This document shows, one piece after another, positions 1 to 48,775 of a DNA stretch of 48,775 nucleotides. Position 1 is the first letter of the stretch, and each line of letters begins with the position of its first letter. Under the pieces are notes generated by a model that was not told where the DNA came from, did no database searches, and saw only the letters and a list, made by a program, of their open reading frames with translations. A program made the translations under genes and the position numbers. The DNA is from Candidatus Hydrogenedentota bacterium (GTDB taxonomy: Bacteria; Hydrogenedentota; Hydrogenedentia; Hydrogenedentales; JAEUWI01): contig JAEUWI010000031.1 of NCBI GenBank assembly GCA_016791475.1, positions 1-48,775 of the forward strand, written 5' to 3'.

Positions 1-380
1 TCGCTCCACCCTGGGCTACGATATGCCGCCACTTCGTGGCTAAGAAGAGAGCTTCTATAAACTCTTTCAGACTGCTATCGTTTGCAACTTAAGGGTAAAG
101 ACAAGAGTTCCGCTTGGGAATGCAGTGCCCGAAGCTCTGCTTCGAAATCGGGGCGGCGGATCCCATGGTCGTTTTCATGCTGCTTGTGGGACGGGTCGTG
201 AACCCGAGGCGTGTGCTGCGTAACGGCGCGGCTGTGGAGCTCCGGTATATACAAGGTGTTGGACATCATCATGACCCCTCGCGTGGAATCTGGTCGACGC
301 TACGCACCTGAAACACTAAACGCACCCCTTTGAAAGTACTATATTCGCGGGCGGAGAGTCTTCAAGGGTATCGTCAAGCG
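1..380. other. Intergenic region with dispersed repeat pieces, no supported gene
   Basis: No convincing gene is visible. The first 44 bases carry the module cgatatgccgccacttcgtg, which recurs near 1051-1070. Bases about 101-150 carry a copy of the agagttccgcttgggaa family followed by the small palindrome gaagctctgcttc. Short open frames here on both strands have no recognisable protein features. The remainder (about 160-380) shows nothing I can name. Confidence 0.6.
101..124 (+). repeat. Dispersed short repeat (gctccgcttgggaacg family), copy 1
   Basis: The word gacaagagttccgcttggga is closely matched at 1131-1156 on the same strand and by the reverse complement around 764-790. Three copies within 1.1 kb in intergenic DNA suggest a dispersed repeat family rather than coding sequence. 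Confidence 0.6.
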
Positions 381-635
381 TTACGCTCTGTGGTCCAATT
401 CCGGCGACTGCTTCGTCTTGCCAGGACGCCACCGGCGATACAGTCCGACGATCAGGAATGCTATGAGTACTCCTAAGAAGCCCCCCAACGCAGAAGAACT
501 CCAGTGTCGGATTGACTCAGTCAGTGTCTTGCCCAGCCATATATAGTCGAGGCCCAAGGCGAGTAGCAGTGGGCCCAACGGTGCGGCCAATATCATCAGG
601 ATTGCGTGTCGCACATAGCTTCGATTCTGGTCCAT
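381..635 (-). CDS. Small two-helix membrane protein, unknown function
   Basis: This 84-residue protein starts at an ATG preceded by GGAGG at 8 bases spacing, which supports it as real. It has two hydrophobic segments (about residues 10-32 and 48-66) joined by a short polar loop, and a basic Arg/Lys-rich stretch (YRRWRPGK) after the second helix, suggesting a cytoplasmic C-terminus. I do not recognise the family. It stands alone between repeat-rich stretches, so context gives no functional hint. Confidence 0.6.
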   Translation of the reverse strand: MDQNRSYVRHAILMILAAPLGPLLLALGLDYIWLGKTLTESIRHWSSSALGGFLGVLIAFLIVGLYRRWRPGKTKQSPELDHRA

Positions 636-763
636 GTTCCCTACCTCCGCGTAATGCCCGATTCAGTTGAATTTCCCTCAGACCCCCTATGATTGCATCC
701 AGTCCGTTTGAGGTCAAGTCCTTACAATGGTCCCTGGATATTGAAGTTTCTGTCGTTTTAGGC

Positions 764-790
764 TCGTTCCCAAGCTGAGCTCTTGTCTTT
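764..790 (-). repeat. Dispersed short repeat, copy 2 (inverted)
   Basis: On the minus strand this reads as aagacaagagctcagcttgg followed by gaacgagc, matching the copies at 101-124 and 1131-1156. Confidence 0.6.
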
Positions 791-842
791 GCCCATATGT
801 TTCGCGAGATAGGAGTCTATTGTTTTAGTCCCGAAGGGACGT

Positions 843-1057
843 CATATCGTCGTTCGCCGCGGCGAATGGAGCGAGGCACGAGCGAAGCCCTGGGTATTGT
901 GGAGAAATTTCATTAGCCCCAGCGGGGCGGCATAGAAGAAGCGGGAAATCCATCCCCGGTCTACTGTGCCATCCCTTCGGGATTCAATGTTTTGGGGTCC
1001 GGTAACCCAGGGTTCCGCTCGTACCTCGCTCCATTCGCCGCGGCGAACGACGATATG
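843..1057. repeat. Long inverted repeat, 53-nt arms with 109-nt loop
   Basis: Arm 843-895 and arm 1005-1057 are reverse complements with about three mismatches over 53 bases. Each arm contains the internal palindrome ttcgccgcggcgaa. The loop itself carries two short GC palindromes (ccccagcgggg and tcccttcggga). This looks like a composite, structured dispersed repeat of the REP/MITE type. No transposase gene is nearby. Confidence 0.8.
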
Positions 1058-1117
1058 CCGCCACTTCGTGGCTAATCCGATGCACTCCTGTATTCTGCTG
1101 CAGTGTCGTATCCTTAA

Positions 1118-3235
<2,118 letters not shown>

Positions 3236-3629
3236 GGGTGTAAGGAATCGTCGCGATTGGCGCCTCACACTTGGGTCTCGTTACCGCGGTCGCTTCATAC
3301 TCAACATTCGAACTCAGTCCGGCGTATGTCGCTCAGTCTGCTCTGGGAATATACGAATGGCGGTATCAGAAAGTCGAAAAGGTCTTTGCCAACCCGGGAG
3401 CTTACCCCCCTGGCCCCCCGCAAGCGGGGGGAACCCTACTCACCGAAGTGAACCTCTTGGCCCCCCCCGCTTGCGGGGGGGTAGGGGGGGTAGGAACCCG
3501 ACACTATTTTCAACCACTTCGGGTGAGGCGAAGCCTCATGAATGACTGTCCCGCGAAGCGGAACGGTATGCATTCCCACGGCGGACCGTGGGAACGAGGC
3601 GTCGTTTTCACCACACTCGGGACGGCGTC
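3236..3629. other. Intergenic palindrome cluster downstream of thiC
   Basis: No gene is supported. The stretch holds a series of short GC-rich palindromes: ccccccgcaagcgggggg (about 3415-3432), cccccccgcttgcggggggg (about 3463-3482), tgaggcgaagcctca (about 3526-3540), a cccgcgaagcgg element and cccacggcggaccgtggg ending near 3594. The last is followed by aacgagg, similar to the tail of the repeats around 101-1156. They may serve as transcription terminators or dispersed extragenic repeats. Confidence 0.6.
3414..3484. repeat. Pair of inverted C/G-rich palindromes
   Basis: Two hairpin-forming palindromes with core CCGCAAGCGG and its reverse CCGCTTGCGG lie about 30 bases apart in opposite orientation. 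Each could form a very stable stem. Their placement in intergenic DNA suggests an extragenic repeat pair. Confidence 0.65.
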
Positions 3630-3902
3630 TCAAGTCCATAGCGACACGATACTCCGCAGCACCACGAAGAGGCCCCTGCCCAACCAGAACAGCACCTCGA
3701 CCAAATCGCCAAGCAGCCAGGTATTCCACCACCAATCCCACAGACACCCTTGTGCTTCGTTCCGCTCCCGCCGCTTGCCCTCCCGCTCCCAGCCGAGGGA
3801 CGCTTCGGAGCGATAACCGCAGACGTCGCAATCGTCCACCACCCAGACATGGCGCGCGCCGCACTGGGGACAGCGGAATCCTTGACTGCTGCTCAGTGCC
3901 AT
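3630..3902 (-). CDS. Small zinc-ribbon protein with hydrophobic C-terminus
   Basis: This 90-residue protein begins with a probable four-cysteine zinc ribbon (CPQC near residues 11-14 and CDVC near 25-28, spaced by a His/Trp/Asp-rich loop), followed by a charged linker. A strongly hydrophobic, Trp-rich segment (about residues 52-88) probably contacts or spans the membrane. I do not recognise a named family. No strong ribosome binding site is seen before the ATG. A terminator-like hairpin at 3927-3951 separates it from the upstream minus-strand gene, so it is probably transcribed on its own. Confidence 0.55.
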   Translation of the reverse strand: MALSSSQGFRCPQCGARHVWVVDDCDVCGYRSEASLGWEREGKRRERNEAQGCLWDWWWNTWLLGDLVEVLFWLGRGLFVVLRSIVSLWT

Positions 3903-3926
3903 TACAAGCTCTTACTCGTTCGAAGC

Positions 3927-3951
3927 AAAAAGGGCGCCCTTTCGGGCACCC
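3927..3951 (-). terminator. Rho-independent terminator for the 4075-4452 gene
   Basis: Read on the minus strand, GGGTGCCC and GGGCGCCC form a stem around a GAAA loop (one wobble), followed directly by TTTTTGC. It lies about 120 bases after the stop of the minus-strand Lys/Ala-rich gene. Confidence 0.65.
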
Positions 3952-4074
3952 GATGAACTTCTGAACTGGGTACAACGGCCTGGTTGGTGTAGTTGATGCG
4001 GCTCATGGGATGACGTTCCTCCACCGCGTATACCGCACACCTGCGTCGTTTATTCGACGAGATCGATGAGAAAC

Positions 4075-4452
4075 TCAGTCTTCTGAAACCGTCTTGGCGG
4101 CTTTCTTCTTCGCGGGTTTTGCCGGCGCGTCGCTTTCTGCCTTGGGTTCCTTGGGCGCCTTCGGTGCCTTGGCGGGCTTGTCCGCCTTCTCCGCCTTGGC
4201 GGGTTTCTCGGTCTTGGGCTTCTTTTCCGCTTTAACGGGCGCGACTTCCTCTACGGAGCAATAGATGCTCTTCGTCGCTTCCAGCAGCGCGCCCAGCTTC
4301 ACCAGACCGAGTTCGCTTGTGTCCACGCCCGCCTTGCCGGCCTTCTTCACGAAGCTCTCCCAGGCTTCGTGGTCCCACTCACCCTTGCGCTTGATAACAA
4401 AGTCCCCGGCAAGCGCCAGCACGTCGCGCACGATGTCTTTCTTTCCAGCCAT
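4075..4452 (-). CDS. Protein with Lys/Ala/Pro-rich histone-H1-like tail
   Basis: This 125-residue protein has a folded-looking N-terminal part (residues 1-68) and a low-complexity C-terminal tail built from repeats such as KAEK, KAPK and PAKPAKKKAAK, ending in an acidic TVSED. Such tails resemble histone H1-like DNA-binding proteins, so nucleoid or nucleic-acid binding is a reasonable inference but is not shown. GAGGAG lies 8 bases before the ATG. A TGCTATTAT extended -10 element lies about 145 bases upstream and a terminator follows the gene, giving a likely single-gene transcript. Confidence 0.75.
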   Translation of the reverse strand: MAGKKDIVRDVLALAGDFVIKRKGEWDHEAWESFVKKAGKAGVDTSELGLVKLGALLEATKSIYCSVEEVAPVKAEKKPKTEKPAKAEKADKPAKAPKAPKEPKAESDAPAKPAKKKAAKTVSED

Positions 4453-4595
4453 GGTGTATTCTCCTCAAAATGGGGCGTGCCCGGTCCTTTTGCACGCGGT
4501 GTGGGGCGCGGCCCCTCGGCATATCGAAGCGGCCACGGGCGGACCCGGCGCCTGCACATCGTGTCCCCAACAACACCCCTTCAGGCACCGGAATC

Positions 4596-4604
4596 ATAAT
4601 AGCA
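4596..4604 (-). promoter_or_regulatory. Extended -10 element TGCTATTAT
   Basis: On the minus strand TG-C-TATTAT lies about 143 bases upstream of the ATG at 4452. It matches the TGCTA-N3-T word found before several other genes here. No clear -35 box accompanies it. Confidence 0.4.
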
Positions 4605-4641
4605 CGATAGGCCAGTCTTCTGACAAGCCTGTCAATAGATT

Positions 4642-4674
4642 ACCGGGGACGGTCCGCGAAGGACCGTCCCCGGT
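4642..4674. repeat. Perfect 14-bp stem hairpin
   Basis: ACCGGGGACGGTCC at 4642-4655 pairs perfectly with GGACCGTCCCCGGT at 4661-4674 around a 5-base loop. It lies just after the stop of the pseudopilin gene (minus strand). It could end that transcript, though no T-tract follows on either strand, so an extragenic repeat is equally possible. Confidence 0.6.
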
Positions 4675-4684
4675 GTTGCGCGGT

Positions 4685-5617
4685 TTACTGCAGCCAGCCG
4701 AAGGGTCCGGCCGTTTCGTCGTAGTTGTACTGAAATTCCGTATACGCCTTGGAAAGGGGGGATTTGCCGGGATACTTGATGAACTCCACATGGCCGTCCA
4801 GGTAGAGCACGTTGCCGCCGCCCGGCTTGTGGTTCATGTTGTTGGAGTTTTCAGAGTCGTCCCACATCACAAAAATGGTGCTCGCCGCCTCGGCGCTGCC
4901 GCCGGGATTGTTGATGTCCGTGATGAAGAAGCGCTCAAAGCCCTGGCGGATCAACTTGGAGCCGCCAAATTCCTGACTGATGTAGGCAGGGTCGTTGTTC
5001 ACACCCCAGTTGGTCTGGATATTGGTGAGGATGAAGTTCTTCATGGCCAGCGTGAACGCGGGATTGAAGTCGCCGGTGGTGGGACTCGCGTTGAAGTCGC
5101 CCGCGTTGACGCGGGACGGGTCATTCAGCAGCAATTCGTCCGGCCAGTACCAGGCATAGTACAGATACGATTTGTTCTCGAGATCGCAGGCGTCGATGCC
5201 CTGTTTCGGGTCGTTGTTCAGGTTGAAGCGGCCGTCATACCAGTCGTCGCCGTCGGCATCCGAGGGGCAGCGCCAGATCAGCACGTCCGTCATGTATTCG
5301 GGATAGATCGACGGGCCGTCCGGGCACTGCTGAAACTTGGAAGAGTAGCGGCGATCACATTTTGAAAGGCCCGGCACGAGCGGAGCCCCATTGCGAAATT
5401 CGTCCCAGAGGTGGTTGGGGGGATACTTCTCGCCTTTGGATTCTGAAGAGTACATGTAGAAGATCGTACTCATCTGCTTGAGGTTATTCTGGCAACTGGC
5501 GCGCCGGGCCGCTTCACGGGCCCGTGCCAGGGCAGGCAGCAGTATGGCCGCCAGGATGCCGATGATGGCGATGACCACCAGCAGCTCGATCAGGGTAAAA
5601 CCCTTTTTCCGCAACAT
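4685..5617 (-). CDS. DUF1559-type pseudopilin (type II secretion/pilin-like)
   Basis: From the ATG at 5617 (AGGAG about 9-10 bases upstream) the protein is 310 residues. It opens with a class III signal, [17 protein letters not shown], having the prepilin peptidase cleavage after G6 and the conserved Glu at mature position 5, followed by a hydrophobic assembly helix. The C-terminus has the [11 protein letters not shown] motif typical of the planctomycete DUF1559 family. Such proteins are often encoded alone and in many copies, with unknown cargo. No pilus or secretion assembly genes are in the window. It is divergent from birA. Confidence 0.9.
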
Positions 5618-5814
5618 GATTACTGTCTCCTTTGGATGTATTGCACGATGAAAGTTCGCGGGGTCCGGGGGGATACAGCGTTCCTGCGATAAGAGCACAG
5701 GTGCCAGACTACCCGCACGAAAAGCATAGGGGCAGCCTGTTAGCCCCGTGTGTGCCCCCGATTCGATTTCAAATGGGAAACAGGGCAGTGCGGCGCCTTC
5801 TCCCCGTGAAATCG

Positions 5815-5823
5815 TGCTATGAT
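5815..5823 (+). promoter_or_regulatory. Extended -10 element TGCTATGAT for birA
   Basis: TG-C-TATGAT lies 45 bases before the proposed ATT start of birA, in the divergent region shared with the pseudopilin gene. An identical nonamer lies before the GHKL ATPase gene at 41462-41470. Confidence 0.5.
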
Positions 5824-5868
5824 CCCGCCCGTGCAACTGCGGTCCCGTGACGCGCGAGGAGAGTCCCC

Positions 5869-6618
5869 ATTTTTTCATCCACCATTCAGTTCCTGCCGGT
5901 CGAGTGGCACGATTCACTGCCTTCGACGAATACGTATCTAATTGAACGCGCAAAAAACGACCCGCAGACGCCCCACGGCGCCGTGGTCGCCGCGCGGGCC
6001 CAGACGGCGGGACGGGGACGGCAGCAGCGAAGCTGGATTGCCGCGCCAAACGAGAACATCACCGTGTCGTTCTTGTGGAACGCGCCGGTTGCCCAGGAAT
6101 ATGTGCCCTCCATGGCCCAGGCGATTTCGGTGGGCATCTGCGCGGCGCTGGAAGCCCATGCAGCACCCACCATCAAGTGGCCCAACGATGTGCTGGTCGG
6201 CGCTAAGAAGATCGCGGGCATTTTGTGCGAACGCGTGGTGGTCGACGGAAAAACCGTCATTGTCGCGGGAATAGGGCTGAACGTCAATATGGGCCGGGAA
6301 GGGGCGGAAGCCATCGAGCAGCCGGCCACCTCGATGGCACTGGAGACCGGGTCTGCGTTTGACACCGAGGCGGTGTTGCAGCGGCTGCTCGATGCACTCG
6401 TCGGGCCCCTGAACGCCTGGGCGGGCCAGGGATTTGCCGGTATTCGCGACGCCTACCTGCGGCGCAGCGCGGCGGTGGGAACGCCCTTGCGTGTTCGCGA
6501 CGGAGAGAAGCACACGGCGGGAATTTTCCTGGGCTATTCGGAGCAGGGAGCCCTTGTGCTTCGACTGGACAACGGGGAGGAGCGTGTCTTCTATTCGGGC
6601 GATGTTTCGGGCTTATGA
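5869..6618 (+). CDS. birA: Biotin--[acetyl-CoA-carboxylase] ligase, apparent ATT start
   Basis: This enzyme activates biotin to biotinyl-AMP and attaches it to carboxylase subunits. The catalytic motifs are present: STNTYL near residues 19-24, GRGRQQRSW (48-56, biotinyl-AMP loop) and KWPNDVLVG (catalytic K103). There is no N-terminal helix-turn-helix, so it is the class I, non-regulatory form; about 249 residues. The frame is open from the stop at 5848, but no ATG, GTG or TTG precedes the required STN motif; the first is a GTG at 5983 that would remove it. The ATT at 5869 lies 7 bases after GAGGAG and is the best start. A miscounted T in the run at 5870-5875 is the alternative explanation. 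Confidence 0.9.
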
Positions 6619-6710
6619 TGTCGCGAGCTGTCGCGTGTAGTTTTTCCATGCACACCCGGACCTGATACCATGCCGACCAAGAGGCCCATTGCCCGCAAGG
6701 AGCTTTCCCT

Positions 6711-7178
6711 ATGAAGACTTTTGATCGCCCATTCTCCGAGGCGCTGTTGTCTCGTCTTGAATCGCTGCGGGACGATGCCGAACCCCGATGGGGCAGCCTG
6801 ACACGCGGTCAGCTTATCGCCCACCTCGCCAATGCACTGCGCTACACGATGGGCGAAGGCCCGGAGTTGCCCTTCAAGGGAAGCCTGATGTCCCGGACAG
6901 TTATCAAGTTCCTCATATTGAACGGTATCAAGGAGATTCCCCAGAATATCCGCCTGCCACGCCCCAAAGAGATTCCGAAGGAGCAGTGGTTTCAGGAAGG
7001 GGCGATGGAGACCCTGCGGGAGGCAGTCGACGCCTATTTCGCCGCCGAAACTGCGGGCAAACTGGTCACCCGGATTCATCCATTCTTCGGTCCGCTTAGC
7101 CCGGAGGAATGGCGCAAGCTTCACTACCGGCATTTCGTCCACCACCTGAAGCAATTTGGTATCGATGGAGGCCTGTAG
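6711..7178 (+). CDS. DinB-like / DUF1569 family protein
   Basis: This 155-residue protein has the outline of the DinB four-helix superfamily: W-G-S-L near residues 27-30, a helix with QLIAHL (His about 37), and a C-terminal HPFFGPLSPEEW segment ending in HYRHFVHHLKQF. The spaced histidines are likely metal ligands as in related families. Members are often thiol- or metal-dependent transferases, but no substrate can be named. The ATG follows AAGGAG at about 8-9 bases. It sits between birA and an L,D-transpeptidase on the same strand with gaps of about 90 bases, so co-transcription is possible. Confidence 0.75.
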   Translation: MKTFDRPFSEALLSRLESLRDDAEPRWGSLTRGQLIAHLANALRYTMGEGPELPFKGSLMSRTVIKFLILNGIKEIPQNIRLPRPKEIPKEQWFQEGAMETLREAVDAYFAAETAGKLVTRIHPFFGPLSPEEWRKLHYRHFVHHLKQFGIDGGL

Positions 7179-7261
7179 TTTAGGCGGGGACACGTGACTA
7201 TCATCGGATTATCAGTCGGTGCGCTCACGTCGGGGTTCTACTTCAACACAGGGAAAGCATC

Positions 7262-7879
7262 GTGCAACATATGTCGGGTAGAAAGACCGTCGGCGATCAC
7301 CAGGCGGAGTTTGGCGATGCAGCGCGGGCGCGGATGAGACCCGCCTTCGAAGCGGCGGGTGTTGCGTATCCGCCAAACGCCGTGGTGCTGGTGGCCTATA
7401 AAGACGTCCATACGCTCACCCTTCACGGCGCCGATGCGTCCGGCGTGCAGCGGGTTATCGCCACCTATCCGGTGCTGGGGCTGAGCGGCGAATTGGGGCC
7501 CAAGTTGCGCGAGGGGGACCGCCAGGTGCCCGAGGGTGTCTATCGGATCGAGGGCGTCAACCCCAACAGCAACTACCACGTATCCCTGCGCCTGAACTAC
7601 CCCAACAACTTCGACCTCCAGAAAGCCGCCGCCGATGGACGACGGGACGCGGGCAGCGACATCTACATTCACGGCGGAACGGCGTCCGTCGGGTGCCTGG
7701 CGATGGGGGACACCGCCATTGAAGAGTTATTCATCCTCGCGCTGGATTGTGGCATAGAAAAGTTTCGCGTGATAATCGCCCCATGCGATCTCCGCCTCAA
7801 CCAGCCGCAAGTGGCGGGCGCTCCCGCATGGCTTCCGGAATTGTACAGGCAGCTCCAGGCCGCCATGAAAGGGCTCTAA
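7262..7879 (+). CDS. L,D-transpeptidase (YkuD) family protein
   Basis: The protein (about 205 residues from GTG 7262, or 202 from ATG 7271) carries the YkuD catalytic signature IHGGTASVGCLAM, with His and the nucleophilic Cys correctly spaced. Family members cross-link peptidoglycan stem peptides or attach lipoproteins to the wall. It lacks a clear signal peptide or membrane helix, which is unusual for a wall enzyme; a related subgroup of murein L,D-transpeptidase-like proteins is also short. AGGGAAAG lies just before the GTG. I cannot decide between the two closely spaced starts. Confidence 0.85.
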   Translation: MQHMSGRKTVGDHQAEFGDAARARMRPAFEAAGVAYPPNAVVLVAYKDVHTLTLHGADASGVQRVIATYPVLGLSGELGPKLREGDRQVPEGVYRIEGVNPNSNYHVSLRLNYPNNFDLQKAAADGRRDAGSDIYIHGGTASVGCLAMGDTAIEELFILALDCGIEKFRVIIAPCDLRLNQPQVAGAPAWLPELYRQLQAAMKGL

Positions 7880-7965
7880 TCGCCCAGATTCTTGCAATAT
7901 TCGGGCCTTCCCGCGTAGCATAGGGGTTGCAACCCACCTCCAAATCTCCAGCGCGAAGGCAACGC

Positions 7966-9189
7966 ATGCACGAAATATTCCTGATCAGCGTCAACGGCGT
8001 GGATCGTCCCGGCGTAACCCATTCCCTCAGCACCATTCTCGCGGCCTATGACGTGACCATCCTCGACATTGGCCAGGCGGTCATCCACAAGATGCTCTCC
8101 CTGGGTATGCTCGTGCGCGTTCCGGAGGCGGCCCATTCGTCACCCATTCTCAAGGATCTTCTCTTCAAGGCCCATGAGCTGGGCATTCACATTCAGTTCG
8201 ACCCTATCTCCCCCGAGGAATACGAACACTGGGTCAAGCAGCAGGGCAAGGCGCGCCACATCATCACGCTCCTCGGCGAGCGCCTCGAAGCGTCGCACAT
8301 CGCGGCGGTCACCGAGGTGCTCGCGGCGCACGGCCTCAATATCGACATCATCCACCGCCTCTCGGGCCGTATCCCCCTTGAAGTGCAGGCCGAAACGCCC
8401 TATGCCTGCGTCGAAATGTCCGTACGCGGTATCGCCGACGACGCCGACGCGCTCCGCGCACGATTCCTCGAGCTTTCTCACGATACGGGCATCGACATTG
8501 CCTTCCAGGCCGACGACCTCTACCGTCGCCATCGCCGTCTGGTGGCCTTCGATATGGACTCGACCTTGATTCAGACGGAGGTTATCGACGAGCTCGCCCG
8601 GGCGGCCGGCGTGGGGGAGGAGGTCTCCGCGATCACCGAGTCGGCCATGCGCGGCGAGATGGACTTCAAGGAAAGCCTGCGCAAGCGACTGGCGCTGCTC
8701 AAGGGGCTGGACGTTTCCGTCATGGCGGAGATCGCCGAGCGCCTGCCCCTCTCCGACGGCGCGGAACGCCTCCTGAAGATGCTCAACCAACTCGGCTACA
8801 AGACCGCCATTATCTCCGGCGGCTTCACCTACTTCGGTGAGTACCTCCAGAAGAAACTTGGCGTGGACTATGTCTTCGCGAATGAACTGGAAATCGTGGA
8901 CGGCAAACTCACCGGCGGCGTCGTCGGTGCGATTGTGGATGGCGAGAAGAAAGCCGAGTGCCTTCAGGCGCTCGCCGCCCGGGAGGGTATCAGTCTCCGG
9001 CAGGTGGTTGCCGTGGGCGACGGGGCGAATGACCTGCCCATGCTGCGCCTTGCCGGTCTGGGCATCGCATTCCGGGCTAAGCCGTTGGTGGTCCAGAGCG
9101 CGAAACACGCCCTGAGCACGGTGGGGCTCGACGGAATTCTCTACCTGATTGGCGTGCGCGATCGAGAAGCCACGACTATGGACAACTGA
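7966..9189 (+). CDS. serB: Phosphoserine phosphatase with N-terminal ACT domains
   Basis: SerB removes phosphate from phosphoserine in the last step of serine synthesis. From the ATG at 7966 (GAAGG about 8 bases upstream) it is 407 residues. Two ACT-type regulatory domains occupy about residues 1-85 and 95-180, and a HAD phosphatase domain follows with motif I DMDSTL (nucleophile D196, acid D198), motif II ISGGF and motif IV GDGANDLPML. A tandem ACT arrangement suggests feedback control by an amino acid, probably serine. A TTG start 39 bases earlier would add a basic extension and is less likely. Confidence 0.95.
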   Translation: MHEIFLISVNGVDRPGVTHSLSTILAAYDVTILDIGQAVIHKMLSLGMLVRVPEAAHSSPILKDLLFKAHELGIHIQFDPISPEEYEHWVKQQGKARHIITLLGERLEASHIAAVTEVLAAHGLNIDIIHRLSGRIPLEVQAETPYACVEMSVRGIADDADALRARFLELSHDTGIDIAFQADDLYRRHRRLVAFDMDSTLIQTEVIDELARAAGVGEEVSAITESAMRGEMDFKESLRKRLALLKGLDVSVMAEIAERLPLSDGAERLLKMLNQLGYKTAIISGGFTYFGEYLQKKLGVDYVFANELEIVDGKLTGGVVGAIVDGEKKAECLQALAAREGISLRQVVAVGDGANDLPMLRLAGLGIAFRAKPLVVQSAKHALSTVGLDGILYLIGVRDREATTMDN

Positions 9190-9208
9190 CAACGAATTCG
9201 AAGGATTG

Positions 9209-9245
9209 CTCCGATCCGTCTGATCGGTCTGATCCGTCCGATTAG
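9209..9245. repeat. Short tandem/inverted repeat of gatccgtc words
   Basis: The spacer contains gatccgtctgatcggtctga followed by tccgtccgat, a run of related 7-10-bp words with both direct and inverted copies. A similar vocabulary (cggtcctatcggacctatccg) forms the hairpin at 10123-10180 on the other side of the next gene. Confidence 0.55.
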
Positions 9246-9263
9246 CCTTTCCAGGAGCCTGCC

Positions 9264-10118
9264 GTGATTGAGATTCCACTCTGGCTAAGCCTGCTGGCCA
9301 TGGCGGCGGGGAGCTTGCCGGGCTTCTTCTACGGAAAGCGCCTGCACGCCCGCGGCTTCGACATTGCCGCACGAATCAGAGTTCGTGACTGTCCGCTGAT
9401 TCCTGTCGCCCTCCTGCTTTTTGTGGTGGTTCACGTAGTCACTTCCACCGTGCTCGGAAAGCCCCAGATCGGCTGGCCCCTTCCCGTGTTCATAGAGTAC
9501 CACCTCACCGCGACGCTGTGGGTGCTCAAGCTAACCTTTGTGACCTTCGGAATGAGTTCGGTGACCGTGGCAGGCATCCTTCAGGGACACGGCTCCCGCT
9601 GGACCCTCCTGATTTTCAGCATCGCGGCCATCGTGGCCGTGGAAGGTCTGGCGCGTTTCAGCGCTCGACCCAATCTTGAAGAAATGACCGTTCGCGAGTC
9701 GGACGGCGTCGTACTGCAGTCGAATCCCTCCACCTGCGCCGCCGCGGCCTCCGCCAACATCGCGCGTCACTTTGGCATCGACGCCACCGAGGCCCGCATG
9801 GTGGAGTTGCTCCATACCACCTGGGCGGGCACTTCACCCGCACAGATGGTCTATGGTTTCCGCGCTCTGGGACTGTACGCTACCAAAGTCCAGCACCTCG
9901 ACCGCGATCTGGCGAAGGTCAACCCACCCGCCGTGCTGCTCGTCGATGTAGGCGATGAACCCGATGCCCACGCCGTGGCCTACATGGGGCGCAAGGGGGA
10001 CCTATTCGAGATTTGGGACCCTGGCTCCGGTCGCGGCGAAGTGCCGCTGGGCACGATCCAGCAACGCTGGCGAGGGAGGGCGATTGAGGTGAGCCAGCCC
10101 GCCGGCAAGGCAAAGTAG
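9264..10118 (+). CDS. Membrane protein with C39-like cysteine peptidase domain
   Basis: This 284-residue protein has four predicted membrane segments (about residues 4-24, 44-64, 80-106 and 112-131), then a soluble papain-like domain. That domain contains LQSNPSTCAAAASANIA with likely oxyanion Gln152 and nucleophile Cys158, DAHAVAYMG with His236, and IWDPGSG with Asp252, matching the C39 bacteriocin-peptidase order. No ABC transporter or Gly-Gly leader peptide gene is adjacent, so export of a small peptide is not supported. The GTG start follows CCAGGAG at 6 bases. It is flanked on both sides by repeats of similar wording. Confidence 0.8.
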   Translation: MIEIPLWLSLLAMAAGSLPGFFYGKRLHARGFDIAARIRVRDCPLIPVALLLFVVVHVVTSTVLGKPQIGWPLPVFIEYHLTATLWVLKLTFVTFGMSSVTVAGILQGHGSRWTLLIFSIAAIVAVEGLARFSARPNLEEMTVRESDGVVLQSNPSTCAAAASANIARHFGIDATEARMVELLHTTWAGTSPAQMVYGFRALGLYATKVQHLDRDLAKVNPPAVLLVDVGDEPDAHAVAYMGRKGDLFEIWDPGSGRGEVPLGTIQQRWRGRAIEVSQPAGKAK

Positions 10119-10122
10119 GACA

Positions 10123-10180
10123 GATACGACGGATAGGACCGATAGAGCAAATCGGTCCTATCGGACCTATCCGTCGTATC
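10123..10180. repeat. Large hairpin, 23-nt arms with one mismatch
   Basis: Arms 10123-10145 and 10158-10180 are reverse complements apart from one base, with a 12-base loop. The word GATACGACGGATAGG is perfectly paired with its complement. It may end transcription of the C39-like gene, although no T-tract follows; its wording also resembles the spacer repeat at 9209-9245. Confidence 0.7.
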
Positions 10181-10217
10181 GATCCAATTTGCCCACTGTC
10201 AACTTCGCCGGGCTTTC

Positions 10218-10226
10218 TGCTATAAT
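10218..10226 (+). promoter_or_regulatory. Extended -10 promoter TGCTATAAT for dus
   Basis: A perfect TG-C-TATAAT extended -10 lies 48 bases upstream of the dus ATG. A weak -35 (GTCAAC) is 17 bases before TATAAT. Confidence 0.55.
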
Positions 10227-10274
10227 TTCCTCACGCAGCCGCCAGCAAACCGCACTTAACCCCAAGTAATCGCC

Positions 10275-11255
10275 ATGAAAATCGGTCCCATCGACATCGA
10301 CAAGCCCCTTTGCCTCGCGCCCATGGAGGACGTCTCCGACGTGCCCTTCCGCCGAATCTGCAAGGAACAGGGCGCGGACCTTGTTTTTACCGAGTTCGCC
10401 AATTGCGAAGCGATTATTCGCAATGTGAAGTCGACCATGGAGAAAATGGAAGTGCATGAGGGCGAGCGCCCCGTAGCGATCCAGCTCTATGGCAGCGGGG
10501 AAGAGTCCCTGGAGCAGGCGGCGGCCATCGCCCAGGCGGCCGGTCCCGACTGGATCGATATCAACTGCGGTTGCTGGGTGAAGAAGATCGCCATGCGCGG
10601 CGACGGCGCGGGACTCCTGCGTGACCTGAAGAAGTTTCAGGCCGTCGTCGAATCCGTCATGCGCGGCACCGATCTGCCCGTCACCGTTAAGACCCGCCTC
10701 GGCTGGGACGAGAACAGCTTCGTCATTCTCGAAGTCGCCCAGATGCTCGAAGCCGTCGGGGTGCAGGCCCTTACCGTGCACTGCCGTACCCGGAAGCAGG
10801 GCTATACCGGCAGCGCCGACTGGGCCTGGCTCCCGCGCATCAAGGAAGCGAGCAAGATTCAGCTTATCGCGAACGGAGACATCGCCACGCCCGAAGATGC
10901 GAAGGCCTGCTTCGACCTCGGAGTCGATGGCGTGATGATTGGCCGCGGCGCCATCCACAGCCCCTGGATCTTTCGCTACATGCGCCACTATCTCAATACT
11001 GGTCAACACTTGCCCGAGCCCACGCTGGAGGAACGCATCACCATGTGCATCCGCCACCTGAAAGATTCCGTGGACTATCGCGGCGCGCGGGGTGTGCCGG
11101 CCTTCCGCCGCCACTATGCCGGTTACCTCAAGAACGTGCCCAATATCGCCAACCTCCGCAAGGACCTAATGGGACTGATGGAAGTAGAGCCCATCGTGGA
11201 TCGACTCAATCGCTTTCTTGATGAGCACAACGCCGATACCGATCGGGCCGCGTGA
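10275..11255 (+). CDS. tRNA-dihydrouridine synthase (Dus family)
   Basis: Dus enzymes are FMN proteins that reduce uridines in the D-loop of tRNA. This 326-residue protein has the N-terminal APMEDVSD motif (FMN site), AIQLYG, the active-site segment DINCGCWVKK with the presumed catalytic Cys100, and the C-terminal GDI/GVMIGRGA phosphate-binding motifs, followed by the helical tRNA-binding domain. The family usually has NxGCP; here Pro is replaced by Trp. DusB-like by overall pattern, but which Dus subfamily it belongs to is not certain. It has its own promoter and is followed 64 bases later by a hydrolase gene. Confidence 0.93.
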   Translation: MKIGPIDIDKPLCLAPMEDVSDVPFRRICKEQGADLVFTEFANCEAIIRNVKSTMEKMEVHEGERPVAIQLYGSGEESLEQAAAIAQAAGPDWIDINCGCWVKKIAMRGDGAGLLRDLKKFQAVVESVMRGTDLPVTVKTRLGWDENSFVILEVAQMLEAVGVQALTVHCRTRKQGYTGSADWAWLPRIKEASKIQLIANGDIATPEDAKACFDLGVDGVMIGRGAIHSPWIFRYMRHYLNTGQHLPEPTLEERITMCIRHLKDSVDYRGARGVPAFRRHYAGYLKNVPNIANLRKDLMGLMEVEPIVDRLNRFLDEHNADTDRAA

Positions 11256-11319
11256 AGAGGCCCATTGACGCGCCTGCATTTTGCAGGATCCCGCGTGGAA
11301 CAGGGAGCGCTGATCCGCC

Positions 11320-12171
11320 ATGGCTTTCGGACATCGTCGCATGATTCTCCTGCTCGCAAAGCTGATTTACCTTGCGCTCATTGCCCTGGTGCTGTTCAGC
11401 GCTGGACTGTACTTCGCCCAGGGGAAAATCATCTTCCTCGGCACGCGCGAGGTGGAGCGCGACCCCGGCGATGCGGGACTGGATTTTGAAGAGATCCGGC
11501 TGCCGGTGTCGGGCTATGAGACCCACGCCTGGTACGTCCCACTGCAGAATCATCGGGGGGTGGTTCTTTTTTCTCATGGCAACGCGGGCAATCTCTCCGG
11601 GCGACTCGAATCCATCGGCCTCCTTCGCAGCATGGGATTTTCTGTACTCGCCTACGACTACGGCGGCTATGGTTACAGCACCGGCACCCCGTCTGAAACT
11701 CGTTGCTATGCCGATATCCGGGCCATGTGGAACTATCTCGTCACAGCTAAACACATTCCCGAAAAAGAGATAGTGCTCTTCGGCCGATCACTCGGAGCCG
11801 CGCCTACGGCGGAATTGGCCCAGTCCGTCACGCCCGGCGCCGTCGTCCTCGAAAGCGCCTTTCTCTCTGTGCCCGATGTGGCAAAGAAGATGGCCATAGT
11901 CGGTCGCCTCACCTGGCTCATTCGCCATCGCTTTGAAAACAAAAACAAGATGGCGAAGTTCACCAGCCCCCTGTTGGTCATTCACAGCCCGGATGACGAG
12001 GTCATCCCGTTTGAGCATGGTCAACGCCTGTTTGAGCTGGCCCCTGAGCCCAAGACCTTTCTCGAAATCAGGGGCGACCACAATCTGGGCTTCGTCATAT
12101 CAGAGTCCGTGTATCGACCGGGATGGGAAGCTTTCCTGGCCAGCGCGGGATTCCCGGCGGCGAAGAGCTAA
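11320..12171 (+). CDS. Membrane-anchored alpha/beta hydrolase (BEM46/ABHD13-like)
   Basis: This 283-residue protein has one N-terminal membrane helix (about residues 9-32) and an alpha/beta hydrolase domain. Visible motifs are FSHGNAGN (oxyanion region), GRSLGAAP with nucleophile Ser157, the acid in HSPDDEVIP, and the catalytic His in GDHNLG. This pattern is typical of the serine aminopeptidase-like BEM46 group, whose substrates in bacteria are mostly unknown. The start chosen follows GGGAG at about 11 bases; a second ATG seven codons later is possible. It converges with the CgeB-like gene. Confidence 0.88.
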   Translation: MAFGHRRMILLLAKLIYLALIALVLFSAGLYFAQGKIIFLGTREVERDPGDAGLDFEEIRLPVSGYETHAWYVPLQNHRGVVLFSHGNAGNLSGRLESIGLLRSMGFSVLAYDYGGYGYSTGTPSETRCYADIRAMWNYLVTAKHIPEKEIVLFGRSLGAAPTAELAQSVTPGAVVLESAFLSVPDVAKKMAIVGRLTWLIRHRFENKNKMAKFTSPLLVIHSPDDEVIPFEHGQRLFELAPEPKTFLEIRGDHNLGFVISESVYRPGWEAFLASAGFPAAKS

Positions 12172-12202
12172 ATCCATAAGAACGCGACCAGCTACGGCGC
12201 TC

Positions 12203-13411
12203 TTACTCCCCATAGATGCCCTTAAGCAAGCCCGCTATCTCCTCCAGCCGATGCCGGTACGTATGCTCCCCGAGAATCCGCTTTCTCGCCCGCGCCACAA
12301 TCTCTTTTCGCGCCTCGGGCCGCCCGGCAAACCATCGCAACTGCTCCCGGGCCTCCTCCAGCGTGTTGTACACCGCCACCTCGCTTTCCACATCAAACAG
12401 CTCCGCCAGTGACGCCTGATTGTCGGTCAGCAGGAACCCACCGGCACCAGGACAGTCAAAGACGCGCTGATTGACTGCCGAGGTCATCTGGATGCTCGTG
12501 GAATTCAGATTGACCCTGCAGTCGCGATAGAAGGGGGCCAGCTCCTCGTTGTAGCCAAGTCCCGGACCCCAGTTCATCGTGACGGCCCGCCAATCCTCGT
12601 CACCGCGCACCACCAGGCCCTCGGGAGCAAGTGCCTGTACCAAGTCTCTCCGAAGTCGGCGGGTCCCTTCGATGAAGAACACCAGTTCCGCGCGACGCAG
12701 GTCTTCCGCGTCAAAAGACGCCGCATGAGGGCCCAGCACAGCCTCCACACCCGCGGCAAAAAACGTGCGATTCACCCGCTCCTCAGCGAAGGCCTGATTT
12801 ACCGCAGCCAGAAGGGCGGGACGCGCCCGCACCGCCTCCCACTCGCGTTCCGCGTAGTCCACCATGGAATGGGCGACAAAAGCCGGGGGATGACTCGACT
12901 CCGCTGCCGACGGAATCAGAAACACGCTCTCGTCCAGCGCCAGGGGCAGGGTCTTTACGGCGGCAAAGCCACACTTCGACAGATAGTCGCTATACGCGGC
13001 CTCCCAGGTCAGCGCCACGGCATAGTCCGACGCAAAATCCGAACGGCCCATCAGGATGGTCCGCGGATCATCCACAAACCAGGTGGCGTGCGGCACCTTA
13101 AGGTCCGCAAAAAAGCGCGCCAGCATACCATCGACATCCATGCCGCTGAGGTTGATGGAGAGAATGAAATCGGGACGCACTTCCACGAGCGTTTGAAAGA
13201 AGCCCTGAAGCAGCTCACGCGACATATGCCCCTGCATCGTGACCTGCGCCTTTGCCACCTGCCACCCGAGTCGCTCCGCCGCCGAAGCGCAGGCCTGGTC
13301 GATCCAGTAGTGGCTCTCCAGAATCAGTACCCGTACGGGCCGCCGGGCAAATTTGGCATAGGCCATGTGCTCGGCGAGAAAGGGGGAGATGTTCAGGCGC
13401 GGTGCGTTCAT
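12203..13411 (-). CDS. CgeB-like glycosyltransferase family protein
   Basis: The 402-residue protein resembles the spore-maturation CgeB / DUF3880 plus Glyco_trans_1_2 group. The N-terminal half contains a Rossmann-like segment with WFVDDPRT, and the C-terminal half contains NLNSTSIQMTSAVNQRVFD and CPGAGGFLLTD, the usual nucleotide-sugar region. It probably transfers a sugar to a surface or protein acceptor. Only 24 bases separate it from the upstream SLC13 stop. There is no ribosome binding site, but TGCTAAGAT ends 7 bases before the ATG, so a leaderless transcript is possible. Confidence 0.85.
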   Translation of the reverse strand: MNAPRLNISPFLAEHMAYAKFARRPVRVLILESHYWIDQACASAAERLGWQVAKAQVTMQGHMSRELLQGFFQTLVEVRPDFILSINLSGMDVDGMLARFFADLKVPHATWFVDDPRTILMGRSDFASDYAVALTWEAAYSDYLSKCGFAAVKTLPLALDESVFLIPSAAESSHPPAFVAHSMVDYAEREWEAVRARPALLAAVNQAFAEERVNRTFFAAGVEAVLGPHAASFDAEDLRRAELVFFIEGTRRLRRDLVQALAPEGLVVRGDEDWRAVTMNWGPGLGYNEELAPFYRDCRVNLNSTSIQMTSAVNQRVFDCPGAGGFLLTDNQASLAELFDVESEVAVYNTLEEAREQLRWFAGRPEARKEIVARARKRILGEHTYRHRLEEIAGLLKGIYGE

Positions 13412-13418
13412 GGCGCTT

Positions 13419-13427
13419 ATCTTAGCA
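13419..13427 (-). promoter_or_regulatory. Extended -10 element TGCTAAGAT directly before the CgeB-like gene
   Basis: On the minus strand TG-C-TAAGAT ends 7 bases before the ATG at 13411. If used, transcription would begin at or beside the start codon, giving a leaderless mRNA. This would fit the absence of a ribosome binding site. Confidence 0.3.
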
Positions 13428-13435
13428 GAGGCCCG

Positions 13436-15229
13436 CTAGAAACCCCATACCAGCGGGGCAATCGCCGTGACTACAATCAGCACCAGAAGGTTCAGCGGAA
13501 CACCCAGCTTCAGATAATCCGAAAAGCAGTAGCCGCCGGGGCCATAGACCATGAGGTTCGTCTGATAGCCAAAGGGAGTCGCGAAGCTGGCCGAGGCCGC
13601 CAGCATGATGGCCACGATGAAAGGGGTCGGATTGACGTCCAGCGTTTCCACTGCGGACATCGTAATTGGGAAAACCAGCACGGCGGCGGCGTTGTTGGTG
13701 ATCAATTCCGTGATGACGGACGTTACGGCAACGACAATGAAGAGCACCATCCAGGGGGAGCCGCCCGCCAGTCCGATCAGATACTCGGCCATGGTCCGGG
13801 CCGCGCCGCTCTGTTCAAGGGCCAGCCCCAGTCCCAACGCCGCGCCGATTACCAGCAGCACCGACCACTCAATGCTCCGCCGGGCTTCCTCTCCCGTGCA
13901 GCACCCGGTGAAGAGCATCAGTCCCGCCGCGATCAAGGATGCGTTCAACATGGACATGAGCTCGAAGGAGGCAAGTCCAATCATGCCTATCAGTATGGCG
14001 ATGGCGATCCACGCCCGATGGTGGCGGCGCGGCACGGAGTCTTCAATGCTGCTGACAAGATAGAAATCGCGTGTGTTGCCGTGGCGCTCGGGGAAAGACG
14101 CATGGCTCTCCAGCAACAGGGTATCCCCCGCCTCCAGCACAATATCGCCCAGCCGGCCCTGAAGCCGGTCGCCGCCACGGGCCACCGCCAGCACCGCCGC
14201 CTCATAGTGTTCGCGAAATCGCCCCTCTCGAATGCTCTTGCCGACCAGCGGGCATGAAGGCGCGATCACCGCCTCCACGAGGCAGCGCTGGTCGCGCGGC
14301 GCCTGGAGCTTGAAGATTTCCTTGGTCGCAGGGAGGATTCCCGGCATCCGGTGGAGATCCGTTACGGAATCGAGAATGCCGACAAATACGAGGCCGTCAT
14401 TGGCCTCCAGCACCTCCTCCGGGCCCACGGCCGGGAGAATTCGACCGCCCCGTTGAATCTCCGCCAGATAAAGTCCCGGCAGATGGCGCAGTCCCGCCTT
14501 TTCAATCGTCTTCCCAACCATCGGGCCGCCCGCCGCAACCATCACCTCCGCCGTGTAGCGTCTTGATTCGTCGCTCACGTTGATCACCGATTCTCGGGCG
14601 GGGAGCATCCGATCCGACACAAAGAAAACGTAGATGAGTCCGACTACCGCCACCGGCACGCCCACCCAGCCTATTTCGAAAAAGCCGATGGGGGTAAGAT
14701 CGCCGGGGTACGCGGCCACCAGGCCATTGACTACCAGGTTTGTGCTCGTTCCAATGATTGTGCAGGTGCCGCCGAAGATTGTGGCATAGGAAAGGGGAAG
14801 TAGCAGCTTGGAGGCGGGGATTCCCGTGCGCTTGCTCAAGTCCTTTACGATGGGGATGAACATCGCCACCAGCGGCGTGTTGTTTAGAAAGCCGCTCAGT
14901 CCGGAAACCATGGGGAGGAGGCGCAGTTGCGCCTGCAGCACGGTGCGGGGATGGCCGAGCAAGGGACTCACCAGCCGGTCCAGCGCCCCGGTCGCGACCA
15001 GGCCCGCAACCACCACAAAGAGAAAGCCAACGGTCATCAGGCCCGAATTGCCAAAGCCCGCCACGGCGTCATCCGCCGTCGGAAGTTTATCCGTGCCCGT
15101 GAGCGCCTGCGCCGTCATCAGCACGCCGATGGCGGAGAACATCACCACCACCGGCGACGCGGTATTCCGGATCAGGGCCGTGAGCACACCGATCACCACA
15201 ACAACCGTAAGCAGAGCTTCCCATCCCAT
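13436..15229 (-). CDS. SLC13 family anion permease with two RCK_C domains
   Basis: This 597-residue integral membrane protein has the SLC13/DASS layout: a first membrane half (to about residue 205), two soluble RCK_C (TrkA-C) domains (about 215-290 and 315-385, each with GPMVGK- or CPLVGK-type motifs), and a second membrane half with NNAAAVLVFPI and the ATPFGYQTNLMVYGPGGY hairpin near the end. Family members import sulfate or dicarboxylates with sodium; the substrate is not deducible. GGGGAGGA precedes the ATG. It is downstream of the Rrf2 regulator and upstream of the CgeB-like gene. Confidence 0.92.
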   Translation of the reverse strand: MGWEALLTVVVVIGVLTALIRNTASPVVVMFSAIGVLMTAQALTGTDKLPTADDAVAGFGNSGLMTVGFLFVVVAGLVATGALDRLVSPLLGHPRTVLQAQLRLLPMVSGLSGFLNNTPLVAMFIPIVKDLSKRTGIPASKLLLPLSYATIFGGTCTIIGTSTNLVVNGLVAAYPGDLTPIGFFEIGWVGVPVAVVGLIYVFFVSDRMLPARESVINVSDESRRYTAEVMVAAGGPMVGKTIEKAGLRHLPGLYLAEIQRGGRILPAVGPEEVLEANDGLVFVGILDSVTDLHRMPGILPATKEIFKLQAPRDQRCLVEAVIAPSCPLVGKSIREGRFREHYEAAVLAVARGGDRLQGRLGDIVLEAGDTLLLESHASFPERHGNTRDFYLVSSIEDSVPRRHHRAWIAIAILIGMIGLASFELMSMLNASLIAAGLMLFTGCCTGEEARRSIEWSVLLVIGAALGLGLALEQSGAARTMAEYLIGLAGGSPWMVLFIVVAVTSVITELITNNAAAVLVFPITMSAVETLDVNPTPFIVAIMLAASASFATPFGYQTNLMVYGPGGYCFSDYLKLGVPLNLLVLIVVTAIAPLVWGF

Positions 15230-15343
15230 GGCTCAGTTCCTCCCCAAAGTCTTCGAGGAAGAAGTAAACGGGACCGGCGGCCCATCGAAGAAAGGGTTCG
15301 GGAAATTCATTATGCCTGGATACCCTCGTGGGTTTTCCAATCG

Positions 15344-15358
15344 ACCCCATCGGGGTCA
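15344..15358. repeat. Short perfect hairpin between Rrf2 and SLC13 genes
   Basis: GACCCC and GGGGTC pair around a 3-base loop. The hairpin is 26 bases past the Rrf2 stop (minus strand). There is no T-tract, so terminator function is uncertain. Confidence 0.35.
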
Positions 15359-15384
15359 CGGAGACTCGGTTGATAAAAGCGGAC

Positions 15385-15843
15385 CTAGATTCCCGCGGTG
15401 CCGCGGGCGGATTGGCCTTTGTGGGCCTCGTCCATTGCAAGATCATTGATCGTTTGTCCCTCCAGCACCTTCGCCATCTCATCGCGCACGCGCCGGGCAA
15501 AGGGACGTATCGCGCAGCTTTCCATGTCCACGCAACCTTCGCAGCACACCGGATTGCGCAGCCGTGCGCAGGTCGTCGGAGCGAAGGCGCCGTCCAGCGT
15601 GCGTACGACCGCCGCCAGCGAGATTGCCTCGGGTGCACGGGCCAGCCGGTAGCCACCCGCCGGGCCCCGCCGACTCAACAACAGCCCTTCCTTCCGAAGC
15701 TCCGTCAATATGCTCTCGAGAAACTTCGGTGGAATTGGCTCCACCGCGACAATATCGTCCACGGTGACGTAGGTGTCTTCGGCAAAGTGTTGTGCAAGTA
15801 CGGCCATCGCCCGGAGTCCATAGCGCGCTTTGGAAGAGAACAT
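15385..15843 (-). CDS. Rrf2 family transcriptional regulator, cysteine-rich
   Basis: The 152-residue protein has the Rrf2 winged-helix domain (residues 1-80, with RYGLRAM and RRGPAGGYRLAR in the wing) and a C-terminal cluster of cysteines at C92, C100, C101, C104 and C110. Three of these match the spacing range of iron-sulfur ligands in IscR/NsrR/RsrR-type regulators, so a redox- or Fe-S-sensing role is likely. Its promoter lies very close to the start, which leaves room for autoregulation. It may control the downstream SLC13 permease; this is inferred from position only. Confidence 0.9.
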   Translation of the reverse strand: MFSSKARYGLRAMAVLAQHFAEDTYVTVDDIVAVEPIPPKFLESILTELRKEGLLLSRRGPAGGYRLARAPEAISLAAVVRTLDGAFAPTTCARLRNPVCCEGCVDMESCAIRPFARRVRDEMAKVLEGQTINDLAMDEAHKGQSARGTAGI

Positions 15844-15863
15844 GGCATAGTTTTCCTACCGGG

Positions 15864-15893
15864 ATTATAGGGAAATGCCGCCACCGAAAGCAA
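15864..15893 (-). promoter_or_regulatory. Sigma-70-like promoter of the Rrf2 gene
   Basis: On the minus strand TTGCTT (15888-15893) and a perfect TATAAT (15864-15869) are separated by 18 bases. The -10 box ends 20 bases before the ATG, so the leader is very short. Confidence 0.5.
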
Positions 15894-15927
15894 ATGCGAA
15901 TAGATCACGCCGAAAAGGCGGCTCGAA

Positions 15928-17643
15928 TCACTGCCACATGTACCAGAAGCCCAGGATCATGGCGCCCACGCAGGCCCACCCCACAACAAAGCCCACCACC
16001 GACTCCCGACTCGGCACGGGCAGATCGAAGCCGTAACCGCGATACAGCACGGCACGCTCGCCGCCTTCCGACTCGACCGGAACCGCGCACGCGGTCAAAA
16101 TTCGTTCCCCCGGTTGCACGGGGGTTCGTATCAAGCGGTGGAAGCGATCAAGGCGCTCGGGATCGACGGGGGTTGAAAGTGCGCTCGCAACGAACCCGAC
16201 GGCTGTTGCGGCGGACATATACGCCAGAATCTGCCACGGCAGATAGATGCCGGCCTTGCCATTCTCCACCCAGATAATGCGCCAGCCCTCGGCCTGTGGC
16301 AGGGCTTCCGCCCAGGCGACCACCCCCGGCAGGGTGGTGAGCCACCAGACCGTAAAGCCCGTGAGCGTGCTGGCCCAGGCGCCCGCCGCGGTGAAGGGAC
16401 GCCAGACCAGGCCTATCCAGAAGGCAATGCCCATCATGGGCGCGATCATGAACCAGATTTCCAGCGCCTTGATGACGTTGGGCACCCAGAAGGCGAACAA
16501 TATGCCGCCAACGACCACGATGACGCTGGTGATGCGACCGACGAGGAGATAGTGTGCGTCGTCGCGCCCCGTAACAAGTGGCCGGTAGATGTTTTGTGTG
16601 AAGAGCGCCGCGCTGGAGAGCATATAGGCATCGCAGGAACTCATGACCCCCGCCAGCATTGCCGCGACAAAGAGTCCCAACGCGCCCGGCAGCAACTCCG
16701 GCAGAAAAGCCTGGGCCAGATTGCCGTAGAGCTTGTCCGCATCGATGTCTTTCAGCGCCGTGCCATTGTTCATGTACCAGGCCACGCCCGCGATGGCCGT
16801 AACGCACCAAGCGATGGTGCAGGCGCGTTTCAGGAAGTTGCCGAACATCATACCGACGCGGCCTTCATATTCCGTCTTTCCCGAGCCGCAGATACCCATG
16901 ATAAACGGTTGCGCCACGATTCCGACCAAGGCCTGGATTCCCATCATCACAACGAAAAAGAGGGTTACCTTGCCGGGGGCCACGAGGGAAAGCATGTTCG
17001 GGTCGTTGATGGTGGTCTTGATGCCTTCGATTCCTCCCGCCGCGTGCATCACAAAGGGCAGGAGCATGAAAGAGAAAATAACCGTCAGGGTCCCCTGAAC
17101 CGCGTCGGTGACGATAGCGCCCGCCAATCCGCCCGCCGTGCCATAGAGCACAAACAGAAAGGCCGTGATCAGAATCGCCGCGTCGGCGTTGACCGCCTCC
17201 CCTGTGCACGCCTCAATCAGTGCCCCGGTTCCCTTGAGCAGCACGCCCGTTTTCACGGTCAGGCTGAAAATGCCCACCACAGCGAAGAGGCCCGCAACGC
17301 CGCGGTCGAAGCGCAGCGCGTAAACGTCCGCCGTGGTTACCGCGCGAAAGCGGCGAAAAAGCGGTGCGATAAGCCAGTAGAAAGGGGTTACGAAAAGCCA
17401 GGCCCACTGGTACCAGATGCCCGAGAGGCCGGTGCGCGCCGTGCCCGAGGCCACGCTCACCGCCTGATCCGAGGCGGTGCCGGTGCCGAAAGCATTCATC
17501 AGCATCATCGCCTTGCCGAACTTACGCGGCATGAAAAACTCGCCCGTCGATTTGCTCCCACGGCCCGCCCAGATTCCGAGCACGGTAACACCGACCAGAT
17601 AGACCACCAAAACCGCCAGATCCGCTGGATGCAATCCCGACAT
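15928..17643 (-). CDS. Sodium:solute symporter (SSS family)
   Basis: From the ATG at 17643 (GAGAGGA about 7 bases upstream) this is a 571-residue membrane protein with about 13 hydrophobic segments in the SSS/LeuT-like arrangement. Recognisable family segments include the FFMPRKFGK loop after helix 1, the GTGTASDQAVSVAS stretch, and the AAMLAGVMSSCDAYMLSSAALFTQNIY segment holding the second sodium site. The transported solute is unknown. A soluble C-terminal part (about residues 480-550) precedes a final helix. An alternative ATG six codons upstream has no ribosome binding site. Confidence 0.92.
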   Translation of the reverse strand: MSGLHPADLAVLVVYLVGVTVLGIWAGRGSKSTGEFFMPRKFGKAMMLMNAFGTGTASDQAVSVASGTARTGLSGIWYQWAWLFVTPFYWLIAPLFRRFRAVTTADVYALRFDRGVAGLFAVVGIFSLTVKTGVLLKGTGALIEACTGEAVNADAAILITAFLFVLYGTAGGLAGAIVTDAVQGTLTVIFSFMLLPFVMHAAGGIEGIKTTINDPNMLSLVAPGKVTLFFVVMMGIQALVGIVAQPFIMGICGSGKTEYEGRVGMMFGNFLKRACTIAWCVTAIAGVAWYMNNGTALKDIDADKLYGNLAQAFLPELLPGALGLFVAAMLAGVMSSCDAYMLSSAALFTQNIYRPLVTGRDDAHYLLVGRITSVIVVVGGILFAFWVPNVIKALEIWFMIAPMMGIAFWIGLVWRPFTAAGAWASTLTGFTVWWLTTLPGVVAWAEALPQAEGWRIIWVENGKAGIYLPWQILAYMSAATAVGFVASALSTPVDPERLDRFHRLIRTPVQPGERILTACAVPVESEGGERAVLYRGYGFDLPVPSRESVVGFVVGWACVGAMILGFWYMWQ

Positions 17644-17693
17644 GCCCGATTCCTCTCTCATCCCAGGGCCCGCACTTCACAGGCACGGCGCTG

Positions 17694-17702
17694 AATATAC
17701 CA
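17694..17702 (-). promoter_or_regulatory. Possible extended -10 TGGTATATT for the symporter gene
   Basis: On the minus strand TG-G-TATATT lies 50 bases before the ATG at 17643. It is a variant of the TGCTA-N3-T word with G as spacer. No -35 was recognised. Confidence 0.3.
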
Positions 17703-17756
17703 CAGGGTGCGAGAAAGGTCTACCAGGCCGGGATGGACGCCGGGAATAAGCGCTGG

Positions 17757-17784
17757 TTGCGCGGGGTTAGTAAAGATGTATAAT
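17757..17784 (+). promoter_or_regulatory. Sigma-70-like promoter of the cupin gene
   Basis: TTGCGC (17757-17762) and a perfect TATAAT (17779-17784) are spaced by 16 bases, 56 bases upstream of the cupin ATG. Confidence 0.4.
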
Positions 17785-17840
17785 AAATGAATCAAAACAG
17801 CCGGAAGCGTCCGGCAGGCACACCGGAAGGAGCAAGGACC

Positions 17841-18170
17841 ATGAACGAACCCTACACCCTGATCAAATCGCTGGCCGCGCAGGTCACCATTCCCGAAGAC
17901 GGCATCCTCAGCAAACCCGTCTCCACCGACGAACACCTCCGCGCCACGCTCTTTGGGTTGAGCGCGGGACAGGAAATGTCCGAGCACACCACCACCATGG
18001 AGGCACTGCTTCAGATACTGGAAGGGGAGGCCGACATCACCTTGAACGATGATGCCCACCATGTTGGAGCGGGGGACTGGATCCGCATGGCGCCCAACCT
18101 GCGCCACAGCATCACGGCCACCACGCCCCTCAAGATGTTCCTGGTCGTGCTGCGCGATTCGAAAAGCTAA
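17841..18170 (+). CDS. Small single-domain cupin protein
   Basis: From the ATG at 17841 (AAGGAG about 8-9 bases upstream) this is a 109-residue cupin. The first cupin motif region reads EHTTTMEALLQILEGEADITLND and the second has GDWIRMAPNLRHSITA, with conserved Gly and Pro turns. His and Glu residues could bind a metal, though the second motif is reduced. Small cupins of this kind act as enzymes or as sensors of unknown ligands. It converges with the DUF423 gene, nine bases away. Confidence 0.85.
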   Translation: MNEPYTLIKSLAAQVTIPEDGILSKPVSTDEHLRATLFGLSAGQEMSEHTTTMEALLQILEGEADITLNDDAHHVGAGDWIRMAPNLRHSITATTPLKMFLVVLRDSKS

Positions 18171-18179
18171 GGCGGGCCC

Positions 18180-18569
18180 TCACTCCGCGCTGAGCTGGCG
18201 CGCGCCCAGCATGGCGAAAATCCACCCCAGGATAAACGCAACGCCGCCGATGGGCGTGATCGCGCCGAGCCACTTAACCCCGGTTACCGAAAGCAGGTAG
18301 AGGCTCCCGGAGAACACCGCGATACCCACGATCCAGGCCCAGGCGGCGCGCCCGGCCCAGGGGCCGCCCCAGAGTCGTCCGGGGGCCAGGGTCAGGGCCA
18401 GCAGCGCCAGCCCATGGTAGAACTGGTAGCGCACGCCCACCTCAAAAATGGCCAGCATTTCCGGTGTAAGCCGTTCCTTAAGTCCATGGGCGCCAAAGGC
18501 GCCCAGCGCAACGGCCAGGCCACACAAAATACAGGCGGCCCGAAACAGATTCGCGGAACTCGATTTCAT
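18180..18569 (-). CDS. DUF423 family membrane protein
   Basis: From the ATG at 18569 (GGGAAG about 8 bases upstream) this is a 129-residue protein with four hydrophobic segments. The motifs GAFGAHGLK near the first helix, YHGLALL, FSGSLYLL and ITPIGGVAFILGW are characteristic of the DUF423 (YwdK/YgdD-like) inner-membrane family, whose function is unknown. It lies downstream of the bacilliredoxin gene on the same strand but is separated by a strong terminator. Confidence 0.92.
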   Translation of the reverse strand: MKSSSANLFRAACILCGLAVALGAFGAHGLKERLTPEMLAIFEVGVRYQFYHGLALLALTLAPGRLWGGPWAGRAAWAWIVGIAVFSGSLYLLSVTGVKWLGAITPIGGVAFILGWIFAMLGARQLSAE

Positions 18570-18607
18570 ATTGGGTACTTCCCGTGGAGCGTTGATGGCG
18601 GGGCAAC

Positions 18608-18643
18608 AAAAATGCGCGGTTGTGAGCAAGCCACAACCGCGCG
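18608..18643 (-). terminator. Rho-independent terminator after the bacilliredoxin gene
   Basis: On the minus strand an 11-bp GC-rich stem (GCGCGGTTGTG with its complement) is followed by ATTTTTG. It lies about 40 bases past the stop of the bacilliredoxin gene. Confidence 0.8.
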
Positions 18644-18682
18644 AATACTTTCAGGCGTATGCACCGGCTGGGGCCGGGGGGA

Positions 18683-19198
18683 TTAGTTGCCCTGATAGGG
18701 GCTGATGGAGGAGCCGCAGATTTCCACGTGCTCATTGGCGTCGAATACTTCCGGCGGCACGGATGGTCCCTTGCGGGTGCAGGTCTGCTTGAACACCTCG
18801 GTCAGGTTGTTCACGATGTCCATGGCGTTCATGCGTTCGATGTGGCGGCGTTCCAGCACGTGTATCGGGGCGCCATCCTTGAAAAGGGCGATGCAGGGCG
18901 AGGACGGGGCGATGCCCGTCATGTAGCCGCGCGCCTGGGCCACCGCTTCCTGGTCCATGCCGGCAAAGACCGTGACGAGCTCGTCGGGAATCAGATCGCC
19001 CTGGAGCGCCAGGGTCACCCCCGGACGGGCACCGCCCGCGGCACAGCCACACACGGAATTCACAACACACAGAACCGTGCCGGTCGGCTTTGTAAGCACT
19101 TCGTCAACCGCTTCGGGCGTGGTCAGGGGGCGTACACCCACATTGGCCAGTTCTTCCCACATCGGACGGACTTGTTCGGGATCATATATCGGGGGCAT
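18683..19198 (-). CDS. Bacilliredoxin BrxA/BrxB (YphP/YqiW) family protein
   Basis: From the ATG at 19198 (AAGGAG 8 bases upstream) the protein has 171 residues. It carries the family CGC active site (NSVCGCAAG, Cys50 and Cys52) followed by GGARPGV, and the downstream GIAPSSPCIALF and HxIERM segments of the DUF1094/BrxA fold. Bacilliredoxins remove bacillithiol from oxidised protein thiols in Firmicutes; outside bacillithiol producers the low-molecular-weight thiol partner is uncertain. The gene has its own extended -10 promoter and terminator, so it is a single-gene unit. Confidence 0.93.
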   Translation of the reverse strand: MPPIYDPEQVRPMWEELANVGVRPLTTPEAVDEVLTKPTGTVLCVVNSVCGCAAGGARPGVTLALQGDLIPDELVTVFAGMDQEAVAQARGYMTGIAPSSPCIALFKDGAPIHVLERRHIERMNAMDIVNNLTEVFKQTCTRKGPSVPPEVFDANEHVEICGSSISPYQGN

Positions 19199-19260
19199 CG
19201 ATTTACTCCTTAAGGTGAAATGCACGTTGCGCACGTTTCGACTCAGCTTCTGCCTGACGC

Positions 19261-19269
19261 ATTATAGCA
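19261..19269 (-). promoter_or_regulatory. Extended -10 promoter TGCTATAAT for the bacilliredoxin gene
   Basis: On the minus strand a perfect TG-C-TATAAT lies 62 bases upstream of the ATG at 19198, identical to the element before dus. Confidence 0.55.
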
Positions 19270-19333
19270 CAGGCGCGGCGGCAACATCACGACCCCCGCG
19301 CGGTGGCAAAAACTGAAATCCGGGTGCCGGCGT

Positions 19334-19342
19334 TGCTACACT
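19334..19342 (+). promoter_or_regulatory. Extended -10 element TGCTACACT for the hybrid kinase
   Basis: TG-C-TACACT lies 67 bases before the ATG at 19410, in the divergent region shared with the bacilliredoxin gene. Confidence 0.45.
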
Positions 19343-19409
19343 AGCGCTTCAGGTTCAGCGTCGGCCCGCGCAATAGCGCGTGGAGGCCGGGCAGGTCTCG
19401 GGAGTGTCC

Positions 19410-21794
19410 ATGGAACAGCCAGCCGTCATTGTCGCCGAAGGAAAAGGGGGGCGGCGAAACAGCCTCCAGCGCATTCTGGAGGCCCAATTGCCCGACACCC
19501 TCGTCCTGGCGGTCACCTCGACGGAGGCGCTGCTGGCGCGCGCGCAAAGCGATGCGCGCCAGTGTCTGGTTATCGACGAGGACTTCTATGGGGCCCCCCA
19601 TTCACCGGAATCACTGGCGGAAAAGCTCCGCGAGGCCCGATCAACCCATCCCGTGCTCTGGGTACTTGGGCGCGGGTCCGATCCCGGTGCCCGGGACGCC
19701 CTGTTCGGGAATGCCCGCGACGATTTTATTCTTCGGCCCATTCGCCCGGCGGAACTTTCCAGGCGTGTCGCCCGTATGCTGGCCATGACGAGCCGCGCCC
19801 CGGAATTGCAGCAGGCCAATCGCGTGCTGGCGGCCGTCGTGGAGGAGCGGAGCCACGATCTCTACGAAAGCGATGAGCGCTTCCGCCTGCTCTTCAACGC
19901 CTGCATCGACGGAGTTTGCACGGTCGCCCTGGGCGGCGACAAAGAGGGCGACCAGATCATTGAGGTGAACAGCCAACTCTGCCACGCCCTGAACTATCCG
20001 CGCGAAGAGATACTCGCCATGCTCCCCAAAGATCTAGTGGACCCCCATCATATCAAGGCGATGAACGCGCGTCTGCGCACGCTGGCGGTGGAGAAGCAAT
20101 TCTACATCGAAACCATTCTGGTCACCCGCGACGGACAGAAGCTCCCCGCCGCAATCACAGCGCGGCACTTCTCCTTTTCCCGCCAGCCCTACATCATTTT
20201 TGTGGTGCATTTCCGGGCGCGGGGCGAAGCCGGCGCGCCCGGCAGCGATCTCGACGATGTCTACCGCACCTACGCCATGCAGACCGGTCAAGTCATGTAC
20301 GAGTACACGATCCCGACGGACAAACTCCGCCTGAGCGGGGCCAGTCTCCAGATAACCGGGCTGTCTATTGACGTCATGGAATCCATGAACCGGGAAGCCT
20401 GTCTCGCGCTCATACACCCCGACGATCGAAAAGAACTGCTCCATCGCATCGCGAAGGCCGCATCCACCCTCGGTGAGTTCCACATGCAGTACCGGATTCG
20501 CCACACCTCGGGCGAATACCGCCATGTGGAGGACCTCGGCATTGTGGTGCCGGGGGAGTCCGGCGAGCCCATGAGCATCTGCGGCACCGTTAAGGATGTA
20601 ACCGACCGCGTGCGGGCCGAGCAGGAGGAACGGATCATGGAGCAGGAGCTCCAGCATTCCAAACGGCTGGAGAGTCTCGGCGTGCTCGCCGGCGGCATCG
20701 CCCACGACTTCAATAACATCCTCGCCGCCATTATCGGCCTCACCGACATGTCGATTCAGGAGCTGACCGGGCCGCCCGATGTTGTCGAAGACCTGGAGGA
20801 GTCCCTCCGCGCCGCCCACCGCGCAAAGGATCTGGTCAAGCAGATCCTCGCCTTCAGTCGGCAGACCGGGGAGGAGCATACCCCCGTGTACCTTCACGCC
20901 GTGGTGCGCGAAGCCCTGGGACTCCTGCGCGCGTCCATTCCCACATCGATCAATATTATCGACAATGTGGATACCGACACCGGCATGGTGCGGGCCAATC
21001 CCACCCAGATGCATCAGGTCGTCATGAACTATTGCACCAACGGTGTTCAGGCCATGTCCGAGAAGGGCGGCACCCTGGAGGTCCGGCTCGAAAATGTGGA
21101 AATCACCCGCCGCTTCGCCGCCGCCCACCCCAAACTGCACCCCGGCCCCTATGTGAAGCTTACCGTGGCCGACAAGGGGCGGGGTATTGAGCCCGTCCAT
21201 ATGCGCCGGATATTCGATCCCTTCTACACGACCAAGGGGCCCGGCGAGGGCACCGGGATGGGACTCGCCATGGTCTACGGCATTGTGGCCGACCATGGTG
21301 GCGCGGTCTTCGTCGACAGCGTTCTCGGCCACGGCACCGAGTTCCACACGTACCTTCCCCGCATTGCCACCACCGATCACGCCGAGGCGGACTCGGTTGA
21401 TTCGCCGGCCACCGGGCGGGAGTCCATTCTGGTGGTGGACGATGAACGGGCCATCCGCCGTTTTTGCCAGCGGTCCCTGACGCCGCTGGGATACCGGGTC
21501 CACAGTACGGGCGAGCCACAGGTGGCGCTGGCGGATTTCAAGCGCGATCCATCGGCCTACGATCTGGTAATCACCGACCAGCACATGCCCGGCATGACGG
21601 GGGATTCCCTGGCCCGGCGTCTGCGTAAAGTTCGGCCCGATATCCCCATTATTCTTTTTACGGGATTCAGCAGCGAAATCAGTGAAGAGACCGCGCGCGA
21701 GGCGGGCATCGAGGAAATCGTGCCCAAGCCCGTGCTGGCCTCTCAATTGACCATGGCCATCCGGCGAGTGCTGGAGACGGCGCACCGCGATTGA
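19410..21794 (+). CDS. Hybrid sensor histidine kinase (receiver-like, PAS, HK, receiver)
   Basis: From the ATG at 19410 (GGGAG 6 bases upstream) the protein has 794 residues and no membrane helix, so it is cytoplasmic. Domains: a receiver-like N-terminus (5-125), two PAS domains (about 155-270 and 285-405), a HisKA helix with phosphoacceptor His432 in GGIAHDFNN, an ATPase domain with N540/N544, DKGRGIEP and GEGTGMGLAMVYG, and a C-terminal receiver with acceptor Asp723 and Lys773. The missing output domain implies phosphotransfer to another protein or local feedback. A ComEA-like gene follows 22 bases later and is probably co-transcribed. Confidence 0.93.
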   Translation: MEQPAVIVAEGKGGRRNSLQRILEAQLPDTLVLAVTSTEALLARAQSDARQCLVIDEDFYGAPHSPESLAEKLREARSTHPVLWVLGRGSDPGARDALFGNARDDFILRPIRPAELSRRVARMLAMTSRAPELQQANRVLAAVVEERSHDLYESDERFRLLFNACIDGVCTVALGGDKEGDQIIEVNSQLCHALNYPREEILAMLPKDLVDPHHIKAMNARLRTLAVEKQFYIETILVTRDGQKLPAAITARHFSFSRQPYIIFVVHFRARGEAGAPGSDLDDVYRTYAMQTGQVMYEYTIPTDKLRLSGASLQITGLSIDVMESMNREACLALIHPDDRKELLHRIAKAASTLGEFHMQYRIRHTSGEYRHVEDLGIVVPGESGEPMSICGTVKDVTDRVRAEQEERIMEQELQHSKRLESLGVLAGGIAHDFNNILAAIIGLTDMSIQELTGPPDVVEDLEESLRAAHRAKDLVKQILAFSRQTGEEHTPVYLHAVVREALGLLRASIPTSINIIDNVDTDTGMVRANPTQMHQVVMNYCTNGVQAMSEKGGTLEVRLENVEITRRFAAAHPKLHPGPYVKLTVADKGRGIEPVHMRRIFDPFYTTKGPGEGTGMGLAMVYGIVADHGGAVFVDSVLGHGTEFHTYLPRIATTDHAEADSVDSPATGRESILVVDDERAIRRFCQRSLTPLGYRVHSTGEPQVALADFKRDPSAYDLVITDQHMPGMTGDSLARRLRKVRPDIPIILFTGFSSEISEETAREAGIEEIVPKPVLASQLTMAIRRVLETAHRD

Positions 21795-21816
21795 CGACAC
21801 ATCGAGAGGGCGGATA

Positions 21817-22530
21817 GTGAACAAAAAAATGGTGGCCATGGTGGTAGCGACCATCGGGCTGACGCTTGTGGGCATCGCCGCATGGTGGCGCGCGCGGGGG
21901 GAGGAGTCCGTCCCGGATTCCGCGTCCGCGCAAGGTGAATCAGGCGAGTCCCTTTCGCCGCTCCCGGGGGAATCCCCGACGCCCCCGGCGGCTGCGCCCG
22001 CGAACGCGCCGCGCCTGCCCGCGGCGCTGGTTCTGGTCGAGATACAGGGTGCCGTTGCCGCGCCTGGCGTCTACAGCTTTCCGGGGGACGGAAGGGTTTT
22101 CGATGCGCTGCAGAAGGCCGGGGGCGCCCTGAACGGCGCGGAAATCAGGGATATCAATATCGCGGCCCGACTCGTGGATGGAAGCGTCCTTTCCATACCC
22201 TACCAGCAGCCGAGTGGCACCGCCTCATTGCCAACCGCATCGGATCTAAATCCCCCGGCCTACACACGTTCCGGATGGACGGGAATGGTCGAAGCCACCG
22301 CCACACCCGTCGGGGGAGTCGCTCCCGCATCGCCCTCCGCAAAAATAAATATCAACACGGCCTCCCAGGCCGAGTTGGAAACCTTGCCGGGTGTGGGGGA
22401 GAAAACCGCGGAGAAAATCATGCGACACCGGGAGTCTCAGCCCTTTACACAGGTGGATGACCTGGGTTACGTGCAGGGCATCGGCGAGAAACGTCTGGAG
22501 ACCTTGCGCCCACACGTGACTGTGGAGTAG
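21817..22530 (+). CDS. ComEA-like DNA-binding protein (SLBB plus helix-hairpin-helix)
   Basis: This 237-residue protein has an N-terminal membrane anchor (about residues 5-23), a low-complexity Ser/Pro/Ala linker, an SLBB domain (about 71-132, with VEIQGAVAAPGVY) and a C-terminal pair of helix-hairpin-helix motifs (about 176-237, starting ININTASQAELETLPGVG). This is the ComEA arrangement; ComEA binds incoming double-stranded DNA during natural transformation. No other competence gene is in the window. The GTG start fits GAGAGGG at 6 bases. It probably shares a transcript with the upstream kinase. Confidence 0.9.
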   Translation: MNKKMVAMVVATIGLTLVGIAAWWRARGEESVPDSASAQGESGESLSPLPGESPTPPAAAPANAPRLPAALVLVEIQGAVAAPGVYSFPGDGRVFDALQKAGGALNGAEIRDINIAARLVDGSVLSIPYQQPSGTASLPTASDLNPPAYTRSGWTGMVEATATPVGGVAPASPSAKININTASQAELETLPGVGEKTAEKIMRHRESQPFTQVDDLGYVQGIGEKRLETLRPHVTVE

Positions 22531-22571
22531 GTGGAGGGGAAGAAGCTTTTCCTCGGCCCGCGACTGTCCCC

Positions 22572-22610
22572 AAATAAAGCGCGCGGCCTTCGAAGGTCGA
22601 AGGCCGCGCG
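22572..22610 (-). terminator. Strong hairpin terminator between convergent genes
   Basis: A perfect 14-bp stem (22580-22593 with 22597-22610) with a 3-base loop is followed on the minus strand by CTTTATTTG, so it mainly suits the minus-strand gene ending at 22634. It may also serve the ComEA-like gene, although no T-tract follows on the plus strand. Confidence 0.65.
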
Positions 22611-22633
22611 AAAAGAAGCTATCGTGTGGTGGC

Positions 22634-23350
22634 TTAGCGCCCCAGTTTCATCAGGTTGCCCCGGCCCATCTTGGTCTTCGGTGTGCCATAGTCAGCGCGG
22701 TCGCCAATGTAGTCCCGCTGCGCACTCTCCACCGCGGACTCGCGCGAATCGGCTTTCATTCGGGCCTTGGCGGCCTCATCCCGTGCCTGGCGCGTCTCTT
22801 TCGCGTCTTTCAGCCGAATAGCCACCTTCGTGTCGCCCTCAGGCGGATTGTTGTCAATCGCCTTCTGTACGGGGAAGAAATACCAACTGAAGAGGAAATC
22901 GCTCCCGTTCCGCGTGAACATATCCGCTTCGATCGCCTCGTTCAAGGCGCCGAGCGACTTGTAATGATTGCGGGGGGGGACGGGTGCGAAGACCAGACCG
23001 CGATAGGTGCTTTCACCCAGGGACATGGTGCCTCGGCGCACGCCACGGAGGCCCTGAACACTGCCGACCACCGGGGCGTGGAGATTGCCTTCCACGAACT
23101 GGTCGCCGGTATGGTAGAAGAGCGACTTGATGCCCTGATACACCCACTTGTAGGGGCGCAGCGCGGGTTCTTCCTCGTTGCCGAGCGGTCCGCGATAGTT
23201 GGACTTGGCGCCGCTCAGCTTGCGGTTCATGTGATAGTAGTCTCGAATAAACGCTGGATCAATCGGGCTGCCGATTCTCGTTTCGTCCGCATAACTCGCG
23301 GACGCGGAAAACGCGGCTGCAGCCAGTGCAATGATCGTAAGTACTCTCAT
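22634..23350 (-). CDS. Secreted protein of unknown function
   Basis: The 238-residue protein starts with a clear signal peptide (hydrophobic residues 3-20, cleavage near SYA|DE). The mature part is rich in Tyr, Arg and Gly, with a central segment (about 95-128, GSVQGLRGVRRG through FAPVPP) vaguely like the exosortase-associated TIGR04073 family; I regard this only as a hint. The C-terminal 65 residues are charged and probably helical (many Arg, Lys, Glu and Ala). It stands alone between convergent and same-strand neighbours with its own terminator. Confidence 0.75.
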   Translation of the reverse strand: MRVLTIIALAAAAFSASASYADETRIGSPIDPAFIRDYYHMNRKLSGAKSNYRGPLGNEEEPALRPYKWVYQGIKSLFYHTGDQFVEGNLHAPVVGSVQGLRGVRRGTMSLGESTYRGLVFAPVPPRNHYKSLGALNEAIEADMFTRNGSDFLFSWYFFPVQKAIDNNPPEGDTKVAIRLKDAKETRQARDEAAKARMKADSRESAVESAQRDYIGDRADYGTPKTKMGRGNLMKLGR

Positions 23351-23475
23351 GATCTACCTTCCTTGTTCCGTCACTTCTTCCCCAGGCTAAGTTATTTAAC
23401 CATAGCGCTTATGGTACCCGATAGGCCCGCCAAAAGCAATGGGTTTTAGCATCTTCTGTTAACAGTTTAGGGGCG

Positions 23476-24942
23476 CTAGTTGTTGCCCGTAAATCCGACG
23501 AAGTTTTTACGACCATTTCCAAGAAAATACCCGAAAAAGCTCAATAGTCCGTGGTACTTCGCCTTCACATCGGACCAGGAACTGATATTGACGAACATCC
23601 GCCACATCTGCTCGGGGCGCAGATAGAACTTCCTCAGGCCCAGATCGACCAGCTCATTGATCTCGTCCTTGTCGAGCTGGGCCAGGCTGATCGTCGGGGC
23701 CTGCTCGTAGTCCGCCGTTACCCAGTCGCGCCAGTCCTCGGGAATCAGTGAGCCCGAGTCCCTGGCCCATTCGTAGTACGAAGTTCCCGGGTAGGCCACC
23801 ACGCCGGTGAACTGGGCCGTGTCGATTTTCAGCTCTTGAGACATCTTGATCGTTCGCATCGCCGTTTCCCGGGTCTCTTCCGGGCCGCCGATCATGAAGC
23901 AGCCGTGGATCCGCAGCTTGGCCTTGGCGGCGTTTTCCGCGAAGGTGTACATCTGGTCCACCGTGGTGCCCTTCTTGACGTTGTTCAGGATCTTCTGGTC
24001 ACCAAACTCGAAGCCTACACAAAGCATCCGGCAGCCGGAACGCTTCATGAGCCGCAGGGTCTCCAGATCGTTCAAGTCCACCCGGGCATTCGCGCTCCAG
24101 GAAAGCTTCAGGTCGCGGCGGATGATTTCCTCGCACAATTCAATCAATCGGTCCCGGGCAATCCGCATCGTCAGGGTGTCGTCTTCAAACATGACTTCCC
24201 GCAGTCCCGGAATGATTTTCTTGGCGTGCTCCATCTCGTCCACGACCCGCTTCACGCTGTGGGTGCGGTAGCGGTGGCCGTTCATCACCTGGGGGATCTG
24301 GCAGTAGGAGCATCGATAGCGACAGCCCCGGCCGGTGATCGCGGTCACAAAAGGGAACAGCTTCGCGCCGTCGATATAGTCTTTCATGTCCAGGTGATGC
24401 CAGGCGGGAAAGGGGAGCTCGTCCAGGTCCTCGATATAGGGCATATCGGGGTTTTCTTTATACGCGCCCCCGTCCATATACGAGACCCCTCTGCACTCCG
24501 TCACGGGAACACCATTGGCCAAGTCGCGCAGAATATAGTCGAACTCGTGGCGCGCCACGGCGTCCACGGCCCCCCTGGCCGCGCGCAGGGTCGACTCCGC
24601 CTCGGCGGACACGTGGGGGCCCACCATGACGTGCAAGCCACCCACCGCTTCTTTACACAGGCGGGCGGACTCAATATCGGCATAGATGGATGGGGTTGTG
24701 GCCTGGTAGACCGTCATGTCGGGCTGGAATGCCCTTAGATGCTTCTCGATGACCTCCGGTGTGGGCATGTTCTTGGCCTGGCTGTCGAGAAAGAGCAGCT
24801 CGTGGCCCGCTTGTTCCAGCACCGCCACCGCAGTGGCCAGATAATCGGGATGGCGCTGCACCCGGCCCCGCGAACGGGCGAACCAGCGTGCGGACTTGGT
24901 GAAGTCCTTGCCAAACATAGGGTTTAAGACCGCTACCCGCAT
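23476..24942 (-). CDS. B12-binding-type radical SAM protein
   Basis: From the ATG at 24942 the protein has 488 residues. AAGGAG lies 9 bases before this ATG but only 3 before the ATG two codons upstream, which decides the start. The N-terminal 140 residues look like a cobalamin-binding Rossmann domain, although the usual DxHxxG base-off motif is not apparent. The radical SAM core begins at GCRYRCSYC (C207, C211, C214), followed by FEDDTL and GFEFGDQ. Relatives include methyltransferases and lipid- or hopanoid-modifying enzymes; no substrate can be named. Confidence 0.9.
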   Translation of the reverse strand: MRVAVLNPMFGKDFTKSARWFARSRGRVQRHPDYLATAVAVLEQAGHELLFLDSQAKNMPTPEVIEKHLRAFQPDMTVYQATTPSIYADIESARLCKEAVGGLHVMVGPHVSAEAESTLRAARGAVDAVARHEFDYILRDLANGVPVTECRGVSYMDGGAYKENPDMPYIEDLDELPFPAWHHLDMKDYIDGAKLFPFVTAITGRGCRYRCSYCQIPQVMNGHRYRTHSVKRVVDEMEHAKKIIPGLREVMFEDDTLTMRIARDRLIELCEEIIRRDLKLSWSANARVDLNDLETLRLMKRSGCRMLCVGFEFGDQKILNNVKKGTTVDQMYTFAENAAKAKLRIHGCFMIGGPEETRETAMRTIKMSQELKIDTAQFTGVVAYPGTSYYEWARDSGSLIPEDWRDWVTADYEQAPTISLAQLDKDEINELVDLGLRKFYLRPEQMWRMFVNISSWSDVKAKYHGLLSFFGYFLGNGRKNFVGFTGNN

Positions 24943-25021
24943 GTACATGCACTCCTTGCGTGAATTCCCTCAATGAGGATCCGTGTTGCCGTAACGGTAA
25001 CAATCCCTTGGGGTTAAGTAT

Positions 25022-25070
25022 TTCCGGATCCGTCCGGAAGTCTGACTGCATTGCCCGCGCCAGTATAGCA
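25022..25070 (-). promoter_or_regulatory. Extended -10 TGCTATACT and leader hairpin of the radical SAM gene
   Basis: On the minus strand TG-C-TATACT (25062-25070) lies 119 bases before the ATG at 24942. The leader contains a perfect hairpin, TTCCGGA-N4-TCCGGAA (25022-25039), and the near-palindrome around 24984-25000 (gttgccgtaacggtaac). It is too short for a cobalamin riboswitch and the B12-box is not seen. Confidence 0.4.
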
Positions 25071-25139
25071 CATATTCCGCAACCGTACAGGCGAAATTAA
25101 TGCCCACGCCGACGCCCGGGCCCGACCGGCGAGCGGGGC

Positions 25140-25589
25140 TCAATCTGTCCAGAGGTTCCCCAGGTATCCACTGTTCGGAGTGTTCCCTTCCGCAAGCACA
25201 CCCCGCAGTACCGTGTGAATGACCGGCAGGAGGGCGATATGATCCAGACATTCCAGCGGGTGAAAGGCCGCCTCCACCACCCGTTCGTCTTCGCCCACGC
25301 GGGGACGGCCCCCAACGATTCGCGCGGCAAAGTAGAGGTTCACAATGTGGCGATGGCGGTCTTCCGGGATGCTGTCGTTAACCAGCAGGAGTGCGCCAAT
25401 CTCGCAATCGATGCAGAGTTCTTCCCGAAGCTCTCGCCGCAGGGCCTCGGCGAGCGTTTCGCCGAAGTCCACGCCGCCGCCGGGCAACATCCAGTAGGTC
25501 TCGCCATCTTTCTCGTGCCGAACCAGCAGGAGTTGATGTTCTTCGACGATGACGGCGGCGACACGGATGCGGGGCAGGGGGTGGGTCAT
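25140..25589 (-). CDS. Nudix hydrolase
   Basis: The 149-residue protein has a complete Nudix box running from GGGVDFGET to RELREEL (about residues 38-60), with the catalytic Glu pair. Nudix enzymes cleave nucleoside diphosphates linked to another group; the substrate cannot be read from the sequence. The ribosome binding site is weak. It is divergent from the sialidase gene and upstream of the radical SAM gene only by position, since that gene has its own promoter. Confidence 0.92.
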
Positions 25590-25734
25590 GGGGCAATCTC
25601 GGGGTCACACCCTTGGCTGTCGAGACGGTTGAATGTTTTTGAACTGGGCGCGGGGCCTACGTACTATAGGCGTATATCACGAGCCTAATTGAATAAATTC
25701 ACGAAAAGCAACCTACCCAATGAGGATATCATTC

Positions 25735-26829
25735 ATGCCAATGAAGCGACTGAAACGAATCCTGACGACGTCACTGGCCCTGTCCGTGCTGGCAGTGCCT
25801 CTGGCCGCCGACGCGGCGCCGAAAGGCCCCCTTGAATTTGCGGACGAGATCCGCGCCCACGGCGGCAACGTGAGTTTCGTATTTGGGGCCAAGCGGCCCT
25901 TCCCGCAGTGCCACGCCTCCACCGTGGCGGAAACGCCGGACGGCGGCCTCGTTGCGGCCTGGTTTGGCGGTACGGCGGAGAAGGATGACGACGTGGGCAT
26001 CTGGATCTCCAATTACGACGGGGAAAGCTGGTCGCCCCCGGTGGCGGCGGCCAAGATCAACAACACGCCCCACTGGAACCCTGTGCTCTTTAAGGATGAA
26101 AACGGTGAAATTCACCTCTTCTTCAAGGTGGGCCCCGAAATTCCGACCTGGCAGACCTACTGGATGCACGGCAAGGATGGCAAAACCTGGAGCGCGGCGG
26201 AAGAGCTGGTGCCGGGCGATCACGGTGGTCGCGGTCCGGTGAAGAACAAGGCCATCATCCTTTCAGACGGAAGCTGGCTGGCACCCGCCTCCACCGAGCC
26301 CGGGAAATGGCTGGCCTTCGCTGATCGGTCGATTGATCACGGCAAAACCTGGGAGCGCTCGGCTGACTTCGTCTACAAATCGGAGTCGGAGAGGGACAAA
26401 GGGATTATTCAGCCGACATTCTGGGAATCGAAACCCGGTGTGGTTCACGCCCTGCTTCGCTCCACGAGCGGGAAGATCTGGCGTACCGATTCGGAGGACG
26501 GCGGCAAGACCTGGGTTCCGGTCTATGATTCGGGCCTCCCGAACAACAACAGCGGTATCGATGCCGTCCGCCTGAAGGACGGCCGGGTGCTCCTGGTCTA
26601 CAATCATGTCGCCGGCAACTGGAAGGCCCGTACCCCATTGAATCTGGCGATTTCCAAGAACAACGGCAAGACCTGGAAGACCGTCGCCTATCTGGAGGCC
26701 GATCCGGACCTCAAGAGCGAATTCTCCTACCCCGCGATCATCCAGAAAGAGTCCGGAGACGTGGTCATCACCTATACGTATCAGCGCGAGCGGGTGCGCT
26801 GCTGGCAGGTGCCCCTCGCAGCCCTGTAA
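25735..26829 (+). CDS. Secreted sialidase-family (BNR repeat) protein
   Basis: From the ATG at 25735 (GAGG about 9 bases upstream; another ATG 15 bases earlier lacks one) this is a 364-residue secreted protein with a signal peptide ending near ADA|AP. It has the six-bladed propeller features of the exo-alpha-sialidase-like superfamily, including Asp-box-type turns (NYDGESW, KNNGKTW) and the segment AETPDGGLVAAWFGG. Many relatives in environmental bacteria are not true sialidases, so substrate is uncertain. A strong terminator follows. Confidence 0.88.
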   Translation: MPMKRLKRILTTSLALSVLAVPLAADAAPKGPLEFADEIRAHGGNVSFVFGAKRPFPQCHASTVAETPDGGLVAAWFGGTAEKDDDVGIWISNYDGESWSPPVAAAKINNTPHWNPVLFKDENGEIHLFFKVGPEIPTWQTYWMHGKDGKTWSAAEELVPGDHGGRGPVKNKAIILSDGSWLAPASTEPGKWLAFADRSIDHGKTWERSADFVYKSESERDKGIIQPTFWESKPGVVHALLRSTSGKIWRTDSEDGGKTWVPVYDSGLPNNNSGIDAVRLKDGRVLLVYNHVAGNWKARTPLNLAISKNNGKTWKTVAYLEADPDLKSEFSYPAIIQKESGDVVITYTYQRERVRCWQVPLAAL

Positions 26830-26855
26830 AATGTTGTCCCGAATCGAGTGAATCC

Positions 26856-26894
26856 CGAGAGGGGTGCTCCGGCATCCCTCTCGTACCTTTTTTT
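26856..26894 (+). terminator. Rho-independent terminator after the sialidase gene
   Basis: CGAGAGGG (26856-26863) pairs with CCCTCTCG (26876-26883) and is followed by TACC and a run of seven T. It lies 26 bases past the stop. Confidence 0.85.
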
Positions 26895-26912
26895 GAGAGA
26901 CCACGTCCCGAC

Positions 26913-28406
26913 ATGTCCAGCCGAGTGCTTCAGAATCACGGCCCCTTCCTGCTCCTCCTGCTCACGGTCACCACCCTGCGCTTCGGGCTCATGGCGACGC
27001 TGGAATTGAATGAAGACGAAGCCTACTATTGGGAGTGGTCTCGCAACCTGGCCCTTTCCTATTACGATCAGGGGCCGGGCGTGGCCCTGGCCACGGTCCT
27101 CGGAACCTCGCTGTTGGGTCATACGGAGTTCGGCGTCCGTTTCGCATCCTTTCTGATCGGTATCGTAACCCTGTGCCTGGGATACGGGTTGACCGCTCGC
27201 GTGAGCCACGCTCCCAGGGCGGCCTTCTTCGCCGCACTGCTCCTCGCCTTTGTACCGATCCATTTCATCACCGGTCTGCTCATGCTGCACGACACGGTCA
27301 TGTACTTCGGGTGGGTCGGCTTCGTTTACGCCTTCTGCCGCCACCTCGAATCCCGCCAGTGCCGGTGGCTCTACATCTGCGGGGTCTTTCTCGGCCTGGG
27401 CGTGCTGGCCAAACACACCATGGTGCTTGTCGTGCCTCCCGTATTCATTCTCGCCGCCTTGCGAGGTGAAGAGCGCGCCCTGCTTCGTACGCGGCACTTC
27501 TGGCTGGCCTCCGCACTGGCCGCCGCCATCGCCCTGCCCATCGTAGTCTGGAACGTGCAACACGATTGGGCCGGGCTGCGGGCGATTCTCCACCTGCCAT
27601 CCGCCAACGATCACGGCCGGCCCTTCTACCAAACCCTCGGGGATTTTATCGGCGGCCAGCTACTGGTCCTCAATCCCTTTATCGCCATCTCCGTGGCCGC
27701 GACGGTCTGGCGCGGGCTCCGCGGTAGACGGGACGACGCGCGTATCCTTTTTCTGGCCCTGAGCACCCTCTTCATGTTTGGCTTCTTTTTCATCATGAGC
27801 TTTGGAAAGATGGTACAAGCCAACTGGCCACTTTGCGGTTACTTCGGTGGCCTGCTGCTGCTCGGCATTGACCTGGCAAAGCGGTGGGAGGGGGGGCGCC
27901 GGCGTCTGGCCCGGGCCTGCATCGTGTCGACGGCGATCATGCTCATCCCCGTAGTCTTTCCGTCCTCGATTGCTTTCCCGGCGAAACGGTTGGGAATCTC
28001 ATTGCATCCCGGCGCGATCATGACCAATCGGCTCTACGGCGGCCGAGAAATTGCCGCGAAACTCGACCTCGTGCGGCGGCGGCATCCCGGCATACAGGTC
28101 TGTGGGAATCGCTATCAGGAGACGGCGCTGATGGCCTTTTACCTGCCCGATCAGCCCCGAACCTTCAGCCTCAATGTGGACGCGCGTCCGAATCAGTATG
28201 ACTTCTGGACGCCTCCCGAACGTCACCTCGGGGAAGATTTCATTCTGGTGTGTTTGACCCATGACGAGCCCCCTGCGGGTATCACAGGCCTCTTCCAGTC
28301 CTGGCAGGCGCTGCCGCCGGGCGTTGTGGAGAACCAGGGCACCATCGCCAAAGAGTATCGCTTCGTACTCCTGCGGAATTTCCAGGGACGCACGAAGCCT
28401 TCCTGA
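26913..28406 (+). CDS. GT39/ArnT-like membrane glycosyltransferase
   Basis: The 497-residue protein has about ten hydrophobic segments and a C-terminal soluble domain (about residues 370-497). The first loop contains LNEDEAYYWEWS, the acidic motif of polyprenol-dependent GT-C glycosyltransferases such as ArnT/PMT relatives, with the catalytic Asp/Glu pair, and the next periplasmic region has the YYDQGPG segment. It probably moves a sugar from a lipid carrier to an envelope lipid or protein. It starts only 18 bases after the terminator of the sialidase gene, so it likely has its own promoter in or near that hairpin; none is obvious. Confidence 0.9.
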   Translation: MSSRVLQNHGPFLLLLLTVTTLRFGLMATLELNEDEAYYWEWSRNLALSYYDQGPGVALATVLGTSLLGHTEFGVRFASFLIGIVTLCLGYGLTARVSHAPRAAFFAALLLAFVPIHFITGLLMLHDTVMYFGWVGFVYAFCRHLESRQCRWLYICGVFLGLGVLAKHTMVLVVPPVFILAALRGEERALLRTRHFWLASALAAAIALPIVVWNVQHDWAGLRAILHLPSANDHGRPFYQTLGDFIGGQLLVLNPFIAISVAATVWRGLRGRRDDARILFLALSTLFMFGFFFIMSFGKMVQANWPLCGYFGGLLLLGIDLAKRWEGGRRRLARACIVSTAIMLIPVVFPSSIAFPAKRLGISLHPGAIMTNRLYGGREIAAKLDLVRRRHPGIQVCGNRYQETALMAFYLPDQPRTFSLNVDARPNQYDFWTPPERHLGEDFILVCLTHDEPPAGITGLFQSWQALPPGVVENQGTIAKEYRFVLLRNFQGRTKPS

Positions 28407-28778
28407 CGGGAATTGCGGAGCCAGCAGATCAATTAAGGCGGGTTGGCGTGGGGGAGGGACGCGCATTTCTTGGGGGCTGGGGGTCTTGTGGCCGTCGAGA
28501 ATTTCGGGCGGTTTCCCGCCCATGAAGGCCCCGAGGGGGGCGTTCCACTGGACCGGGATTTATCCGGATCTTCCTGTGCCATATAAAGTTATCTCACGTT
28601 GTGCCGATAGACCAAGTGGTTGGATTGGATTCGGCGGAGGGCCAGGTAAGCGCGCATGCGGGCGTGGTTACGATTATTTTCTCTTGACAAGAGCCCTCCT
28701 CAGGCATAATGCTGAATTTGAGTCGTTTTCCGATCTGTTGTACGGAGACTCTTCTCATTCTCACGTGAAGGGCTGTTC
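28407..28778. other. Intergenic leader region upstream of the orphan sensor
   Basis: No gene is supported in this 372-base stretch. It has a small hairpin (GGGCGG with its complement, about 28505-28520) and, near the 3' end, TTGACA (28684-28689) with CATAAT (28705-28710). The 15-base spacing is short for a standard promoter, so this is only a candidate promoter for the gene at 28779. Confidence 0.45.
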
Positions 28779-31199
28779 ATGAAGCGCACGGGTACCCTGA
28801 CTGTTCCCTACACCTTTTGCCTGTTTTGCGGGGTAATCGGCCTTGTCCTGTTGATGACGGGCACGTTTGCGTGGCAGGCGTGGCGGGACATTCGCGAAGC
28901 CGAGCCCGATCTGGCCACGCGCGCGCTCCACGCCGCCATCGCTCCCGTCACCCAGGCCCTCGCTCAGCACTTCGATGAGCCCGTTCAACAACTTGGTCTG
29001 ATCCGCCAGTGGTCGAAAAGCGGACTCATCCCTGAGTCCAGTCCAGCCCAGTGGCCTTCCCTGCTGATTCCCGCCCTTACCGCAACGAATGGCCTGAATG
29101 CCATTTATCTGGTACGCGAGAATGGCGCCGCATGTGAAGTCGTCCGCACAGCGGCGGGTTGGACAGGGCGTGCGGCGGACCCTGGCAATCTCGACGCCGC
29201 ATTGACGGGGATGGCCTGGGACCCCGAGGGACAGCGCGTTTCCGATGGGGAGCGTGGAGAGGCCCTGGCCGACTTTCGCCGGGCGGACTGGTATCAACAG
29301 GCAATGGCGATGCGAGACGAAGGGGCGACGTCCTCTTTGGCGGCGGAACTCGGGGCCACGTCGATGACACTTGCCGCCCCGTTGATTTTTCCCGGTGGCC
29401 ATCGCGGATGCGTAGCGCTGGATTTGGACACCACCTTCCTCGCAGGCGCGACCGGCAGTGTGGGGAGTGCCTTCGAATTGACCATAGACCCGGGGGGGAC
29501 GCGTCTGGGCCAAATTCAGGATGAACAGGTCCTTGCGCTGCTTCAGGAACGGGCGGTGCCGGGAGCCAGCAGTCCGGCGCTCACGCAGCTTTTTCCCTTT
29601 CAGGCAAGGGAGGCCTCCTACTGGTACGCGGCCCGATCCTACGCCCTGGATGAGTCCCAGGTATGGTGGGTAATCGCCCGGGTGGAACCATCGGCACTGC
29701 CCCTTCCCACCTTGCCCGTGTTCGCGTATGTGCTCTGGGCGCTCGCGGCGGGAGTCGCGGGTGCGATTCCGCTGGCGCTCGCTTTCGGGCGTCACATCAC
29801 CCGACCGCTGCGCCAGGTGGCGGCGCGGGCGCGGGGCATTCATGTGATCGATGAACACTACCTTCCCTGGCCCCGCTCCCGTTTCACGGAGGTTAACGTC
29901 CTCACCTCCGCGCTCGAAGAGATCTACGATGCGGCGGTTGAGCACCTGGACTATCACGACGCGCCTCTGGTGGCCTGGGCGGAACCGGAATTGTCCGCCG
30001 AGGACGGTATGATCGACGCGGACGCCGTCCGCCACGTTTTCCAGTTTCCCCGGGGCAACGTTGCACCGGTATCGCCCCTCCAGCCCGATGGCGCCGTCAT
30101 CGATGTGACCGGCGATATCGAACGGGTCGCGCTGCCCGAAGCCATTCCCGCCGCCCAGCTTCAGGTGCTGCACGGCACGCGGAAGGAGCTTCGCCGGCTT
30201 CAGAGCCAGCTTGCCGGCGCAAGCGAAGAGCTACGCACGGCCGACAACCACCACCAGCAGGATCGGGCCCGTATCAAGCGGCAGCGAAATTGCCTCCGCA
30301 GTCTGGAGCACCTGCTGCTTGCGGAAGGAGCCGCCTCACCCGCCATGCTGGCCCAGGTACAGGAGGTCCTGGGGGCGACACGGATCTCGCTCTGGACCGC
30401 GGGGCGCGAAGCCGCGCATTTCCACCTGACGGCCTCCCGTGGCGGTTCCCGGGGCGGCGCACCGGCGCTCGTGGCCTCTTTCAACCTCATGGCCCTGCTT
30501 CAGTCGGAAAGCCTCGTTGCGGTGCAGGACCCCGCCCGTGATCCGCGCCTGGCGCCGCTTTCCTCCCATCCCGGCTTCCGGTCGTCGGACGGGCCACGGT
30601 TGCTTGTGCCGATCCGGCTCGCGGGCAAGCTGCTCGCATTTCTGGTCGCGGAGCGCCCCGCCTCCCACGGACGCTGGAAAGTCGACGAAGAGCTCTTTGC
30701 CCTGGGCGTCGCGAACGCGTGCGCCGGGGTTCTCTGGCACCAGATGCGCAATCGTACGGCGGCCGCGTCTCCCGCCTTCGCCGCCCAGATCGTTGTACAG
30801 GGCCAGGGCCCCCGCAGGGAGAACGGCAAGGCCCGAAAAAATGGCGCCGCCCATCGTTCCACGTCTTCGGCCGCCGTGCTGTACTGGGCGATTGATCGCG
30901 CGGGGTGTATCAAGTCTCTGGATGGCGACGTGGAAGGCCTCTATGGCCGCAGCCGGGATCAGTTGATTGGACAGCCCATCACATTCCTGAGCGGTCGGCC
31001 CCAGGGGCAGCGGGACATGGAGCGCCTCGCCGCACTGCTTGCGGGCCAGCGCTGCGGCGGCTATGAGACCTGCCACGTCGCGGCCGACGGGACGGCGATC
31101 CAGTTGGCGGTTCACGCAAAGGTGTGGCGGGATGCGGGCGATCGCATTGTGGGCGCGCGGGGCACCCTGACGCCCGTATCCGCGGCGGTGAGCGGCTGA
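28779..31199 (+). CDS. Large membrane sensor protein without output domain
   Basis: This 806-residue protein starts after AAGGG at 8 bases. It has two membrane helices (about 12-32 and 312-336) enclosing a periplasmic sensor domain of about 280 residues (Cache-like by size). A HAMP-like segment follows (about 337-390, HITRPLRQVAARARGI), then a coiled coil (about 455-500), a GAF-like domain (about 505-640) and a C-terminal PAS domain (about 685-800). I see no kinase, GGDEF, EAL, phosphatase or methyl-accepting domain. It probably signals by contacting another protein. Confidence 0.8.
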   Translation: MKRTGTLTVPYTFCLFCGVIGLVLLMTGTFAWQAWRDIREAEPDLATRALHAAIAPVTQALAQHFDEPVQQLGLIRQWSKSGLIPESSPAQWPSLLIPALTATNGLNAIYLVRENGAACEVVRTAAGWTGRAADPGNLDAALTGMAWDPEGQRVSDGERGEALADFRRADWYQQAMAMRDEGATSSLAAELGATSMTLAAPLIFPGGHRGCVALDLDTTFLAGATGSVGSAFELTIDPGGTRLGQIQDEQVLALLQERAVPGASSPALTQLFPFQAREASYWYAARSYALDESQVWWVIARVEPSALPLPTLPVFAYVLWALAAGVAGAIPLALAFGRHITRPLRQVAARARGIHVIDEHYLPWPRSRFTEVNVLTSALEEIYDAAVEHLDYHDAPLVAWAEPELSAEDGMIDADAVRHVFQFPRGNVAPVSPLQPDGAVIDVTGDIERVALPEAIPAAQLQVLHGTRKELRRLQSQLAGASEELRTADNHHQQDRARIKRQRNCLRSLEHLLLAEGAASPAMLAQVQEVLGATRISLWTAGREAAHFHLTASRGGSRGGAPALVASFNLMALLQSESLVAVQDPARDPRLAPLSSHPGFRSSDGPRLLVPIRLAGKLLAFLVAERPASHGRWKVDEELFALGVANACAGVLWHQMRNRTAAASPAFAAQIVVQGQGPRRENGKARKNGAAHRSTSSAAVLYWAIDRAGCIKSLDGDVEGLYGRSRDQLIGQPITFLSGRPQGQRDMERLAALLAGQRCGGYETCHVAADGTAIQLAVHAKVWRDAGDRIVGARGTLTPVSAAVSG

Positions 31200-31247
31200 T
31201 ACCCCCGCGCCTCTCCGGGGGCCGGCTTTCATGGGGTGTGGGTAATA

Positions 31248-31256
31248 TGCTATAAC
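31248..31256 (+). promoter_or_regulatory. Extended -10 element TGCTATAAC
   Basis: TG-C-TATAAC lies 104 bases upstream of the start of the propeller-barrel gene at 31361. It fits the motif family with a final C instead of T. Confidence 0.4.
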
Positions 31257-31360
31257 CGCTGGACCTCACGTCACACGGGCCAGGCGCCGCCGCCCTCCAT
31301 TCGGGCTGAAAACGTGCTCCACGCGCCCTCCCCGCAAAACAGAATAGGAGTTGTTTCCCG

Positions 31361-33586
31361 ATGACCTCAAGAATGTTTCCCGCCCTCGTCCGCGCCCTCG
31401 GGCTGAGCGCGCTCCTGATCGGCCCCCCGGCGATGGCGGACTCCCCGCCGGTCAAGGTGGGCAAGTTCGGCCAGGAAGTCGCCCAGAAATTCACCACGGA
31501 GCAAGGACTTCCCTCGAATGACGTCCTCCGGCTGGACGTGGTGGACGGTGCGATTGTGGCGGTGACCGCCGCCGGAAGCGCGCGCTTCAACGGCGCCACC
31601 TGGCAGGTGGAAGCGGCCCCGGCGGAAAACGCCATCAGCGACCTCCTGGTCCGGGAAGGCCACTGCGTAGTGGCATCGGACAAGGGCCTGTTTTGTCGCC
31701 CCGAAAACAGTCCGGAAATTCAGCTTGGCGATGCGCCGGTGCGGCAATTGGCCCTCTCCCCGGAGGGGAGCGTGGTGGCCGCGACGGCCGCCGGACTGGT
31801 GCGCGAAGAGAACGGCGCCCTGGTGCCCTTCGAGGTGAAAGATACGCTCGGCAGGACCTGGGCGACCCACGACGTACGGGGCGTGGCCTATGATCCCCAG
31901 GGCCGGCTCTGGGTGGCGACCCTGGCCGGCGTGGCCTGTCTGAACGGCGCGGAGTGGAGCTTCTATACCGGCGCCGAAGGTCTGCCCTACAATGACTTCA
32001 CCGCCGTCGCCGCTTCGGCCAACGGCGAGGTCTGGTTTGCCACCCATATCGGCGCGGTGCGCTTCGACGGTGAAACCTGGTCGTATCGCCAGGGCCTGCG
32101 CTGGCTGCCCGATGACGACGTGCGCGATGTCGCCGTGGACGCCGAAGGTACCGCCTGGTTTGCCACCGCCAAAGGCGTGGGCGCGATCCGACGGGTCCCC
32201 ATGACCCTCGCGGAGAAAGCCGATTTTTACGAAGAGCAGATGGAGAAGTTCATCCGCCGCACACCCTTCGGCTATGTCTCCGAGGTGAGCACCGGCGCCC
32301 CGGGGGACACCAGCGTCATCAACTACAGCGACAGCGACAACGACGGTCTCTGGACCAGCATGTACGGCGCGGGCGAGTGCTTCGCCTACGGCGCGACCAA
32401 AGATCCCAAGGCGAAAGATCGCGCGACCCGCGCCTTTGAAGCCCTGCGCTTCCTCCAGAAGGTGACCCAGACCGGCGATATCCGCCCGCCCAAGGGTTAT
32501 GTGGCCCGCACGATTCTTTCCACCGAACTGCCCGACCCGAATATCGGCCGGGTTGAGAAGGACCGCGAAGAGAAGGCCAACAGCGACTCCGCCTGGAAGG
32601 TCTACGAGCCCCGTTGGCCCAAGAGCGGCGACGGCAAGTGGTACTGGAAGAGCGACACGAGCTCCGACGAGCTTGACGGGCACTTTTTCTTCTACCCCCT
32701 CTACTATGATCTTGTGGCGGAAACCCCCGAAGAGAAAGAGCGCGTGAAGGAAGTGGTGCGCGACCTGATCGACCATATCATCGACCATAACTACACCCTG
32801 ACCGATCACGATGGCCTGCCCACCCGCTGGTCGGTCTATGGCCCCGACGCCCTCAATCACGACTGGGTGTGGTGGTCCGAGCGCGGCTTGAAGTCCCTGA
32901 GCATGCTTTCCTACCTCACTGTGGCCGAGCACATGCTGGGCGATCAGAAATATACCGACCACATCAACAAGCTTATGGCCGATCACGCCTACGACACCAA
33001 CGCCATGGTCGCGAAGATTCAGCGCGGTGTCGGTTCCGGCAATCAGTCGGACGACGAAATGGCCGTCATGAGCTATTACAACCTGGTGAAGTATACGAAG
33101 AATGAAGAGTTGAAGCACGATATGCTTTACTCATTCTACTCCTACTACCTGCTCGAAGCGCCGGAGATGAACCCCTTCTTCAACTTTGCCTATGCCGCCT
33201 ACGGCCAGGACGTCAAGTACCGCAATCCCTTCGGCCACCATACCATCGGCCCCTGGGACGGCTGGCTCATGGACAGTGTGGACACGCTGCTGGACTTCCC
33301 GCTGGACCGTTTTGACTGGGCCCAGAAGAACAGCCACCGCATCGACATCGTGAAGCTTACCCGCCAGGCCGCCTTTGAGCCGGCGGAGAAGTTTCGTCCG
33401 ATTCGCCGCGGCCTTCGCACCAACGGCAAAGTGCTTTCCGTGTCGGAACGTCACTTCAACCACTGGAACACCGATCCCTTTGCCCTGGATTACGGCGGCA
33501 ATGGTACCGGCCTGGCCAGCGGCACGGTGTACCTGCTGCCCTACTACATGGGCCTGTACCACGGGTTCATTCAAGAAACAGAATAG
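31361..33586 (+). CDS. Secreted beta-propeller / helical-barrel fusion protein
   Basis: The 741-residue protein has a signal peptide (about 1-26), then repeats of a two-component-regulator-propeller type (about 35-290; recurring LWVATLAGVACLNG- and VWFATHIGAVRFDG-like blades), then a long helical domain (about 295-741) rich in aromatic residues that resembles alpha/alpha-barrel glycan-active proteins. Propellers of this type normally sit in sensor kinases, so their fusion to a secreted barrel is odd. Candidate acid/base residues in the barrel cannot be assigned. AGGAG lies 10 bases before the ATG; a terminator follows at 33666. Confidence 0.8.
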   Translation: MTSRMFPALVRALGLSALLIGPPAMADSPPVKVGKFGQEVAQKFTTEQGLPSNDVLRLDVVDGAIVAVTAAGSARFNGATWQVEAAPAENAISDLLVREGHCVVASDKGLFCRPENSPEIQLGDAPVRQLALSPEGSVVAATAAGLVREENGALVPFEVKDTLGRTWATHDVRGVAYDPQGRLWVATLAGVACLNGAEWSFYTGAEGLPYNDFTAVAASANGEVWFATHIGAVRFDGETWSYRQGLRWLPDDDVRDVAVDAEGTAWFATAKGVGAIRRVPMTLAEKADFYEEQMEKFIRRTPFGYVSEVSTGAPGDTSVINYSDSDNDGLWTSMYGAGECFAYGATKDPKAKDRATRAFEALRFLQKVTQTGDIRPPKGYVARTILSTELPDPNIGRVEKDREEKANSDSAWKVYEPRWPKSGDGKWYWKSDTSSDELDGHFFFYPLYYDLVAETPEEKERVKEVVRDLIDHIIDHNYTLTDHDGLPTRWSVYGPDALNHDWVWWSERGLKSLSMLSYLTVAEHMLGDQKYTDHINKLMADHAYDTNAMVAKIQRGVGSGNQSDDEMAVMSYYNLVKYTKNEELKHDMLYSFYSYYLLEAPEMNPFFNFAYAAYGQDVKYRNPFGHHTIGPWDGWLMDSVDTLLDFPLDRFDWAQKNSHRIDIVKLTRQAAFEPAEKFRPIRRGLRTNGKVLSVSERHFNHWNTDPFALDYGGNGTGLASGTVYLLPYYMGLYHGFIQETE

Positions 33587-33665
33587 GGAATCGCATCCGT
33601 CCGGCCCGCGACGACACGGTTGATACCACATCGTTGGGCCAGGGGGAGTTGAATGGAACGATTTT

Positions 33666-33700
33666 GTCGCGAGTCTGCCCTGTGCAGACTCGCGACTTTC
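33666..33700 (+). terminator. Terminator after the propeller-barrel gene
   Basis: GTCGCGAGTCTG (33666-33677) pairs perfectly with CAGACTCGCGAC (33685-33696) around a 7-base loop and is followed by TTTCC. It lies 80 bases past the stop. Confidence 0.65.
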
Positions 33701-33849
33701 CTATTGGGTACCGCCTTCGATGCCGGCAACCACGTGATTGCGTGTGTTCGGTGCATGATTCGGCACGAGCAGGCCATCGCAAAGGGCGGATTGCGTTCGA
33801 TGAAGTCGGCGTGGCGCTGCCACCTGCTTCGGGCGCGGTCGGGTTAGTC

Positions 33850-34043
33850 CTCAGGTAGGTCTGTTTCTTTCTGAGAGAGTCACCCTTGAGGGAGAGTCTT
33901 TGGGCGTTGCGCGCCAGTCTGTCGAGGATGACATCGCCCACGGTGGGGGCGTCAAAGTTGTCGGTGTGGGGCACGCGCCTGGTCAGGAGATTGTCGCCAT
34001 TGTGCCGAAGGTCCGCCGCAGGAGGATCGGTCTCGACGGGCAA
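33850..34043 (-). pseudogene. Remnant of IS21-family helper ATPase IstB (C-terminus)
   Basis: On the minus strand the translation contains PTVGDVILDRLARNAQRL followed by SLKGDSLRKK, which matches the typical C-terminal end of IstB, the ATPase of IS21 elements. About 45 upstream residues still align loosely, but the AAA+ core (Walker motifs) and the IstA transposase are gone. The minus-strand DNA after it (towards 33725) has the spaced GGTGGC / CCGAAT / CACCGAA words often seen at the 3' end of such elements. It is a truncated insertion-sequence relic. Confidence 0.6.
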
Positions 34044-34317
34044 ATCCAGATCGTTGTCCGTCAGACCTTATTATAGGTGGCTGTCCCCTATTGTTCGTCC
34101 CTTATTTTGCGCGAATTGACAGGGGAATGGAGCGGGGGCTTTCCGGTCCCCGTGCGGTGCAACGCCGTTGTACGAAGAAAGAAGGGGAGCGGGAATGCCC
34201 CCTCTCCCTGTCTTCGCCAACCTTTGAAGTAATACAGCGGCGCTCTCAATGCGATTGCCCTGGCACGGTGCGGCGGCATCGTAACTGTCGTCTTATGTCA
34301 CTTTCATAGAAACTAAC

Positions 34318-34347
34318 TTGCACATTTAGGACATCAGACCATACAAT
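34318..34347 (+). promoter_or_regulatory. Sigma-70-like promoter of the second hybrid kinase
   Basis: TTGCAC (34318-34323) and TACAAT (34342-34347) are separated by 18 bases. The -10 box ends 114 bases before the GTG at 34462. Confidence 0.5.
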
Positions 34348-34461
34348 AACGGTGGATCTAAGCGACGGCAAAGAATTTCAATGCCCTTACACCGCCGCAA
34401 TACCTTCCCGTGAAGGAACGGGCGCGCAGGGCCGCGGCGGCACAGCCAGAATGGAGCGGCG

Positions 34462-36489
34462 GTGGAAATGAACACTATCAGCACTTTGCTCGTCAACGAC
34501 AATCTCGACGAGTCGGAACGTGTCCTCAGCGCCCTTGGGTCCATATCGGAGCGTGCCTTTGGGATCCTTCGCGCGCAGAACTTGCGCGAAGCACGTTACG
34601 CAATGCGGCGCCAATCCTTTGACCTGATTCTGCTTAACTTGTCTCTGGCGGACAGTCATGGCCACGACACGCTCGTCGCGGTTCGCGCGTGCGTACCCGA
34701 GACCCCGCTCATCGTCCTGACGCCGCATATCGACCCCGAACTCAGCGCCGCATCGATTCAGCATGGCGCGGTGAATTGCCTGGTCCACCGTGAGCAGGAG
34801 CCGGGTTCTCTGGCTCGGTCAATTCGTATGGCGCTGAACACCGCGGGATTTCAGTCCGTTGACGACACCGATGTCGCTTTGCGCGATCGGTTTATCGACG
34901 GCGGTAACGCGGCGGGTGATACTCCCGATGAAGAGGCCGCATTGCGCGGGCGGATGAAAGAGCGCGCGCTGTTTGCGGCGGCCGTCTCCAGCGCAAAGGA
35001 CCCGGTGATCATAACCGACCGTCACAGTGCGATACTCTATGTGAATCCGGCATTCGCTCGCGTCACCGGATTTACGGCGCGGGAGGTGCTCGGCCAGAAC
35101 CCCAGGATACTTCAAAGCGGGGAGCATGACCGGGCGTTTTACACGGAGATGTACCGCGTTGCCGCGGGAGACGGCTCCTGGAGCGGACACCTGATCAACC
35201 ACAAGAAAGACGGTGAGGTCTTTCATATGGACGCTACAATGACCTGCCTGCGGGACGAAGCCGGGGAGATCGAGTTTTATGTGATGGTATCCCGTGACGT
35301 TACGGACTTCACGGAGCTTCAGCGGCAACTCAATCAGAGCATGCGGTTGAAGGCCATCGGACAACTGGCGGGCGGCATTGCCCATGATTTCAACAATGTG
35401 CTCCAGGTCATCCTGTCCTATGCGAGCTTCATGTTGGACGAGACCGGATCCGAGGGGGATCAGCGACTGAATACGTACGCTCGAGGCATCTGTGACGCCG
35501 CCAGGCGCGCCTCCGATTTGACCCGCCAGTTGCTGGCCTTCGGTCGCCGTCAGCCCCTCCACACGGAAACGGTGGACATGAACCTTCTCGTAAAGAGCGC
35601 CACAACACTTGTGGAGCGCCTCATCGGCGAGAATATCATTCTGAAGCTGGCGCTCAATCCGGACATTCCTCCGATTCATGTGGACCCGGCGCAGATCGAG
35701 CAGATTGTGATGAATCTATGCGTGAATGCCCGCGACGCCATGCCCGACGGCGGCGAAATAGCCATCTCGACCACCCGGGTCGAACTTGGGCGCGATTTCT
35801 GCCGGCAGAACGCCTGGGCCAGTCCCGGCGACTACGTCCGTCTCGTCGTGCGCGATACGGGAAGCGGCATGCCGCCCCATGTGCTGGAACACATCTTCGA
35901 GCCCTTCTTCACCACGAAGGACGAATCAGCGGGGACCGGCATGGGCCTGGCCTCGGTTTATGGAATTGTGATGCAGCAGAAAGGCCTGGTACATTGCGAG
36001 TCCGCGCCAGGCAAGGGGACTGCCCTCTCCATCTACTTTCCCGCCGCGCGCGAAGAGAAGCGAAGAGGGCCCGGCAACCTGTCGGTCATGGACGACGCGG
36101 GTAAAGAGCAGAGGGCGCGCATACTCGTCGCGGAGGATGATCAACTCGTTGCCGCGCTGGCGCGAACCTTGCTCGAAGGCGCCGGGTATGAGGTGACCGT
36201 GGCGGCGGATGGTCAATCCGCGTTTCAGGAACTCAGGGTATCCACCGAGCCATACGCTCTTGTGCTCAGTGACGTCATCATGCCCCGGACCACCGGGGTT
36301 GAATTGATGGAACTCGTCATGAGCACCGGTGAAATCGCCCCCAAACCCAAATTTCTTCTTTGCAGTGGATACAGCCCCCAGGTACTGGAGAGGACCGGGG
36401 CCCTTCGTTCTTCCTTCGAGTTCCTCCAGAAACCCTATTCGCCCGCCGAACTCTTGATGCGGGTGCGGAAAATGTTGAGCAGCGGATAG
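34462..36489 (+). CDS. Hybrid sensor histidine kinase with degenerate N-terminal receiver
   Basis: This 675-residue cytoplasmic protein starts at GTG 34462 (GGAG 5 bases upstream) or ATG two codons later. Domains: receiver-like (6-125) where the phosphoacceptor position reads LILLNLSL, with Asn59 replacing Asp; PAS (about 170-285); HisKA with His308 in GGIAHDFNN; ATPase with N418, N422, DTGSGMPP and AGTGMGLASVYG; and a C-terminal receiver with acceptor Asp604 and Lys657. The first receiver therefore cannot be phosphorylated normally. The gene ends five bases from the convergent HD-GYP regulator gene, a plausible partner. Confidence 0.93.
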   Translation: MEMNTISTLLVNDNLDESERVLSALGSISERAFGILRAQNLREARYAMRRQSFDLILLNLSLADSHGHDTLVAVRACVPETPLIVLTPHIDPELSAASIQHGAVNCLVHREQEPGSLARSIRMALNTAGFQSVDDTDVALRDRFIDGGNAAGDTPDEEAALRGRMKERALFAAAVSSAKDPVIITDRHSAILYVNPAFARVTGFTAREVLGQNPRILQSGEHDRAFYTEMYRVAAGDGSWSGHLINHKKDGEVFHMDATMTCLRDEAGEIEFYVMVSRDVTDFTELQRQLNQSMRLKAIGQLAGGIAHDFNNVLQVILSYASFMLDETGSEGDQRLNTYARGICDAARRASDLTRQLLAFGRRQPLHTETVDMNLLVKSATTLVERLIGENIILKLALNPDIPPIHVDPAQIEQIVMNLCVNARDAMPDGGEIAISTTRVELGRDFCRQNAWASPGDYVRLVVRDTGSGMPPHVLEHIFEPFFTTKDESAGTGMGLASVYGIVMQQKGLVHCESAPGKGTALSIYFPAAREEKRRGPGNLSVMDDAGKEQRARILVAEDDQLVAALARTLLEGAGYEVTVAADGQSAFQELRVSTEPYALVLSDVIMPRTTGVELMELVMSTGEIAPKPKFLLCSGYSPQVLERTGALRSSFEFLQKPYSPAELLMRVRKMLSSG

Positions 36490-36494
36490 ACCCC

Positions 36495-37829
36495 TCAGAC
36501 GGGATCGCCGCGACGTACCCGGATGCTGATGTCGCCCATGATCCGCCGCACATAGTTTCGCATGGTTTCGTTGACGGTGGCGCCACGCCGGGCGACGATG
36601 TGGCCCTGGGGCGAGAGGAGATCCTCGTCCAGGACATCCCCGATTTCCAGTTCGCCCGCGGTGCAGGAGATCTGGTTCGCCTGGATCAGACTGTCGAGAA
36701 GGAACTCGAAGGATGCATCAACCAGTTCCGGGTCGTACATGGTCCCGCGCGCTTCCAGGAGGTGGGTGGCCAGCCGCTCGTTCATGTCGGGGCCCTTGTT
36801 GTACATCATGAACGAATCGACGCCGTCGGCAAGCCGGATAACACGGGCGCCCAGCGGTATTCCCCGACCCCGAAGCCCTTTGGGAAAACCGGTGCCGTCA
36901 TAGCACTCCGCATGAGCGACCACCAGACCCACCGCCGGCGCGCATCCGGGTACCTCGCTCAGCAGGGTGGCGCCGATTTCGGGGTAGCGGCGATAGGCGT
37001 CCAACTGACTTTCGTTCATCGTCTCGGGCGCGGTAATCCGAACGGAGTCGGGCATCCCGAACATTCCAAGATCGTGGAGGAGGGAGGCCAGTCGAATATT
37101 TCGCAAGTCTTCCCGCCCCACGCGGGCGCGCTCGCAAATTCCTTCGGCGAGGCGTTCCACCCGCGCGGCATGGGTGCTCTCGGCGCCATCGAACTGCCGC
37201 ATCAATTGGGTGAGAAGGCGCACCGAACCCAGGAAGCCCGCAGTCAGATTTTCGTGTTTCGTTTCCAGGTCTTGAATCGTCTCTTCAAAACTGGATGTGA
37301 TCTGCCGAAGTTGGTGGCGGAGGGTCTCCGTAGCCTCCGCGATTTGAACCGTAACCGCCTGATGCGCCGAAGCGTCGCCGCCGTCCGGTGTGTTGTACGT
37401 TTCCCCGTCGGCCAGCTCCGGATGGCCCGCGAAGGCGCTTCCCAGGCGTTCGCGATACCGGAGCATGGCCAGCCATTTTGCGGCGCAGACCTGGGCGTCG
37501 AAGGGTTTCAGAACCAGATCCGCCACGCCCCGAAGGACGAGATCCGATGCAATCGCAGGCTCCACAAGCCCCGTCACGACCACCACCATGGGCGGGGACT
37601 TTCGGTCGAACACGTCCACCACCAGCCGGTGTCCGTGCCGGATGGGCATCCGCAGATCGGTCACGAGCAAGTCTGGACTCTGAACGACCAGCATCTTCCG
37701 GGCGTGCTCGCCATCCGACGCGGTGTCACATTGAAAGCCAACCGACTTGAGCGCTGTCGAGAGCGTTCGCCGTACCTCGGGATCGTCGTCGACGATCAGC
37801 GCGCTGTATCGCTTATCCTTTGGGGGCAT
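36495..37829 (-). CDS. Response regulator with HD-GYP-like domain, altered active site
   Basis: From the ATG at 37829 (AGGAG 6 bases upstream; a GTG two codons earlier fits less well) the protein has 444 residues. The receiver (8-125) keeps Asp58 and Lys108. A linker leads to an HD-GYP domain (about 195-390): the HD pair is at 252-253, but the usual HDIGKxxIP reads HDLGMFGMP (Lys to Met), the HHE motif reads AHAE, and GYP reads GFP. HD-GYP proteins hydrolyse cyclic di-GMP; these changes make activity doubtful. It converges with the second hybrid kinase gene and is divergent from the sulfatase gene. Confidence 0.9.
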   Translation of the reverse strand: MPPKDKRYSALIVDDDPEVRRTLSTALKSVGFQCDTASDGEHARKMLVVQSPDLLVTDLRMPIRHGHRLVVDVFDRKSPPMVVVVTGLVEPAIASDLVLRGVADLVLKPFDAQVCAAKWLAMLRYRERLGSAFAGHPELADGETYNTPDGGDASAHQAVTVQIAEATETLRHQLRQITSSFEETIQDLETKHENLTAGFLGSVRLLTQLMRQFDGAESTHAARVERLAEGICERARVGREDLRNIRLASLLHDLGMFGMPDSVRITAPETMNESQLDAYRRYPEIGATLLSEVPGCAPAVGLVVAHAECYDGTGFPKGLRGRGIPLGARVIRLADGVDSFMMYNKGPDMNERLATHLLEARGTMYDPELVDASFEFLLDSLIQANQISCTAGELEIGDVLDEDLLSPQGHIVARRGATVNETMRNYVRRIMGDISIRVRRGDPV

Positions 37830-38148
37830 GGACACACTCCTGTTACGCTGCGTAGGTTCGCCAGTTCAGGTCCACACCGGAAACCCGCGAACATTTTTCC
37901 TGCCCGGAAAACGCCGCCCGCTGCGGGCCTGTAGACCACAGTAACAGATCCCGCGAGAAAAACCCAGTACTTTTGCAGGATATTCCCGGTGTTCAGGGTA
38001 TCAGCCTCCTCTTGCGCATGAATTACACGTTCTGAACCGCCGCCCGGCATTTCGGTAGCGCACCCAGGCGCGAACCCCTTTATTGACTTCTTGTTTCGAC
38101 CTGTAGTTCCATGCAGCGGCAACAGGAAAGCTTTGGAGCGATTGAACC
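37830..38148. other. Divergent regulatory region between HD-GYP regulator and sulfatase
   Basis: No gene is supported in these 319 bases. There is a small GCCCGC-T-GCGGGC hairpin near 37917-37929. I could not assign a convincing promoter in either direction. Confidence 0.4.
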
Positions 38149-39615
38149 ATGTCTACCCGCCGCGATTTTCTTCAGCATCTCGCCCTGGCCGCCACCCTCA
38201 CCTGTGGCGGATCCAGAATCGCCACGGCGCGATCTACACCGCCGGATATTCTGTTTGTCCTTGCGGACGATCTCGGCTGGACCGATCTGGGCTGCTACGG
38301 TTCCTCGTTTTACGAGACGCCCCATCTGGATGCCCTGGCGTCCGAAGGGCTCCGCTTCACCCAGGCGTATGCGGCCTGCCCGGTCTGCAGCCCCACCCGC
38401 GCCAGCATCATGACCGGCAAGTACCCCGCGCGCATGGCGACGACGGACTGGTTTGGGGCTCCCCAGCCCGAGGCCGTGCCCGGGCACGAGCGGATGAGAA
38501 ATCTGCCGTTGCTTCCCGCACACTACAACGAGCAGATGCCGCTGGAGGAATTCACCCTTGCCGAGGCCTTCAAGGAGAACGGCTACGCCACCTTTTTCGC
38601 GGGCAAGTGGCATCTGGGCGGAGAGGGATTCTTTCCTGAGGATCAGGGCTTCGACATCAACAAAGGCGGCAATCACCGCGGGAGTCCGCCGAGCTATTTT
38701 TCGCCCTACAATAACCCGCAACTGGCCGATGGCCCCGAGGGCGAGCATCTGCCGGACCGGCTGGCTGCGGAGACGATCCGTTTCATCGACCAGCAGAAGG
38801 GAAAGCCATACCTGGCCTTTCTGTCCCTCTTCTCCGTCCACACACCGTTGCGCGGACGGGCGGACCTGGTGGAAAAATACGAGAAGAAGGCCGCGGCCCT
38901 ATCGCCATCCGGGGCCGAGTGGGGGAGGGAGGGGGAGCGCGACGTCCGGCGGATTCAGAATCATGCGGTCTACGCCGCCATGGTCGAAGCGATGGACAGC
39001 GCCTTGGGCAAAGTCATTGACCACTTGAAGGCGGCCAACCGATACGACAACACCATCATCGTATTTACATCGGACAACGGCGGGCTTTCCACTTCGGAGG
39101 GGCATCCCACGTCAAACCTGCCCCTGCGCGCGGGAAAAGGCTGGCTCTACGAGGGCGGCATCCGGGTACCTCTGATCGTGAAATGCCCAGGTCAAATCCG
39201 AGCGGCGGTTCTGGACTCGCCCGTGTGCAGTACGGACTATTACCCGACGCTCCTGGAACTGGCCGGGCTTCCGCCCCGTCCCGAACAGCACGTGGACGGG
39301 CTCAGCTTCGCCCCGAGTCTGCGAGGACTCGGTTCGAGCGAACGAGATACCCTGTTCTGGCACTACCCGCACTACGGCAATCAGGGGGGAGCCCCCGGCG
39401 CCGCCATTCGGGAGGGCGACTGGAAGCTCATCGTTCACTTCGAGGATCGCCCCGCCGAGTTGTACAACATTGCCGCCGACCCCTCCGAATCCCACGACCA
39501 GGCCCGGGAGCAACCCGAGCGCGTGGCGCAACTTCGAGGCCGGCTGGAAGCCTGGCAGGCCTCCGTAGGTGCGCGGTTCCCCACGCCCAACCCCGGCGCC
39601 GGAGCTACAGGGTGA
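38149..39615 (+). CDS. Secreted sulfatase (formylglycine-type arylsulfatase family)
   Basis: The 488-residue protein begins with a twin-arginine-type signal (STRRDFLQHLALAAT). The sulfatase core shows LADDLGWTDLG (metal-binding Asp pair), the modification motif CSPTRAS with Cys80 to be converted to formylglycine, TGKYPAR, GKWHLG, and the DNGG metal site. Such enzymes remove sulfate esters from polysaccharides or other substrates and act outside the cytoplasm. No formylglycine-generating enzyme or anaerobic maturase gene is in the window. The start follows GGAG at 12 bases, a slightly long spacing. Confidence 0.94.
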   Translation: MSTRRDFLQHLALAATLTCGGSRIATARSTPPDILFVLADDLGWTDLGCYGSSFYETPHLDALASEGLRFTQAYAACPVCSPTRASIMTGKYPARMATTDWFGAPQPEAVPGHERMRNLPLLPAHYNEQMPLEEFTLAEAFKENGYATFFAGKWHLGGEGFFPEDQGFDINKGGNHRGSPPSYFSPYNNPQLADGPEGEHLPDRLAAETIRFIDQQKGKPYLAFLSLFSVHTPLRGRADLVEKYEKKAAALSPSGAEWGREGERDVRRIQNHAVYAAMVEAMDSALGKVIDHLKAANRYDNTIIVFTSDNGGLSTSEGHPTSNLPLRAGKGWLYEGGIRVPLIVKCPGQIRAAVLDSPVCSTDYYPTLLELAGLPPRPEQHVDGLSFAPSLRGLGSSERDTLFWHYPHYGNQGGAPGAAIREGDWKLIVHFEDRPAELYNIAADPSESHDQAREQPERVAQLRGRLEAWQASVGARFPTPNPGAGATG

Positions 39616-39626
39616 ACCGGGCGGTG

Positions 39627-39635
39627 TGCTAGACT
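39627..39635 (+). promoter_or_regulatory. Extended -10 element TGCTAGACT for the Ser/Thr kinase
   Basis: TG-C-TAGACT lies 44 bases before the ATG at 39680, just after the sulfatase stop. Confidence 0.45.
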
Positions 39636-39679
39636 CTCTCCCATCATGGCAGTAAACCGGACACGAGCACAGGGATTTC

Positions 39680-41062
39680 ATGCATAGTCGCGGCGAGGCG
39701 TCAATTCTGGGCCAGAAACTCGGCCCCTACTACGTGAGCGACCGCCTGGGTCAGGGCGGAATGGGCGCGGTGTATCTCGCCCGCGATCTTGCCCTGGACC
39801 GGCCCGCCGCCCTTAAGGTGCTCCTGCCACGTTATGCCGACGACCCGGAGTTTGTGGCGCGATTCCAGCGCGAAGCCCGGGCCTCCGCCAAGTTGAGCCA
39901 TCCCAATATTGTCCAGATTTATGCGGTGGACATCGAGTCCGATCCCGCTTACATGGCCATGGAATACGTTGATGGCGAAACACTCGAAGCGCGGATCCAG
40001 CGGAGCGGCGCGCTTCCCTGGCGGCATGCCCTCAACGTCGTGTCGCAAGTGGCCTCGGCCCTGGCCTGCGCCCATGCCGCCGGGATCATTCACCGCGACA
40101 TCAAGCCCGCCAATGTCCTCATCGACAAGGCGAATCGCACCCGCGTGGCGGACTTCGGCATTGCCAAGGTGATGGGTTCCCATACCCAGCTAACCAGCGC
40201 CCAGCACACCGTGGGCAGTCCCTGCTATATGTCGCCGGAGCAGTGTGGCGTGGGGGAGGTGTCGCCCGCGAGCGACCTGTTCTCCCTGGGCATCATGCTT
40301 TTTGAAATGCTCACCGGCACGGTTCCATTCAAGGGGGAAAGCGGTCTCGCGGTCATGCGCCAGATTACCACCGACGATATCCCGTCGGTCAGCCAGCAGG
40401 TGACCGGCCTTCCCCACGCGGTACAGGAACTGCTGGACGGACTCGCCGCCCGGGACCCCGGATTCAGGTACGGCTCGGCACAGCAGGTGATCGAAGATCT
40501 TCGCGCCTTCCAGGCCGGTCAGCCCATGGCGCACGCCCATGCGCTGGCCCTGAAGCGCGCGGCCACCGCGCCCCCAACCGCTTCCGCGGCCCATCTTACG
40601 CGGAGCCCCACCGGCCCCAGTCCCGCGCTCAAGACTTCCCTGGTCTCCGACCTGCTGGACGATGGGCCGCGCCCTGTCATCAAGCCCCGGTCCCGCTTCG
40701 ATTACGATATCCCCTGGAGCGGGATACTCATGGCCGTCGTGGCGCTGATGGTCGGGGTCCTGGCAACGTTGTATTTCAAAGGCGCGCGCGAATTCCGCCC
40801 CGCGCCCCCCCAGGGCGTTCAGCCCGTCGCTCCACCCGAACCGCCCCCTATCGGCCAACGCCCCTCGGGCGAAAGAAGCACAATTCAGGCTCCGAGGATC
40901 CCTCCTGGACAGCCCTTCCCCGAAGGCCGCGATCCCCGTCGCATGGACCGTCAGGGACCCGGTGGAGTGAACGCCCCACGCGAGGGCGAGCGGCCGCGGG
41001 ACATCAACCGACCCCATCCACCCTTGAATGGCGGACGGGCGACGCCACCTCCCGCACCCTGA
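39680..41062 (+). CDS. Membrane-anchored Ser/Thr protein kinase
   Basis: This 460-residue eukaryotic-like kinase has a complete catalytic domain: P-loop LGQGGMGAVYLA (23-34), Lys46, catalytic HRDIKPAN with Asp140, DFG at 158-160 and the SPE motif near 185-187. A linker, one membrane helix (about 346-366) and a Pro/Arg-rich extracytoplasmic tail follow. There are no PASTA or other recognised sensor domains. Its stop overlaps the first possible ATG of the rhodanese gene, suggesting co-transcription. Confidence 0.95.
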   Translation: MHSRGEASILGQKLGPYYVSDRLGQGGMGAVYLARDLALDRPAALKVLLPRYADDPEFVARFQREARASAKLSHPNIVQIYAVDIESDPAYMAMEYVDGETLEARIQRSGALPWRHALNVVSQVASALACAHAAGIIHRDIKPANVLIDKANRTRVADFGIAKVMGSHTQLTSAQHTVGSPCYMSPEQCGVGEVSPASDLFSLGIMLFEMLTGTVPFKGESGLAVMRQITTDDIPSVSQQVTGLPHAVQELLDGLAARDPGFRYGSAQQVIEDLRAFQAGQPMAHAHALALKRAATAPPTASAAHLTRSPTGPSPALKTSLVSDLLDDGPRPVIKPRSRFDYDIPWSGILMAVVALMVGVLATLYFKGAREFRPAPPQGVQPVAPPEPPPIGQRPSGERSTIQAPRIPPGQPFPEGRDPRRMDRQGPGGVNAPREGERPRDINRPHPPLNGGRATPPPAP

Positions 41063-41106
41063 TGACGATGCACGAGCGCTCACCCCTTACCCAGGAATGG
41101 AAATCC

Positions 41107-41430
41107 ATGAATACCTGCACCGTTCAAGAATTGAAAGAAAAACGCGACCGCGGCGATGAATTCGTGCTCCTCGACGTCCGAGAGGCGGAAGAGCTCACCA
41201 TCGCCGCCATTGCGGGCGCCAGCCACGTGCCTCTCGGCGATCTGCCCATGCGCGCCCCTGAATTGTCCGCCTGGAAAGACCGGGAGGTCATTTGCATGTG
41301 TCACCACGGCATGCGCTCCGCACGGGCGCAGCAGATACTCCAGAACGCCGGTTTTACCAACGTGCGGAACCTCACCGGCGGGATTCACGCCTGGTCCGTA
41401 CTCATCGATCCCGCCGTCGCCCAGTACTGA
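41107..41430 (+). CDS. Rhodanese-like single-domain protein
   Basis: From the ATG at 41107 (AGGAA about 9 bases upstream) this is a 107-residue rhodanese domain with active-site loop CHHGMRS (Cys65 to Ser71), LLDVREAEE and NLTGGIHAW. An ATG at 41062, overlapping the kinase stop, would add 15 residues that lie outside the fold. Rhodaneses carry persulfide sulfur; stand-alone forms of this kind serve in sulfur trafficking or thiol homeostasis. It lies between a Ser/Thr kinase and a GHKL ATPase. Confidence 0.93.
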   Translation: MNTCTVQELKEKRDRGDEFVLLDVREAEELTIAAIAGASHVPLGDLPMRAPELSAWKDREVICMCHHGMRSARAQQILQNAGFTNVRNLTGGIHAWSVLIDPAVAQY

Positions 41431-41461
41431 CTCCGGGAAATTGTCCCCAAGGCGGCCCGGA

Positions 41462-41470
41462 TGCTATGAT
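41462..41470 (+). promoter_or_regulatory. Extended -10 element TGCTATGAT for the GHKL ATPase
   Basis: TG-C-TATGAT, identical to the birA element, lies 106 bases before the TTG start at 41577 and about 30 bases after the rhodanese stop. Confidence 0.5.
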
Positions 41471-41576
41471 CCCGGCTTCCACCCGCCGCCCGATTTCGGG
41501 CCTGTTTCGGGTGGCTCCATCCCAATAGCCGTGCCGTGGCCGATCCGTGCCCGTGTTGACCGAAGGAATTGTTCGT

Positions 41577-42815
41577 TTGAAGACTATTACCGTTCAGGTT
41601 CGGGAAGACCACCTCGAAACCGTCGCCAAGTCCAAGCCCATGACCGCCATCGCCGAACTCATCTGGAATGCGCTGGACGCCGAGGCCACCGAGGTGAATG
41701 TGCGCTTCCAATTGAATGAGCTGGACGGGCTGGAAGCCATCCAGATTGCGGACAACGGCACCGGCCTTCACTATGACGACGGTATCATGGTGTTCCAGAG
41801 CCTCGGCGGCTCCTGGAAGCGACCCAACGGAAAGACCCACGAGCTCAAGCGCGAACTCCACGGCAAGTACGGCAAGGGTCGATTCCGCGCCTTCACCCTC
41901 GGCCAGAGCGTGACCTGGTACTCGGTGTATGAAGAGGCGGGGGACCGCTACTACTTCGCCATCAGCGGCACCGCCGACCGCCTGGGACAGTTCCAGGTCA
42001 GCAACCCCAAGGGCGCGGGGGAAAAGCAGCGCGGAATGACCGTGGAGATGATCAATCCGCCTCTGGCCTGCGGCGTGCTCCTGGGCGTCAAGGCCCTGCA
42101 GGAAGTCACCGACATCTTCGCCCTCTACCTGCGCCAATATCCCGGCGTGCGCATTACCTACGACAACGTCGTGCTCGACCCCGCCAACGCGGAGCACGGC
42201 TTCGCCCGTTATACGCTGGACGAAATGGTGATGGAGAATGGCGAGCGGGTTCAGGCCGAGCTGGAAGTGGTGGAGTGGAATCTGCCCGGCAAGCGCGGCG
42301 TTTACCTCTGCGATGAGCACGGCTTCATGCGCCATAACGCCCTGCCCCGCCTTCACTACCGCGGCTTCAGCTACACCGCCTACGTCAAGACCAGCCACGT
42401 GACCACCCTGGATCGCGAAGGCCTCCTTCAGGCGGGCGACCTCGTATCCGACGTGCGCCAACTCCTGGACGCCGCGCGCACCAAACTGCGCGAGCACTTC
42501 AATCTCCAGGAAGCGAAGCGCGCCATGGACACCCTGGAGAAATGGCAGGCCGACGAGATCTACCCCTACCTCAGCGCGCCGCGCGACGAGCACGAGGCCA
42601 ACGAGCGGCGCATCTTCGATATCTATGCGACGCACCTCCACCAGATCTTCCCCGACTTCGCCACGGCAAGCCTCCGGAGCAAACGGCTTACCCTGTCCCT
42701 GCTGAAGGAACTCGTGGCCGCGGAGCCGACCCGCGTCGCGCGGGTCCTCGATCAAGTCCTCGACTTCCCGGAAGAAAAGGAAGAAGCGATTCTGGAGTTG
42801 ATGGCCGCGCACTGA
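41577..42815 (+). CDS. GHKL-type (HATPase_c_3) ATP-binding protein
   Basis: The start is best placed at TTG 41577, since AAGGA lies 9 bases before it, giving 412 residues. The GHKL fold motifs are near the N-terminus: ELIWNALDA (N-box, 27-35), DNGTG (59-63) and HGKYGKGRFRAF (lid region, 95-106), as in MutL, Hsp90, MORC and gyrase B. The rest (about 150-412) is a transducer-like and helical region I do not recognise. GHKL ATPases dimerise on ATP to clamp or remodel partners such as DNA. No nuclease domain is seen. The function is unknown. Confidence 0.88.
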   Translation: MKTITVQVREDHLETVAKSKPMTAIAELIWNALDAEATEVNVRFQLNELDGLEAIQIADNGTGLHYDDGIMVFQSLGGSWKRPNGKTHELKRELHGKYGKGRFRAFTLGQSVTWYSVYEEAGDRYYFAISGTADRLGQFQVSNPKGAGEKQRGMTVEMINPPLACGVLLGVKALQEVTDIFALYLRQYPGVRITYDNVVLDPANAEHGFARYTLDEMVMENGERVQAELEVVEWNLPGKRGVYLCDEHGFMRHNALPRLHYRGFSYTAYVKTSHVTTLDREGLLQAGDLVSDVRQLLDAARTKLREHFNLQEAKRAMDTLEKWQADEIYPYLSAPRDEHEANERRIFDIYATHLHQIFPDFATASLRSKRLTLSLLKELVAAEPTRVARVLDQVLDFPEEKEEAILELMAAH

Positions 42816-42830
42816 ACGGCCGCTATCGAA

Positions 42831-44087
42831 TCAGAGCGGCAGCGGCGTCGCCTGCTCGCCGTAGGGCGCGTGGGACAGCGTGTCCAGGAGTGGCGCTACG
42901 GGCGCTTCCAGTCCGGAGCGGGTCTCGTATACCCAAAGCTCGGCGGCCTCGGGCTGGGCCCCCATCTGGGCCTTTGCCCGAAGCGCCGTCCGCCCGAAAT
43001 TCACCTGCCGGCAGCCCAGGTTCAGCGCGTCGCGAATGACGGCGTGCAGCAACGACGGCAGCATGGGACTCTGCTGGCCCACCTCCGTGTCCCAGCCCAG
43101 GCAATAACACAGGGCCGTGTCCCGATCTTTGAGCGTGAAGGAAAAGCCGACCATCGCCCCATCTTTCATCAGCGCCGTGCAGCGGAACTGCTCCGTACTC
43201 AACATCGCCGCCAGCCCGGGCAGAAAGTCCTGCGGCAGGGGAATAAAGTTGGAGATGGAGCGTCGCTGCACGCTCAGGTACAGCGCGTGCATCCGCGACG
43301 CCCACGGCGCCAGGTCGCTCAGCGGCTCGGCGACTATGCCCTGCCGGAGCAAATCCCGCGCCGCCCGCACCGCGCTCAGGCGGTAGCGCACATTCAAGTG
43401 GGCGAGATAGTCCTCATAGCTCTTCCATCGCGCGGCGAGGGAAAGCACCATGTTGGGTGAGGACTCCACACGACGATACTGGCTGTGGCGAAGCAGACGC
43501 GTCTCCGATGTCGCACTGCCGGGAATATCCTTAATGAGGATGAAATCATGCTCGGGATCGAGCCCCTCCTGCAGGGCGATCCGCTGCAACACCGTTGCAA
43601 TCGCCGGCCAGAGTCGGCCCAGCGCGCTTTCATCGCGAAGCAGCACCCCGTGAAAGCCGCCCACATAATAATCTCCGCAGATCAACACGCTGCGCGAAGG
43701 GACTTCGGGCCTCAGGTTCATCGTTCCATCGGAAGGGCGGACCGAAGCGCGAAAGTTGCCTGTGCGGCGGGGCTGGGCGGTGTCCGGCACTGCGGGCGGC
43801 TCGCCCATCGACACAATCCGCACCACCAGCGCCGCAACCGGAACCGCGTCGTGAAAGATCATCCCGTAGCGCGTGCGAATGGATTGGGGACCCGATTCCT
43901 CGAAATGTCCCAGGCTCGCCCGCGAAAGAAGCAGTGAATTGCCCTCGGCCAATTCATCCCAGTGCGCGGGATTCATGCAGGCGATGCGATCCCCGAGTAC
44001 AAAATTGAATTCCAGATCGCTCTTCACCAACGGTCGGCCAAGTCGGCGATGGGTGGCTGAATTCCGAAGCAAACGTTCCGTGCGCAT
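42831..44087 (-). CDS. GNAT/FemAB-like acyltransferase family protein
   Basis: The 418-residue protein resembles two fused GNAT-like domains. The C-terminal half (about residues 200-400) contains YRLSAVRAARDLL, ALMKDGAMVGFSFTLKD and LGCRQVNFGRTALRAKAQMG, features of the peptidoglycan interpeptide (FemAB/BioF2-like or DUF482-like) group. Such proteins transfer amino acids or acyl groups to cell-wall or lipid substrates; specificity is unknown. GAGGT lies 4-5 bases before the ATG, and TGATATGAT (44192-44200) is a candidate extended -10. It converges with the GHKL ATPase gene. Confidence 0.78.
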   Translation of the reverse strand: MRTERLLRNSATHRRLGRPLVKSDLEFNFVLGDRIACMNPAHWDELAEGNSLLLSRASLGHFEESGPQSIRTRYGMIFHDAVPVAALVVRIVSMGEPPAVPDTAQPRRTGNFRASVRPSDGTMNLRPEVPSRSVLICGDYYVGGFHGVLLRDESALGRLWPAIATVLQRIALQEGLDPEHDFILIKDIPGSATSETRLLRHSQYRRVESSPNMVLSLAARWKSYEDYLAHLNVRYRLSAVRAARDLLRQGIVAEPLSDLAPWASRMHALYLSVQRRSISNFIPLPQDFLPGLAAMLSTEQFRCTALMKDGAMVGFSFTLKDRDTALCYCLGWDTEVGQQSPMLPSLLHAVIRDALNLGCRQVNFGRTALRAKAQMGAQPEAAELWVYETRSGLEAPVAPLLDTLSHAPYGEQATPLPL

Positions 44088-44191
44088 AACTACCTCACGA
44101 ATCTGTCCGCCAGCCGTGAATCAAGCCAGCGCCGCCGCCCGAAAAGGACAACAAACGCCGACCTCGCCCACGAACCTGGCAAGGGGTTCAA

Positions 44192-44200
44192 ATCATATCA
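44192..44200 (-). promoter_or_regulatory. Possible extended -10 TGATATGAT for the GNAT gene
   Basis: On the minus strand TG-A-TATGAT lies 104 bases before the ATG at 44087. The spacer base is A, unlike the C of the main motif family. Confidence 0.35.
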
Positions 44201-44333
44201 ACTGTAACCCCGACAACAAACGATTTACTTCGCACGTATTAATAGAATCTTAACCGAGAGGCGGGAATTATGCAAGGTAAACGGCGAACGAAACCGGTGA
44301 TAAAACTGCGCTAAACGTAGTAAAGTGAGGGTA

Positions 44334-44353
44334 TTTTTGCGAATTCGCAAAAA
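44334..44353. promoter_or_regulatory. Perfect 20-bp palindrome, operator candidate
   Basis: TTTTTGCGAATTCGCAAAAA is fully self-complementary. It lies 52 bases upstream of the -35 box of the LRR gene promoter. Perfect palindromes of this length in a promoter region often bind dimeric regulators. Confidence 0.5.
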
Positions 44354-44405
44354 TTAATCCGCCGCAGGACATCCCCAAGAGGCACGACGGGGAGCTGCAT
44401 CGCCA

Positions 44406-44435
44406 TTGACAGCTTTTTGGCAGTTTCGCTATAGT
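44406..44435 (+). promoter_or_regulatory. Strong sigma-70-like promoter of the LRR gene
   Basis: A consensus TTGACA (44406-44411) and TATAGT (44430-44435) are separated by 18 bases. The -10 is preceded by CGC, a near match to the TGC of other promoters here. It lies 87 bases upstream of the GTG start at 44523. Confidence 0.7.
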
Positions 44436-44522
44436 CTCCCCGCGGCAATCTCAAGAAGAGCCCATCCAGTCTCGGCAGACCGTCGCGCGTAAACACATCG
44501 ACTATTCAGGGAGGTTCCATTG

Positions 44523-47500
44523 GTGTTTCGGGCTGTACTATTCCTTGTCACTTTTCTTCCGCTCTTCGCGACCGCGCAGACTGTCGTTACCTTTCCGGAC
44601 CCCAATCTGGAGGCGGCGATTCGGGCAAAAATTTCCAAGCCGACCGGGGATATTCTGGACACGGATCTATCCGCAGCGACGTTCACGAGTCTATCTGCGT
44701 CCGCCAAGGGGATAACGAATCTGTCCGGGTTGGAGTATTGCACGAAACTCCGAAGGTTGGAACTGGCCAGCAATAAGATTGCCGATTTGTCGCCAATATC
44801 AGGTTTGACGGAATTGTACAAATTAGACCTGAATTCGAACGAAATCCAAGACTTGGCGCATCTTGCAAACTTGCATACGCTGGCTGATCTTTCCATCGAA
44901 GACAACAAGATCACAAGCCTGGCTCCCTTGAGCGACCTAACCGAGATGCTCTGGCTGAGCGTGGACAATAACTTGATCTCCGACCTCTCTCACATAGCCA
45001 AGCTTGAAAAAATGTTGTACCTGGGAATCTCCAATAACGCTATTCAGGATTTGAGTCCGGTGGCATCCTTCGTCAACCTTGGGGGCCTGAACGCCAACGA
45101 CAACCTGATTCAGGATTTAAGCCCGCTCAGCGGACTCATGGAATTGGGATTTCTTGATGTACACACGAACTTGATTTCAGATCTATCGCCCCTATCCGGC
45201 CTGATCGAACTTTATGAGCTCCTGATCTATGAGAATTCGATCGAAGATCTTTCCCCTATTGCAGGCTTAAAAAACATGCTGTGGTTATCGGCTTCTCACA
45301 ATCCGATAACGGATATTGGGGTAGTTTCCGAACTGCCTTTGCTTCAGGTCCTCGCTTTGGATGGGATTGAATTCGGCTCGCTCTCGCCATTGACCAATCT
45401 GGTCCATCTGACGGACTTATTTGCAGGTTCCGCGGGGATAACGGATCTCTCGCCACTGTCAGGGTTGACCAAACTCACTTGGTTATCCATTTCGAACAAT
45501 GCGATTACCGATCTCACCCCGGTTTCCGGGATGACCGCGCTGACGATTCTATCCATCGGAAACAATCAAATTTCAGACTTGAGTCCGTTGAGCGAACTTA
45601 CTTCTTTGGATTCCCTTTCCTTTTTTGTCAATCATGTCAGCGACATTGGTGTCCTTTCTGGAATGGAGAATCTTAGAAAGGTCTCGATGGGCGCCAACAA
45701 TGTTTCCAACCTTGAACCCCTGCGACACCTTGAAGCGTTGCAGGAGATATGGATTTACGACAATCCCGTTTTCGATCTGGAACCACTATATGAAAACGCG
45801 GGAATCGGCAACGGTGATATCATTTACGCTTGGCAGACCCCTTTTACACAGGAATCACTCTGTACCGCAATTCCTGGACTGCTTGGCCGCGGGGTCACCA
45901 TACAGTACACCGGAGCGTGTGGAGACGACGCGGATGGCGATGGTTTGGCTGCAGCCTATGAACGCTCAATTCAAACCAAGCCAGATATCGCGGATACCGA
46001 TGGTGATGGCGTGAACGATGGAGATGAAGTTCGCGCGGGAACAAATCCGCGAGTATCCGATGCGTCTGGAGAAGGCGAGGGCGAAGGCGAAGGAGAAGGT
46101 GAAGGAGAAGGCGAAGGAGAAGGCGAAGGCGAAGGAGAGGGAGAGGGAGAGGGAGAGGGAGAAGGCGAGGGAGAAGGCGAAGGCGAAGGCGAAGGCGAAG
46201 GCGAGGGAGAAGGCGAGGGAGAAGGCGAGGGAGAAGGTGAGGGAGAAGGTGAGGGAGAAGGTGAGGGAGAGGGTGAAGGCGAGTCTCCAGTAACCATAGC
46301 CGACCCTGCCTTGGAGGCATGGATTCGCGTCGACTTGAATATCCCCAGCGCACCGTTGTATCCAAGTGATATGGCGCGTTTGGACATGATCCAGGTGGCC
46401 GGGCTGGGCATAAGTGACTTAAGCGGTCTTGAGTATGCAACAGGCATGTGGCACCTCGACCTGGAAGGCAACAATATCGCCGACCTCGGACCACTCAGCA
46501 ACCTGACCGGTCTGCAGTCATTGGTTCTGGACGACAACGATGTGCCAGACATCGGACCCATCAGCGGCTTGACAGAGTTGCGATATCTGAAGATGAGAAA
46601 TAACCAGGTGTCGGATTTGAGTCCGCTCCTCGGCCTCTCAAATCTTACGCTGCTGGACGTCTCTGCCAACCCGATTCAAAGCATCGAGCCGCTGTCCATA
46701 TTGACCACCATCGACACACTCTCCATGGCCGATCTCGGGTTGGAGAGTGAAGACTTGAGGGCGATAGCCCTGCTGTCTGCGCTGGATTTTCTGGACGTTT
46801 CGTCGAATGAGATCGACGACCTATCGGTCGTTGAAAACTTCCCGAATCTTCGCTGGCTTGTGGCCTATGAAAATGTGATCGAGAGTCTCTCGCCGGTGTC
46901 CGGCCTGGAAGGGCTTCAGTATCTTTACGCGGGCATCAATCCTATAAAGACACTCGCTCCGGTATCCGGTTTGTTGTTGAGTCATTTGAATCTTCACCAA
47001 TGTCAGATCGAAGATCTGGCTCCACTCGCCGGCATGACGAGTCTGCAGTTGCTGAACGTCACCGGCGGAACCTTCACGGATCTCTCGCCACTGGCGGGGC
47101 TGACCAATCTCGACGAATTGTATGTGGGCCATAGCGACGCGTCGGACCTGACGCCCCTGGCCGGTTTGACCGGACTCGATGTGCTCGAAATCGAATGGAT
47201 GACCAACCTCTCCGATCTGGGGCCCCTGGCCACCTTGCAGGCCCTGCGCCAGCTCTACGCCGACGGCAATGAAATCAGCGACCTGAGCCCAATCGGGTTG
47301 TTGCCCGCACTGGATGTGCTCTATCTTCGCGAGAATGACATCAGCGATCTCAGCCCCCTCGCGGACGCGCCGAAACTGCGCTCCCTCTATCTTGATGGGA
47401 ATCAGGTCGGCAATCCTGAGGTCCTCACCGGTGTGGATACCCTGCGTACCCTGGATCTGGGGCACAATGGACTAACGAATGTGACCGCATTTGAATCGTT

Positions 47501-48775
47501 GCCGCAATTGACGAGAATTTTCTTGGCTGGCAACAACATACAGGATGCATTGCCACTTGCGGCGGCAACGGGTCTTCATAAGTTGGATCTCTCGTCCAAC
47601 AGATTTACCGACGTTGGCACGCTTCCCGCCATGGCGCAGAACGGTGGACTCCTGCTCCTGGGAGACAACGGTATCGCCGATTTGGGCCCGCTGGCCACCT
47701 ACCTCGAATCCGCGCCCGATCTGCTCGTCGAGCTGGGGAAGAATCCGCTTCCCTCAGCGGCTTTCTGCACAAGCATACCTGGTATCGAAAGTGCCGGTCA
47801 CCAGGTGTATTTCGATATCGACTGGCAGGACGACATATTTACCCCCTTTGGTAACCGGGAACTGGCGTGTTTCGAACCGGAAGGGGATCCCGATGGGGAC
47901 CACATCACCAATCTTGACGAGGTCAATCAGGGCACTAACCCAGCCGTTGCTGATGGCGCGGGTGAAGGTGAAGGGGAAGGGGAAGGGGAAGGGGAAATCT
48001 CCGTCACCGAAATGACCCCGGCCCAATTGTATTCGGGGATTGCCAGCGATATAACGATCCTTGGCGACTTCGACCTCGAAAGTCCGTTGTCAGTAGAACA
48101 GGCGGAAGCGGCGTTTGAAGTTACCTTGAATGGTGTCGCGGCGTCCTTCCGCGTGGGCGCTACGGAGGAAGGTCAGGGAAATGGCATCGCCGCGACCGAC
48201 GGGGCACTCTATTTGACCGCGCCCGGGTTGAGCGTCTCATCGCAAGATGGAGACGAGATCCCATTGGAAGTTTCGGTGCGTGAGCGCATCCAGCCCGCCC
48301 GCGTGGCGGTGCTGGAAGAGGGCCTCTCCCTTGTTCGAACCGTCTTGCTTACGGTTGGACAAGTTGGCAGCGGCACGGTGACAGTTTTGGACCCATCGTT
48401 GGATGATCACGGTCGTTATCCTGCGGGTAGTGAGGTAAGGATCTCTGTTCAAGCGTCCAGCGGACAGTCTTTCCTGGAGCGAATTCTCGTGAATGGAGAT
48501 CTGAACGAAGCGGTCGTCGTCGCTAACGTTCTGAGGCTTACCCTGACGGAAGATACGACCGTGTCGGTTCGGTTCAAAGACATTGCGCAAGGCGGCGAAG
48601 GCGAAGGCGAGGGAGAAGGCGAGGGAGAAGGCGAGGGTGAGGGAGAAGGCGAGGGAGAAGGCGAGGGAGAAGGCGAGGGAGAAGGCGAGGGAGAAGGTGA
48701 GGGAGAAGGCGAGGGAGAAGGCGAGGGAGAAGGCGAGGGAGAAGGCGAGGGAGAAGGCGAGGGAGAAGGCGAGGG
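44523..48775 (+). CDS. Giant secreted leucine-rich-repeat protein with Gly-Glu linkers (partial)
   Basis: The frame is open from GTG 44523 (AGGGAGG 8 bases upstream; a TTG one codon earlier is less well spaced) to the window edge: at least 1417 residues, 3' end missing. It has a signal peptide (cleavage near ATA|QT) and an internalin-type LRR block (about 40-430; 22-residue units with SDLSPL and LxxLxLxxNxI). A calcium-type linker ([18 protein letters not shown], about 463-510) follows, then a Gly-Glu tract (516-587), a second LRR block (about 590-1090), another DGD linker, six GE pairs (1147-1158), an Ig-like segment, an InlB-B-type repeat (about 1280-1355) and a third GE tract. It is probably a surface binding protein. 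Confidence 0.9.
46068..46283 (+). repeat. Gly-Glu coding tract, 36 dipeptides
   Basis: 216 bases encode (Gly-Glu) repeated 36 times between the first calcium-type linker and the second LRR block. Codons vary between GGA/GGC/GGT and GAA/GAG, with runs of the 12-mer GGCGAGGGAGAA and close variants. Confidence 0.95.
47961..47996 (+). repeat. Gly-Glu coding tract, 6 dipeptides
   Basis: 36 bases encode six Gly-Glu pairs, mainly as GGG-GAA, between the second calcium-type linker and the Ig-like segment. Codon use differs from the other two tracts. Confidence 0.95.
48594..48775 (+). repeat. Gly-Glu coding tract of at least 30 dipeptides, cut by window end
   Basis: The 182 bases to the end of the window are almost entirely the 12-bp unit GGCGAGGGAGAA in tandem, encoding Gly-Glu-Gly-Glu. 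The tract continues past the window, so its full length is unknown. Confidence 0.95.

Follow-up and report, generated by a model that had tools for sequence, protein, structure and literature searches.

Initiation factor IF3 discriminates against near-cognate start codons in bacteria. AUU starts with a good Shine-Dalgarno (SD) sequence are established for the genes infC, pcnB, and cvfC1. E. coli infC starts at AUU behind a good SD (PMC5472188), and the AUU start of E. coli pcnB limits translation (Binns and Masters 2002, as cited in PMC13009471). In S. aureus, the near-cognate starts of cvfC1 (AUU) and ccpN (AUA) are compensated by a strong SD, and in reporters assayed in poor medium, AUU or AUA with an extended SD gave about 10% of AUG expression (PMC13009471). 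The Streptomyces gene sigR has a GUC start that is repressed by IF3 (PMC5472188).

Here we describe birA, a biotin ligase gene with a probable AUU start, from a Candidatus Hydrogenedentota metagenome-assembled genome (MAG) of 7.7 Mb in 529 contigs. As in E. coli infC, an SD precedes an AUH start, and the gene is apparently essential. It resembles pcnB as a non-IF3 gene with an AUU start, cvfC1 and ccpN in that a strong SD would make up for the near-cognate codon, and sigR as a non-canonical start outside infC. E. coli infC encodes IF3 itself from a conserved start with an autoregulatory role, whereas the birA ATT is unconserved and no feedback loop is apparent. The cvfC1 and ccpN starts are conserved across species and have been measured, but the birA ATT occurs in one genome. 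In pcnB, a different gene, the start is experimentally proven, and in sigR its regulatory role was proven by experiment, whereas the birA start is read from sequence. A literature search found no paper on a non-canonical birA start. If real, it would add birA to the short list of bacterial AUU-start genes and would leave ideas on translation initiation unchanged. To our knowledge, the Hydrogenedentota are a phylum without a cultured model.

The birA frame and its product

The window, which is the whole 48,775-nt stretch of DNA analysed, lies on contig C31 of the MAG. Downstream of a TGA at 5848-5850, a plus-strand frame is open from 5851 to 6618 (Table 1). Its product matches the profiles BPL_LplA_LipB (PF03099, 1.3e-19) and BPL_C (PF02237, 4.4e-7), and scores 149 bits against TIGR00121 (birA_ligase), for which the cut-off is 83. 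The N-terminal HTH of repressor-type BirA is absent: in the alignment, residue 17 corresponds to residue 87 of the E. coli protein. The presence of the catalytic and C-terminal domains of biotin protein ligases, together with the GRGR, KWPND, and GIGLNVN motifs, places the product in the monofunctional class, and it appears to be a complete, catalytic-looking enzyme. The genome encodes biotinyl/lipoyl-domain proteins, which are likely substrates of BirA. A second PF03099 match, on contig C19, is weak and without the GRGR/KWPND signature, and it appears to be lipoate-type.

Table 1. Features of the birA locus (window positions)
Feature	Position	Strand	Remark
birA, monofunctional biotin--[acetyl-CoA-carboxylase] ligase, 249 aa	5869..6618	+	PF03099, PF02237, TIGR00121
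Extended -10-like element TGCTATGAT, candidate birA promoter	5815..5823	+	inferred from a reading of the sequence
Shine-Dalgarno GAGGAG	5856..5861	+	7 nt between GAGGAG and ATT 5869
ATT, proposed birA start codon	5869..5871	+	single in-frame candidate with SD
T6 run	5870-5875	+	T5 would join GTG 5847; T7 would join GTG 5831
ATT, second in-frame, rival start	5884..5886	+	without SD; aligns with MHF/VQF/VRF of G013/G060/G011
GTG, first in-frame canonical start	5983..5985	+	without SD; STN region would be deleted
Terminator-like hairpin directly 3' of birA	6622..6640	+	2 in region vs 0.9 expected

The first-pass annotation had stated that this frame holds no ATG, GTG, or TTG between the stop at 5848 and the N-terminus that the protein needs, and this is correct. 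The earliest such codon, GTG 5983, lies 44 codons into the frame and past the conserved STN motif. The region before it comprises the conserved N-terminal strand and STN and aligns with five orthologs, and the STN region can also be aligned to the catalytic domain in solved BirA chains. Since this ortholog-conserved stretch would be lost with a start at GTG 5983, the true start must be further upstream. Standard gene callers would truncate the apparently essential birA at this GTG and drop the STN motif.

A gene without a canonical start may also be one that is losing its function. A young pseudogene of this kind, its start codon already gone, would fit the lack of conservation of the start codon and the same-genus genome G003 (94% completeness), in which a birA ortholog of this type is not detectable. 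However, the 249 codons are unbroken, all four motifs (STN, GRGR, KWPND, and GIGLNVN) are retained, the GC3 of 0.74 is typical of genes, and the product is the only recognisable biotin ligase of the genome. Decay of the gene is thus extremely improbable.

Shine-Dalgarno support for ATT 5869

ATT 5869 is well supported as the probable birA start by its SD, by the frame, and by homology. It has a suitably spaced SD, and no canonical codon would spare the conserved N-terminus. The positions given in the first-pass annotation for GAGGAG seven bases before this codon, for the extended -10 45 bases before the same codon, and for the T run at 5870-5875 all hold. The predicted duplex with the anti-SD has an energy of -8.7 kcal/mol, which beats 85% of the ATG starts in a genome sample of 368. 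This value is reached by 15% of the sampled ATG starts and by 2.6% of internal positions. The anti-SD used for these energies was assumed to be the universal one, because a search of the bin for the 16S 3' tail did not find it. The SD match goes beyond chance: when the leader was shuffled, a 6-nt SD preceded an in-frame ATT, ATC, ATA, or CTG by 5-9 nt in 0.1% of cases, and a 5-nt SD in 0.5%. Internal near-cognate codons had a 6-nt SD at the same spacing in 0.5% of cases.

It is quite improbable that translation begins instead at a different non-canonical codon (ATT 5884 or CTG 5893) and that the match at 5869 is incidental. ATT 5884 fits the first residues of some orthologs better, being aligned with MHF, VQF, and VRF of G013, G060, and G011, and this counts against ATT 5869. 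However, neither ATT 5884 nor CTG 5893 has an SD, 22 nt separate GAGGAG from 5884, and the N-termini of the orthologs vary in length.

The TGCTATGAT element, 45 nt upstream of ATT 5869, has no consensus -35, and a sigma-70 scan listed no plus-strand site. RNA structure in the leader is unremarkable (z 0.10).

Orthologs and the origin of the ATT codon

The start of birA differs among relatives. In the same genus, the G001 ortholog (58% identity) begins ATG CCG CCA TTT CGT TTT CTG, with AAGGA 6 nt upstream, and the G002 ortholog (59% identity) begins ATG GCA TTT CAA TTT. Both ATGs lie within two to four codons of the place of the ATT, that of G001 two codons and that of G002 three codons downstream. 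Among the more distant orthologs, G013 has a layout resembling that of the present birA, but with ATG: GGAGGAG-N8-ATG ACG TTT TCA ACG lies upstream, and another ATG is found at MHF. Start candidates are GTG CAA TTT in G060 and GTG CGC TTT, or an earlier ATG, in G011. The first-pass annotation had named close relatives with ATG at this spot as refuting evidence, and for the regulatory claim the comparison comes close to that.

None of the five orthologs needs a near-cognate start, which indicates that the ATT is derived in this genome. It most likely arose by a single G-to-T change at 5871, by which an ancestral ATG TTT TCA would have become ATT TTT TCA. GAGGAG, 7 nt upstream, would position the 30S subunit on AUU 5869. 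There, fMet-tRNA would pair imperfectly with the codon, the good SD would rescue the weak start, and the full-length ligase of 249 residues would result. The yield of BirA may be several-fold below the AUG level, with IF3 expected to discriminate against AUU. From the known biochemistry of AUU starts, BirA is presumably made at a reduced, IF3-sensitive level. We regard as probable a birA translated from AUU 5869, the ATT being derived from ATG.

The main rival to an AUU start is an assembly error. In one form, the real codon at 5869 is ATG and its third base was miscalled; in the other, the T run has another length and joins the frame to one of two upstream GTGs, 5847 or 5831. The first-pass annotation had placed the former at 5846, but it lies at 5847 and is reached with one T fewer. 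A single miscalled base or an indel in the T run would abolish the ATT start. Because both same-genus orthologs have canonical starts, the ATT rests on a single assembly, a MAG in 529 contigs, and a search outside metagenome contigs for a second copy or another assembly of the locus found none. The ATG of the relatives is also as expected from an artefact, and rare starts and assembly errors are probably similar in order of frequency. The same assembly holds at least one homopolymer-linked frameshift, in a split AAA/ABC-type ATPase gene (G000:C4, ~87200-87892, plus strand), where one base shifts the frame near 87580 at CGAAAAAATTTTC, an A6/T4 run. This frameshift is either an assembly error or a pseudogene, so the assembly contains homopolymer-linked errors or genuine pseudogenes. 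Against an artefact, comparable defects are few in about 880 sampled coding ORFs, and a random miscall would mostly yield something other than an AUH codon. The indel versions would start at GTG 5847 or GTG 5831, where the SD is weak or absent, and would leave GAGGAG unused. On balance, an artefact is unlikely, though a serious possibility.

The first-pass annotation had also likened the weak start to the regulatory one of infC. This finds no support in the relatives, with ATG in G001, G002, and G013 and GTG or ATG in G060 and G011. Control by IF3 as in infC would be expected to keep a near-cognate codon among relatives, and here they have ATG or GTG. With the codon unconserved, nothing points to selection for control. 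The AUU start seems to be an uncommon change in one species (or a sequencing error) rather than a conserved control switch. It is very improbable that an IF3-sensitive AUU deliberately sets the level of BirA and ties biotinylation to the translation machinery, alongside infC (AUA).

Genome-wide screens, infC, and the neighbourhood

Near-cognate starts were screened in a 1.25-Mb sample of the genome with 879 coding ORFs, of which the 800 above a set score entered a first count. Twenty of the 800 had no canonical start near the onset of coding. On inspection, with homology checked for part of them, most of these look like antisense shadows, ORFs close to an end of a sampled stretch, or genes whose usable start is slightly further downstream. 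A second screen, for a near-cognate codon with a strong SD where a good canonical start is absent, returned four matches: infC (ATA), birA (ATT), an artefact of a G run (ATT at G000:C3:73167, whose score derives from that run), and a codon within a recombinase gene (CTG at G000:C1:144536, inside a serine-recombinase-like frame with an ATG upstream). Only infC and birA were left as credible near-cognate sites among the roughly 880 coding ORFs. In the second screen, SD-backed near-cognate codons were not enriched as a class over other codons, and nothing therefore suggests that near-cognate initiation is general.

In the infC gene of the same genome (G000:C15:58829, minus strand), GAGGAGG precedes an ATA start. 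Of 28 Hydrogenedentota infC loci, nearly all have a strong SD followed by ATA, ATC, or ATT as the start. Since near-cognate infC starts are found across the phylum, Hydrogenedentota ribosomes evidently accept codons of this kind. The infC starts would probably be misplaced by standard callers.

A prepilin-like DUF1559 gene (window 4685-5620, minus strand) is divergent from birA. In G001, birA directly adjoins a homolog of the small Lys/Ala-rich gene at 4075-4452, with no prepilin gene between them. From this difference in arrangement, the prepilin gene was either gained in this genome or lost in G001.
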